A stretch of DNA of 46,299 nucleotides from an uncultured Bacteroidota bacterium (GTDB lineage: Bacteria > Bacteroidota > Bacteroidia > Bacteroidales > VadinHA17). The DNA lies in assembly GCA_937864815.1 (NCBI GenBank), contig CALMJY010000235.1, positions 1 to 46,299 of the forward strand, written 5' to 3'. Below, one piece after another: positions 1 to 46,299 of this stretch (position 1 is the first letter of the stretch; each line of letters begins with the position of its first letter). A program made the position numbers and the translations under genes. Below the pieces are notes generated by a model. The model saw only the letters and a list, made by a program, of their open reading frames with translations. It had not been told where the DNA came from and searched no databases.

Positions 1-321
1 GGGCTCAACGAACCCGGAACTCCCTTCGACCTCTCATCACATATCGTGAATCTTGATGAAACCACCAGAAATGTCGGGAAAAAGTATTTTTCAGGAAATG
101 TGAATCTTTCCAAAGGAATCTCCCTGGGACTTAAATACGTTCTTGAAGCTAAAACAGTAATTGTACAGATTTCAGGAATGAAAAAGGCAGAAGTTACCAG
201 GCGGCTTATAGAAAGCGAAATTACACCTGACTTCCCTGCTTCTGTGATTAAATTGCATAAAAATTCATTTTTACTTCTTGACACAGAGGGGGCCAGTAAT
301 TTACAACAGCCTCGGGATTGA
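1..321 (+). CDS. NagB-family glucosamine-6-phosphate deaminase-like protein (3' part)
   Basis: The reading frame is open from base 1 and stops at 319-321, so only the last 106 residues are present. The fragment opens with GLNEPGTPF, matching the (G)F-NEPG block of NagB deaminases. It then shows a strand ending in PASVIKLH and a final LLLDTEGASNL, equivalent to the PAS-x-LQxH and D-x-AA-x-L ends of the family. NagB enzymes convert glucosamine-6-phosphate to fructose-6-phosphate plus ammonia in the cytoplasm; the close 6-phosphogluconolactonase-like isomerases share the fold. The N-terminal half lies outside the window, so substrate cannot be assigned. The end of the frame is odd: a different frame continues with coding-like sequence (see 296-451), and a run of five G at 288-292 could mark an indel. 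Confidence 0.72.
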   Translation, partial: GLNEPGTPFDLSSHIVNLDETTRNVGKKYFSGNVNLSKGISLGLKYVLEAKTVIVQISGMKKAEVTRRLIESEITPDFPASVIKLHKNSFLLLDTEGASNLQQPRD

Positions 322-451
322 ATTTGAGACTCCCCTTTCCAAAACAGGTGGCAATATGGTAATTGCAGCCAATGCGGTCTCCTGGTCTTATGTGCAGACA
401 GGAATAAGTCCGGACCGTGAGAAGCTGATTGAATTCTTAAGCCGGCAATAA
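296..451 (+). pseudogene. Out-of-frame coding-like tail after the NagB-like gene
   Basis: Frame 2 reads about 51 residues with protein-like composition (GIEFETPLSKTGG, NMVIAANAVSWSYVQTG) to a TAA at 449-451. It has no credible start of its own. Removing one base from the G run at 288-292 would join it to the preceding NagB-like frame as LLLDTEG-PVIYNSLG. It is therefore either the true C-terminus of that protein after a frameshift or sequencing indel, or a remnant of another gene. I do not recognise a domain in it. Confidence 0.35.
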
Positions 452-467
452 GTTTGCAGACCTGGAT

Positions 468-842
468 TTAAAGCAGAGCTTTATAGTCTTCAGCAGACAG
501 AAGCTGGGATAGTTCTTCAGGATTAGTTATCCTGATCTTAATCATCCAGCCTTTCCCATAAGGATCTTTATTTACAGAATCAGGAGCATTTTCAAGTTCG
601 GGATTTAACTCAAGAATTTCCCCGCTGACAGGCATAAACATGTCAGAAACCGTTTTTACTGCCTCTATTGTTCCAAAAACCTCTTCCTGTTTCAAAGTCT
701 CTCCAACTGTTTCGATCTCAATGAAAACTATATCACCCAACTCACCCTGGGCAAAGTCGGTAATACCAATAAAACCATAATTCTCCTCAATACGGATCCA
801 TTCATGGTCTTTCGTGTACTTCAGGTTTTCAGGAATTTTCAT
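468..842 (-). CDS. gcvH: Glycine cleavage system H protein
   Basis: A 124-residue protein, the normal size for GcvH, the lipoyl-carrying shuttle between the P, T and L proteins of the glycine cleavage system. The N-terminus KYTKDHEWI is the classical H-protein start. The lipoylation site is Lys63 in GTIEAVKTVSD, followed by MFMPVSGEILELN and the DPYGKGWM turn, all hallmarks of the family. It starts at an ATG and stands alone: the LacI-type regulator upstream is 85 bp away and transcribed the same way. A possible promoter is listed at 893-921. No gcvP or gcvT is nearby, which is common in Bacteroidota where these genes are dispersed. Confidence 0.97.
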   Translation of the reverse strand: MKIPENLKYTKDHEWIRIEENYGFIGITDFAQGELGDIVFIEIETVGETLKQEEVFGTIEAVKTVSDMFMPVSGEILELNPELENAPDSVNKDPYGKGWMIKIRITNPEELSQLLSAEDYKALL

Positions 843-892
843 GCCTTAATTGTATTATTTTATTTTTTATATACCTTAATATATATAGCATC

Positions 893-921
893 CAAAAGTA
901 TAGATTTTTTCCAATTACAAA
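893..921 (-). promoter_or_regulatory. Candidate Bacteroidota-type promoter for gcvH
   Basis: On the minus strand TACTTTTG (893-900) fits the TAnnTTTG -7 element, and TTTG (918-921) sits 17 bp upstream as a -33 element. The spacing is slightly short compared with the usual 19-21 bp. The -7 element lies about 50 bp before the gcvH ATG. Confidence 0.4.
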
Positions 922-927
922 AATGAT

Positions 928-1953
928 TTAAACCAGTAAAGGGATTCTTGTTGAACCTTTGATCATCAGTTTAGTATTTATGACTTCCGTTCTTGGTGGT
1001 TTTTCATTCCCGCTCACCAGTCTCTCAAAAAGCAGTTTAACAGCTTCCCTGCCAACCGAGTATCCATCCTGAAAAACAGAGGTAAGTTGAGGATCAGTCA
1101 GGTCTGAAATTAGCCCGCTGGTAAATCCGACAATTGAGATATCGTCAGGAACTTTATATCCTGATGATTTAACTATTTTCATCGTAGTAGCTGCCGTAAG
1201 GTCATTGACAGCAAAAAATCCGTCAGGTAATGGTTTTCTTTCAAGCAATCCGGGTATAATATTCCTGGCATAATCCTCAGTATCACATCTTATAATGTTG
1301 TTGTCATCCACATTAAGATTATGATCTTTCAGTGCTCTGATAAAACCGTTTTTTCTGTTTTTGCCAATAAGCAAATTCTGAGGACCAGACAGGTGAATTA
1401 AATTTTTACACCCTGTTTTAATAAGATGACAGGTTGCCTCATATGCTCCTGACTCATCATCAACAATGACCCGGTCTGTTTCCATATCCTCACAGATCCT
1501 GTCAAAAAAAACCAGTGGAATACCTGAATCTGCTATTTTCCTGAAATGATCTGTATTCCTGGTTACCTTGCTCATGGATACAAGAATGCCTTCTACCCTG
1601 TTTCCAATCAATGTCTCTGCAGCCTTGACCTCCCTTTCATAAGATTCATTAGACAGACAAAACATTACCTGGTAACCAGATTCATAGGCCAGGTCCTCAA
1701 TTCCACCTATTACAGTTGAAAAAAAATAATGCACTATTTCAGGAACAATCACCCCTATAGTATTTCCTGAGCCTCGCTGTAAGCTCAATGCAATCGGATC
1801 AGGCTTGTAATTCCACTTAACAACAAGTTCTTTTACAGACTTTATGGTGGTATCACTAATATCCGGATGCCCTTTCAGTGCTTTTGATACGGTAGAAGGA
1901 GATATACCAAGCTCCCTTGCGATATCTTTTATTGTTACTTTTCCTTTATTCAC
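928..1953 (-). CDS. LacI-family transcriptional regulator
   Basis: A 341-residue protein of LacI/PurR length. Residues about 6-55 form the helix-turn-helix (VTIKDIARELGISPSTVSKAL) followed by the hinge with Y-KPDPIALSLQ. From about residue 65 (NTIGVIVPEI) it continues as a periplasmic-binding-protein-like effector domain ending with the family's typical TKLMIKGST segment. The start is GTG at 1953, because a stop codon lies immediately upstream in frame. It is divergent from susC, with 377 bp between them. Because the flanking genes encode alpha-glucan uptake and maltose phosphorolysis, it is probably the maltose/maltodextrin-responsive regulator of this cluster. Two matching palindromes (2118-2129 and 23883-23894) are good candidate operators. 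The ligand is inferred from context only. Confidence 0.93.
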   Translation of the reverse strand: MNKGKVTIKDIARELGISPSTVSKALKGHPDISDTTIKSVKELVVKWNYKPDPIALSLQRGSGNTIGVIVPEIVHYFFSTVIGGIEDLAYESGYQVMFCLSNESYEREVKAAETLIGNRVEGILVSMSKVTRNTDHFRKIADSGIPLVFFDRICEDMETDRVIVDDESGAYEATCHLIKTGCKNLIHLSGPQNLLIGKNRKNGFIRALKDHNLNVDDNNIIRCDTEDYARNIIPGLLERKPLPDGFFAVNDLTAATTMKIVKSSGYKVPDDISIVGFTSGLISDLTDPQLTSVFQDGYSVGREAVKLLFERLVSGNEKPPRTEVINTKLMIKGSTRIPLLV

Positions 1954-1979
1954 TCAGGAAATTTTTTATCTATATAAGT

Positions 1980-2010
1980 CAAAGTTAATACTGATTCTGT
2001 TTCTGACAAA
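1980..2010 (-). promoter_or_regulatory. Promoter of the LacI-type regulator gene
   Basis: The minus strand reads TAACTTTG at 1980-1987 (-7 consensus TAnnTTTG) with TTTG at 2007-2010 exactly 19 bp upstream, the optimal arrangement for Bacteroidota primary sigma factor promoters. Transcription would begin about 20 bp before the GTG start, giving a very short leader. The same -7 octamer and spacing recur at tatA. Confidence 0.65.
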
Positions 2011-2117
2011 ATAAACCTTCACCGGAAGGATTTTTAATCCTTTTTGACCGGCAGCAGTCAATTTTATTTAACATTTTTTTAACTTATGTTTAATAAAACT
2101 TAACAATCACTAATATT

Positions 2118-2129
2118 TCAATCGTTTGA
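2118..2129. promoter_or_regulatory. Candidate LacI-type operator upstream of susC
   Basis: TCAATCGTTTGA is a near-perfect 12-bp palindrome with the central CG typical of LacI-family operators. It differs by one base from the perfect palindrome at 23883-23894 upstream of the MFS operon. The similarity extends on the right (GGAAAAGCA here, TGAAAAGCA there). It lies between the divergent LacI-type gene and susC, about 65 bp upstream of the susC -7 element, a position more usual for activation than for blocking RNA polymerase. Confidence 0.6.
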
Positions 2130-2170
2130 GGAAAAGCAACTATCTTATTGAAAATAATTATATTAATCCT

Positions 2171-2201
2171 TTTATTTATTAGATAAGTCATTATATATTT
2201 G
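2171..2201 (+). promoter_or_regulatory. Candidate susC promoter
   Basis: TATATTTG at 2194-2201 matches the TAnnTTTG -7 element. TTTA at 2171-2174 is a one-mismatch -33 element at 19 bp spacing. The predicted transcript has a leader of about 120 nt before the susC ATG at 2331. The rest of the 1954-2330 intergenic region holds the LacI-type promoter and operator; I see no gene in it. Confidence 0.5.
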
Positions 2202-2330
2202 TAATGTCTGAGCTTGAAAGCAGATAAAAACCTTAAAACAGACCTGAATTCTTTAACATTTTCTTATGATTGTTAAAAAATTAACAGATATCGATAAATT
2301 AAATACTAACCTAACCTTAACAATTTTATT

Positions 2331-5327
2331 ATGAGAAAAATTCTAACTCTTTCCTCCCTGGGGAGGAGATGTTTGTTTTCTCTTTTCCTTTTACTTCTTT
2401 TGACGGGTATTGCAAATGCCCAGCAAAGAGCAATAACAGGAAAAGTGAGCTCAGATACTGAGGGGGCCATACCTGGTGCAAATGTCTCTGTACAGGGCAC
2501 CACAGTAGGGGTCCAGACAGATGTCAATGGTGAGTATTCAATTACTGTTTCCGGACCGGATGCAGTATTGGTCTTCTCATTTATTGGCTTCACAACACAG
2601 CAGGTTACCGTTGGCAACCAGGAATCAATTGATGTAGTTCTGGCTTCGTCTATTGCCGCCCTTGGCGAGATTGTCGTAACAGGGTACACCCAGCAGCGTA
2701 AAAGAGAAATCACAAGTTCGATCTCCAATGTGCAATCCGATGAATTTAATAAGGGTAATATTAACAGACCCGAGCAATTAATTGTCGGTAAAGTGGCCGG
2801 TCTTTCAGTAAGCAAGGCAGGTGGTAACCCGAATGAAGGATATACTTTCCGGCTCAGGGGATTGAGCACAATCGGGGCCAATACACAGCCTCTTATTGTT
2901 GTTGATGGTGTGCTTGGCGCATCACTTGAAAATGTGGATCCGAGTGACATTGAATCAATGAGCGTTCTTAAGGATGGCTCTGCAGCTGCAATATACGGAT
3001 CGAGAGGTGCAAGCGGTGTAATCATTGTTACTACCAAAAAAGGTAAAAGAGGAAGTGCTGTTGTTGATTACAATGTATATGGAACAGCTGAAATGGTTGC
3101 CAAGGCAACACCTGTAATGAATGCTGCAGAATGGAGGGATCTTTCCTCAAAGGTTGGATCAGGAACTGACTTTGGCGCAAGTACTGACTGGTTCGATGAA
3201 ACAACACAAACCGCACTCTCCCAGGTTCACAATCTTGCAATATCAGGCGGAACAACAAGTTCCAGCTACCGCGCATCACTCAACTATCGTGATGCACAGG
3301 GAGTCGCTATTAATACCGGAGTACAGCAGCTGAATGCAAGAATGAATTTCAGCCAGAAAGCACTGAACGATAAGCTTACAATTGATTTAAATCTTGGTGC
3401 TACTGATAAGAATGCAAAATATGGATTTGATGATGCATTCCGTTATGCTACAATTTACAATCCGACTGCACCTGTCAGGAGTGCTGATCCTGCTTATGAT
3501 ATTTATGATGGTTACTTCCAGCAGGTTCTGTACGATTATTATAATCCTGTTCAGATTCTTGAGCAGAATATAAATGACGGCAAAGACAGGTTTTTGCTTC
3601 TTTCATTGAAAGGAACTTACCAGATAACCAAGGGATTTACAGTAGATGCTGCCTATTCAAGACAAAACAGTAATATGCTCAGGGGAAGATATTTTGACAA
3701 GAACAGTTACTGGCAGGGAAGGGACAGAAACGGAAGGGCAGAAAGAGACATTGATGTCAGTGCAAACCAGCTCTTTGAAACCTCAGCCCGCTGGACAGGA
3801 GATATTGCTCCGGACATAAACCTCAACGCAGTCGGTGGTTATTCCTACCAGGATTTTGAATATGAAGGCTTTTTTGCAAATGGCGGAGACTTTCTTACTG
3901 ACGCTTTTACCTACAATAATCTTAGTGCAGCACTTGATTTTGCAAATGGAATCGGAACTGTGGAAAGCTACAAGAATTCAAACACTCTTATAGCATTCTT
4001 CGGACTTATGAACCTGAATATTAAAGATACATATTATCTGACAGCCAGTGCAAGATATGAAGGTTCATCCCGTTTCGGTGCCGATAATAAGTGGGGCTTA
4101 TTCCCTTCAGTGGCAGTTGGTATGGATGTGGCTAAATTCATTAATGCCGATGTCCTTAATGTACTTAAGGTTCGTGCCAGTTATGGTCTCACAGGTAACC
4201 AGCCCGGAGAAAGTTATCTTTCGCTGCTTCGTCTTGGCCCTCGTGGAAACTTCTTTTATAATGGAGAATTTGTTCCCGGCTATTCACCTATAAGTAATGC
4301 AAATACAGATCTTAAATGGGAAAAGAAATCTGAAATTGATATTGGTTTTGACTTTGCTCTCATGAATTCAAGTATATATGGATCCTTTGACTATTACACA
4401 CGATCAACGACCGACCTTTTATTTGAATATGAGGTGCCTGTTCCGCCAAACCTCTATAACAGGGCCCTGCTGAACCTGGGTGAAATCCGGAGCAGCGGTC
4501 TTGAATTATCTCTTACCTGGGATGCAGTTAAAGAAGGCAAATTTAACTACAGTCTGACTCTGACTCCTTCTTACAATTTATCGAATGAACTTGTTTCGCT
4601 CTCCGGCTCATATAATGGAGCAGAGTTGAAATATGGAGTTCGTGACCTTGGAGGGATGGGAGCTCCCGGACAAAGTGATGTGCCACTTGTAAGAGCTGAA
4701 GAAGGCAAACCTATCGGTCAATTACTTGCACTTGTTTACAAGGAGATAGATGCCAATGGCAACCTTATTTTTGAAGACACTGATAAAAACGGAACGATCA
4801 ATACACTCGACAGGCAGATTGTAGGTAATGGTTTACCAAAATTCCTGTTTGGCTTTGCGAATAATTTCGTGTACGGAAACTGGGATATGAGTATTTTCTT
4901 CCGCGGAGTATTCGGTCATGATCTCAACAATAACTTCAGAGGATTCTATGAAGTTCCGAAAATGATCGGTTCATACAATCTTCCAAAAACAGCTGCAGAT
5001 CTTAAGAATCCTCAAACCGGAACTTATCTCAATAACTCCTCCGGAGTATTGTCGAGTTTCCATATTGAAGATGCAGGCTTTGTCGCACTCGACAACATGA
5101 GTGTAGGTTATAATTTCAAATTACCGGCAAGTGCCGCATTTGACAAGATCAGGTTATACGTTGCAGGCAATAACCTTTTCTATATTACCAATTACAAGGG
5201 TGTTGATCCAAACCCCAGATATGGTGATATTGAAAACAATAACAATCCGCTCATACCGGGTATCGACAGAAGGAATACCTGGTTCAGAACCAGATCGTTT
5301 ACCTTTGGTGCAAACTTTGTTTTTTAA
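2331..5327 (+). CDS. SusC/RagA-family TonB-linked outer membrane transporter
   Basis: A 998-residue protein with a signal peptide ending ANA|QQ at residue 30. A carboxypeptidase-regulatory-like domain follows (about 34-112, AITGKVSS...GVQTDVNGEYSI...VLVFSFIGF). Next is a TonB-box-like EIVVTGY, then the plug domain (about 125-235: VDGVLGASLENVDPSDIESM, VLKDGSAAAIYGSRGASGV). The remainder is a beta-barrel ending in an aromatic-terminated strand (TFGANFVF). SusC proteins import oligosaccharides across the outer membrane using TonB energy with a SusD lid; susD follows after 19 bp. The LacI gene upstream and the GH13/GH65 operon downstream point to alpha-glucan oligosaccharides, an inference from context. 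I assign no gene symbol because the family covers many substrates. Confidence 0.96.
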   Translation: MRKILTLSSLGRRCLFSLFLLLLLTGIANAQQRAITGKVSSDTEGAIPGANVSVQGTTVGVQTDVNGEYSITVSGPDAVLVFSFIGFTTQQVTVGNQESIDVVLASSIAALGEIVVTGYTQQRKREITSSISNVQSDEFNKGNINRPEQLIVGKVAGLSVSKAGGNPNEGYTFRLRGLSTIGANTQPLIVVDGVLGASLENVDPSDIESMSVLKDGSAAAIYGSRGASGVIIVTTKKGKRGSAVVDYNVYGTAEMVAKATPVMNAAEWRDLSSKVGSGTDFGASTDWFDETTQTALSQVHNLAISGGTTSSSYRASLNYRDAQGVAINTGVQQLNARMNFSQKALNDKLTIDLNLGATDKNAKYGFDDAFRYATIYNPTAPVRSADPAYDIYDGYFQQVLYDYYNPVQILEQNINDGKDRFLLLSLKGTYQITKGFTVDAAYSRQNSNMLRGRYFDKNSYWQGRDRNGRAERDIDVSANQLFETSARWTGDIAPDINLNAVGGYSYQDFEYEGFFANGGDFLTDAFTYNNLSAALDFANGIGTVESYKNSNTLIAFFGLMNLNIKDTYYLTASARYEGSSRFGADNKWGLFPSVAVGMDVAKFINADVLNVLKVRASYGLTGNQPGESYLSLLRLGPRGNFFYNGEFVPGYSPISNANTDLKWEKKSEIDIGFDFALMNSSIYGSFDYYTRSTTDLLFEYEVPVPPNLYNRALLNLGEIRSSGLELSLTWDAVKEGKFNYSLTLTPSYNLSNELVSLSGSYNGAELKYGVRDLGGMGAPGQSDVPLVRAEEGKPIGQLLALVYKEIDANGNLIFEDTDKNGTINTLDRQIVGNGLPKFLFGFANNFVYGNWDMSIFFRGVFGHDLNNNFRGFYEVPKMIGSYNLPKTAADLKNPQTGTYLNNSSGVLSSFHIEDAGFVALDNMSVGYNFKLPASAAFDKIRLYVAGNNLFYITNYKGVDPNPRYGDIENNNNPLIPGIDRRNTWFRTRSFTFGANFVF

Positions 5328-5346
5328 TCCTGAAATAGTATAAGAC

Positions 5347-7062
5347 ATGAAAACAATAGTAAGAAATAATATAAAAAGGTATGGGATGCTGGTAAAGGTT
5401 ACGATACTTACGCTAATAATATCAGTGTTCAGTCAGTCCTGTACAAATCTGGATGAAGAACTTTTCGATTCAGTTACACCGGATAACTTCTTTAAAACCC
5501 AGGAAGAATTTATTTCAGCTCTGGGTGCCGCGTATACACAATTTGGTGATTATGCTTCAAATGATCCATGGGCTTTGCATGAAATTATGTCGGATGAAGG
5601 TGTTTATCCCACAAGGGGTCAGGACTGGGATGACGGAGGAACCCTGAGAAGGGCCCATCTCCATTCCTACAATCAGGAAGATGGCTATTTCAACGGTGGA
5701 TGGAATTTCGGATTCGGTGGTGTAAACACTGCCAACAGGCTGATATTCCAGTTCCAGAGCCTTGTTGAAAGCGGAAAAGTTGCACAGGCAGACGCAGATG
5801 CCTTCATTGCTGAACTTCAAACTGTAAGAGGGTTCTTCTACTGGCAGCTTATTGACTGGTTTGGTAATGTACCTCTTGTAACAGATTTCGAAACTGCCGA
5901 TGCTGCACCGCCAACCAAAACAAGACTTGAAGTGTACAACTTTGTAGTCGGGGACCTCGAGGCAGCTGTTCCGAAGTTGTCAAAAGCAGTTGATGGTTCA
6001 ACCTATGGCCGTATGAACTACTATGCAGGACAGGCGCTTCTGGCAAAACTTTACCTCAATGCCAAAGTGTACAGCGGAACTGCACAGTGGACTAAGGCTA
6101 TTGCAGCCTGCGATGCGATAATCAACTCAGGCAAATACACACTTGAAAGCAATTATTTTGCAAATTTCAATGTGAATAATTCAGGCTCCAAGGAGTTTAT
6201 CTTTGCCATACCCTATGATGAGGTATTCTTCCAGAACTTCAATCTTGCTGTACGCACACTGCATTATGGCAGCCAGCAGACATATAACCTGACCGCACAA
6301 CCCTGGAACGGCTTCTGCGCGATGGAGGAGTTTTACAAGTCATACAGCGATGCTGATATACGTAAAGGTGATGTTGGTACAGTTACCGGTCCTGCAACAA
6401 AAAGAGGTAACTTCATTGCCGGATATCAGTATAAAGCAGGAGGAGGAAAGGTTATGGATGACGGATTTGAAGTAGCTCAGCCTAACAGGGCCCCTGTGCC
6501 ACTTCTCGGAGATCCCGATGGTGCTCCCCTTAATTTCGGTAATATTGGCTCAACCCAGCCGCAGATCAATGAACTGGGACCACAGGCATATCGCCAGGCA
6601 GGTGTAAGAGTCGGAAAATGGGAAATTGCACTTGGAAGTCAGCCTAACAACATGAGCAATGATTATGCCGTCTTCCGGTACGCCGATGTACTCCTTATGA
6701 AAGCTGAAGCTCTCTGGCGTAATGGCAATACTGCCCAGGCGCTTACTCTCGTCAACCAGGTAAGAGCCCGTGCAGGTGTACCTAACCTTACTTCACTTGA
6801 TGGACCCGTCAGCTATGACATGACTGGACCATCCGTACAAGGAGGTGAATTACTTAATGAAATAGGAAGGGAGATGTTCGCGGAGAACCACAGGAGACAG
6901 GATCTCATCCGCTGGGGATTGTATAATGAACTTGAGAAATGGATCCTGCCGTTTTATAACCCGGGAGATGTTGTGAAAAAGGGAGAATATCTTACAATCT
7001 TCCCGATTCATAAGGACAAATTAGCTGCTAACCCTAATCTTAAGCAGAATACCGGATATTAA
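5347..7062 (+). CDS. SusD/RagB-family surface glycan-binding lipoprotein
   Basis: A 571-residue protein with a lipoprotein signal peptide whose lipobox Cys is residue 32 (VFSQSC). The mature N-terminus TNLDEELFDSVTPDNFFKT is typical of SusD. The helical TPR-like fold follows (AELQTVRGFFYWQLIDWFGNVPLVTDF around 160-185) and the conserved C-terminal block appears near the end (YADVLLMKAEALWR; REMFAENHRRQDLIRWG; FPIHKDKLAANPNL). SusD caps the SusC barrel on the cell surface and binds the glycan. It is encoded 19 bp after susC, certainly co-transcribed, and a strong hairpin follows at 7081-7126. No frame damage is visible. Confidence 0.96.
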   Translation: MKTIVRNNIKRYGMLVKVTILTLIISVFSQSCTNLDEELFDSVTPDNFFKTQEEFISALGAAYTQFGDYASNDPWALHEIMSDEGVYPTRGQDWDDGGTLRRAHLHSYNQEDGYFNGGWNFGFGGVNTANRLIFQFQSLVESGKVAQADADAFIAELQTVRGFFYWQLIDWFGNVPLVTDFETADAAPPTKTRLEVYNFVVGDLEAAVPKLSKAVDGSTYGRMNYYAGQALLAKLYLNAKVYSGTAQWTKAIAACDAIINSGKYTLESNYFANFNVNNSGSKEFIFAIPYDEVFFQNFNLAVRTLHYGSQQTYNLTAQPWNGFCAMEEFYKSYSDADIRKGDVGTVTGPATKRGNFIAGYQYKAGGGKVMDDGFEVAQPNRAPVPLLGDPDGAPLNFGNIGSTQPQINELGPQAYRQAGVRVGKWEIALGSQPNNMSNDYAVFRYADVLLMKAEALWRNGNTAQALTLVNQVRARAGVPNLTSLDGPVSYDMTGPSVQGGELLNEIGREMFAENHRRQDLIRWGLYNELEKWILPFYNPGDVVKKGEYLTIFPIHKDKLAANPNLKQNTGY

Positions 7063-7080
7063 TCACATTATTTGAAATTT

Positions 7081-7126
7081 ATCAAAAGAGAGCAGGCAAT
7101 CATTATATTTGCTTGCTCTCTTTGAT
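7081..7126 (+). terminator. Strong stem-loop after susD (terminator/attenuator)
   Basis: AAAGAGAGCAGGCAA (7085-7099) pairs with TTGCTTGCTCTCTTT (7109-7123) over 15 bp with one G-U wobble around a 9-nt AT-rich loop. The arms end in an A run and a T run, so the structure could terminate in either direction. It lies 22 bp after the susD stop and 29 bp before the next gene, so it probably attenuates rather than fully separates expression of the downstream lipoproteins. Confidence 0.7.
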
Positions 7127-7154
7127 TTAATAACATTTTATTCTGCCTGACTGC

Positions 7155-10100
7155 ATGTTTAAATCAAGTATCAAAGCCATCAGGGCAATAATAATTTTAT
7201 TGATACCTTTTCTTTTTTCATGCCTCAGGGGAAGAGATGATAATTCGCCTGATCAGCTTTTCACATTACTTGACCAGGAAGAAACAAAGATTGACTTCAT
7301 AAATCAGGTTAAGTACACCGAGGAATTCAATACCTACACATACAGGAATTTCTATAATGGCGCAGGTGTAGGAACAGGTGACTTCAATAATGATGGCTTG
7401 CAGGATATTTACTTTTGCGGTAACCAGGAAGGAAACAGGCTCTACATTAATAGTGGAGGATTCGTTTTTGAAGATATTTCCGAAAAAGCAGGTGTAACAT
7501 GTAAAGGATCATGGTCAACAGGAGTCACTATAGTTGATATCAATGGAGACGGATGGGCTGATATTTATGTATGCAAATCCGGTCCTCCGGAGGGTAAAAA
7601 CAGAAAAAATGAATTATTTATTAATAATAAAGATCTGACATTTTCAGAGAAGGCATCCGAATACGGACTGGACAATTTCGGGTTATCCAATCATGCATCA
7701 TTCTTTGATTATGACAGGGACGGGGACCTTGATTGTTATCTTCTTAACAATTCATTTCAATCGGTTACCGGTTTTGATATGAAAGAGGGCCAGCGTGAAA
7801 TCTCCGATTCACTCGGTAGTAACAAGCTTTTCAGGAATGATGACGGCAAATTTACAGATGTAACAAAAGCAGCAGGTATTTATTCAAGTAAAATCGGATT
7901 CGGACTTGGTGTAACTGCCGGCGACGTCAACCGTGACGGCTGGATTGACATATACGTATCTAACGATTTTTTTGAGAGAGATTACCTGTATATAAATAAC
8001 CAAAATGGCAATTTCACGGAATCTCTTACTGATCAGATGAATGAGATTAGCCTGGGCGCCATGGGTGCCGATATGGCTGATATAAATAATGATGCCTGGC
8101 CTGAGATATATACAACAGAGATGACTCCTGAAGATAATGCCCGCCTTAAGACCAAGGCTTTTTTTGAAAACTGGGAAACCTACCAGAGAAAAGTCGGTAA
8201 GGGTTATCATCATCAGTTTGCCAGAAATACACTTCAGCTGAATAACAGAAATGGTACCTTCAGTGAAATTGGCCGGTTCAGCGGTGTCAGCACGACAGAC
8301 TGGAGTTGGGGAGCCCTTATAATGGACCTTGATAATGATGGGTGGAAAGATATCTTTGTTGCTAATGGTATCTATAAAGATCTCCTTGACCGTGATTTCC
8401 TTGATATTTATTCTGATCCGTCTATAATGCGGACAATGATCAAAACAGAAGAATCAGCAATTATTAAAATGATTGAAATGATTCCGTCTGCCAGGATTTC
8501 AAATTACCTATTCCATAATAATAAGGACCTTACATTTACCAATATTGCTGCTCAGTGGGGCCTGAACACACCTTCTTTTTCTAACGGAGCAGCTTATGAT
8601 GACCTGGATAACGACGGGGATCTTGACCTTGTTGTAAATAATATTAATATGCCTCCCTTTATATACTGTAACAACTCTGAAAGCAAATCCACCTCGCACT
8701 ATCTTAATGTATCTCTAAACGGAGGTGGTAAAAATACTTCAGCTGTCGGAGCAAATGTCACCTTGTATTATGATGGCTCAGTCAATTACCAGGAATTAAT
8801 CCCCGCCAGGGGTTTTCAATCAAGCAGCGGAAGCAGGCTTCATTTCGGACTCGGAGAACATTCCCTGGTTGATTCAATTATTGTATGCTGGCCTGACGCG
8901 GGAACTACAAAATTGATAAATGTAAAAGCAGATCAGTTTATTACAATATCGAATAGCGAAAAAACAGGTAATGTCCCTTGTAAGATAAAAGAGACAAATA
9001 CCATACTAAAGCGAACAGACAGATTTTCTGATCTCGATTTCAGGCATATTGAAAACGATTTCAATGATTTTGAACGTGATGGACTTCTTTTCAATATGTT
9101 GTCAAATGAAGGTCCCCATATGTGTATCGGAGACATAAATGGTGATGGAACAGACGATCTATATATTTGCGGGGCCAAAGAAAGTCCGGGAGCATTCTAT
9201 ATACAGCTCAGAAACGGAACATTCAGAAGAACTAATACTGAAATTACTGAAGCTGACAAAATATCGGAAGATACTGACTGTGCATTTTTTGATGCAGACA
9301 ATGATGGTGATCTCGACCTTTATGTAGCCAGCGGAGGCAATGAATTCCCTTCAAGTTCCTCTGCCCTGATAGACCGGCTTTACCTGAATGACGGGAAAGG
9401 TAATTTTTCAAAATCTGACCAGATGCTTCCTTCATCAGAATATGTAAGTACCTCCTGTGTAAGGCCTGCCGATTTTGATAAGGACGGAGATATGGATCTC
9501 TTTGTTGGAACAAGATTGCGCCCATTTGCATATGGCCTCCCTGCTGATGCTTACCTTCTTGAAAATGATGGAAGGGGGATTTTTAAAAATGTTACAATCA
9601 AAAATGCTCCGGATTTAAAAAACATGGGAATGATTACGGATATGGCATGGTCTGATATTGATAATGATGGTTTTGCCGATATTATCATTGTCGGGGAATG
9701 GATGCCTCTGAAAGTCTTCCTTAATAAAAATGGAACCTTTGCTGATGTTATGGAGCAATGCGGATTACTTAACACTGAAGGATGGTGGCATACCATTGAA
9801 GCAAAAGACCTTAACAGGGACGGGAAAACAGATTTTATCCTCGGTAACCACGGATTGAATTCCAGGTTTAAAGCATCACCTGAGAAACCGGTTAAAATGT
9901 ATGTCAACGATTTTGATCTTAACGGAACCATTGAACAGATAATTTGCACATATAATGGTGAAAAAATGTACCCGCTTGTAATGAAAGACGACCTTGTAAA
10001 GCAAATACCATCACTCCGGAATAAATTTCAGAAATTTGATGACTATAAAAATGTTACGATTGAGGAAATCTTTCCACCGGAGGTTCTGAAAAGATCAGTA

Positions 10101-10481
10101 ATACTTGAAGCAAACATCATGGAAAGTTGTGTACTTATGAACAATGGCAACTTATCCTTTACGTTAATACCACTTCCTTCTGAAGCACAGTTTTCTCCTG
10201 TATATGCAATCAGTGCAGAGGACTTTGACAGGGATGGAATCTGTGATATCCTGATCGGGGGAAATCTGACAAGAGCAAAACCGGAAACCGGAATCTACTC
10301 AGCCAGTTATGGACTTTTATTAAAGGGGAAGGACAACGGTTTGTTTGAACCTGTTCCATCAATAACTTCGGGGATCTCTGCAAAAGGGGAAATAAGGGAT
10401 CTGCAACTTATGAATATTAATGGAAACATGATTATTGTTGTTGCAAGGAATAATGATAACTTACAATTTTACAAATTTTGA
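7155..10481 (+). CDS. Double FG-GAP/VCBS-propeller lipoprotein with central ASPIC/UnbV domain (paralogue A)
   Basis: A 1108-residue lipoprotein with lipobox Cys23 (LFSC). The N-terminal half has seven Asp-rich calcium-loop motifs (DFNNDGLQDIY, DINGDGWADIY, DYDRDGDLDCY, DVNRDGWIDIY, DINNDAWPEIY, DLDNDGWKDIF, DLDNDGDLDLV). An ASPIC/UnbV domain follows at about 528-597 (SAVGANVTLYY, RGFQSSSGSRLHFGLG). Seven further motifs follow, starting DINGDGTDDLY and ending DFDRDGICDIL. Seven plus seven suggests two seven-bladed beta-propellers joined by the ASPIC domain. The family (CRTAC1/VCBS-type) has no established enzymatic role; here it occupies the place where SusE/SusF-type surface glycan-binding lipoproteins usually follow SusD. 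A binding role at the cell surface is inferred. The gene overlaps the next one by 4 bp (ATGA). Confidence 0.85.
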   Translation: MFKSSIKAIRAIIILLIPFLFSCLRGRDDNSPDQLFTLLDQEETKIDFINQVKYTEEFNTYTYRNFYNGAGVGTGDFNNDGLQDIYFCGNQEGNRLYINSGGFVFEDISEKAGVTCKGSWSTGVTIVDINGDGWADIYVCKSGPPEGKNRKNELFINNKDLTFSEKASEYGLDNFGLSNHASFFDYDRDGDLDCYLLNNSFQSVTGFDMKEGQREISDSLGSNKLFRNDDGKFTDVTKAAGIYSSKIGFGLGVTAGDVNRDGWIDIYVSNDFFERDYLYINNQNGNFTESLTDQMNEISLGAMGADMADINNDAWPEIYTTEMTPEDNARLKTKAFFENWETYQRKVGKGYHHQFARNTLQLNNRNGTFSEIGRFSGVSTTDWSWGALIMDLDNDGWKDIFVANGIYKDLLDRDFLDIYSDPSIMRTMIKTEESAIIKMIEMIPSARISNYLFHNNKDLTFTNIAAQWGLNTPSFSNGAAYDDLDNDGDLDLVVNNINMPPFIYCNNSESKSTSHYLNVSLNGGGKNTSAVGANVTLYYDGSVNYQELIPARGFQSSSGSRLHFGLGEHSLVDSIIVCWPDAGTTKLINVKADQFITISNSEKTGNVPCKIKETNTILKRTDRFSDLDFRHIENDFNDFERDGLLFNMLSNEGPHMCIGDINGDGTDDLYICGAKESPGAFYIQLRNGTFRRTNTEITEADKISEDTDCAFFDADNDGDLDLYVASGGNEFPSSSSALIDRLYLNDGKGNFSKSDQMLPSSEYVSTSCVRPADFDKDGDMDLFVGTRLRPFAYGLPADAYLLENDGRGIFKNVTIKNAPDLKNMGMITDMAWSDIDNDGFADIIIVGEWMPLKVFLNKNGTFADVMEQCGLLNTEGWWHTIEAKDLNRDGKTDFILGNHGLNSRFKASPEKPVKMYVNDFDLNGTIEQIICTYNGEKMYPLVMKDDLVKQIPSLRNKFQKFDDYKNVTIEEIFPPEVLKRSVILEANIMESCVLMNNGNLSFTLIPLPSEAQFSPVYAISAEDFDRDGICDILIGGNLTRAKPETGIYSASYGLLLKGKDNGLFEPVPSITSGISAKGEIRDLQLMNINGNMIIVVARNNDNLQFYKF

Positions 10482-11113
10482 TGAGACATATGAAAAGGAA
10501 TTTCAGGAATGCTGTTTATCTGATAATTATCATTTTTACTGGTACTTCAGGATGTACTCCGAGGGCAAAATATGAAAGAAAACTGAAGCAGGAACTCGCA
10601 ACAGGAATCAGATATGATTCACTCTTCCTTGGATTGTACCTTGGTATGTCACAAAAGGATTTTTATACCCGCTGCTGGGAGCTTAACCGGATGGGTCTTG
10701 TCAAGCAGGGAATTGGCAATACCACAGTTGAATATATTATAAAGGATGAGCTGAAACACTCCGTTACTATGAATTTCTATCCGGCATTCATTGAAGGTAA
10801 AATTGCAGAAATGCCTGTGAAATTTATATACAATGGCTGGGCACCATGGAACGCACCTCTGTCGTCTGACAGTCTGCAGGTTGATTTGCTTGACCGGTTT
10901 AAAGAAACCTATGGTGAAGATTTCATAAGAATAGACCACAGGAACAGAGGAACTGCTTATGTTCTTGTAAACGGGAACCGTCGTATAACCATTTTCAAGG
11001 AAAACGAGATGAATGTCTGGGCTGTTTTCAGTGATATGACTGTAATTAAGGAGCAGAGTGATACCTCAAATACAGTCAATACACCTTTTAAAATACCGGA
11101 GACCAGTAAATAA
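10478..11113 (+). CDS. Small lipoprotein of unknown function
   Basis: A 211-residue protein with a lipoprotein signal peptide (hydrophobic stretch about residues 13-24, lipobox TSGC, Cys26). The mature part has no domain I recognise. It begins with a helical charged segment (RAKYERKLKQEL), then GLYLGMSQKDFYTRCWELN, a pattern seen in small Bacteroidota lipoproteins of unknown role. Beta-rich sequence follows (VKFIYNGWAPWNA, NRRITIFKENEMNVWAVFSDM), and a Ser/Thr-rich tail ends the protein. It overlaps the upstream paralogue A by ATGA and is followed after 4 bp by paralogue B, so it is translated with them and probably works in the same surface complex. The first ATG (10478) is used for the overlap; internal Met2 or Met5 are alternatives. 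Confidence 0.75.
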   Translation: MMRHMKRNFRNAVYLIIIIFTGTSGCTPRAKYERKLKQELATGIRYDSLFLGLYLGMSQKDFYTRCWELNRMGLVKQGIGNTTVEYIIKDELKHSVTMNFYPAFIEGKIAEMPVKFIYNGWAPWNAPLSSDSLQVDLLDRFKETYGEDFIRIDHRNRGTAYVLVNGNRRITIFKENEMNVWAVFSDMTVIKEQSDTSNTVNTPFKIPETSK

Positions 11114-11117
11114 CATC

Positions 11118-14100
11118 ATGAAAAAATCCTTTTCTCCTGTATTTATATTTCCGGCAACGGCTCTGTTGTGTATATCCGTATTCATGTTTTCCTGCAGCAA
11201 GGATAAAGCCGGAAATGGTGATCTCTTATTCACAACCATGCCTGCTTCAGTTACCAATGCCGGTTTTGTTAACCACCTTGACTACAACAAACAGCTGGAA
11301 ACAAAATTCAATATTTATACCTACAGGAATTTCTATAATGGTGGCGGGGTGGCTCTCGGCGATATTAATAACGATGGTCTCATTGATATCTTCATGACTT
11401 CCAATATGGGATCAAATGTTTTGTACCTCAACAAGGGCAACTTTGAATTTGAAGATATATCGAAAAGTGCCGGAATTGAAGGGAAAGGCCGCTGGTCAAC
11501 TGGAGTAAGTTTTGCAGATGTGAACGGGGATGGTTGGACAGATATCTATATATGCAATTCAGGAAATGTGGAAGGAGATGACAGAAGCAATGAATTGTAT
11601 ATAAACAACAGGAATCTCACATTCACCGAAAGTGCAGCGGAGTATGGTCTTGATGACCGGGGTTACTCAACCCATGGTGTTTTTTTTGATTATGACAGGG
11701 ATGGGGACCTTGACATGTATCTCCTTAATAATTCGTCCAAGGCAATTGGTAGTTTCAACCTCAAGGATAATCAGCGATATGTCAGAGATTCACTTGGAGG
11801 AGACAAGCTTTTCAGAAATGATTCCAACAGGTTTACGGATGTTAGTCAGGAAGCCGGAATTCTGGGAAGTGTAATCGGATTTGGTCTGGGAGTTTCTGTC
11901 GGGGATATTGATCAGGATGGATGGATGGATATATACGTGTCAAATGATTTCTTTGAAAGGGATTATCTCTATCTGAACAATCATGACGGAACGTTCAGGG
12001 AAAACCTCCCTCAGATGATGAGATCGATTTCAGCTGCTTCCATGGGCGCCGATATGGCAGATATTAATAATGACCATTACCCGGAAATATTTGCGACTGA
12101 TATGGTCCCTGAGGGTAATGAAAGGCTAAAGACAAAGACAACTTTTGATAGCTGGGAGAGCTATAAATCAGGTGTTAATAATGGTTATCACCATCAGTTC
12201 ACAAGAAATATGCTGCAACTGAATAACACAGATGGAACATTCAGTGAAATCGGCAGGTTTGCCGGCGTAAATGCTACAGACTGGTCATGGGGTGCATTGA
12301 TTATGGATATGGATAATGATGGTCTAAAGGATATTTTTGTGGCAAACGGTATTTTCAAGGATCTGACAGATCAGGATTACCTGCAATATTTTTCAAACCG
12401 TGATATGGTTATGAAAATTGTCTCCGGAAACAACGTAGATTATAAGACTCTTATTGATGCAATACCTTCTGTGAAAATACCCAGCTATGCCTTCAGGAAC
12501 AATGGCAATTACAATTTCACCAATGTTGCAGATAAATGGGGTCTTGGCGAACCGGGATTTTCAAACGGTTCAGCATACGGAGATCTTGACAACGACGGCG
12601 ATCTTGACCTGGTTGTAAACAATGTCAATATGCCTATGTTTGTATACCGCAATGAAACGAACAGGTTGTTACCCGACAATCATTACCTGAAGTTGATGCT
12701 TAACGGGGAACCAGGGAATACAGCTGCTATAGGGGCAAAAATCACTGTAAAACATAAAGGCCGGATACTTTACCTTGAACAAATGCCGATGAGGGGTTAC
12801 CTCTCAACAAGTGATCCCCGGCCAAACCTGGGACTTGGAAACATCTCCATTATCGATTCACTCATTGTTCAGTGGCCAGATGGACGAATGACTATTCTAA
12901 AGGATGTAGTTGCAGACCAGACTCTTACTCTGTTTCAGAAAAATGCCGGATTAGTATCAAATAAAATTACTGATTCGCTAAACAGAAAAAACCTGTATTT
13001 CAGGGAGATAACAGATAAAAATCTCATCAGTTTTAATCATAGTGAAGATGACTTTAACGATTTTGAAAGGGAATCATTAATATATCATATGATATCCACC
13101 GAGGGACCCAGGATGTGCAAAGGAGATGTTAACGGTGACGGCCTTGAAGATTTATTTATTTGTGGTCCAAAGGGACAAGCTTCTGTTTTAATGGTACAAC
13201 AGAATAACGGAAAGTTTAAATCTATAGAATCCGGGTTATTTGAACAGGATGCCATTGCTGAAGATGTTGACTGCGCAATGTTTGATGCCGACGGGGACGG
13301 CGATCTTGACCTGTACGTAGCTTCAGGTGGTAACCAGTTTCCGGAGAGTTCCTCAGCGTTGAGTGACAGAATGTATTTCAATCAGGGGAATAATCATTTT
13401 ATTAAATCAGATCAGGTTCTGCCTGCAGGCAGGTATGAGAGTTCTTCCTGTGTCAGAGCAGAGGACTTTGACAAGGACGGAATTGTTGAATTGTTCGTAG
13501 GCATCAGGCTTAAACCATTTCTTTATGGAGTTCCTGTGAACGGATATATTCTTGAGAATGACGGAAAGGGGAAATTTACTGATGTTACTGGTTCTGTAGC
13601 ACCTGAACTGCAAAAAATCGGAATGATAAGGGATATGCTATGGCTTGATGTGGACAAAGATGGAGACATGGACATCATAATTGCCGGAGAATGGATGGGA
13701 ATCAGGGTGTTTATTAATGATAACAACACCTTCAGGGAGAAAAAAGATGCATTTGGATCATCTGTAACTGATGGATGGTGGAATTGTCTTGCTGCAGCTG
13801 ATTTTGACAATGATGGCGATGTCGATTTTGTTGCAGGTAATCATGGTCTGAACTCAAGATTCAAGGCAACCCAGGAAAAACCGGTTACAATGCATGTTAA
13901 TGATTTTGATCTGAACGGCGCCGTTGAACAGATCATAAGTGTATATAACGGCGATCAGTCCTACCCTCTTGCCCTGAAGCACGACCTTACAAGGCAGATT
14001 CCTGCACTCGAAAGAAAATATCCAAAATATGAATTGTATAAAGATCAGAAGATAACAGATATTTTCCCGCCGGAGCAACTTCAAAAATCAATTGTTCTGA

Positions 14101-14483
14101 ATGCATCTGTTATGGAAACATCGGTTTTCATTAATGATGGTAAAGGTAATTTCAGCAGAATTCCCTTGCCTTCCGAAGTACAGTTTTCACCTGTCTTTGC
14201 AGCAGAAACAGGAGATTTTAATTCCGATAGTAACGCTGATATTTTGCTTGGAGGAAATCTGTATAATGTAAAACCCGAGGTGGGCCGTTATGATGCCAGC
14301 TACGGATCATTCCTGGCAGGAAACGGTAGGGGTGGTTTTTCTTTCATCCCTGTAAAACAATCAGGCATGATGCTCGAAGGTGAAATCAGAGATATCATCG
14401 GAATCTCAACACTATCAGGCGAAATTATTATTGCAGCCCAAAGTAACGGGCCGCTGCAGGTTTTCAAAATACTCTCCAGGTGA
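11118..14483 (+). CDS. Double FG-GAP/VCBS-propeller lipoprotein with central ASPIC/UnbV domain (paralogue B)
   Basis: A 1121-residue lipoprotein starting at ATG 11118. A GTG 60 bp upstream would add 20 residues ahead of a good signal peptide, so I reject it. The lipobox Cys is residue 26 (MFSC). The layout matches paralogue A throughout: seven Ca-loop motifs (DINNDGLIDIF to DLDNDGDLDLV), ASPIC/UnbV domain at about 534-604 (AAIGAKITVKHKGR, RGYLSTSDPRPNLGLG), and seven motifs in the second half (DVNGDGLEDLF to DFNSDSNADIL). Long blocks are almost the same as in A (WSTGVSFADVNGDGWTDIY; GYHHQFTRNMLQLNN). It starts 4 bp after the small lipoprotein gene. Function unknown; the surface-binding role is inferred from the lipoprotein signal and the SusCD context. 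Confidence 0.85.
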   Translation: MKKSFSPVFIFPATALLCISVFMFSCSKDKAGNGDLLFTTMPASVTNAGFVNHLDYNKQLETKFNIYTYRNFYNGGGVALGDINNDGLIDIFMTSNMGSNVLYLNKGNFEFEDISKSAGIEGKGRWSTGVSFADVNGDGWTDIYICNSGNVEGDDRSNELYINNRNLTFTESAAEYGLDDRGYSTHGVFFDYDRDGDLDMYLLNNSSKAIGSFNLKDNQRYVRDSLGGDKLFRNDSNRFTDVSQEAGILGSVIGFGLGVSVGDIDQDGWMDIYVSNDFFERDYLYLNNHDGTFRENLPQMMRSISAASMGADMADINNDHYPEIFATDMVPEGNERLKTKTTFDSWESYKSGVNNGYHHQFTRNMLQLNNTDGTFSEIGRFAGVNATDWSWGALIMDMDNDGLKDIFVANGIFKDLTDQDYLQYFSNRDMVMKIVSGNNVDYKTLIDAIPSVKIPSYAFRNNGNYNFTNVADKWGLGEPGFSNGSAYGDLDNDGDLDLVVNNVNMPMFVYRNETNRLLPDNHYLKLMLNGEPGNTAAIGAKITVKHKGRILYLEQMPMRGYLSTSDPRPNLGLGNISIIDSLIVQWPDGRMTILKDVVADQTLTLFQKNAGLVSNKITDSLNRKNLYFREITDKNLISFNHSEDDFNDFERESLIYHMISTEGPRMCKGDVNGDGLEDLFICGPKGQASVLMVQQNNGKFKSIESGLFEQDAIAEDVDCAMFDADGDGDLDLYVASGGNQFPESSSALSDRMYFNQGNNHFIKSDQVLPAGRYESSSCVRAEDFDKDGIVELFVGIRLKPFLYGVPVNGYILENDGKGKFTDVTGSVAPELQKIGMIRDMLWLDVDKDGDMDIIIAGEWMGIRVFINDNNTFREKKDAFGSSVTDGWWNCLAAADFDNDGDVDFVAGNHGLNSRFKATQEKPVTMHVNDFDLNGAVEQIISVYNGDQSYPLALKHDLTRQIPALERKYPKYELYKDQKITDIFPPEQLQKSIVLNASVMETSVFINDGKGNFSRIPLPSEVQFSPVFAAETGDFNSDSNADILLGGNLYNVKPEVGRYDASYGSFLAGNGRGGFSFIPVKQSGMMLEGEIRDIIGISTLSGEIIIAAQSNGPLQVFKILSR

Positions 14484-14491
14484 AGCTGTAT

Positions 14492-17400
14492 ATGAAAAAT
14501 CTGACCATAGTTTCTGTTTTGGTCTTACTCTCCTTATCGTGCAAAAAGGAAGTAAAAAATGATACCCTTTTTACTATACTTCCTTCCTCCTTGACAAAAA
14601 TTGATTTCAGGAACCAGCTGACTGAAAATGAAAAATTTAATATTATAGAATACCTCTATTTCAACAATGGTGCCGGTGTTGCTGCAGGTGATATAAATAA
14701 TGATGATCTCACAGACCTGTATTTTGTTTCAAATCAGCAATCAAACAAACTTTACCTGAATAAAGGGGACTTCAGCTTTGAGGATATATCTGAATCTGCA
14801 GGTATTTCTGGTAGTGGCAACTGGAAAACAGGTGTTACAATGGCAGATGTAAACGGAGATGGCTTACTCGATATTTACGTCTGTCAGGTTGGTAATTACA
14901 AAAGCTTTAATGGAAGGAACCAGTTGTTTATAAACCAGGGTAATCTGAAATTTAAGGAGGAAGCCGGTAAATATGGAATTGATTTTCAGGGATTTTCAAC
15001 ACAGGCTGCTTTTTTTGATTTTGACCTTGATGGTGATCTCGATATGTTCCTCCTTAACCATTCAGTGCATACATCAAGAAGTTACGGAGGGATTGAGCTC
15101 AGAAATGATCATGATGAAATGGCCGGTGACAGGTTGTACAGAAATGACAGGAAGAACGGACAGGTGTATTTTACTGATATAACTGCTGAATCAGGAATAC
15201 ACTCGAGCCAGATAGGTTATGGGCTAGGAGTTGGTATTTCAGACATTAACAATGATGGATTTCCGGATATCTATATCTCAAATGATTTTCATGAAAATGA
15301 TTATTTATACATCAATAACGGGGGAAGGAATTTCACTGAACGACTAACGGAATTCATAGAGCATACAAGCAGATCCTCAATGGGGAATGACATAAGCGAC
15401 TTTAACAATGATGGTTACATGGATATTATCGTACTGGATATGTTGCCCGATAATGAGGAGATAAAGAAACAATCAGGAGGAGAAGATGATTATGAACTGT
15501 TTGAGATAAAAGAAAATTTCGGATATAATTATCAGTATGTTCGAAATACTCTCCAGCTAAACCTGGGCGATAATACTTTCAGTGAAATTGGGTCTCTGGC
15601 AGGAATTCAATCAACAGACTGGAGCTGGTCTCCCCTGTTCTGTGACCTTGATAACGATGGATGGAAGGACCTCTTCATCACCAATGGAATTTACCGAAGG
15701 GCAAATGACCTTGATTATGTCAATTTCCTGACCGGAGGCAACAGGTCATTTCCGGCAAAGGATAACAGCAATATTCCTGACAACGTGCTTTATGAAAAAA
15801 TGCCATTGCATCCCGATATCAACTTTCTGTTCAGGAACAACATGGATTTAACATTTTCCGATGAGTCTCAAAACTGGGGAGGCGGTCCACCTTCCTATTC
15901 AAATGGATCAGCATATGCTGATCTCGATAATGATGGAGACCTGGACCTGATTGTAAATAATATCAATGATGAGGCTTTTATTTACAGAAACAATTCTGAA
16001 AGTTTGTCTGAAAACCAATATCTGAAGGTGAAATTAATTGGGAAGGAATGGAATAGAAGGGGAGCCGGGGCACGAGTTACAGTATATAGCAATGGCCTAA
16101 CACAGTTTGCTGATCAGTTTTCAACCAGGGGTTTTATGTCTTCCGTTCCCGATGTTCTTCATTTCGGCTTAGGAACCTGCAATGTTATTGACTCAATAAT
16201 TGTCCGCTGGCCTGATTTCCAGAAGGAAAGGAAAACAGCTATTAAATCTGATACGGTAATAACATTCAATTACACCGATGCTATTCCTGTAAATGTAAAA
16301 GAAAATGAAAAAAGTGTGACTCCAAAGTTATTTTCTGCAACAGAAATCCCGGGTCTGGATTTCAGGCACAGGGAAGACCCATATATGGATTTTTACCGTG
16401 AAAAGCTGATCCCGCATTCATTATCAGCAGAGGGTCCGGCACTTGCAATCGGAGATCTCAATAATGACGGGCTTCAGGATGTTTTTGTCGGTAGTTCAAA
16501 ATTTCAGCAAAGCAGGATCTTTATACAGCATGAAGGTGGATTTAAGACATTGCCTGTACCAATACTTGGAGTTGAAATTGAGAATGAAGATGTTGATGCA
16601 GCAATTTTTGATGCAGACGGTGACGGAGATAACGATATTTTTATTGTCAGGGGAGGTAATGAATTAACAGTCGGTAATTTTCTTCTGACAGACCTGCTTT
16701 TAATCAATGATGGCAGAGGAGGGTTCAATAAAGGTAACCTTCCATTCCTTTCACATAACGGATCATGTGTAAGGCATTGCGATTTTGACAAAGATGGTGA
16801 TACTGACCTGTTTTTAGGATCACGTTCCATCCCCGGATCATATGGAGTATCTCCTGACCAGTACCTGCTTGAGAACAATGGTCACGGAGAATTCCGGGAT
16901 GTTACAGATTTAAGGATTCCTTCTGTCAGGAAAGCAGGTATGGTAACTGACGCAGTCTGGTTTGACTATGACGGAGATGGCGATCAGGATCTGGCCGTAA
17001 CAGGTGAATGGATGAAGATATGTGTCTTCGAAAATGAATCAGGCTACTTTAAGGATGTAACCGAAAAAGCCGGATTGGGGAATTCTTCAGGATGGTGGTA
17101 TTGTCTGAAATCAGCTGATATTGATAATGATGGCGACATGGACCTGATCGGAGGCAATCTGGGAAAGAATTCTTTATTAAAGGCATCTTCAGAACAACCG
17201 GTTGAGATGTATATCAATGACTTTGACAATAACGGTTCTATAGATCAGATAATATGTTCATATAATCAGGGTATAAGTTATCCTTTTGCATCATATGATG
17301 AAATCGCAGCACATATTAACGGGTTTAAAAAAGCCTTTCCCTCTTATTCTGATTTTGCAGGAAAAACAATTCCGGATATCTTCAGTAAAAACATGATAGA

Positions 17401-17797
17401 CCAGTCAATTGTTAAAAGAACCGAAACTTTTGAAAGTACATTGTTCCTGAATAACAGAGATGGAACGTTTGTCAGTAAGCATCTTCCGGTCGAAGCACAG
17501 TTTTCAACTGTACGCGATATCATGGTAAAGGATTTTAACAGTGACGGCAAAAATGACATGGTTCTTATTGGCAATAATTATAAAGTTAGTCCGACATATG
17601 GCCGATATGATGCAAGTTTTGGTTGGTTCTTAGCTGGTGATACCGCCAGTATGTTCAAAGTTCTAAAACCTGCGCAAAGTGGCTTCAGAATAAAAGGGGA
17701 TACAAGGAAAATCCGCTTAATTGAAATCAATGGAAATCCATACCTGCTGGTAGCAGTAAATGATGGCAACTTAAATATTTTCAGGATCTACGAATAA
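14492..17797 (+). CDS. Double FG-GAP/VCBS-propeller lipoprotein with central ASPIC/UnbV domain (paralogue C)
   Basis: A 1101-residue lipoprotein. I place the start at ATG 14492, giving a compact signal peptide with lipobox LSLSC (Cys17). A GTG at 14480 overlapping the previous stop is the alternative. Seven Ca-loop motifs (DINNDDLTDLY to DLDNDGDLDLI), ASPIC/UnbV at about 520-591 (RRGAGARVTVYSNG, RGFMSSVPDVLHFGLG), and seven more (DLNNDGLQDVF to DFNSDGKNDMV). It is the most divergent of the three: it lacks the NDFFERDYLY form (here NDFHENDYLY) and has a shorter, more acidic central blade region. The stop lies 13 bp from the converging GH13 gene stop, and no terminator hairpin is visible between them. 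Role unknown, probably with A and B. Confidence 0.84.
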   Translation: MKNLTIVSVLVLLSLSCKKEVKNDTLFTILPSSLTKIDFRNQLTENEKFNIIEYLYFNNGAGVAAGDINNDDLTDLYFVSNQQSNKLYLNKGDFSFEDISESAGISGSGNWKTGVTMADVNGDGLLDIYVCQVGNYKSFNGRNQLFINQGNLKFKEEAGKYGIDFQGFSTQAAFFDFDLDGDLDMFLLNHSVHTSRSYGGIELRNDHDEMAGDRLYRNDRKNGQVYFTDITAESGIHSSQIGYGLGVGISDINNDGFPDIYISNDFHENDYLYINNGGRNFTERLTEFIEHTSRSSMGNDISDFNNDGYMDIIVLDMLPDNEEIKKQSGGEDDYELFEIKENFGYNYQYVRNTLQLNLGDNTFSEIGSLAGIQSTDWSWSPLFCDLDNDGWKDLFITNGIYRRANDLDYVNFLTGGNRSFPAKDNSNIPDNVLYEKMPLHPDINFLFRNNMDLTFSDESQNWGGGPPSYSNGSAYADLDNDGDLDLIVNNINDEAFIYRNNSESLSENQYLKVKLIGKEWNRRGAGARVTVYSNGLTQFADQFSTRGFMSSVPDVLHFGLGTCNVIDSIIVRWPDFQKERKTAIKSDTVITFNYTDAIPVNVKENEKSVTPKLFSATEIPGLDFRHREDPYMDFYREKLIPHSLSAEGPALAIGDLNNDGLQDVFVGSSKFQQSRIFIQHEGGFKTLPVPILGVEIENEDVDAAIFDADGDGDNDIFIVRGGNELTVGNFLLTDLLLINDGRGGFNKGNLPFLSHNGSCVRHCDFDKDGDTDLFLGSRSIPGSYGVSPDQYLLENNGHGEFRDVTDLRIPSVRKAGMVTDAVWFDYDGDGDQDLAVTGEWMKICVFENESGYFKDVTEKAGLGNSSGWWYCLKSADIDNDGDMDLIGGNLGKNSLLKASSEQPVEMYINDFDNNGSIDQIICSYNQGISYPFASYDEIAAHINGFKKAFPSYSDFAGKTIPDIFSKNMIDQSIVKRTETFESTLFLNNRDGTFVSKHLPVEAQFSTVRDIMVKDFNSDGKNDMVLIGNNYKVSPTYGRYDASFGWFLAGDTASMFKVLKPAQSGFRIKGDTRKIRLIEINGNPYLLVAVNDGNLNIFRIYE

Positions 17798-17810
17798 ATT
17801 TACCGCTTTA

Positions 17811-19190
17811 TCAGTTCGTCAGGACTACATAGCTCCAGGCCTCAAGACTCATGGATTCACCATTCTTCAATGTTTTCGGATTCCCGGTAAAAAATTCAGT
17901 ATAATCTCCTTCAATATTAGCCAGGTCAGGTTTAATACTTACAGCCTTTTTTGTGAGATTAAGAAACACTATAACTCTGTTTCCATCCTTCTCTCTGTAA
18001 AAAGAAAACACCTTGTTATCCTTACCTGATTTTATTCTGACCATTGGCCCTCCGAAATCTCCGTTCCACAGGGCTTTGTTTTTCTTTTTTAACTGTATCA
18101 GTGAAGCATAGAAACTGGTTAAATCACAAGTGTCCCATTCGATGGTATCGCGTGTAAAGAATCGCAGTTTCTTGTCGAGGCATGCTTCCTGTCCGCTGTA
18201 AAGAAGGGGTACTCCCTGAACTGTGAAAATAAGATTTGCAAATACTTTTTGAGAATCACCAAATAAAGAATCCAGGGTTCCAGCCCAGGAATTCTCATCA
18301 TGATTGGTAATGAACTGAAGTCTGTAAACATTATTCGGATTAACCACCCACTCTTTCTTATAATACCTGTCGATTACACTTACACTATCCTTTCCCTGGG
18401 CAACTCGCTTCATGAGATGATGTAATTCCCATGCATAATTCATATCAAAGCCTTTCTCCATAAAAAATCCGGGACCTTCGTGTTCTGCAAGCATAAAGAC
18501 AGGTTTAATAGTATTGAGTTCAGTTCGGGCCCTTTCCCAGAATTCCTTCGGTGTATTATGCGGATGATCAACCCGGAATCCATCGACTCCCAGCTTCACC
18601 CAGAATGACATTGCTTCGATCATATAATCATGAAGACCTGTGTTCTTCCAGTCGAGCTGAATAACATCAGTCCAGTCAGTTCCAATTGGTGGGGTGAAGT
18701 TCCCCTTCGCATCCCTGACATAAAATTCGGGATGTTCCTCTGTAAGTTTGTTATCCCAGGCAGTATGATTGGGAACCCAGTCAAGTAAAACATACATCCC
18801 AAGTGCATGAGCCTTATCAATTACATCAGTAAGATCCTCAATTGTTCCGAATTCGGGATTAACTGCTTTATAATCCTTCACTGAGTAATAGCTTCCGAGT
18901 TTATCTTTCCGGTTAACTTCACCAATGGGGAATGTGGGCATAAACCACAGGACATCAATTCCAAGTGCTTTCAGCCTTGGCAGATGATCAGCAAAAGCTT
19001 TGAATTTACCTTCAGGAGTAAACTGACGTATATTTACTTCATAAAGGACAACATTTTTAGACCATTCGGGGTGAACAACTTCAGAAACATATGGCCTGAT
19101 ATCTTCTTTTTTTCCAAAAAGAGAACATCCGGCAACAAAAAGTGAAACCGCAATAATCAGCAGAATAAGTTGTAGGTGCAGTTTTTCCAT
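17811..19190 (-). CDS. GH13 alpha-amylase-family lipoprotein
   Basis: A 459-residue lipoprotein (lipobox VAGC, Cys22), so likely membrane-anchored outside the cytoplasm. The GH13 (beta/alpha)8 motifs are complete: region I DWVPNH (137-142), region II GVDGFRVDHP with nucleophile Asp208, region III MLAEHE with acid/base Glu236, and region IV FITNHDEN with Asp298. A beta-sandwich C domain ends the protein. GH13 enzymes hydrolyse or transfer alpha-1,4/1,6 glucan bonds. Located last in the operon after the GH65 gene (22 bp gap), it probably produces maltose or short maltodextrins for the co-encoded MFS carrier. The exact bond specificity cannot be read from the sequence. Confidence 0.93.
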   Translation of the reverse strand: MEKLHLQLILLIIAVSLFVAGCSLFGKKEDIRPYVSEVVHPEWSKNVVLYEVNIRQFTPEGKFKAFADHLPRLKALGIDVLWFMPTFPIGEVNRKDKLGSYYSVKDYKAVNPEFGTIEDLTDVIDKAHALGMYVLLDWVPNHTAWDNKLTEEHPEFYVRDAKGNFTPPIGTDWTDVIQLDWKNTGLHDYMIEAMSFWVKLGVDGFRVDHPHNTPKEFWERARTELNTIKPVFMLAEHEGPGFFMEKGFDMNYAWELHHLMKRVAQGKDSVSVIDRYYKKEWVVNPNNVYRLQFITNHDENSWAGTLDSLFGDSQKVFANLIFTVQGVPLLYSGQEACLDKKLRFFTRDTIEWDTCDLTSFYASLIQLKKKNKALWNGDFGGPMVRIKSGKDNKVFSFYREKDGNRVIVFLNLTKKAVSIKPDLANIEGDYTEFFTGNPKTLKNGESMSLEAWSYVVLTN

Positions 19191-19212
19191 ATTTTTGATT
19201 ATTTATTATAGT

Positions 19213-21528
19213 CTATAATTTAACCACATTCTCATCGTATCCTTTAACTATATGATCTTTCCCGGCTATTATCAGATGTAACTGACTGCCAGAAAGATTT
19301 CTGATAATTACACTTTGCCTGGTTACCCTGACTTCAAAAAGCAATCCCCTGAATCGCGCATGAAAGGAATATGATCTCCATTTTTCAGGGATCAGAGGAC
19401 GTAAAACCACCTTCCCGTCGTGTATCCTCATGCCTCCGAATCCTTCAACTATTGACAGCCAGGTGCCTGCCATACTGGTTATGTGAAGCCCTTCTTTCAC
19501 CTCATGGTTATAATCATCAAGGTCCAGCCTGGCTGTACGAAGATAAAGTTCATAAGCTTTATTTATATTCCCGATACGGGAAGCAAGAATTGAATGTATA
19601 CATGCTGAAAGCGATGATTCATGCACTGTCATTGGTTCATAGAAATCAAAATTTCTTGAAATAGTCTCAACGTCATAGTCATCCTCGAATATATATAGCC
19701 CCTGCAGGACGTCAGCCTGCTTTATGAAACATGATCGTAAAATCCGGTCCCATGACCAGTGCTGATTTATTGGTCGATCACTTTTGGGAATACTACTTGC
19801 AGGCATCAGCTCCTTGTCAAGGAAACTATCCTGCTGCAGAAAGATCTTTCTTTTTTCATCATAAGGCAGCCATAGCTGTTCAATAATGTTTTTCCAGTGC
19901 TTAGTCTCTTTAATAAAATCGAGCTTCGTCTTCTTTGAAATTTTATTGAACTTTGCCGGAGAGATCTTTTTAGTTTTTACAAGGTTTTCGATTGTATAGC
20001 CCAGCGTCCAGATTGCAAGCCTGTTGGTATACCAGTTATTGTTCACATTGTTTTCATACTCATTGGGACCTGTTACTCCCAACATCACAAATTTCTTTCT
20101 GTTCTCCGACCAGGAGACCCTCTGGCTCCAGAACCTTGATATTCCAATAAGCACTTCCAGACCATAATCCGCCATATATGATTCATCTCCGGTATGCCTT
20201 ATGTAGTTGAAAACAGCATATGCAATTGCGCCGTTCCTATGGATCTCTTCGAATGTTATTTCCCATTCATTATGGCATTCTTCCCCATTCATTGTTACCA
20301 TGGGGTAAAGGGCTGCTCCATTTTTGAATCCGAGTATTTCAGCATTCCTTATACTTTTTGCAAGATGATTGTAACGGTATAGCAAAAGGTTGCGTGAGAC
20401 CTCAGGGTCAGATGTTTTCAGATAAAATGGCAGAGCGAAGGCTTCAGTATCCCAGTATGTGCTTCCTCCGTATTTCTCACCGGTAAATCCTTTAGGGCCA
20501 ATGTTCAGCCTCGCATCTTTACCTGTATAAGTCTGATTAAGATGAAATATATTGAACCTGATTGCCTGCTGGGCAGCCGGATCACCTTCAATCACTATAT
20601 CCGATGAGGCCCATATTTTCGCCCATTCTGAAATATGTTCCGAAAATAACTTATCATATCCCTTCTGTTTAATCTGCTTTAACCTTCCCGACACATCAGC
20701 TTTAAGATTCTCCTTCCGGTTATTCAGGGAAGAGAGTACAGAAGCATATTTAATTATGGTCAGGTTGTCACCATGGGAAATTTTTGAACTAATAATGTTA
20801 GCAACATATTTTTCACGATTCACAATTTCGCATTTACTGCTTAACTGTTTCCCGTTTTTTATTAATTCATAAGACATTCCGGTAGCGACATGAAAGTCGG
20901 TCTTCAACGTTCTTGAAATAAGTATCCCTGATCCCTGCGAAACTTCTCTGTCAGCCTCCTTCCAGAATTTCTTACCGTAGTTGGCATCCTCATTTTTCAC
21001 ATCAGAATCAAGATATAATTCCAGGGTTATATTACCTTTAAAACTTACTGACCTTAATGAGTATTTGATTATCCCGGCATCCGGTTCCTTCATACTTACA
21101 AATCTTCTGGCACTGAATTCAATTGTTCCTGAACCCTCGGTTTTCAGTGTAAAACTTCGCTCAAGGTATCCTTCCTTCATGTTAAGTATCCGTTTAAAAG
21201 AAGTCACTTTGTCGCTGGCAAGGTCAACCTGTTTTCCATTTACAGATATATTAATCCCTATCCATTTTGGAGCATTAAGCACTTTTGCAAAATACTCAGG
21301 ATAACCATTTTTCCACCATCCTACGCGGGTTTTGTCAGGATAATAAACACCTGCCACATAATTTCCCTGAAGACTTTCACCAGAGTATTTTTCCTCGAAA
21401 TTTGCCCTCTGACCCATATATCCGTTGCCAATCGAAAATATACTTTCCGACTCACGATTTAACTCAGGGTGAAAACCCTCTTCAACTATAAGCCAGTCAT
21501 AAATTTCATAATTGGTCTTCATGGTCAT
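19213..21528 (-). CDS. GH65 family glycoside phosphorylase, probably maltose phosphorylase
   Basis: A 771-residue cytoplasmic enzyme of normal GH65 length. An N-terminal beta-sandwich (ESESIFSIGNGYMGQRANFEE at 26-46 is the family signature) is followed by an (alpha/alpha)6 barrel. This includes YWDTEAF (358-364) and the catalytic block MNGEECHNEWEITFEEIHRN (413-432), whose NEWE glutamate is the likely general acid. Phosphorolysis of maltose yields glucose and beta-D-glucose-1-phosphate. The pgmB gene directly upstream (ATGA overlap at 21525-21528) uses that beta-anomer, and GH13 follows, which favours maltose over trehalose or kojibiose. A second in-frame ATG at 21522 could be the start. Confidence 0.9.
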   Translation of the reverse strand: MTMKTNYEIYDWLIVEEGFHPELNRESESIFSIGNGYMGQRANFEEKYSGESLQGNYVAGVYYPDKTRVGWWKNGYPEYFAKVLNAPKWIGINISVNGKQVDLASDKVTSFKRILNMKEGYLERSFTLKTEGSGTIEFSARRFVSMKEPDAGIIKYSLRSVSFKGNITLELYLDSDVKNEDANYGKKFWKEADREVSQGSGILISRTLKTDFHVATGMSYELIKNGKQLSSKCEIVNREKYVANIISSKISHGDNLTIIKYASVLSSLNNRKENLKADVSGRLKQIKQKGYDKLFSEHISEWAKIWASSDIVIEGDPAAQQAIRFNIFHLNQTYTGKDARLNIGPKGFTGEKYGGSTYWDTEAFALPFYLKTSDPEVSRNLLLYRYNHLAKSIRNAEILGFKNGAALYPMVTMNGEECHNEWEITFEEIHRNGAIAYAVFNYIRHTGDESYMADYGLEVLIGISRFWSQRVSWSENRKKFVMLGVTGPNEYENNVNNNWYTNRLAIWTLGYTIENLVKTKKISPAKFNKISKKTKLDFIKETKHWKNIIEQLWLPYDEKRKIFLQQDSFLDKELMPASSIPKSDRPINQHWSWDRILRSCFIKQADVLQGLYIFEDDYDVETISRNFDFYEPMTVHESSLSACIHSILASRIGNINKAYELYLRTARLDLDDYNHEVKEGLHITSMAGTWLSIVEGFGGMRIHDGKVVLRPLIPEKWRSYSFHARFRGLLFEVRVTRQSVIIRNLSGSQLHLIIAGKDHIVKGYDENVVKL

Positions 21529-22184
21529 TTTATGTTAAAAATTTTGAGTAATAATTTCAGGTCCAGCTTATCAAGTCCTGTGACAATATAATGAGCTTCC
21601 GTAAGAACCTGGTCTGATCCGATGCCTATGCACATCATCCCTGCAGTTTTTGCTGCACGAATCCCTGCAATTGCATCTTCGAACACTATGCAGTCCTCAG
21701 GATTGACACCCATCATTCTGGCAGCGGTCAGAAAAACCTCAGGATCAGGCTTTGCCTTCAAAACTATATTACCGTCGGCAATAGCATCAAAGGCATTTTC
21801 CAGCCCGAGTCGCTCAAGAATAAGAGGAGTATTCCTGCTGGCAGAACCAAGGGCAATCTTTATACCAGCCTTTTTCAGGTCATTGATCAGGTCAAGACTG
21901 CCGGGGAGAATTTCATCAGGTGTCATCCTGTTTATGTATTCAAAATACCACCTGTTTTTCTGATCAGCATATTCATCTTTTGTCTTCTGATCAATTTTCA
22001 GGTTGGCCGAATTCAGAATTATTTCAAGGGAATCCATTCTGCTGACACCCTTAAGATGTTCGTTATCCTCTTCGGTAAATTTGATATTAAGCTGTGCTGC
22101 CAGTCTTTTCCATGCCAGGAAATGGTATCTTGCTGTATCGACTAATACACCATCAAGATCAAAAATGCAGGCTTCGAGACTCAT
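21525..22184 (-). CDS. pgmB: Beta-phosphoglucomutase (HAD superfamily)
   Basis: A 219-residue HAD hydrolase-fold protein. Motif I is FDLDGVLVDTA with Asp8/Asp10 as nucleophile and acid/base; the cap region is about residues 15-95. Motif II is IALGSASRN near 115, followed by Lys in LKAKPDPEVF and motif IV CIVFEDAIAGIRAAK. The VLVDTARYHFLAWKRLA segment is characteristic of beta-phosphoglucomutase. It converts beta-glucose-1-phosphate to glucose-6-phosphate through a bisphosphate intermediate, completing the GH65 reaction. The ATG start overlaps the MFS stop by 4 bp and its stop overlaps the GH65 start by 4 bp, so the three genes are translationally coupled. Confidence 0.95.
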   Translation of the reverse strand: MSLEACIFDLDGVLVDTARYHFLAWKRLAAQLNIKFTEEDNEHLKGVSRMDSLEIILNSANLKIDQKTKDEYADQKNRWYFEYINRMTPDEILPGSLDLINDLKKAGIKIALGSASRNTPLILERLGLENAFDAIADGNIVLKAKPDPEVFLTAARMMGVNPEDCIVFEDAIAGIRAAKTAGMMCIGIGSDQVLTEAHYIVTGLDKLDLKLLLKIFNIK

Positions 22185-23728
22185 ACTTTTTTCTTGTCAT
22201 CAACATCATTTACAAATTTTACCATAAGCGCGGCAATTATCATCGATACACCACCGGCGATAAGGGCGTCCATTGTGTGTCCGTTAAAAAGATGTTTTAC
22301 CATGCTTCCAAGTATGCTAGCCGCAAGTATTTGCGGGATTACAATAAAAAAATTAAAGATCCCCATATATACTCCCATCTTATCGGCCGGCAAAGCTCCG
22401 GTAAGCATTGCATAGGGCATTGAAAGAATGCTTGCCCACGCAACTCCGATACCAATCATTGGAAATATCAACAACCAGGAAGTGTTGATAAGGCTTATTG
22501 AAATCAGGCTAATTCCGCCGGTAATGAGACATATAGAATGTGCCATCTTCCTCGACATAGCTTTTGCAAGAACCGGTAGCAGAAAAGCCACAATGGCTGC
22601 AAAACCATTATATATTCCGAAAAGGAAACTAACCCAGTTTGCTCCTTCATTATACTCAATTGATGTTGTATCGGATGTCCCGTATATACCTGATGTCACT
22701 GCCGAAGTAGTATAAATCCACATTGCAAATAAAGCAAACCAGGTGAAAAACTGAACCAGTGCAAGCTGTCCCATGGTTGATGGCATATTGTTCAGGTCGG
22801 TAAGTATAGAATTTAAACCATTGTCTCCCTTTCCAGCAACTCTGAGAATTCCTGAGATAATCTGCAGCAGTCCGAAAAGGCTGATCCCGCAGGTGATAAC
22901 ATAAAGCTCTTTCTCAAGCTCAAACCTGGAAAGAAAAAATGTCAATAACAGACCTGCTGTCAGCCAGACTGCACCCTTCAGAAAAAATTTTGGTTCTTTT
23001 CCCTCAACTGCCGGTTTCGATGCTGAAATAATATTAGTGTCCGATTGCTTCTGAATTAAAATCTCTTTTTCTGCTGCATCAAATTCCTTCAGTTGCTGCG
23101 GAGAATATTCCCTGGTTCGGATAATAGTCCAGAGAACAGCAAGGAAAAATACACCGGCTCCTATATAGAATGAAAGTTTTACGTTGAGAGGTATAAGTTT
23201 TCCGGGCAGGGGCTCAGTAGGCACATTAAACCAGTTGGTGAGTATATATGGAAGAAATGATGCAACAACGGCCCCTGTTCCAATGAAGAAACTCTGCATG
23301 GCAAATCCCTTTGTCCTTTGCTCCGATGAAAGCATATCTCCTACAAAGGCCCTGAAAGGTTCCATTGATACATTTATTGATGCATCCATTATCCATAATG
23401 TACCTGCTGCAACCCACAGAGCAGGAGAATTCGGCATCAGTATCAATGCCAGCGAGGCCAATATTGCTCCTGTCAGAAAATAAGGCCTTCGTCTTCCCAG
23501 CCTGTTCCATGTCTTATCACTCATATGCCCTATTATTGGCTGAATAATCAGCCCTGTAACAGGAGCGGCTATCCACAAAATCGGAATGTTTTCAACTTTT
23601 GCACCAAGTGTTTCGAATATTCTGCTGACATTTGCATTCTGCAGAGCGAATCCAAACTGGATTCCTAAAAACCCGAAACTCATATTCCATATCTGCCAAA
23701 AGGAGAGATCTGGTTTTGATTTTTTCAT
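22181..23728 (-). CDS. MFS sugar transporter of the maltose/sucrose (SUT/GPH-like) type
   Basis: A 515-residue integral inner-membrane protein with about 12 hydrophobic segments and a cytoplasmic central loop (about residues 205-250). The start LSFWQIWNMSFGFLGIQFGF and the loop 2-3 motif DKTWNRLGRRRPYFLTG are typical of the proton-coupled SUT/SLC45-like sugar symporters that include bacterial maltose carriers. First gene of the operon with pgmB, GH65 and GH13, so maltose or maltodextrin is the expected cargo. About 190 bp upstream separate it from the end of sprA; that gap contains the palindromic operator (23883-23894) and promoter-like elements. Confidence 0.92.
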   Translation of the reverse strand: MKKSKPDLSFWQIWNMSFGFLGIQFGFALQNANVSRIFETLGAKVENIPILWIAAPVTGLIIQPIIGHMSDKTWNRLGRRRPYFLTGAILASLALILMPNSPALWVAAGTLWIMDASINVSMEPFRAFVGDMLSSEQRTKGFAMQSFFIGTGAVVASFLPYILTNWFNVPTEPLPGKLIPLNVKLSFYIGAGVFFLAVLWTIIRTREYSPQQLKEFDAAEKEILIQKQSDTNIISASKPAVEGKEPKFFLKGAVWLTAGLLLTFFLSRFELEKELYVITCGISLFGLLQIISGILRVAGKGDNGLNSILTDLNNMPSTMGQLALVQFFTWFALFAMWIYTTSAVTSGIYGTSDTTSIEYNEGANWVSFLFGIYNGFAAIVAFLLPVLAKAMSRKMAHSICLITGGISLISISLINTSWLLIFPMIGIGVAWASILSMPYAMLTGALPADKMGVYMGIFNFFIVIPQILAASILGSMVKHLFNGHTMDALIAGGVSMIIAALMVKFVNDVDDKKKV

Positions 23729-23785
23729 CTTTGTAATGTTTTATAAAACCTGACTTTAAGGGGGTTAATCAGGATGAATATTAAT

Positions 23786-23823
23786 CAAAAATATATAAAA
23801 TCTTTAGTAAAATCACAAATGTA
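23786..23823 (-). promoter_or_regulatory. Candidate promoter elements for the MFS-pgmB-GH65-GH13 operon
   Basis: On the minus strand two TAnnTTTG matches occur: TATTTTTG (23786-23793) and TACATTTG (23816-23823). The TTTG of the second could serve as the -33 element of the first with a 22-bp spacer. Which is used cannot be decided by eye. Both lie 58-95 bp upstream of the ATG. Confidence 0.4.
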
Positions 23824-23882
23824 TCTCATTTATTTTCAACTACATCAGATAGATAAATGCAAAATAACGATTCATCATTGTT

Positions 23883-23894
23883 TCAAACGTTTGA
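23883..23894. promoter_or_regulatory. Candidate LacI-type operator upstream of the MFS operon
   Basis: TCAAACGTTTGA is a perfect 12-bp palindrome with central CG. It is nested in a wider dyad: TTCATCA at 23871-23877 pairs with TGATGAA at 23892-23898. It matches the susC-proximal site (2118-2129) at 11 of 12 positions plus flank. It lies about 155 bp upstream of the MFS start codon and 60-90 bp upstream of the candidate -7 elements. Confidence 0.65.
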
Positions 23895-23919
23895 TGAAAA
23901 GCAGGGAATAAAATAATTA

Positions 23920-26900
23920 TTACTGCACCAGCGTAAATTTAAGGCTGAATCCAAAATTCGTATTTGAGGTCGGAAAAGTATTGGCCACAAATGGATTTGT
24001 CATACTGTGATCTGCAAACAGCTGGAGATTGAACCTGTCACTCAGAATGTAATCGGCTGTCGCTCCTATGGAAAAGACTTTCTGACCAATTACAGGCTGG
24101 TTGACATCTTCAATAAGCTTTCTGGCAATTGTCTTGTTGTCACGCACTGAAAAGTCAAGTCGTATATTAAGATCACTTCTCAGGGCTCTCTGACCTCCTC
24201 CTGCCGTCCTGAGCATTATCTGGACTTCATCAAACCTGTATCCGGCACCGATAATTATTTCGTTGATACGGGCATCAGCTATCTGGTTGCTTGTCAGGTT
24301 AAGCGAGACAGTTCTTGATTTTCTCCATTCCATACGTGTAGTAAGGCTGTTTTTCCAGTTCATGTCAATGTTTATTAACGGACTGAATTGTTCATTTATG
24401 GATACCACATTGATTTCATACATGGGGAGGTAGTTTTTCTGCAGGTCTCTTATTGCGCTTACTCCGCTTTCATTGGTCTCGTAATTCAGATTTGTTGTGT
24501 AAGATCCTATCTGGTAAGTGCTTCTGTACTGATGCATTATGTTAATCGATCTGAATGTTCTCTGAACAAATTCATACTTTGACAGACCATCAAAATTGAT
24601 CCTCCAGTTTGGCATCATACTCAGTGCAGAAGGAAAAGTTTCAAGTGTAACCTTGTTTGGGTCTGTTTTAGTATAAGCTGCAATAAATGAAGGAATAAGC
24701 ACATCTCTCGAAGTCTGTCCGAATCCGCTTTTATAAGGCCCCTCTATAGGTTGTCCGGTTTCAGGGTCAGTATCCGGATCGTATGCAGGATCAACTTTGC
24801 TGCGTTCATCAGCCCTCCTTGAAGAAATTATTACCGAATTTTCCTTAAACCGTTCAAATGCAGGTGAAACATAATCCTTGTCCTTTGATATCTTTTCAAA
24901 GGAAGTTCCCCATGAAATTACACTGATGGAATAAGTACCCGACATAACCATATTCCTGGTACTGTCGGGGAAATTACCATTGTAATCAGCTATATAGTAA
25001 GAACTTATATTCTCCATATAACGCCTGTCAGCATTCAGGTCAATTCTTAAACCCGGGAAAGGTTCTATCATACTGCGGAAAGAAATGTCGTACTTGTTAT
25101 ACTGGATTGCAGGAGTATTGAGAAGTGAATCGGTAGAGATCCAGTTATTATTTACTGCTTTTGTGAAAAAGTCCTGATCACTGTACCCAAGTATAAAAGG
25201 CCAGCCGGGGGCAGTTGTTCCATTATAATTTGACATACCAAGGTATGAGGTACCAGGCAAATAGCCAGGGAGGAACTGTCCCTGTGAAGATGTAAAAGTC
25301 AGGCTCACCGATCGGATTCCAAGCAGGGCTCTGATAAGAAACTCACCTGTAACTATCATTGGATTACGCTTCTTCTGTACCTTTCCCTCTACAAGTACAG
25401 TTGCACCGTCAACCTGTTCATCAGCAGTAAAATTTACCCTGTTATCACTGATGATTTCCATCTTGCCCTTCACATCCTGCCCGCTTTTGTCTGTGATCTT
25501 TACCTTCACATCCCTGGTGCCCAGATTATGATTGATGGCTTTTACTGCTTTGGGTCTGAAATTCTGATTCGCCTTTGTGTATGTTACAGGCACAGTTTCA
25601 GTCTTTTGTCTTTTAGCCCCTTCGGGGCGGGTATTGTTTTCTATATTTTTCAGGAATTTGGATTTTCCGTAAAGTGTTGAAAGATTTGCCATTCCGGTAA
25701 TCGTAGCCTCATTATGGTTCTTGATTGTATTGCCCATATTTATATTAAGACTGTCAGGAAAAATCGGTCCTGCAAGCCAGGTATAATCAGCACCATACCT
25801 TGCATTGGCATTTAACCAGGACAGCAACGGAAGCTTATTGACAGGGATATTATACTGAACATTAAGAAAATGATTGTAATTCACGTTCCTTCCGCCACTT
25901 TTCAGATTTGTCAATACGGAATCTTTCCAGAATTCATAACTGTCACTATACCGGTCTTTGTCAACACCACCATAAGGCTCATCTATTCTGGAAGTATTAT
26001 TTGCATTAAAATCAATCTTAAGCTGTCTGGTAATATCATACTTGAAATCATACATCCTGTACCATTCAAAATCTTTTCTGTATGAGGGTGTAACCCTGAG
26101 ATTGGGATTATTAATGTTTCTTGTTTTGATTTCACTGTAGTACCTGTAAAGTTCTGTTCTGAGGCCTATGCTTTGCGGATATGGATTGAAATTAAAATCT
26201 TTCAGCAGTCTGAAGACAGAAGGATTAAGAAACCTTACATTCTTCAGCGGCATAATATTAGGAGGTTGGGATTCATAATTATAATTCAGTCCTCCTCTGT
26301 AATTCTTTTCAAGATTGATTTCTGTCTTGGTGTTGCTCCTGTAGATTTCATTGTATGTATAGTTTGCACTCAGGTTAGCCGGGTCGTAAAAATGTGGTTT
26401 TTCACCCCTTGCACTTATTCCTGCGTTGCTGATTGTAAATGTTTTCCTCTGGGCAAGATCTTCTGAAATAGATCTTATTGAATCCCTTTCGGCCTCATTT
26501 TTAGCAGCATCAAGAGCTTCTTTCAGAGGGATATCAGGGTCGAGCTGGTTATACTGAGGCTGAATACGTGTTTCAGAAAATCCTGCATATACCGGTAATC
26601 GTACCGCTACTTTTTCAGGAAAGAATTTACCAAGCTCAACAGTTGATGAGATATCATACATTATTGTGTTCTCAATGCTCCTCTCGTTTACCTTTTTGTC
26701 AATACTTCCCCATCCCGGAGTAGTTGTCTGCCCAACCATATCAATGGTACCCAGGTCTGCAAGTCTTGCCTGGAGATGAGCATTGGCAGCCCATCCGCTG
26801 TTCTCGACAAAGTCGCTCAGGCGAAGTTCGTTGACCCAGACCTCACCTGATTTGGGATTTCCATCATCATAATTCCTGTTTCTGGTCACTATCGGATTTC

Positions 26901-29900
26901 TGACCCCAACCATGATTACTTTTATGTTACTCAGATTTGGATTCCCTGAAACAGAGACTCTGGCAGTTCCGTTTGAATAGACAAAAACATCAGATACACT
27001 CAATGATGAACCCGGAAGATCCATCTGCCTGTTTCTTTCCTGCTTGGCCTCCTGAAGAAGTTCCATATTAATGATGAAGCTGTTATCCTCCGGCCATACC
27101 TGTGATCGTGAGGCATCTGAATTATTGTCATAACGGCCGGGAGGTGTAAGTTTCAATGGAAGCTCATACTCATAAAAATTGCCTTTGTAATCCGATCCCA
27201 GACGTACAAAGGCAGTCAGTTCATCATTTTGCAGTGGCTGTCCTATCAGGGCTTCAGCATGGACTTCCATTCTTAAACTACGATACTGGCGTATATCTAT
27301 GTTTACGTTTTTATATGCAGCCCTTGCATCACCATCCTCAAGATTCTGCACTTTTAGTACCATTGACTGTTCATTCAGCTGGCGGAGCTGCGGGTTCTGG
27401 GGATCAGTAACCCTGTCAAATCCGGGAGGAAGTACATAATTGACAGGTTCTTTCCCCGAGTTCTCCTCTATGCTAACTGAACTGATCTCGAAAGTACCAT
27501 CAGCTGTCTCCGGAACAGTCACTCTTTCACCACCTTCCATGAAAGAAATGTTATATTTTCTCCATTCAGCCCTTACGAGGTCGAGTTCTGCGAATCTCAT
27601 AATAGTTGGCTTTTCGAATCCTTTCATGAACATCCTCATGAAACGGATCGACTTGAAATCCTTTATTGAACCAACAACTTTCTGATATTCAGTTATCGGA
27701 ATTTTAAACTGGTACCATTTAACCTTTGATTTTTTTGTGTTGGCGAATGTCGCCTCATACTCAATTTCGTCAACCACATAGTTAGTTCCAACCTTCATAT
27801 CTCCGGGACGCATACTAACCTTATACTGATAATAGCTTTCAGTCTCACTCAGCGTGTTATCACGATTGATATCTTCCATATCAGGCAAAGTAGTACCTGA
27901 GGTGGGATAATTTTCTGCAGACATTTCAGAGGTTGGGGAGTTTCCATCCTGTCCATTATATTTTTTATACCTCTCAAGGATCCCAAGCTCCAGGGCATCA
28001 TAATCGCTTCCCCTGAAATAATGAAAGTTGTCACTCGATGGATCTTCAAGTGAACTCTGGTAAACAGGAGGATCTACCCTTAGCTGAAGTTTCTGAAGGT
28101 AGTTATTAAAGAATGTCTGTTCATCCTGGTTGCTGAGACCATCAAGACCGACATCCTGATATCTTCTCGATTCATTGGCATTGTCGAATGCATGAACAAC
28201 TGCCTGAACTGTGGCTACTCTTCCCCAGGAAGTGGTATCAACATTTTTTACTTCAGGCGAACCGGGAAGCCCGTTCTCAAAGCTTTTCCTGGAATCACGG
28301 AGGATATCCTCAGAGATATTTCCAAGGTTTATATAAAAATCTCCTCCTTCATTAGAAGGATCCTCTACAAATGGATCCATGAGCCAGAATTTTATATACT
28401 GGATATTGGCAGACTCAAAATCACTTGTCAGTACCTCACGCATCATAGCTCCCCACCTTGTTTGCGGATCGACAAGTGTTCCGTCAGGAGCCACACCTGA
28501 TGAATATGGGCCAGGTTCTGAGTCAAAGTTGTACGATCCTTTTTCAGATGGATAAAATCCGAGGTTAAGTACAGTGATATTGGTAGGGATTCCGCTTGGG
28601 CTCTCCCTGTAAGGAAATATCTCATCCTCATAAACTTCTCTCACATAATGACTTGACTGAAGATCGGGATTTGCCTTAATGTGATCAGGTGTGGATGAAC
28701 CGTTTCTGAGGAACAGAGGGTCAATTACATACCATGCAAGTTTTGCCCTGTTGAATCCGCTTTCAAGTTTATTATTCAATCTGGCTTCAGGAAACAATTG
28801 ATCCTGTCCCTGAGGAATACTAGCCATTGTCCAGGCGTTAAAAGACTTGAGATCGAGAGGGATTTCACTTGCCTCAAAATCGTCAATGTACGAGTTGCCG
28901 GCATTTGAGATAGCCCGTGAATGTCCGGGGATAAGGTTTGCAAATTCACCGAAAAACGACACGGAAGATGGTGTCTTGGTTTCTATGAAAGGAAGCTTGT
29001 CAATTGCTTTTGTAAGGAACTGCCAGTCTGTTTCATAGGAAGTATTCAATCCCCATATTGTGTTTGAAATAGGTTCTTCTCCATAGTTAACTTTTTGAGT
29101 ATAGGGTCTTTCATTCAGGTGAAGAATTGTACCACCGATGTCAAAATTCTTGGATATCTGGTAATCGAGATGTGTTCCGATAAGTGATTTTGTCTGGAAA
29201 CCAAAGAACTGATTGCTCTCAAGTGATACCTGAATAGGTGTCTGTGACTCAATAAGTGCCTGGTTGATTATTCTTACAGTTCCCATGTTGTAGTCCACAG
29301 TAAAATCTGTATTCTCTGTAAGGGGGACACCTCCCGCTGTTACTTTTACTGATCCCTGAGGTATACTGGTTGCATTAAGACGGATCTCAGATCCCGATTC
29401 GGATGAATACTGCCCTGTCAGCTTGAATTTATTCTTCTCAGCCATCTGCCGGGCAATGGTCTGCGTTGAATCATAAAGTTCCTTGAATATGTATTTTGAA
29501 GCAACCCTGGGATCATTTATCATTTTTTCCAGGTGAGAACCGAATGGTTCAATAACAGGAAATACTATCTTTCCTCTGTTAACATTGATTGTTATCCCCT
29601 CCACAAAGTCGAAATAACCATCTGACTCCCTGTCCAGCTGCGAATTAAGATTATCAAGTCCCATCACCTGAAGAAGAACTTTATCGGCCAGTTTTCCTTC
29701 CGGCAGATAATTAATTGAGTTTCCGGTCTCATCATCCTGGTAGAGAACATTAAACTCAAAATCTTTTTTCTCAAGCTTACCTGATCCGAGAGAATAGATG
29801 TTTTTCATCATAAGGTCCCAGGTTGGCAGTCGCGGAGTCAGCGTAGTTCCCTTTAAAAGTCTGAGTATAAGTGTCTGCGGAGCTGTAATACCATCTGTTG

Positions 29901-31362
29901 AAAACTCCCCTACTTTATACAACTTACCACCGAGTGTGTATTCATAGGCAACAGCCAGCACTTCATCGGTGTTGAGAGCTGTATTCAGGGAAATATAGCC
30001 AAGTTGCCTGTTGTATTCAAATTCCCGGTCATTAAGCTTTCTTGCATTCTCAATTTTTTCAAAATCGCGTCCAATCTGGAAATCGGGATATAACGCATCA
30101 AAGGTATTTGTTACCTGGTTAACATCACGTATTGAACTGTATGTTGTTATAAGCTGGTCATACATATTGTTGGCGCTGTTTGAAGGATAACGCTCAGCAC
30201 CAGGTGGTGCCTGGAATTCAGGAATATTATTGTAAATGTGATCTGTATTTTCTGCCAGGTCCATGAAAGCCACGATATTTCTGTTGTTTGCCTCTTCAAA
30301 GCGGGTTGTTTTGTTTGTTATCCAAACCTCTATTCTTTCTATATTGATCCCGGAGCTTACAACCGGCATATTTTTCAGCGATTCATCATAAACATCCCTG
30401 AAGTACTGGGAGAGGAAAAAGTGCCTGTTGGCTTCATAGTCATCTGCAAATATCTCGAAGTCTGTAAGCTGGGCTCCGCCCTTTACATCAATGACCGAGG
30501 ATTCACCCTTTTGCTGGGAAAGTACAGTGGTAACTGTGAGTTTACCGAACTGCATTTCAGTTTTTAGTCCAAACAGACTATAACTCCCGGTAATCAGTGA
30601 GCCCGTAAGAGGGAGGGTAACATCACCCGCTTCCACTTTCTTGAGTATTTCATCTTCCGTTCCGGAATACTGAAGCTTCGTTCTGTTCTCAAATTCAAAC
30701 ATTGCATCAGTATTGTAATTTATACCCAGCTCCATCTTTTCTCCAATGGTACCGGTAACGTTCATCTGTATCTTCTCCTTGAAGTCGAAAGTTGGAATTG
30801 TTCTGAGTTTCTCAGACAGAGTAGGGTTTTCCGTTCTCGAAATGTTTATTCCGAATATAAGCTCCGCGCTTCCCTGAGGAATTATGTTTATTGTATTGCT
30901 TCCGAAGATTTTATCGAAGCCTGCTCCTCCGACTTCAATCTGTGGAATAAGTGTAGATCTGAATCCTGACTCTTCACCGGCAATTCTTTGCTGCCAGTAT
31001 TCCTGCATAGCTCTTCTGTACTCATATTTTCTGAACTCTTCAGGAGTCATGTGAACCGGAGTCCTTATATCGAAAGTCCCGGCTTTTTCATAAAGAATAT
31101 ACTCATTCTTCTCCGGGTCATACAGAACGGTTGATTTTATATTCGAAGGTTTATCAAGAAAAAGGGGAGCTTTCTGTTTCTGCTCCCAGGGGACACCTGA
31201 ATCATCCTTAAGTTTCAGGATTGCTTTTCGTGATGTATCAGCTGTTTCAGTATTTTGCAAAGCAGACTGCGCTCTTGCTTCTTCAGGCCTTAACAAAAGA
31301 GACGTGAACAGTACAAGATGAGAAATAATCAGAATATTTTTATATGATATCCCTGATCTCAA
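23920..31362 (-). CDS. sprA: SprA, type IX secretion outer-membrane translocon protein
   Basis: A 2480-residue protein, about the size of Flavobacterium SprA, which forms the very large beta-barrel pore of the type IX secretion system and is needed for gliding in motile relatives. A signal peptide ends near RAQSA (residue about 33). Typical features include VHMTPEEFRKYEYRRAMQEY, IPQIEVGGAGFDKIFGSN, long repeats of paired antiparallel strands, and a terminal FSLKFTLVQ strand. The best start is TTG at 31362, since an in-frame stop lies two codons upstream and no ATG precedes the signal peptide. It follows ruvA by 9 bp; the ruvA-sprA neighbourhood is conserved in Bacteroidota. The gene is intact, so this organism probably exports proteins with T9SS C-terminal domains. 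Confidence 0.93.
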   Translation of the reverse strand: MRSGISYKNILIISHLVLFTSLLLRPEEARAQSALQNTETADTSRKAILKLKDDSGVPWEQKQKAPLFLDKPSNIKSTVLYDPEKNEYILYEKAGTFDIRTPVHMTPEEFRKYEYRRAMQEYWQQRIAGEESGFRSTLIPQIEVGGAGFDKIFGSNTINIIPQGSAELIFGINISRTENPTLSEKLRTIPTFDFKEKIQMNVTGTIGEKMELGINYNTDAMFEFENRTKLQYSGTEDEILKKVEAGDVTLPLTGSLITGSYSLFGLKTEMQFGKLTVTTVLSQQKGESSVIDVKGGAQLTDFEIFADDYEANRHFFLSQYFRDVYDESLKNMPVVSSGINIERIEVWITNKTTRFEEANNRNIVAFMDLAENTDHIYNNIPEFQAPPGAERYPSNSANNMYDQLITTYSSIRDVNQVTNTFDALYPDFQIGRDFEKIENARKLNDREFEYNRQLGYISLNTALNTDEVLAVAYEYTLGGKLYKVGEFSTDGITAPQTLILRLLKGTTLTPRLPTWDLMMKNIYSLGSGKLEKKDFEFNVLYQDDETGNSINYLPEGKLADKVLLQVMGLDNLNSQLDRESDGYFDFVEGITINVNRGKIVFPVIEPFGSHLEKMINDPRVASKYIFKELYDSTQTIARQMAEKNKFKLTGQYSSESGSEIRLNATSIPQGSVKVTAGGVPLTENTDFTVDYNMGTVRIINQALIESQTPIQVSLESNQFFGFQTKSLIGTHLDYQISKNFDIGGTILHLNERPYTQKVNYGEEPISNTIWGLNTSYETDWQFLTKAIDKLPFIETKTPSSVSFFGEFANLIPGHSRAISNAGNSYIDDFEASEIPLDLKSFNAWTMASIPQGQDQLFPEARLNNKLESGFNRAKLAWYVIDPLFLRNGSSTPDHIKANPDLQSSHYVREVYEDEIFPYRESPSGIPTNITVLNLGFYPSEKGSYNFDSEPGPYSSGVAPDGTLVDPQTRWGAMMREVLTSDFESANIQYIKFWLMDPFVEDPSNEGGDFYINLGNISEDILRDSRKSFENGLPGSPEVKNVDTTSWGRVATVQAVVHAFDNANESRRYQDVGLDGLSNQDEQTFFNNYLQKLQLRVDPPVYQSSLEDPSSDNFHYFRGSDYDALELGILERYKKYNGQDGNSPTSEMSAENYPTSGTTLPDMEDINRDNTLSETESYYQYKVSMRPGDMKVGTNYVVDEIEYEATFANTKKSKVKWYQFKIPITEYQKVVGSIKDFKSIRFMRMFMKGFEKPTIMRFAELDLVRAEWRKYNISFMEGGERVTVPETADGTFEISSVSIEENSGKEPVNYVLPPGFDRVTDPQNPQLRQLNEQSMVLKVQNLEDGDARAAYKNVNIDIRQYRSLRMEVHAEALIGQPLQNDELTAFVRLGSDYKGNFYEYELPLKLTPPGRYDNNSDASRSQVWPEDNSFIINMELLQEAKQERNRQMDLPGSSLSVSDVFVYSNGTARVSVSGNPNLSNIKVIMVGVRNPIVTRNRNYDDGNPKSGEVWVNELRLSDFVENSGWAANAHLQARLADLGTIDMVGQTTTPGWGSIDKKVNERSIENTIMYDISSTVELGKFFPEKVAVRLPVYAGFSETRIQPQYNQLDPDIPLKEALDAAKNEAERDSIRSISEDLAQRKTFTISNAGISARGEKPHFYDPANLSANYTYNEIYRSNTKTEINLEKNYRGGLNYNYESQPPNIMPLKNVRFLNPSVFRLLKDFNFNPYPQSIGLRTELYRYYSEIKTRNINNPNLRVTPSYRKDFEWYRMYDFKYDITRQLKIDFNANNTSRIDEPYGGVDKDRYSDSYEFWKDSVLTNLKSGGRNVNYNHFLNVQYNIPVNKLPLLSWLNANARYGADYTWLAGPIFPDSLNINMGNTIKNHNEATITGMANLSTLYGKSKFLKNIENNTRPEGAKRQKTETVPVTYTKANQNFRPKAVKAINHNLGTRDVKVKITDKSGQDVKGKMEIISDNRVNFTADEQVDGATVLVEGKVQKKRNPMIVTGEFLIRALLGIRSVSLTFTSSQGQFLPGYLPGTSYLGMSNYNGTTAPGWPFILGYSDQDFFTKAVNNNWISTDSLLNTPAIQYNKYDISFRSMIEPFPGLRIDLNADRRYMENISSYYIADYNGNFPDSTRNMVMSGTYSISVISWGTSFEKISKDKDYVSPAFERFKENSVIISSRRADERSKVDPAYDPDTDPETGQPIEGPYKSGFGQTSRDVLIPSFIAAYTKTDPNKVTLETFPSALSMMPNWRINFDGLSKYEFVQRTFRSINIMHQYRSTYQIGSYTTNLNYETNESGVSAIRDLQKNYLPMYEINVVSINEQFSPLINIDMNWKNSLTTRMEWRKSRTVSLNLTSNQIADARINEIIIGAGYRFDEVQIMLRTAGGGQRALRSDLNIRLDFSVRDNKTIARKLIEDVNQPVIGQKVFSIGATADYILSDRFNLQLFADHSMTNPFVANTFPTSNTNFGFSLKFTLVQ

Positions 31363-31371
31363 TCTTTAGAA

Positions 31372-31953
31372 TTACAAGTTCTTAAGCGCTCTCTTGATCA
31401 TCTCCTCCACTGTCAGATTCCTCTCTTCTCTGACAATCTTGTCAAGGACCTTTGATACAGCGCTTTTGGCAAATCCAAGCATTACTAATGCAGATAACGC
31501 CTCTTCACGGTTTGTATTGTCTGAAAACGCAAATATTTCACCACCTGAGGCCTGTTTGCCAAGCTTTTCTTTGAGATCAACAATAATTCTCTGTGCGGTT
31601 TTAAGTCCGATACCTTTTACACTCTTCAAAATATTAACATCCGAACCAATTATAGCCTGTTCAATTTCTGAGGGACTAAGAGAAGAAAGCATCATCCTGG
31701 CTGTATTGGCACCAACACCTGTAACCGAGATAAGATGACGGAAAATTTCCCTTTCGCTTTTTTCGGCAAATCCATAGAGCTGATGTGTATCTTCTCTTAT
31801 TACCTCATGAATCAGGATTTTCACATCGCTCTTGTTTTCCAGATTTGAAAATGTAGTAAGCGAAATGTTGATGAAATAGCCTATACCGGCTGTTTCTACG
31901 GTAACAAATGTAGGAGTAATCTGTGTTATGTTTCCCTTAATATAATCTATCAT
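31372..31953 (-). CDS. ruvA: Holliday junction branch-migration protein RuvA
   Basis: A 193-residue protein of normal RuvA size. The N-terminal OB domain begins MIDYIKGNITQITPTFVTVE and contains HEVIREDTHQLYGF. The helix-hairpin-helix region follows (ISVTGVGANTARMMLSSLS and VKGIGLKTAQRIIVDLKEKL), and the C-terminal RuvB-binding domain is near 145-193 (REEALSALVMLGF). RuvA tetramers bind four-way junctions and load RuvB. The ATG overlaps the pdxA stop by 4 bp, and sprA follows 9 bp later. Confidence 0.97.
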   Translation of the reverse strand: MIDYIKGNITQITPTFVTVETAGIGYFINISLTTFSNLENKSDVKILIHEVIREDTHQLYGFAEKSEREIFRHLISVTGVGANTARMMLSSLSPSEIEQAIIGSDVNILKSVKGIGLKTAQRIIVDLKEKLGKQASGGEIFAFSDNTNREEALSALVMLGFAKSAVSKVLDKIVREERNLTVEEMIKRALKNL

Positions 31954-33062
31954 AATTGCGGCTCTCCGTTAAATATTTCTGGTGGCAATTCATCAATCCT
32001 GTCACTGTGAATCTCTATATCCTGATGTTTCAGCGGATTTTTGCTTATTTCTGCATACATCTGTCTGTTCCTGAAAATGTCACAAGCCAGATAGATAGAC
32101 TGTCTGAATGAACTTTCAGAAGCTTCACCTTTCCCTGCTAAGGTAAAAGCTGTTCCATGAACCGGCGAGGTCCTTACGAAAGGAAGACCGGCAGTAAAAT
32201 TAACCCCGGTGTCAAACGACAATGCCTTGAACGGGGATAATCCCTGATCATGATACATAGACAGTATTCCATCGAACTTTTTAAACATCCCTGCACCAAA
32301 GAATCCATCGGCAGGGAATGAACCGAAAGCAAGAATACCCTCCTTCTGTGCCTGCTGTACTGCCGGATTTATATATTGAGCCTCCTCAGGACCAAGCAAT
32401 GAATTATCACCGGCATGGGGATTCAGTCCAAGTACAGCAATTTTTGGTTTTCGGATTGCAAAATCCATCAGAAGCGAGTTATGCATCAACCTGATTTTTC
32501 TTAAAACTGCCTCAGTATTTATCATTTCAGGAACCTTACTCAAAGGTACATGACCTGTGACAAATCCTATCCTCATACTCTCACCGATCATAAACATAAG
32601 TACCTCCTCAGCACCTGACTTCGACTTGAGGTATTCGGTATGTCCGTTAAACTGAAATTTATCTGACTGTACGTTATGTTTATCAATAGGAGCTGTTATC
32701 AGCACATCTATCTTTCCGTTCTTAAGATCAGTAACAGCGCGCTCAAGGGAAATCAGTGCAGCTTCTCCTCCATGAGGAGTGGATTTTCCAAGTTCAACCC
32801 TGGTATTGTCATCAAGGCAGCTTATCATATTCGATTTCCTTGGGTGGGCCTCATCGGCTGATCTGATATTATTGAAGCTGAAATTGGTAATATTAAGAGC
32901 TTTACGGTGATATGCTGCAACTTTAGGTGAACCATAAACAACCGGGGTACATATTTCATTCATCATCTGATCGGAAAGGGCTTTAATGATTACCTCGTAT
33001 CCTATTCCATTAATGTCGCCATGTGATATTCCGGCCAATATATTTTTCTTTTCCATTATCAT
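31950..33062 (-). CDS. pdxA: 4-hydroxythreonine-4-phosphate dehydrogenase
   Basis: A 370-residue protein that oxidises 4-phosphohydroxy-L-threonine in the DXP-dependent pyridoxal phosphate pathway. The N-terminal ISHGDINGIGYEV matches the PdxA GDPxGIG-type block in its Bacteroidota form. Other signature segments are VLITAPIDKHN, FNGHTEYL, GLNPHAGDNSLLGPEE, and the metal-binding MYHDQGLSPFKAL, then GLPFVRTSPVHGTAF. It is slightly longer than enterobacterial PdxA, with a charged tail. ATG 33062 abuts the previous stop; ATG 33056 is an alternative. Its stop overlaps the ruvA start. Confidence 0.96.
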   Translation of the reverse strand: MIMEKKNILAGISHGDINGIGYEVIIKALSDQMMNEICTPVVYGSPKVAAYHRKALNITNFSFNNIRSADEAHPRKSNMISCLDDNTRVELGKSTPHGGEAALISLERAVTDLKNGKIDVLITAPIDKHNVQSDKFQFNGHTEYLKSKSGAEEVLMFMIGESMRIGFVTGHVPLSKVPEMINTEAVLRKIRLMHNSLLMDFAIRKPKIAVLGLNPHAGDNSLLGPEEAQYINPAVQQAQKEGILAFGSFPADGFFGAGMFKKFDGILSMYHDQGLSPFKALSFDTGVNFTAGLPFVRTSPVHGTAFTLAGKGEASESSFRQSIYLACDIFRNRQMYAEISKNPLKHQDIEIHSDRIDELPPEIFNGEPQL

Positions 33063-34535
33063 CTATTTCAGGTGGTTATAATTTTCAGCCAGTTTTCTCA
33101 GGAATGTTGCAAGCAATCTCAAACCTGAAGCACTGCTGTTTTTAGTCCTGTAAAAATCATCTTTCTTAAGCATTGAAGTGCCTGCGATATCGAGATGTAT
33201 CAGAGGATACTCAGCAAATTTCTCAAGGAATTTCCCTGCAATAATAGCCCCCGCTTCCCTGCCTCCGACATTATTCATATCGGCAACTTCCGATTTAATA
33301 AGCTCACCATATTCATCCCAGAAAGGCAGCTCACCGAGTCTCTCATAAACATCATTACCGCACTCAATAAGAAGATTAATATATTTTCTGTCGGCGTTCG
33401 TCATCAATGCAATTGCCTGATTTCCAAATGTCATTGCAGCAGAGCCGGTAAGTGTGGCAATGTCAATTATGATTTCAGGAGTGTACTTTGATGCATAGCT
33501 GATTGCATCGGCCAGGATAAGTCTCCCTTCAGCATCAGTATTACCAATCTCAACAGTCATATTGTTATACATGGTAATAATATCGCCCTGGGTATATGCA
33601 TTACCTCCCGGTCTGTTGTCAGTTGAGGGAACAAGACCAATTACATGTATCGGGATACTACCTTTGGATATAGTATACATAACCCCTGCCACCGCAGCTG
33701 CTCCTGCCATGTCACCGTTCATTCCTGCCATGTAATCACCGGTTTTGATATTTAATCCGCCGGTATCATAAACTATACCTTTACCCACAAGAACCACAGG
33801 TTTTTTGTTTACGTGCTTTTCAGGCTTCCACTCGAGAATTGAAAAAACAGGAGGATCTATGCTTCCCTTATTAACAGCTAAAAGCCCTCCCATTTTCAGT
33901 GCCTCAATTTTACCCTTTGTGAGCACTTCAACCCTGAAGCCTGCAATATCTCCAAGTTTTTTGATCTCTTCAGCAAGCATTGTTGCGTTGAGATGGTTAA
34001 CAGGTTCACTGATAAGATCACGGGCAAAGTATACAGCATCAGTAAGGTTCCTCAGCCAGTTAACCTCAGAGTCATCAATTTCTCCATGAAGTAATATCCT
34101 GGCCGGATAATTATTACACGGGACATCTTCCTTTATTGTTTTATACTTTTCGAAAGAATAAATTCCAAGCAGCAGACCTTCTGTAAAATCAGCAATTGCA
34201 TCCCTGTAAGCCAGGTATGAAGTCACAACAATTTCTGAATGATTGTTCTCCTTAATCAGCTTCCTGAGGTTATATGCTTCCCTTCTGAGTTCCTCCCTTA
34301 GCTTATGGTGACTGATTCCTTCCTTAAGCCTGACAATATAAATGCATCTTTTAAAAGAGTTGATAAAAACGTATCCTTTCTTCTCTTTCAGCCTCCTCAT
34401 TGCATACTCACTTTCCTCTTTGTTAAGCTTAAGCCAAACGGGAAGTTTTTCATCACCTGTTACACATACAACAGAATGATCTGCAGATATATGCGATATT
34501 TTAGAAATCTCAGGTTTCATATATGGATTGCTCAT
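33063..34535 (-). CDS. Leucyl aminopeptidase, peptidase family M17
   Basis: A 490-residue cytosolic M17 aminopeptidase. The two-zinc active site is present in VGKGIVYDTGGLNIKTG (about 250-266), MNGDMAGAAAVAG, and the signature NTDAEGRLILADA near residue 333. The substrate loop TGSAAMTFG follows. The N-terminal domain is divergent, as usual in this family. M17 enzymes remove N-terminal amino acids from peptides, with hexameric assembly. It is the first gene of the leftward pdxA-ruvA-sprA set and diverges from mqnC. Confidence 0.95.
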   Translation of the reverse strand: MSNPYMKPEISKISHISADHSVVCVTGDEKLPVWLKLNKEESEYAMRRLKEKKGYVFINSFKRCIYIVRLKEGISHHKLREELRREAYNLRKLIKENNHSEIVVTSYLAYRDAIADFTEGLLLGIYSFEKYKTIKEDVPCNNYPARILLHGEIDDSEVNWLRNLTDAVYFARDLISEPVNHLNATMLAEEIKKLGDIAGFRVEVLTKGKIEALKMGGLLAVNKGSIDPPVFSILEWKPEKHVNKKPVVLVGKGIVYDTGGLNIKTGDYMAGMNGDMAGAAAVAGVMYTISKGSIPIHVIGLVPSTDNRPGGNAYTQGDIITMYNNMTVEIGNTDAEGRLILADAISYASKYTPEIIIDIATLTGSAAMTFGNQAIALMTNADRKYINLLIECGNDVYERLGELPFWDEYGELIKSEVADMNNVGGREAGAIIAGKFLEKFAEYPLIHLDIAGTSMLKKDDFYRTKNSSASGLRLLATFLRKLAENYNHLK

Positions 34536-34564
34536 AATTAAAGTAGGTAAAGTTAATTAAATTA

Positions 34565-34596
34565 TTGAATGAATCGATTTCAAAGCGTTACCTTTG
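34565..34596 (+). promoter_or_regulatory. Candidate mqnC promoter
   Basis: TACCTTTG at 34589-34596 matches the TAnnTTTG -7 element. TTG at 34565-34567 (preceded by A) is a partial -33 element about 21 bp upstream. Transcription would start about 20 bp before the ATG at 34627. The same -7 octamer TACCTTTG is used before the initiator tRNA. Confidence 0.5.
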
Positions 34597-34626
34597 CGGT
34601 GCTTATTAAAATGTCAAATTATCAGG

Positions 34627-35712
34627 ATGAATCTGATTTCACTTTATGAAAAAGCGCTTGATCTGGCACCGCTCACAACAGGAGAAGGGATGAAACTTTA
34701 CACCAGCGCTCCGCTTGAAGAATTGATGTTTCTGGCGGGCAGGTTAAGGCAAAAGCATGTTCCCGGAAATATAGCAGGCTGGATGATAGACAGGAATGTA
34801 AACCTCACAAATATCTGCTTTTCGCAGTGTACTTTCTGTAACTTTTGTCGTAAAAAGGGAGCTGAAGATGCATATGTAACCACAATAGAGGAATATACCC
34901 GCAAGATCGATGAACTCTTTTCACTGGGAGGAGACCAGCTATTGCTTCAGGGAGGAATGAATCCGGAACTTGGCCTGGAATTTTACACTGACCTGTTCAG
35001 GGAACTTAAGAAAATCTATCCTGATTTAAAGCTGCACGCACTGGGACCACCAGAGATTGTTTACCTGGCCCGGAAAGAGAAAATTTCATTCCGTGATGTG
35101 CTTGTCATGCTTATCGATGCCGGTCTGGATTCACTGCCGGGTGCAGGTGCTGAGATTCTCTCTGACAGAGTCCGTAAAGTTGTCTCGCCCGCTAAAGCAA
35201 CAACTGAAGAATGGCTTGGTGTAATGAGAGAAGCACACATTCTGAATCTGCCTACATCTGCTACCATGATGTATGGTCATATTGAATCTGTTGAAGAAAG
35301 AATTGAACATCTTATAAGGCTAAGGGATCTTCAGGCAGAGAAACCATCAGGAAGTTATGGATTTGTAACCTTTATTCCCTGGCCATTCCAGGATGAGGGA
35401 ACAAACCTGAAAGTGAAATACGGAGTAAAGAGCAGTTATACAGGATACGATTATTTGAGAATGATCGCTATAAGCCGGATAATGCTATGCAATATCACCA
35501 ACATACAGGCTTCTATTCTTACTGTTGGCAAGGAAATAGGTATGCTTTCACTGCATGCCGGTGCTAATGATCTGGGTTCAATAATGATTGAAGAAAATGT
35601 TGTCAGCTCTGCAGGCGGAGGAAACAGGTTCAATGCTGAAGAGATGCAGTCAATAATCCGTGAGGCAGGGTTTGTTCCGGGCAGGAGGAATCAGAAGTAT
35701 GAACTGATATAG
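34627..35712 (+). CDS. mqnC: Cyclic dehypoxanthinyl futalosine synthase (radical SAM)
   Basis: A 361-residue radical SAM enzyme. The [4Fe-4S] site is CFSQCTFC (CX3CX2C) within DRNVNLTNICFSQCTFCNF. MqnC-specific blocks are GAGAEILSDRVRKVVSP, WLGVMREAHILNLPTSATMM and FIPWPFQDEGTNL. MqnC closes dehypoxanthine futalosine in the alternative (futalosine) route to menaquinone, so this organism should also carry mqnA, mqnD and mqnE elsewhere. I choose ATG 34627. A TTG start 33 bp upstream would add an unlikely N-terminus overlapping the promoter. It is monocistronic here; a palindrome (35735-35752) follows the stop. Confidence 0.93.
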   Translation: MNLISLYEKALDLAPLTTGEGMKLYTSAPLEELMFLAGRLRQKHVPGNIAGWMIDRNVNLTNICFSQCTFCNFCRKKGAEDAYVTTIEEYTRKIDELFSLGGDQLLLQGGMNPELGLEFYTDLFRELKKIYPDLKLHALGPPEIVYLARKEKISFRDVLVMLIDAGLDSLPGAGAEILSDRVRKVVSPAKATTEEWLGVMREAHILNLPTSATMMYGHIESVEERIEHLIRLRDLQAEKPSGSYGFVTFIPWPFQDEGTNLKVKYGVKSSYTGYDYLRMIAISRIMLCNITNIQASILTVGKEIGMLSLHAGANDLGSIMIEENVVSSAGGGNRFNAEEMQSIIREAGFVPGRRNQKYELI

Positions 35713-35734
35713 AGCCGCTTATAAGCTGGCGCCG

Positions 35735-35752
35735 TCCCGATAATTATCGGGA
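35735..35752. repeat. Perfect 18-bp intergenic palindrome
   Basis: TCCCGATAATTATCGGGA is a perfect inverted repeat 23 bp after the mqnC stop. It has no T run, so it is not a classical terminator. Palindromes of this CCCGATA...TATCGGG form are, from memory, frequent between Bacteroidota genes, so it is probably one copy of a dispersed repeat; a genome search is needed to confirm. Confidence 0.6.
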
Positions 35753-35786
35753 TGCAATCGTGGCCTGATTCCAGACCTGATTAAAA

Positions 35787-35917
35787 GAGGTTGTTTCATA
35801 AGTCTGATTTTACCCCTAAATCCCCCAATGGGGACTTATTGAAAATCAGTGGATTTGAAAGCCCCCCCTGGGGGGTTTGGGGGTGGATATAGAAAAAGAG
35901 GCTTTTGAGACAGTCTC
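35787..35917. repeat. MITE-like nested inverted repeat element
   Basis: The outer arms 35787-35811 (begins GAGGTTGTTTCATAAG) and 35893-35917 (reverse complement begins GAGACTGTCTCAAAAG) match at 18 of 25 positions. Inside, ACCCCTAAATCCCCCA (35812-35827) pairs with TGGGGGGTTTGGGGGT (35869-35884) at 14 of 16. Each inner arm can also fold with its own neighbour (CCCCAATGGGG; CCCCCCTGGGGGG). There is no coding capacity. The outer arms resemble insertion-sequence ends, so this looks like a non-autonomous element or dispersed intergenic repeat. Confidence 0.55.
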
Positions 35918-35958
35918 AGCATCAAATTTTAGTTTTAATCTTTTTTAACAGTTACGTT

Positions 35959-35988
35959 AAAAAAAAAGGTGCCCCTAAGGACACCTTT
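35959..35988 (-). terminator. Rho-independent terminator of tatA
   Basis: On the minus strand AAAGGTGTCC pairs with GGGCACCTTT around a 4-nt loop (9 of 10 pairs), followed directly by a run of nine T. It sits just after the tatA stop and is a textbook intrinsic terminator. Confidence 0.85.
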
Positions 35989-36005
35989 CAAATAATATTT
36001 TAAGA

Positions 36006-36191
36006 TTAAAATTTGTCTTTTGAAGCAACTTCCTTATTATCGTCAGCAGCAGGGTCATATTTTGATGCCTTTTTGAATTCTTTCATACCCTGACCGATAC
36101 CTTTCATGAGTTCCGGAATCTTACGTCCGCCAAAAAGAAGAACCACAACAAGCAATATGAGAATAATCTCAGTCATTCCTATCTTTCCCAT
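36006..36191 (-). CDS. tatA: Sec-independent translocase protein TatA
   Basis: A 61-residue protein with one N-terminal membrane helix ([20 protein letters not shown]), the FG hinge and an amphipathic helix ([17 protein letters not shown]). This is the complete TatA/E plan; the tail is short and charged. TatA multimers form the pore for folded twin-arginine substrates. It is a single gene with its own promoter (36215-36245) and terminator (35959-35988). No tatC lies nearby. Confidence 0.95.
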
Positions 36192-36214
36192 CTCTTTTAG
36201 TTTTAGAATTTATG

Positions 36215-36245
36215 CAAAGTTATAAATACTTTAATCATTACCAAA
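36215..36245 (-). promoter_or_regulatory. tatA promoter
   Basis: On the minus strand TAACTTTG (36215-36222) is preceded by TTTG (36242-36245) with a 19-bp spacer. The elements and spacing are identical to those of the LacI-type gene promoter. The -7 box lies 24 bp before the ATG. Confidence 0.65.
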
Positions 36246-36262
36246 TCAGCACAAAATTAATA

Positions 36263-37597
36263 CTATTTTCTTATAAGCCTCATAATATCATTACCATTTG
36301 CCAATATCAACAGTGAAAACAGTATGACCATGCCTGCTATCTGTGCGTATTCCAGGAACTTATCACTTGGCTTTCTTCCTGTAACCACTTCATACAATAA
36401 GAACATAACGTGACCACCGTCAAGGGCAGGTATCGGCAGTATATTCATCACAGCCAGTATGATTGAGAGGAAAGCCGTAAGATCCCAGAAAGACTGCCAG
36501 TCCCACACTCCGGGGAATATGTTTCCTATTGTAATAAAACCTCCCAGCGATTCATATGCTTTTGTGTCTTTGGAGAATAACAACTTAAATTGCTTCAGGT
36601 AATCAGCAATTGTCCTGAATCCTTTGGCTATTCCTGCAGGTATTGATTCAAAGAATCCATATTCTATGGTCTTCATTTCAAAAACCTGATCCAGTGATCT
36701 CCCAGTATAATAAATCCCCAGCAATCCATCTTCATCAGGCGTAACAGTAAGCTTCTGGGAATTTCCGTTACGAATTATATCGAGTGAAATGGGTTTTCCT
36801 GAATTTGTTTTAAGATATGTCTGAAATTCATCGGAATATGTAAAAGTAAGTCCGTTGATCCCGATGATCTCATCACCAGCGAGTACTCCGGCTTCCTGTG
36901 AAGGTGATTTCTTTGAAAATGACTTTATCTTCATTGCCTGAAAAGGGGTACGGTATGTTATATGTCCCCTGCCTTTCAGCATTTTTGGTATATATTCCTT
37001 TGGAATCACAATATTCAGCAACTCACCGTTCCTGTCTACCTGAATAGTCTTTTTATCGTTAAGCACAATTTCACTTGTGATTTGCATGAAATTTTCAACC
37101 GGCTGATTATCCACAGATAAAATCTTATCTCCGTTCCTCAGACCTATTGCATAACCAACGGAGTCAGTTACTATTCCATACTTAACATTGGCTGTCGGCA
37201 GGTATGTCTCGCCCCATGCAAAAAGGACAAAAACGAAAATCAGCATTGCCAGAATGAAATTGAATAACACCCCACCTGTCATAATAAGCAGTCTCTGCCA
37301 CGAGCTTTTGGACCTGAACTCATATGGCTGAGGGGGCTGCTTAAGCTGCTCCTTATCCATTGATTCGTCTATCATTCCGGAGATCTTAACATATCCTCCA
37401 AGAGGCAGCCAGCCCACGCCATATTCAGTTTCTCCTTTTTTGAATTTGAAAAGGGCAAACCACGGGTCGAAGAAGAGATAGAATTTTTCCACCCTCGTCC
37501 TGAAATACTTGGCCATTATAAAATGTCCGAGTTCATGTATTATTACAAGAATTGAAAGGCTCAGGACAAATTGCAGTATTTTAATAAGTACTGTCAT
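36263..37597 (-). CDS. rseP: Site-2 protease RseP (M50 metallopeptidase)
   Basis: A 444-residue intramembrane zinc protease. The first membrane helix holds HELGH (His21, Glu22, His25). LPLGGYVKISGM follows, then a second helix, two periplasmic PDZ domains (about 130-200 and 205-290), and the C-terminal NILPIPALDGGH with the third zinc ligand Asp. It cleaves membrane-bound regulators such as anti-sigma factors. ATG 37597 is chosen; a TTG at 37603 would overlap the dxr stop. The dxr-rseP order is widely conserved. Confidence 0.95.
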   Translation of the reverse strand: MTVLIKILQFVLSLSILVIIHELGHFIMAKYFRTRVEKFYLFFDPWFALFKFKKGETEYGVGWLPLGGYVKISGMIDESMDKEQLKQPPQPYEFRSKSSWQRLLIMTGGVLFNFILAMLIFVFVLFAWGETYLPTANVKYGIVTDSVGYAIGLRNGDKILSVDNQPVENFMQITSEIVLNDKKTIQVDRNGELLNIVIPKEYIPKMLKGRGHITYRTPFQAMKIKSFSKKSPSQEAGVLAGDEIIGINGLTFTYSDEFQTYLKTNSGKPISLDIIRNGNSQKLTVTPDEDGLLGIYYTGRSLDQVFEMKTIEYGFFESIPAGIAKGFRTIADYLKQFKLLFSKDTKAYESLGGFITIGNIFPGVWDWQSFWDLTAFLSIILAVMNILPIPALDGGHVMFLLYEVVTGRKPSDKFLEYAQIAGMVILFSLLILANGNDIMRLIRK

Positions 37598-37599
37598 TT

Positions 37600-38763
37600 T
37601 CAAATATTAAGTTTACTAATATAACTATTTGCAACATCTCGTGCAGATCTGTCTGAAAATTCAAGAAACTCTATATCAGGAGAGGAGCGGAATTCCGTTT
37701 TCTCCATTGAGAATTGAACAACGTCAGGCATCTGTGTAAATGCTATCTGCCCGTTCAGGAATGCATTTACGGCAATCTCGTTTGCAGCATTCAGAATACA
37801 TGGCATATTACCTCCCTCTCTGAGTGCATCATATGCAAGGGAAAGATTTCTGAACTTTATTAAATCGGGTTCTGAAAAAGTCAGGGAACATGTCTTAACC
37901 AGATTGAGTCGTGGCAGATCAGTAGGGAGTCTTTCAGGATAAGTAAGAGCATACAGAATAGGAACTCTCATATCGGGAATTCCAAGCTGAGCTTTCACCG
38001 ATCCGTCAGCAAAATGGACCAGTGAATGTATAATTGACTGAGGATGTATCACAACTCTGATCTGATCCGGTGAAAGATCGAAAAGCCACCTGGCTTCTAT
38101 CACCTCCAGACCCTTGTTCATCAGTGAGGCAGAATCGATGGTGATCTTACTGCCCATATCCCAGTTAGGGTGTCTTAGGGCTTGTTTTGGAGTTATCTCA
38201 TGGAGCCGTTCCGTTGAATAATGAAGGAAGGGTCCCCCGGATGCAGTTAAGGAAATATATTCCACCGGGTTTCCCGTCTCACCGGTAAGGCATTGCAGTA
38301 TGGCTGAATGTTCTGAATCCACAGGCAGGATCCGGCTGCCTGACTCCCGTGTAAGTTTCTCAATAATCTCTCCTGCAACAACAAGAGTTTCCTTATTTGC
38401 CAGGGCAATTTTCTTTCCAGCTTTAATCGCTGCAATTGTTGATCTCAATCCTGAATATCCTACAATTGATGCAAGAACCACATCAACCCTGGAAGATGTC
38501 ACAACCTGTTCGACGGCCTCGCTTCCCGCGTAAACTTTAATATTTGTGTCCCTGAGGATCTCCCTGAGCTGTGGATAATGGTCTGTATTTCCGATAACAA
38601 CAACATCGGGATGGAACTGAAGTGCCTGCCTCGCAAGAATTTCATAATTGTTACCTGCCACAAGAACTTCGGCACTGAACCTGTCAGGAAACTTTGAGAT
38701 TACTTCAAGCGCCTGTGTACCAATAGATCCTGTAGATCCCAATATCGCAACTCTTTCAGCCAT
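37600..38763 (-). CDS. dxr: 1-deoxy-D-xylulose-5-phosphate reductoisomerase
   Basis: A 387-residue enzyme making 2-C-methyl-D-erythritol-4-phosphate in the MEP isoprenoid pathway. The NADPH-binding GSTGSIGTQALEV is at the N-terminus; ALANKETLV, LPVDSEHSAILQ with metal ligands, ASGGPF, and the signature KITIDSASLMNKGLEVIEARWLF follow in order. Length and motifs are standard. It lies 14 bp after the M23 peptidase gene and 2 bp before rseP, so it belongs to one leftward operon. Confidence 0.97.
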   Translation of the reverse strand: MAERVAILGSTGSIGTQALEVISKFPDRFSAEVLVAGNNYEILARQALQFHPDVVVIGNTDHYPQLREILRDTNIKVYAGSEAVEQVVTSSRVDVVLASIVGYSGLRSTIAAIKAGKKIALANKETLVVAGEIIEKLTRESGSRILPVDSEHSAILQCLTGETGNPVEYISLTASGGPFLHYSTERLHEITPKQALRHPNWDMGSKITIDSASLMNKGLEVIEARWLFDLSPDQIRVVIHPQSIIHSLVHFADGSVKAQLGIPDMRVPILYALTYPERLPTDLPRLNLVKTCSLTFSEPDLIKFRNLSLAYDALREGGNMPCILNAANEIAVNAFLNGQIAFTQMPDVVQFSMEKTEFRSSPDIEFLEFSDRSARDVANSYISKLNI

Positions 38764-38777
38764 TAATCCGCAGGATA

Positions 38778-39641
38778 TTAGAATAAAATATGCTTTTCAG
38801 GATCAAGAGGATTACCCTTATACCATATTTCGAAATGGAGATGAGGGCCTGAAGTGTAGAGTTCACCTGAATCACCGACAACAGAAATTGGTTCGCCGGC
38901 TCTCACAAGGTCTCCGGTCTCCATCAGGAGACTTGCATTATGCTTATAAATGGTAACAACGTTATTCGGATGCTGAATTTCAATGACATAACCGGTTTCC
39001 ATAGTCCATCCGGTGAATATTATTGTTCCGTCGAGAGCTGCAGAAACAACAGCTTTTGGTTTTGTAACTATATCTGTTCCAAAATGTCTGGTCCTGACAT
39101 CATAGCGCCCTGAAATGATTCCTTTAACAGGAGGAAAGAAGTGCATTCCTGATAATCCGGTAACAGATTCATGCGATTCAAGTCCAAGGGTAAGATTGAA
39201 TTGTTCTTCTTTTTCGATACTTGCTTTCAGTGCTGAGTCTTCGGGAGAATTCCTGAAAGCAATAGCTCCATAATCCCTGGTGGAATCCTGCCTGACAATT
39301 ATTTCGGCTGGTTGCTTACCCTGGATAATTGCACTTATATTGGCAAAATATTTGTCCCTTAATTCAAGTTCCCGGTCAAGCGAGTCGAGCCTGATCGCGC
39401 TCATAAGAATGTTCCTGCGCATTGTAACATCGGGGTATCCGGGGATAAACTCACGCAGGTTAGTGAATGCAATAAGAGAAGTTGTGGCCCCGATGATAAA
39501 CAAGACGAGAAATGTAATCAGAAGGAATGCAGAATACTGAGTCAACCGTACTCTCCATACCTCTTCAAAAGTGGCATCGTTGCTTATTGAAAACCTGTAT
39601 TTATCGCGCCAGGTTCGTTTCTTGCCTTCGCTTTTTGCCAT
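38778..39641 (-). CDS. M23-family peptidoglycan metallopeptidase
   Basis: A 287-residue protein with an N-terminal membrane anchor (about 33-57, YSAFLLITFLVLFIIGATTSL), a charged helical segment (about 85-150), and a C-terminal LytM/M23 domain. The zinc ligands are in RHFGTDIV (about 185-192) and GPHLHFEIW near the C-terminus, with a further His in IYKHNASLL, so the site looks active. It probably cuts or remodels peptidoglycan cross-links from the inner membrane. First gene of the dxr-rseP group; a -7-like element (TATCTTTG, minus strand 39661-39668) lies 20 bp upstream without a good -33 partner. Confidence 0.9.
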   Translation of the reverse strand: MAKSEGKKRTWRDKYRFSISNDATFEEVWRVRLTQYSAFLLITFLVLFIIGATTSLIAFTNLREFIPGYPDVTMRRNILMSAIRLDSLDRELELRDKYFANISAIIQGKQPAEIIVRQDSTRDYGAIAFRNSPEDSALKASIEKEEQFNLTLGLESHESVTGLSGMHFFPPVKGIISGRYDVRTRHFGTDIVTKPKAVVSAALDGTIIFTGWTMETGYVIEIQHPNNVVTIYKHNASLLMETGDLVRAGEPISVVGDSGELYTSGPHLHFEIWYKGNPLDPEKHILF

Positions 39642-39681
39642 AATGATTTATAACAGGGTGCAAAGATAATAATTTCCGGCA

Positions 39682-39709
39682 ACCGGTTACCGGCTACCGG
39701 CTACCGGTT
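39682..39709. repeat. Four-copy 7-bp tandem repeat (ACCGGYT)
   Basis: ACCGGTT, ACCGGCT, ACCGGCT and ACCGGTT follow one another without gaps and run into the stop codon of the superoxide reductase gene (39708-39710 on the minus strand). A degenerate relative, TCCGGCTACAGGC, lies on the other side of that gene near 40152-40164. Such simple repeats are probably part of a dispersed intergenic family. Confidence 0.7.
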
Positions 39710-40091
39710 AAATTACTTTAACAGGCTTATCTTCACTTTGCCAAAGACCATGTTTGGTACATACAGCCATTGCCGAGAGGTTCATCGACACTTCGGGAGC
39801 GACGATATAGAAATCTATTTCAAAATGGTTAGGCTTATGACCATACACTCCGGCAGTATATCGGGCTTCGGCGAGAAGAGTCTCCCTGTTCCATAGCTGA
39901 ATAACGCTTATAAAGTGATCAGCATCATCGGGATGAACATATTCTTCTCCAAGCCGAACTTTAATTTCGAATTTTTCGCCTCGTTTTACTTCATCAGCAC
40001 AAAATACATGAGGCATATGCCGGTCGAGATAATCGCGTTTTACCTCTTTCTCTTCCTTTTCAATCTCTGTAGCTTTGAATACTCTTGGCAT
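39708..40091 (-). CDS. Superoxide reductase (neelaredoxin/desulfoferrodoxin-type)
   Basis: A 127-residue protein with the SOR iron-site ligands in order: His25 (DRHMPH), His53 (EYVHP), His59 (DADHF), then Cys111 and His114 (CTKHGLW). It lacks the N-terminal rubredoxin-like Cys4 domain of class I enzymes, so it is a one-iron form. SOR reduces superoxide to hydrogen peroxide without making oxygen, typical of anaerobes or microaerophiles. The final KPVKVI lies in the usual position. A -7 match (TAATTTTG, 40131-40138, minus strand) lies about 40 bp upstream. It is a single-gene unit flanked by ACCGGYT-type repeats. Confidence 0.85.
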   Translation of the reverse strand: MPRVFKATEIEKEEKEVKRDYLDRHMPHVFCADEVKRGEKFEIKVRLGEEYVHPDDADHFISVIQLWNRETLLAEARYTAGVYGHKPNHFEIDFYIVAPEVSMNLSAMAVCTKHGLWQSEDKPVKVI

Positions 40092-40194
40092 GGTTTTATC
40101 TGTTTTTCAGTTAGTAACATGGAAATAGGGCAAAATTAGCAATAATTTGAATTCCGGCTACAGGCGTCAGGCAAAGCAATTTATTTCACTTTTT

Positions 40195-40225
40195 TTTGGC
40201 AATTAGATTATATCGATTACCTTTG
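40195..40225 (+). promoter_or_regulatory. Promoter of the initiator tRNA unit
   Basis: TTTG at 40195-40198 and TACCTTTG at 40218-40225 are separated by 19 bp, the ideal Bacteroidota arrangement. The predicted start falls near 40232, immediately before the truncated tRNA copy (40235-40282) and about 65 bp before the intact tRNA, so both should be in one transcript. Confidence 0.65.
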
Positions 40226-40234
40226 CAACCACAT

Positions 40235-40282
40235 TGCGGGGTGGATCCGCCGGCTGGCGGATCGTTGGGCTCATAACCCAAA
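40235..40282 (+). pseudogene. Truncated initiator tRNA copy with palindrome in place of its D-arm
   Basis: TGCGGGGTGGA (40235-40245) and CGTTGGGCTCATAACCCAAA (40263-40282) are identical to the acceptor 5' strand and the complete CAT anticodon arm of the intact tRNA at 40298-40369. Between them the D-arm is replaced by a perfect hairpin, GATCCGCC / GGCGGATC with loop GGCT. The T-arm and acceptor 3' strand are missing, although CCTC and ACAAA after 40282 look like relics of the tRNA 3' end. It cannot make a normal tRNA. Confidence 0.75.
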
Positions 40283-40297
40283 CCTCACAAAAGATAG

Positions 40298-40369
<72 letters not shown>

Positions 40370-40388
40370 CAAAGCAGAAATACAGAAG

Positions 40389-40415
40389 CCTGTAAGAGAA
40401 TAACTTACGGGTTTT
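40389..40415 (+). terminator. Terminator after the initiator tRNA
   Basis: CCTGTAAG (40389-40396) pairs with CTTACGGG (40404-40411) with one G-U pair around a 7-nt loop, followed by TTTTCTTATTTATT. Confidence 0.75.
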
Positions 40416-41312
40416 CTTATTTATTCTTGGAAGCAGATTGGAAGCAATTGCCCTAATTGTTAAATCATAATTCAGAAATACACCTCAATTTCTTGATCAA
40501 AATTTTGCCGATTTTTTTTAAGAAAATTCAAGTTTTACCGGTAAACCTTAAATAACAGAAAATCATTAAAAAGTCTTCCAGAATTTCCAGAAGATTTTCC
40601 AATAATTTCTGACTTTTTTAGTGAATCCTTTATAGAAAGGTAAAATCTGCCACCATTCTAGCGGGTACTATATCCATTCTTTAAGGAAAGCACCAAATAT
40701 TAACCCCTTATCATGGTCATCAAAGATTGGATCATTCTTGTTAAACAGTGATCATACCAATCCACCTTACCCTTTGCCCAGGATATCCAATTTAATAACT
40801 CCTGATTGGAAAAGCTGGTGACTTTGACCATTTGTAGCCTGATTAAATTGACCATCTGTAACCGAAGTTAATCTTTTGATATATAGACAAATCCCAAATT
40901 ATTATAATGACCGGCTGTATGTGGTTAAATTTCCGGCTTTTGCAGAGAATCGTGAAAACGCCGTAAAATAGATATTGAGCAAGGTATTGTAAAGAGTATT
41001 GAGGCTTACCTGTAAAAAATCCTTCCCCAAAATAATCCTTAGGGTCAATTTCACCTTAAAAAGCCTCTGCCTCCCCCTGTTTGTGCTATAATAAATAAAC
41101 ATACGATTATTTGATTTCAGAATTAATATAAAAGTATCGGCACCGTATAATTTTATAATCCGAGCCCCCGGTCGCCTCCGCTGGGCTCCGTATCCCAGAT
41201 TGCCAGAGGCATACACTGAATTGTAATCCGGGGGGAGACTAACATCTGTTAAATCGGAATATTCCAGAAAAATTTTCCAGGAAAATTATTAAAAATTCAA
41301 GGGATTAGGATC
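40416..41312. other. Gene-poor junction with decayed sequence
   Basis: About 900 bp between the tRNA terminator and the restriction-like island contain no gene I can support. On the minus strand, short coding-like stretches around 40630-40790 (for example FGAFLKEWI followed by a stop, then YPLEWWQILPFYKGF) are broken by stops and frame changes, as in a decayed gene. A tandem repeat lies at 40824-40871. A 104-residue minus-strand frame at 40902-41216 has atypical composition and no recognisable domain. The position just after a tRNA, with different composition on the far side, suits an integration boundary, but I found no clear repeat of the tRNA 3' end. Confidence 0.5.
40824..40871. repeat. 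Two tandem 24-bp repeats resembling insertion-sequence ends
   Basis: Copy 1 (40824-40847) and copy 2 (40848-40871) both begin TTGACCAT and share TGTA and CC blocks, matching at 18 of 24 positions. GGTGACTTTGACCA immediately before copy 1 adds to the resemblance. Repeated TTGACCAT-type motifs of this kind occur at the termini of IS21-family elements, but no istA or istB remains here, so the assignment is tentative. Confidence 0.45.
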
Positions 41313-42050
41313 CTAATATAAAGCAGCTATGTTAGTCGAAATTTTTTGCAGTTCGTTTTTAAAAAATTGGCGGCCATAATAAGAAATAGGCTTAACGCCG
41401 CCAATTAAGTTAAGATGCTTAGTTATATACCTTGTCTTATCCTCGAAAGCGTTTTTAAACAACCCTTCATTTTCTTTAATAAAGTCCAAGATTCCTATTA
41501 CTGCTTCCTTATGGCGCCCTAAATTATAAGAACCTAAGGTCCTTGTTGGGAAGTCTAATTGGCGAAATAAGATCTCAGTTAATTCGTACTTATCTCCTCT
41601 TGTTTCGTCCACCGATAAAAACACAGCCCACCATAACCCTGATAAAGCATGCCTAAGTAACTCGCTATGAATTGTTGATTTTAGAAACCAATGATCAAAA
41701 ATATAGCTTCTACTATCCTTGGCCGTTCCCAAGTAAGCTGAATTCCACCTTTTAATCATATAAGGGTATAAATCAACGTGAGATAGGTATGTCCAAAGCC
41801 TTTCATCTGAGGCTTGAATTGGTTCAAGATTCTTAAAAGCCTCATAAAGTTGAATTGCAGATTCAAAATCACTCTGAACATTGAGTCTCAGTGAGAGGTT
41901 TTCCGGTTTTCTGATATTTGGCATCATCAGAGTCTCCTTCTTATCATAGATAAACTCGTTACTCCTGTATAATTCCACAGATGTTCCATCCTCAATGTTT
42001 TTTTTGAGTTGAAACAAGTATTTTTCTCGAAAAATCAATTGCTTTTCCAT
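41313..42050 (-). CDS. Unknown protein of the GHKL/methyltransferase island (possibly DUF6339-like)
   Basis: A 245-residue soluble protein with no signal peptide or membrane segment. I start it at ATG 42050, one base after the upstream stop; a TTG 36 bp earlier would force an overlap. It is mostly helical and rich in aromatic residues (LWTYLSHVDLYPYMIKRW, FDHWFLKSTIHSELLRHALSGLWW). The LWTYLSH...RHALSGLWW pattern reminds me of DUF6339-type proteins found near restriction genes, but that is recollection, not a search. No nuclease motif is evident. Last gene of the leftward four-gene operon, so it probably acts with the GHKL ATPase. Confidence 0.7.
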   Translation of the reverse strand: MEKQLIFREKYLFQLKKNIEDGTSVELYRSNEFIYDKKETLMMPNIRKPENLSLRLNVQSDFESAIQLYEAFKNLEPIQASDERLWTYLSHVDLYPYMIKRWNSAYLGTAKDSRSYIFDHWFLKSTIHSELLRHALSGLWWAVFLSVDETRGDKYELTEILFRQLDFPTRTLGSYNLGRHKEAVIGILDFIKENEGLFKNAFEDKTRYITKHLNLIGGVKPISYYGRQFFKNELQKISTNIAALY

Positions 42051-42051
42051 C

Positions 42052-42918
42052 TTAATAATCTTCAGTTTCGTTTGGTTGTTCAACAATGACCTGCAATTCC
42101 GATATCAACCTCTTAAATGGGTTACCAAGTAATTTCTGGGCTATTTCAGGAATGTCTTCATTTTCATTTATTGATAGGGATGCAAACTGTTTTTCATTCC
42201 TAAGACGATAATCGATTACTTTAGCCCACAAACAATCTTTGTTTGCCTCAAAATTATATAGCGCCGATACTAAAGCATTTTGAACAATTGATGAATGAAA
42301 AATAGGGGCAAATTTGGTTTCTTTTGAAATACTTTCATTCGCAAATATCATATATTCCTGAGTCGGAAGCTGCACCTCAATCTTACTTTTAGAAAAATCA
42401 TAGTTTGTGAATATTGCATTTGGGTCTTTATTCTCAACTACTTCCATAAATGTCGATACTGCCTTAAGCTTTTCATATTTGATATCAGCATCGAATTCAA
42501 ATTTCCCAAAGAAGGCTAATACATCTCCAGGTTCAATATCAAAATTGTATCCTTCATAATCAGGATGAGACAAACTGTTAGAATAATTTGCAATTGATGT
42601 CTTCGCAACGATTAGACAGGTAAAACTGACCTTCCCTTTTACTAGTTTTTTCTCAATTTCGAACTTGATTTGATTATTGTCGCTCTTAAAACAATCTCGA
42701 AATAGGGTATTTGAACAGGTAGCTTCGCAATAGTATTCAACAACACCCATCTGTAATAGTCTTTCAATATCCGGATTATTATGTTCGCACATCACGCTGA
42801 TGGCGTAAGAATTACCCTCAGATAAAATTTCCGGTTCGGGGCTAAATCCTATTGTACTATTAATTGCATCTCCGACACCCAAAACGGGATGCGGAAAAGA
42901 AACATCATTGAATCTCAT
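42052..42918 (-). CDS. Unknown protein of the GHKL/methyltransferase island
   Basis: A 288-residue protein starting at ATG 42918 (MRFNDVSFPHPVLGVGD), overlapping the GHKL gene's end by 14 bp; a TTG further upstream is rejected. The first 160 residues are beta-rich with FPHPVLG at the start and paired Cys residues (EYYCEATCSNTLFRDCF) that might bind metal or be incidental. The second half is helical (SIVQNALVSALYNF, AQKLLGNPFKRLISEL). I do not recognise a family. Tight coupling to the ATPase gene suggests a physical partner, perhaps a DNA- or target-recognition subunit; this is inference only. Confidence 0.75.
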   Translation of the reverse strand: MRFNDVSFPHPVLGVGDAINSTIGFSPEPEILSEGNSYAISVMCEHNNPDIERLLQMGVVEYYCEATCSNTLFRDCFKSDNNQIKFEIEKKLVKGKVSFTCLIVAKTSIANYSNSLSHPDYEGYNFDIEPGDVLAFFGKFEFDADIKYEKLKAVSTFMEVVENKDPNAIFTNYDFSKSKIEVQLPTQEYMIFANESISKETKFAPIFHSSIVQNALVSALYNFEANKDCLWAKVIDYRLRNEKQFASLSINENEDIPEIAQKLLGNPFKRLISELQVIVEQPNETEDY

Positions 42919-44872
42919 AGGTCTTAATTTTAACAGTATGCTTAAGGTTGTCTGCAAATTTTATTTTAATAACATTCTTGCCGGAAAATAACATAGCATT
43001 CAGAATTTTATTCTTATCAACATTACCATTGTCACTTGATGCAAGTGCAATTCCATCGTCTTTGTCATTATCTGAACTTACCAGTAATTCTATTTCAGCA
43101 TTTGTGATATCTTCATCAGATTTTATAATTAAATAATGGTATAGAAACCCGTCCTCCCTTTGGGCAGCAACACTTAAACGTACTTTCTTCAATACTTTGC
43201 TCTCAGTTGGTACATCAGTTGAAGATCCTCTATTTAGGTCATCTGACCCAGGAGGTATTGGATGCTCTTGACCATTTGCACTTTCGCCTTGTCCGTAAGT
43301 TACTTCTAAAGCTCCTTCTGCATCAGGTATGACATCTTCAGCTCCTTTTATTTCTGTTTTGGTTTTAATCTTTGGTTTAATCGAGACAGGATTTTCGATA
43401 TCGGTTGTTTGCATACCTGTCTCATCTTTGGTAATACCGGTGGATAAATCACCTGTCTTGTTCTCTGTCTCACCTCTTAAATCCGAATCCTCATCCTTTT
43501 CCAGTAGGTCTTCGGGGATAGATAAATAATCCTCCAAACCCAGAAATGCAACTTTCTTACTTGTGTTTGTTTTTGAAAGTGAATCCAGCTTCGAATTAAT
43601 GAAATTACTTAATTCCAGCTCTGCTTTTCTTGCAATGGTATCAATCTTACCTTCTGTCTGATGGTTCTCCTTTCTCCATTCATTATGTGCGGGATTTTCT
43701 AATTGTCTTAGAATTTCATTACCGTTTTCATCGTCACAAATAAAGACTGCGGCGTACCCGTTTATTTTTCTGTTTGTTCTCTTAAATACTACCATTTTAG
43801 GTTTTCTGAAAAAGGAAGTCCGATTTGGAAGTCCCTTTTCCAAATAAACGTACAGCCTCACCTTGCCAAGAATTTCAAGTTCCTCCGTAAAAATTTGAAA
43901 TTGGTCATTCGCACCTGAATATTTGACTGCTTTATAATAGGGTTTAGGATTCCAGGTCTCAATGTCACTTGCGTTTCCGCTTTCATATTCATTTGGAAAG
44001 TATTCATCAATTATTTGTTCGAGATTTTCTCTACTAATTATGATATCATTTATCTTTACGATGAGGTTCTTATCGTGAATCGCAAGCCAAAAATTATTAA
44101 GTACAGATTTTACCATCAACCTGTTTCTGTCGACATCCTCCCACAAACCAATAATATTAATATCCGTACCGATTTCCTCCCTTCTAAACATTTCTGGGAT
44201 GTTATCTTCAATTACCGTGGGTTCGCCGCTATTATTATCATAAAATCCATATGCAGTTAACTTTTCCCCATTCCCATTCCTATGGGTTGTAAGCCAAGTT
44301 GCCCCTTCAAAGTAGACATTATTGTTGGTATCTCTTGAAGACACAATTATTGTTTTTATTGGTGATAAAACAAAATAAGCTCCCTTTCCAAAACCGAAGG
44401 ATCCTCCTGCTCCGCCTATCATTTTTATACTAACCCCTTTTGACCTTAAAAAAGCATAGAATGGTGATTCAGTTTCACTTTGAACATATGGCATCCCTTT
44501 AGTATTCGAATCGGAAATTTTTAGACATGAAATTTTAAGTTTCTTCTTGCCTTTCTCTGTGCCATTTAAATATGAGAGCATTCCATCAAAAAGAATTTTG
44601 GCATCTCTGTTATTTTTATAAAATTCATTAGACTTGATAATGTGTTCTTCTAATTGAAACAAGCCAGGGTAATTGACCCTATCTAAATCGAAGTATGTGA
44701 AATTGACCTTAACCGGAGATAAATTATCGTTGACTACATCCAGGGAATTTTGAATTGCTTCCCTGACTATTGAATAATAGGGATTCCCTTTATATGTTTG
44801 ATGTATCGGGTCATTAGGCCCAATATCTACACCGCCTTCGTTTCCGAAGTACCATTTACACCCTTTTTCCAT
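42905..44872 (-). CDS. GHKL-type ATPase (MutL/Hsp90/MORC-like) of a restriction-type island
   Basis: A 655-residue cytoplasmic protein whose first ~250 residues form a GHKL (Bergerat) ATPase. The N box is REAIQNSLD with Glu38 and Asn42, the G1-type motif is DSNTKG (Asp121), the G2 glycine lid is GGAGGSFGFGKGAYF (153-167), and GTDINIIG (from Gly235) supplies the last motif. A middle beta region (about 330-420) resembles the transducer part of such ATPases. It is followed by a charged, low-complexity linker (about 470-570) and a small beta-rich C-terminal domain. GHKL ATPases of this class accompany DNA methyltransferases and Vsr-type nucleases in restriction-like clusters, as here. The ATP-driven step it powers is unknown. 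Confidence 0.85.
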   Translation of the reverse strand: MEKGCKWYFGNEGGVDIGPNDPIHQTYKGNPYYSIVREAIQNSLDVVNDNLSPVKVNFTYFDLDRVNYPGLFQLEEHIIKSNEFYKNNRDAKILFDGMLSYLNGTEKGKKKLKISCLKISDSNTKGMPYVQSETESPFYAFLRSKGVSIKMIGGAGGSFGFGKGAYFVLSPIKTIIVSSRDTNNNVYFEGATWLTTHRNGNGEKLTAYGFYDNNSGEPTVIEDNIPEMFRREEIGTDINIIGLWEDVDRNRLMVKSVLNNFWLAIHDKNLIVKINDIIISRENLEQIIDEYFPNEYESGNASDIETWNPKPYYKAVKYSGANDQFQIFTEELEILGKVRLYVYLEKGLPNRTSFFRKPKMVVFKRTNRKINGYAAVFICDDENGNEILRQLENPAHNEWRKENHQTEGKIDTIARKAELELSNFINSKLDSLSKTNTSKKVAFLGLEDYLSIPEDLLEKDEDSDLRGETENKTGDLSTGITKDETGMQTTDIENPVSIKPKIKTKTEIKGAEDVIPDAEGALEVTYGQGESANGQEHPIPPGSDDLNRGSSTDVPTESKVLKKVRLSVAAQREDGFLYHYLIIKSDEDITNAEIELLVSSDNDKDDGIALASSDNGNVDKNKILNAMLFSGKNVIKIKFADNLKHTVKIKTYEIQ

Positions 44873-44878
44873 GAGATT

Positions 44879-45112
44879 TTATTTTATAAATTTGAAGCCG
44901 CCGCTAGATGACTTGTTGAGATTCTTATCATAAAGTACTTTCGTTTCCTTCAAAATCTTATTAATTTCCCTGAACATCAATTCCACATCTTTTTCCGAAT
45001 ATTCATAATTGTTTCTATTTGAGCAGTTACCTAATAATCTCAATAAATCAATAATTTTTTGTACTCTTTTAGAGGCAACCTTTTCAAATCTTAGCCGCTT
45101 AAATGAATCCAT
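44879..45112 (-). CDS. Small 77-residue helical protein, first gene of the island operon
   Basis: A 77-residue basic protein, MDSFKRLRFEKVASKRVQ then KIIDLLRLLGNCSNRNNYEY, ending in a Gly/Ser-rich tail. Two predicted helices flank a conserved-looking LLGNCSNRxNYEY turn and SEKDVELMFREI. I recall similar short proteins next to restriction-modification genes but cannot name a function. It starts at the divergent promoter region and lies 6 bp before the GHKL gene. Its size and position would suit a regulator or an accessory subunit. Confidence 0.75.
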   Translation of the reverse strand: MDSFKRLRFEKVASKRVQKIIDLLRLLGNCSNRNNYEYSEKDVELMFREINKILKETKVLYDKNLNKSSSGGFKFIK

Positions 45113-45138
45113 ATGTCAATTATGGTTAATATGAAATA

Positions 45139-45172
45139 CAAATATATAAATTATATTGATATATATTCCAAA
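45139..45172 (-). promoter_or_regulatory. Candidate promoter of the leftward island operon
   Basis: On the minus strand TATATTTG (45139-45146) matches the -7 consensus, with TTTG (45169-45172) 22 bp upstream. The 95-bp AT-rich gap (45113-45207) must also hold the promoter for the divergent vsr-like gene, so the two arms of the island may be co-regulated. Confidence 0.45.
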
Positions 45173-45207
45173 TATATTTACTATATTTATATTTTGTAGT
45201 TACAAGG

Positions 45208-45639
45208 ATGGACAAGCTTACCAAGGAACAACGGAAAAGAAATATGCAGTCTGTAAGAAATAAGGGGTCGAAAATTGAGACTACTTTAGGTAAATTTTTA
45301 TGGGAGAAAGGCTATCGATATAGAAAAAATGACAACTCCGTCTTTGGGAAACCTGATTTTGTATTTAAAAAATTAAAGGTTGCTGTATTTTGTGATAGTG
45401 AGTTTTGGCACGGAAAAGAGTGGGATAAAAGAAAACGCGAACACAAAACAAATATTGATTTTTGGTATAAGAAGATATCAAGGAATATTGAACGAGATAT
45501 TGAAGTTAATAAGAAGCTGAAAAGTGAAGGCTGGCTAGTCCTAAGATTCTGGGGTAAAGAAATTGAAAAAAATACTTTACTTTGTATTGAGAAAATTGAC
45601 CAAGCTATTCAATGCAGAAAAACGCAATTAAGGCAGTAG
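45208..45639 (+). CDS. Vsr-like endonuclease lacking the zinc site
   Basis: A 143-residue Vsr-fold nuclease. The N-terminus TKEQRKRNMQSVRNKGSKIE, the catalytic GKPDFVF (Asp50), FWHG (His68) and FWYKKISRNIERD all match very-short-patch repair endonucleases. However, the four zinc ligands of E. coli Vsr (Cys66, His71, Cys73, Cys117) are here Glu65, Lys70, Trp72 and Lys117. Classical Vsr nicks T:G mismatches made by Dcm. In this GHKL-containing context the protein may instead be the restriction nuclease. It overlaps the methyltransferase gene by 28 bp, so the two are coupled. Confidence 0.88.
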   Translation: MDKLTKEQRKRNMQSVRNKGSKIETTLGKFLWEKGYRYRKNDNSVFGKPDFVFKKLKVAVFCDSEFWHGKEWDKRKREHKTNIDFWYKKISRNIERDIEVNKKLKSEGWLVLRFWGKEIEKNTLLCIEKIDQAIQCRKTQLRQ

Positions 45640-46299
45640 ATTTTTTTTGTTCCGGAGGAGGAATGACAAAAGGTATGACTCTCGCTGGGATTAAAGTCAT
45701 TGCCGGAATTGACAACGATCCTAATTGTAAAGAGACTTATGAGGTTAACAACAAAGGGTCAAAATTTATTCTTGCAGATGTTTATAATCTGAAAGAGAAA
45801 GAACTTAAAAAAGAATTGGGCCTGAGAAAAAAGGATGATAATCTTCTATTTATAGGGTGTAGCCCCTGTCAATTCTGGTCAATAATTAGGACCGACAAGA
45901 AAAAGTCGGAACAATCTAAATCTCTTCTCATAGAGTTCAATCGATTTGTAAAATATTTCAAGCCCGGATATGTTGTTGTGGAAAATGTCCCTGGAATTGC
46001 GAGCCGAAAAGAAGAAAGCGGTCTTTCTGAATTTGTTGATGGTCTTGAAAGCAAGGGTTACAAAGTGACTTTTAAGAATGTAAACTTAAATGATTACGGT
46101 GTGCCTCAGACAAGGAAAAGGTTTACTTTACTTGCTTCCCGGTTAACAAAAAATCCAATATTCCCCAAACCCGCAAGGAAAAAGAAAACCACCGTAAAAG
46201 ATTTCATCGGAGAAGGAAACGGTTTCCCTAAAGTTGAAGCCGGTCATCAGGATACAACTAGGTTTCACCATACTGTTGCAGCTCTAAGTTCTAAAAATC
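45612..46299 (+). CDS. DNA cytosine-5 methyltransferase (3' end outside window)
   Basis: The frame opens at ATG 45612 inside the vsr-like gene and runs off the window after 229 residues. Motif I is VDFFCSGGGMTKG (SAM binding), motif IV GCSPCQ with catalytic Cys86, motif VI ENV (Glu124), and motif VIII QTRKR (166-170), in the normal C5-methyltransferase order. The target-recognition domain and motifs IX-X lie beyond the edge, so specificity cannot be judged. It should protect host DNA from the island's nuclease, or create the mark the system reads. Confidence 0.93.
   Translation, partial: MQKNAIKAVDFFCSGGGMTKGMTLAGIKVIAGIDNDPNCKETYEVNNKGSKFILADVYNLKEKELKKELGLRKKDDNLLFIGCSPCQFWSIIRTDKKKSEQSKSLLIEFNRFVKYFKPGYVVVENVPGIASRKEESGLSEFVDGLESKGYKVTFKNVNLNDYGVPQTRKRFTLLASRLTKNPIFPKPARKKKTTVKDFIGEGNGFPKVEAGHQDTTRFHHTVAALSSKN

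Follow-up and report, generated by a model that had tools for sequence, protein, structure and literature searches.

A conserved operon with a putative GHKL-type ATPase beside a Vsr/cytosine methyltransferase pair in an uncultured Bacteroidota bacterium

The end of the analysed DNA (contig CALMJY010000235.1 of an uncultured Bacteroidota bacterium, 46,299 nucleotides, hereafter the window) carries an operon with a putative GHKL-type ATPase whose core genes A, B and C keep their content, order, coupling and co-inheritance across distant genomes, are linked to methyltransferases and frequently exchange these partners. We tentatively read the products of A, B and C, together with that of the leading small gene S, as an ATP-driven effector or accessory complex that uses the self/non-self information of the neighbouring restriction-modification (RM) system, an explanation to which we give nearly, but not quite, an even chance. 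The island extends from 41313 to 46299 (all coordinates are positions in the window) and comprises two divergent operons, S-A-B-C running leftward and V followed by M running rightward:

S, 44879..45112, minus strand: conserved small protein of 77 aa, leads the leftward operon
A, 42905..44872, minus strand: 655 aa, putative GHKL-type ATPase, PDC-M33A, paraMORC2-like by E392xxxH396
B, 42052..42918, minus strand: 288 aa, PDC-M33B, predicted Ig/FN3-like beta sandwich plus helical C-terminal half
C, 41313..42050, minus strand: 245 aa, PDC-M33C / DUF6339, predicted nearly all-helical
Divergent intergenic region, 45113..45207, no strand: 95 bp, 84% A+T
V, 45208..45639, plus strand: 143 aa, Vsr very-short-patch mismatch endonuclease
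M, 45612..46299, plus strand: C5-cytosine DNA methyltransferase, N-terminal two thirds, the rest cut by the contig end

An ORF check of the window found all six reading frames at these positions. The first-pass annotation had described a 77-aa protein, a GHKL ATPase and proteins of 288 and 245 aa on one side of a 95-bp AT-rich gap and a Vsr-like nuclease with an overlapping C5 methyltransferase on the other, and this layout is confirmed. V matches TIGR00632 with 149.9 bits (cut-off 97.85) and PF03852 at 1.9e-29; by these profile scores it is a bona fide Vsr and an ordinary family member. M matches PF00145 (6.4e-38) as well as dcm, starts at 45612 and overlaps V by 28 bp. Read from their first starts, B (42052-42957) and C (41313-42086) would comprise 301 and 257 aa, while the forms listed above begin at M14 of B, which is conserved in 87 of 87 aligned sequences, and at a later ATG (M13) of C.

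The part of M in the window is 65% identical to residues 6-237 of the M of locus L023, and residues 261-358 of the latter were found in C311, another contig of the same genome, with 63% identity. The C-terminus of M is thus probably encoded at the start of this contig (G000:C311:1-351, L113); about three residues are absent between the two pieces in the alignment, and the contigs are unjoined in the assembly. Behind the remainder of M, C311 encodes an NYN-domain protein, followed by a small protein, a lipoprotein of the FG-GAP type and a transposase. Neither a Pfam scan of four genes on this side nor a reading by eye only of the later genes of the first 20 kb revealed a helicase or restriction enzyme. 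The gene content of C311 therefore lends no support to the earlier expectation that further subunits, such as a helicase or a second nuclease, follow to the right. A cognate restriction endonuclease (REase) was recognised on neither side of M, the genes left of C being read by eye, and one of an unfamiliar family is possible.

A, B and C match, adjacent and in order, the three model kinds of the PADLOC candidate anti-phage system PDC-M33 (6.8e-97, 8.8e-53 and 3.7e-37, respectively), and C also matches Pfam PF19866 (DUF6339; 3.1e-52). As a set, A-B-C is not novel but already catalogued as PDC-M33A/B/C; no PADLOC model covers S, and the methyltransferase/Vsr partner is added here. The open full-text set of PMC contains no mention of PDC-M33 or DUF6339, and hence no tested function was found.

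The Pfam scan of A gave no GHKL match, neither to HEF_HK nor to HATPase_c. A profile of 20 A homologues aligned with three HATPase_c_3-containing proteins in hhalign with an E-value of 8.4e-5 and a probability of 60%, a modest match that spans the GHKL motifs. In 92 aligned homologues, each residue of what we take to be the N box (E38, N42, D45), G1 (D121, T124, G126) and G2 (G157, G160, G162, K163) is kept in 98.9-100%, so that the description of these motifs as intact was correct. Motifs and profile match together suggest that A is an ATPase. E392 and H396 of an ExxxH motif are present in 100% of these 92 homologues. Approximately residues 475-565 of A are poorly conserved, and the C-terminal segment is conserved.

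The AlphaFold model of B (pLDDT 91.7, pTM 0.66) shows an Ig/FN3-like beta sandwich and a helical C-terminal half, and structure searches with it returned weak generic beta-sandwich matches only. The model of C (pLDDT 95.3, pTM 0.91) is nearly all-helical and had no clear match among solved structures (Foldseek/VIA). The first-pass annotation had been unable to place either protein; both are catalogued (B as PDC-M33B, C as PDC-M33C and DUF6339). Pfam and PADLOC scans of S, A, B and C and structure searches with B and C revealed no recognisable nuclease.

S matches no Pfam family and no PADLOC model. An S homologue is present in 44 of 97 loci and lies in all 44 directly upstream of a same-strand A frame, the spacing, measured on first-start frames, ranging from a 131-bp overlap to a 44-bp gap. 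S belongs to the ABC operon, a new finding here, and it also precedes other GHKL-like genes, which show sub-threshold HATPase_c_3 matches and weak profile matches, the motifs of the Ensifer one being identified by eye.

Among 89 related loci, which are the best matches to A and no random draw, B is present in 86, C in 84, S in 41 and a C5-methyltransferase in 63. The same-strand arrangement S-A-B-C is found again in loci from many phyla, which excludes a chance grouping of the genes. Where A has at least 540 aa, 78 of the 84 A-B pairs measured show overlapping genes (14 bp in the window), and in all 83 measured cases B and C lie no more than 50 bp apart. The correlation of distance matrices is 0.948 for A-B (81 loci) and 0.93 for A-C (82 loci), compared to 0.626 for A-M (53 loci). 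A, B and C are accordingly translationally coupled and co-inherited. A search for co-occurrence across genomes had been suggested for the unplaced genes; they do accompany A in conserved order, and the multi-subunit module that had been postulated is supported by this fixed order in distant genomes and by its tie to RM genes.

M or V directly adjoins the ABC block in 48 of the 89 loci. In a sample of the phylum, A was found in 9 of 395 genomes including the window's own, and M was present in the stretch read in seven of these nine versus 2 of 20 Shedu control stretches from the same phylum (Fisher p 0.0007; 6 of 8 and p 0.0018 without the window). The type of methyltransferase beside ABC changes often. 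On a quick tree of A for 53 loci, the methyltransferase, which falls into 15 clusters, must have changed no fewer than 21 times, the minimum possible being 14, and loci L030 and L034 share 69% in A and 22% in M. The neighbouring REases are varied too and include HpaII, EcoRII, MutH/Sau3AI-like, LlaJI-like, DUF2357/PDDEXK_7, HNH_2, AlwI-like and type IV enzymes.

According to the explanation that we tentatively favour, M would mark the cell's own DNA with 5-methylcytosine, and V would repair the T:G mismatches arising from deamination of these marks. A, B and C would assemble with S into a single ATP-driven complex, in which A may be a dimerising paraMORC-type GHKL clamp that closes on DNA with ATP or remodels it, while B, as a beta-sandwich scaffold, and C, as a helical DUF6339 protein, would act together with A. 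The complex would have no sequence reader of its own, would take its self/non-self decision from whichever RM system or methyltransferase adjoins it, and would block or disable DNA that lacks the mark or has already been cut. We infer here that the proteins form a complex, bind DNA, use ATP, obtain their specificity from the neighbouring system and defend against phages; defence islands could account for part of the co-location. Iyer et al. proposed that paraMORCs loop DNA in RM operons (PMC2292703).

It is possible, though rather unlikely, that ABC (with S) is instead a dedicated restriction half with M as modification and specificity subunit, B or C hiding an unrecognised nuclease or the DNA being disabled without cutting. 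This would fit the finding that in 44 of the 63 M-bearing loci a search with eight REase-system seed proteins found no relative, and that M-(V)-S-A-B-C islands without a recognised adjoining REase exist both in Patescibacteria and in the genome of the window. However, at least four of the 44 (L016, L066, L077, L082) hold a gene from a cluster with a recognised REase, and more may be hidden: the REase scan of M-only loci, in which 98 neighbour proteins from 21 loci and two C311 proteins were compared with PADLOC and Pfam (two of 102 proteins collected, one of 1938 aa and the FG-GAP protein, were omitted), lists the 25 commonest families of 222 and 114, respectively, so that single REases can hide. 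While C has a confidently predicted fold for which no solved relative was found and its homologues conserve D61, H91 and R101, neither B nor C revealed a known nuclease motif or fold, and ABC also adjoins complete type II systems. M loci that lack a listed REase carry S more often (27 of 44) than those that have one (3 of 19; Fisher p 0.001), but a tie between S and REase absence is unsupported by a tree-aware test (median p 0.5), and the contrast was therefore kept out of the evidence for the favoured explanation.

A bolder proposal, which we regard as speculative and likewise rather unlikely, is that M-S-A-B-C constitutes an RM system without a classical nuclease. Here, a GHKL clamp complex would sense the absent M mark and silence or dismantle foreign DNA mechanically or via a new DUF6339 nuclease fold, and S would be a general small activator or inhibitor subunit common to several unrelated defence GHKL lineages.

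That ABC works on its own in defence or stress and merely shares defence islands with RM genes is unlikely. Such a system would explain the modest co-inheritance of A and M, the AbiG and Shedu genes among the neighbours of ABC, the Gabija-like genes adjoining other S-GHKL pairs, and the 22 of 89 loci with neither a C5-methyltransferase nor an adenine methyltransferase resembling the search seeds. Several of these 22 are cut by contig ends, and L029, L057, L081 and L086 hold a relative of a REase-system seed; others have long flanks with nothing recognised, indicating that a methyltransferase is not obligatory. Nevertheless, the methyltransferase linkage exceeds that of Shedu in the same phylum, and M or V is so often the immediate neighbour.

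Vsr repairs T:G mismatches left by deamination of 5-methylcytosine. It is absent from 58 of the 89 loci, and 31 of the 31 loci with Vsr also carry a C5-methyltransferase. This distribution follows M and agrees with the prediction from the repair role, and as Vsr occurs only with M, it is probably the repair companion of M and not an effector. The first-pass claim that the ATPase and the uncharacterised proteins control the Vsr-like nuclease is not supported by these counts. The corresponding explanation, with Vsr as a restriction nuclease that methylation protects against or directs, is improbable, also given the ordinary family score of the window Vsr, despite two precedents: neisserial MutL, also a GHKL protein, associates with Vsr and accelerates cleavage by it (PMC6116569), and a Caulobacter Vsr-like protein induces SOS upon loss of a cytosine methyltransferase (PMC12907096). 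A 5-methylcytosine maintenance module without defence role, in which a MutL-like ABC aids Vsr repair, is very improbable even though a MutL-like ATPase class and Vsr share one locus, considering the many ABC loci lacking Vsr and the four (L019, L033, L040, L083) in which the neighbours of ABC are adenine-methyltransferase systems and the stretch holds no C5-methyltransferase.

According to PMC2292703, the signature of the paraMORC2 ATPases of RM operons is an ExxxH that is strongly conserved and lies in the C-terminal part of the S5 domain, while MORC proper has a GhXhhpXXRhl motif in that domain. A resembles paraMORC2 in its GHKL motifs and in the ExxxH after the N-terminal ATPase part, and cytosine methyltransferases and Vsr are neighbours in both cases. 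The window island differs in that no SFII helicase was recognised in it, and paraMORC2 is mainly cyanobacterial and Gram-positive (PMC2292703), whereas the best matches of A are in Bacteroidota. We consider A paraMORC2-like, a putative membership based on one motif. The HEF_HK / Response_reg_2 paraMORC systems (PMC8011034) likewise place GHKL proteins beside a C5-methyltransferase and Vsr but differ in that A has no HEF_HK/HATPase_c match and no response-regulator-like gene was noted here; HEF_HK-type genes lie near three (phmmer) or four (cluster 10) ABC loci. VcSduA (paraMORC3, Shedu type I-D) shares a GHKL domain with A, has demonstrated anti-phage activity, and its GHKL domain is proposed to control the DNA-attacking activity (PMC12137116). 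VcSduA carries its own PD-(D/E)XK nuclease, whereas A has no Shedu domain, i.e. no C-terminal PD-(D/E)XK (DUF4263) nuclease, in Pfam or PADLOC. Compared to known Dcm/Vsr pairs, V and M are ordinary, overlapping members, and the only difference noted is the neighbouring ABC operon.

GHKL ATPases were tied to RM by genome context in 2008, and such systems are the presumed origin of the MORC proteins of eukaryotes, which silence transposons (PMC2292703). The island is a good target for learning how GHKL ATPases help to restrict foreign DNA: the ABC module is compact, widespread and often swaps methyltransferase partners, making it a tractable model, and S offers a new handle as it also precedes other GHKL-like genes.

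The hosts of related loci belong to Bacteroidota, Bacillota, Pseudomonadota, Patescibacteria, Planctomycetota, Deinococcota, Actinomycetota and others. Viral contigs contain few relatives (three loci), and an annotated phage collection contains one, an unannotated metagenomic record. The tRNA-Met gene at 40298-40370 was rejected as an unproven integration site, since no second copy of its 3' end (23 bases) was found in the genome with up to one mismatch or in the first 20 kb of the right-hand contig with up to three. The G+C content of the island is 35.0%, compared to 39.3-42.7% in same-sized windows elsewhere in the stretch, and the island was probably acquired.

The window is an entire contig (C235 of genome G000). 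Its last 5 kb are occupied by two divergent operons, and the reading frames described in the first-pass annotation are present: the leftward operon encodes S (77 aa), A (a GHKL-type ATPase of 655 aa), B (288 aa) and C (245 aa), and the rightward operon encodes V (a Vsr mismatch endonuclease) and M (a C5-cytosine methyltransferase cut by the contig end). Pfam assigned C to DUF6339 (3.1e-52), V to Vsr and M to PF00145, and V also scores above the curated TIGR00632 cut-off, while no significant Pfam family was found for A, B or S. In PADLOC, A, B and C were identified as PDC-M33A (6.8e-97), PDC-M33B (8.8e-53) and PDC-M33C (3.7e-37); S matched no model in Pfam, PADLOC or NCBIfam. The ABC core is a catalogued candidate system (PDC-M33) of a paraMORC2-like type. 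DUF6339 and PDC-M33 are unmentioned in open-access PMC full texts (subscription papers and preprints being outside this scope), and no functional test was found there. What the window contributes is a further, well-delimited member, together with the S component and evidence for partner swapping.

The N, G1 and G2 motifs of A, previously described as intact, are conserved in 98.9–100% of 92 aligned homologues, in which an ExxxH motif (E392, H396) is invariant. A profile of 20 A homologues aligned with three HATPase_c_3 proteins on the N/G1/G2 motifs (E 8.4e-5, probability 60%). Iyer et al. (PMC2292703) distinguish paraMORC2 by the ExxxH motif, which A shares; they also locate paraMORCs in restriction-modification (RM) operons alongside Vsr and cytosine methyltransferases, and propose DNA looping for them. 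Other paraMORCs, fused to HEPN domains, are reported from RM neighborhoods (PMC3710099).

A scan of a genome collection of 84,980 species with the A alignment confirmed 236 relatives, and the top 80 were retained for locus analysis; relatives were also present on three viral contigs, 22 plasmid records and one phage record. Across the 97 loci analyzed the gene set is conserved (B 90, C 87, S 44, V 31, M 64), and the original observation is real. Among the 89 loci with longer flanks, all of which contain A, B was found in 86, C in 84, S in 41, V in 31 and M in 63, although these are the best A matches and hence biased to close relatives, and many end early at contig ends. The conserved order that the first-pass annotation had proposed to look for was observed: S-A-B-C on a single strand recurs throughout, S, where present, immediately precedes A (44 of 44 loci) and, where A has at least 540 aa, A and B overlap in 78 of 84 loci and no B-C gap exceeds 50 bp (83 of 83). 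One locus (L130, genome G394, 8372–11160) apparently holds a broken copy, with A in three frames (76, 439 and 106 aa), B in two and C full-length.

Distance-matrix correlations with A were 0.948 for B (81 loci), 0.93 for C (82 loci), 0.781 for S (39 loci), 0.722 for V (25 loci) and 0.626 for M (53 loci), with a permutation p of 0.001 in each case. When the 15 methyltransferase clusters of 53 loci (defined at 45% identity) are placed on a quick tree of 85 A proteins, at least 21 changes are required, the possible minimum being 14, and close A proteins can pair with unrelated methyltransferases (A is 69% identical between loci L030 and L034, M 22%). These results show that ABC is one inherited unit and that the sequence specificity carried by M is exchangeable, which argues against a fixed recognition sequence of ABC itself and for a complex that borrows M as reader or acts downstream of any RM system. 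Most likely, ABC would be an ATP-driven effector or accessory complex to which the neighboring methyltransferase or RM system would supply self/non-self discrimination.

The first-pass annotation had instead proposed that the ATPase and the unplaced proteins control the Vsr-like nuclease. V occurs only together with M (31 of 31 loci), as expected for 5mC repair, and since it tracks M and is missing from 58 of the 89 loci, it is unlikely to be the effector of the module. By analogy with Neisseria, where MutL stimulates Vsr (PMC6116569), and with Caulobacter, where loss of methylation turns a Vsr-like protein harmful (PMC12907096), V may have a role in self-protection costs.

In 48 of the 89 loci, M or V sits immediately next to the block, and four further loci carry an adenine methyltransferase. 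Neither methyltransferase type searched was found in 22 of the 89, four of which hold a relative of one of the eight restriction-enzyme-system proteins used as queries. The restriction enzymes beside the block, recognized in part from annotated plasmids, are diverse: HpaII, EcoRII C-terminal, MutH/Sau3AI-like, LlaJI-like with an AAA partner, DUF2357/PDDEXK_7, HNH_2, type IV and AlwI-like (Pfam score just below the cut-off, annotation in agreement). No relative of the eight queries was found in 44 of the 63 M loci, which is not a count of truly restriction-enzyme-free loci, since at least four of them (L016, L066, L077 and L082) carry a gene from a cluster with a recognized restriction enzyme among its members. 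On two Lactococcus conjugative plasmids (L134, L135), ABC is flanked by an AlwI-family restriction enzyme on one side and by AbiGI/AbiGII on the other. HEF_HK paraMORC-type genes (cluster 10; Pfam run on the L021 member only) were seen beside or near the methyltransferase in L021, L022, L028 and L038, so two GHKL systems can share a neighborhood.

In the phylum sample, A was found in 9 of 395 genomes, including that of the window. Longer stretches from the other eight contain M in six and V in five (M 7/9 and V 6/9 with the window). Profiles detected B in four and C in six of these eight, and the four without recognized B have an unrecognized gene of ~250–330 aa in its position. C5-methyltransferase matches amount to 0.91 per genome (356 in 390). 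As a defense-gene control, stretches around 20 of 32 listed Shedu places, some shortened by contig ends (one to 3.5 kb), contained M in 2 of 20, the two overlapping in the same genome, and V in none. M is thus more frequent near A than near Shedu (Fisher p 0.0007 including and 0.0018 excluding the window).

When the complete methyltransferase of locus L023 was compared with the window's own genome, three places matched: residues 6–237 correspond to the window copy of M, residues 261–358 to the start of contig C311 (63% identity), and the third match is distant. The frame on C311 is open from base 1 and stops at 351. As the two pieces continue each other with about three residues absent in the alignment, we infer that the contigs are probably neighbors in the genome. 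M is followed on C311 by:

481–1122 of C311 (L113, genome G000), NYN-domain (RNase-like) protein, directly after the methyltransferase

and then by a 120-aa protein that matched no family, an FG-GAP lipoprotein and a transposase; genes past the transposase, inspected by eye only, look metabolic or transport-related. Further subunits, such as a helicase or second nuclease, had been considered possible on this side, but neither a helicase nor a known restriction enzyme was seen in the first 20,000 of 23,029 bases. The NYN match (8.8e-5, 23.5 bits) is below the cut-off of 24.2, and phmmer at 1e-5 detected no counterpart of the protein elsewhere among the ABC loci; in a Pfam batch, NYN was found in 3 of 100 neighboring proteins, presumably including this one.

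Structure models, suggested earlier for the two unplaced proteins, were built with AlphaFold: neither had a Foldseek match at E 0.001, and structure searches recognized no nuclease in either. B (69-sequence alignment; pLDDT 91.7, pTM 0.66) is predicted to combine an Ig/FN3-like beta sandwich (~12–145), resembling common sandwich arrangements only, with a helical half (~186–280), and C (70 sequences; pLDDT 95.3, pTM 0.91) is predicted to be almost all helical. Four residues of C (A80, W86, W140, W141) are invariant, and five more (D61, H91, Y97, R101, N214) are nearly so. These residues are not known to form a nuclease motif, but C possibly holds a new active site. Some DUF6339 proteins have a long extra C-terminal part (L057, 667 aa; L083, 468; L054, 460; L131, 471), possibly a fused effector; in the L131 protein, DUF6339 is the sole Pfam family.

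The G+C content of the island is 35.0%, compared with 39.3–42.7% in same-size windows elsewhere on the contig, and this A+T richness suggests horizontal acquisition. A tRNA-Met gene (40298–40370) lies 0.9 kb beyond C, but its 3' end (23 bases) could not be detected a second time in the window's genome (up to one mismatch) or in the first 20 kb of C311 (up to three). By eye, a degenerate partial tRNA-Met copy with an inserted G+C-rich hairpin was seen just before the real gene, the two together spanning 40234–40370.

In 25 S sequences, R16 and Y36 are invariant and the C-terminal end is mostly FKF/FKL-like. S was found in 10 of 72,556 plasmid records. In the seven examined, the gene that immediately follows S is A in Deinococcus, Priestia, Planococcus and Arthrobacter, and another GHKL-like gene in Agrobacterium, Dinoroseobacter and Ensifer. 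The A profile did not match the Agrobacterium or Ensifer protein. S matches in 8 of 390 phylum genomes precede A in four cases and other GHKL-like genes in two (L124, L125); L123 has no GHKL-like gene, and the last match is weak. S is therefore likely, but not proven, to serve several GHKL lineages, as the GHKL status of the non-A genes is based on motifs and sub-threshold HATPase_c_3 matches (motifs only in Ensifer). On the Agrobacterium and Dinoroseobacter plasmids (L104, L105, ~7000–13700), the neighborhood of S and a 621-aa GHKL-like gene includes genes for a UvrD-like helicase and an AAA/OLD-like ATPase, a Gabija-like pair.
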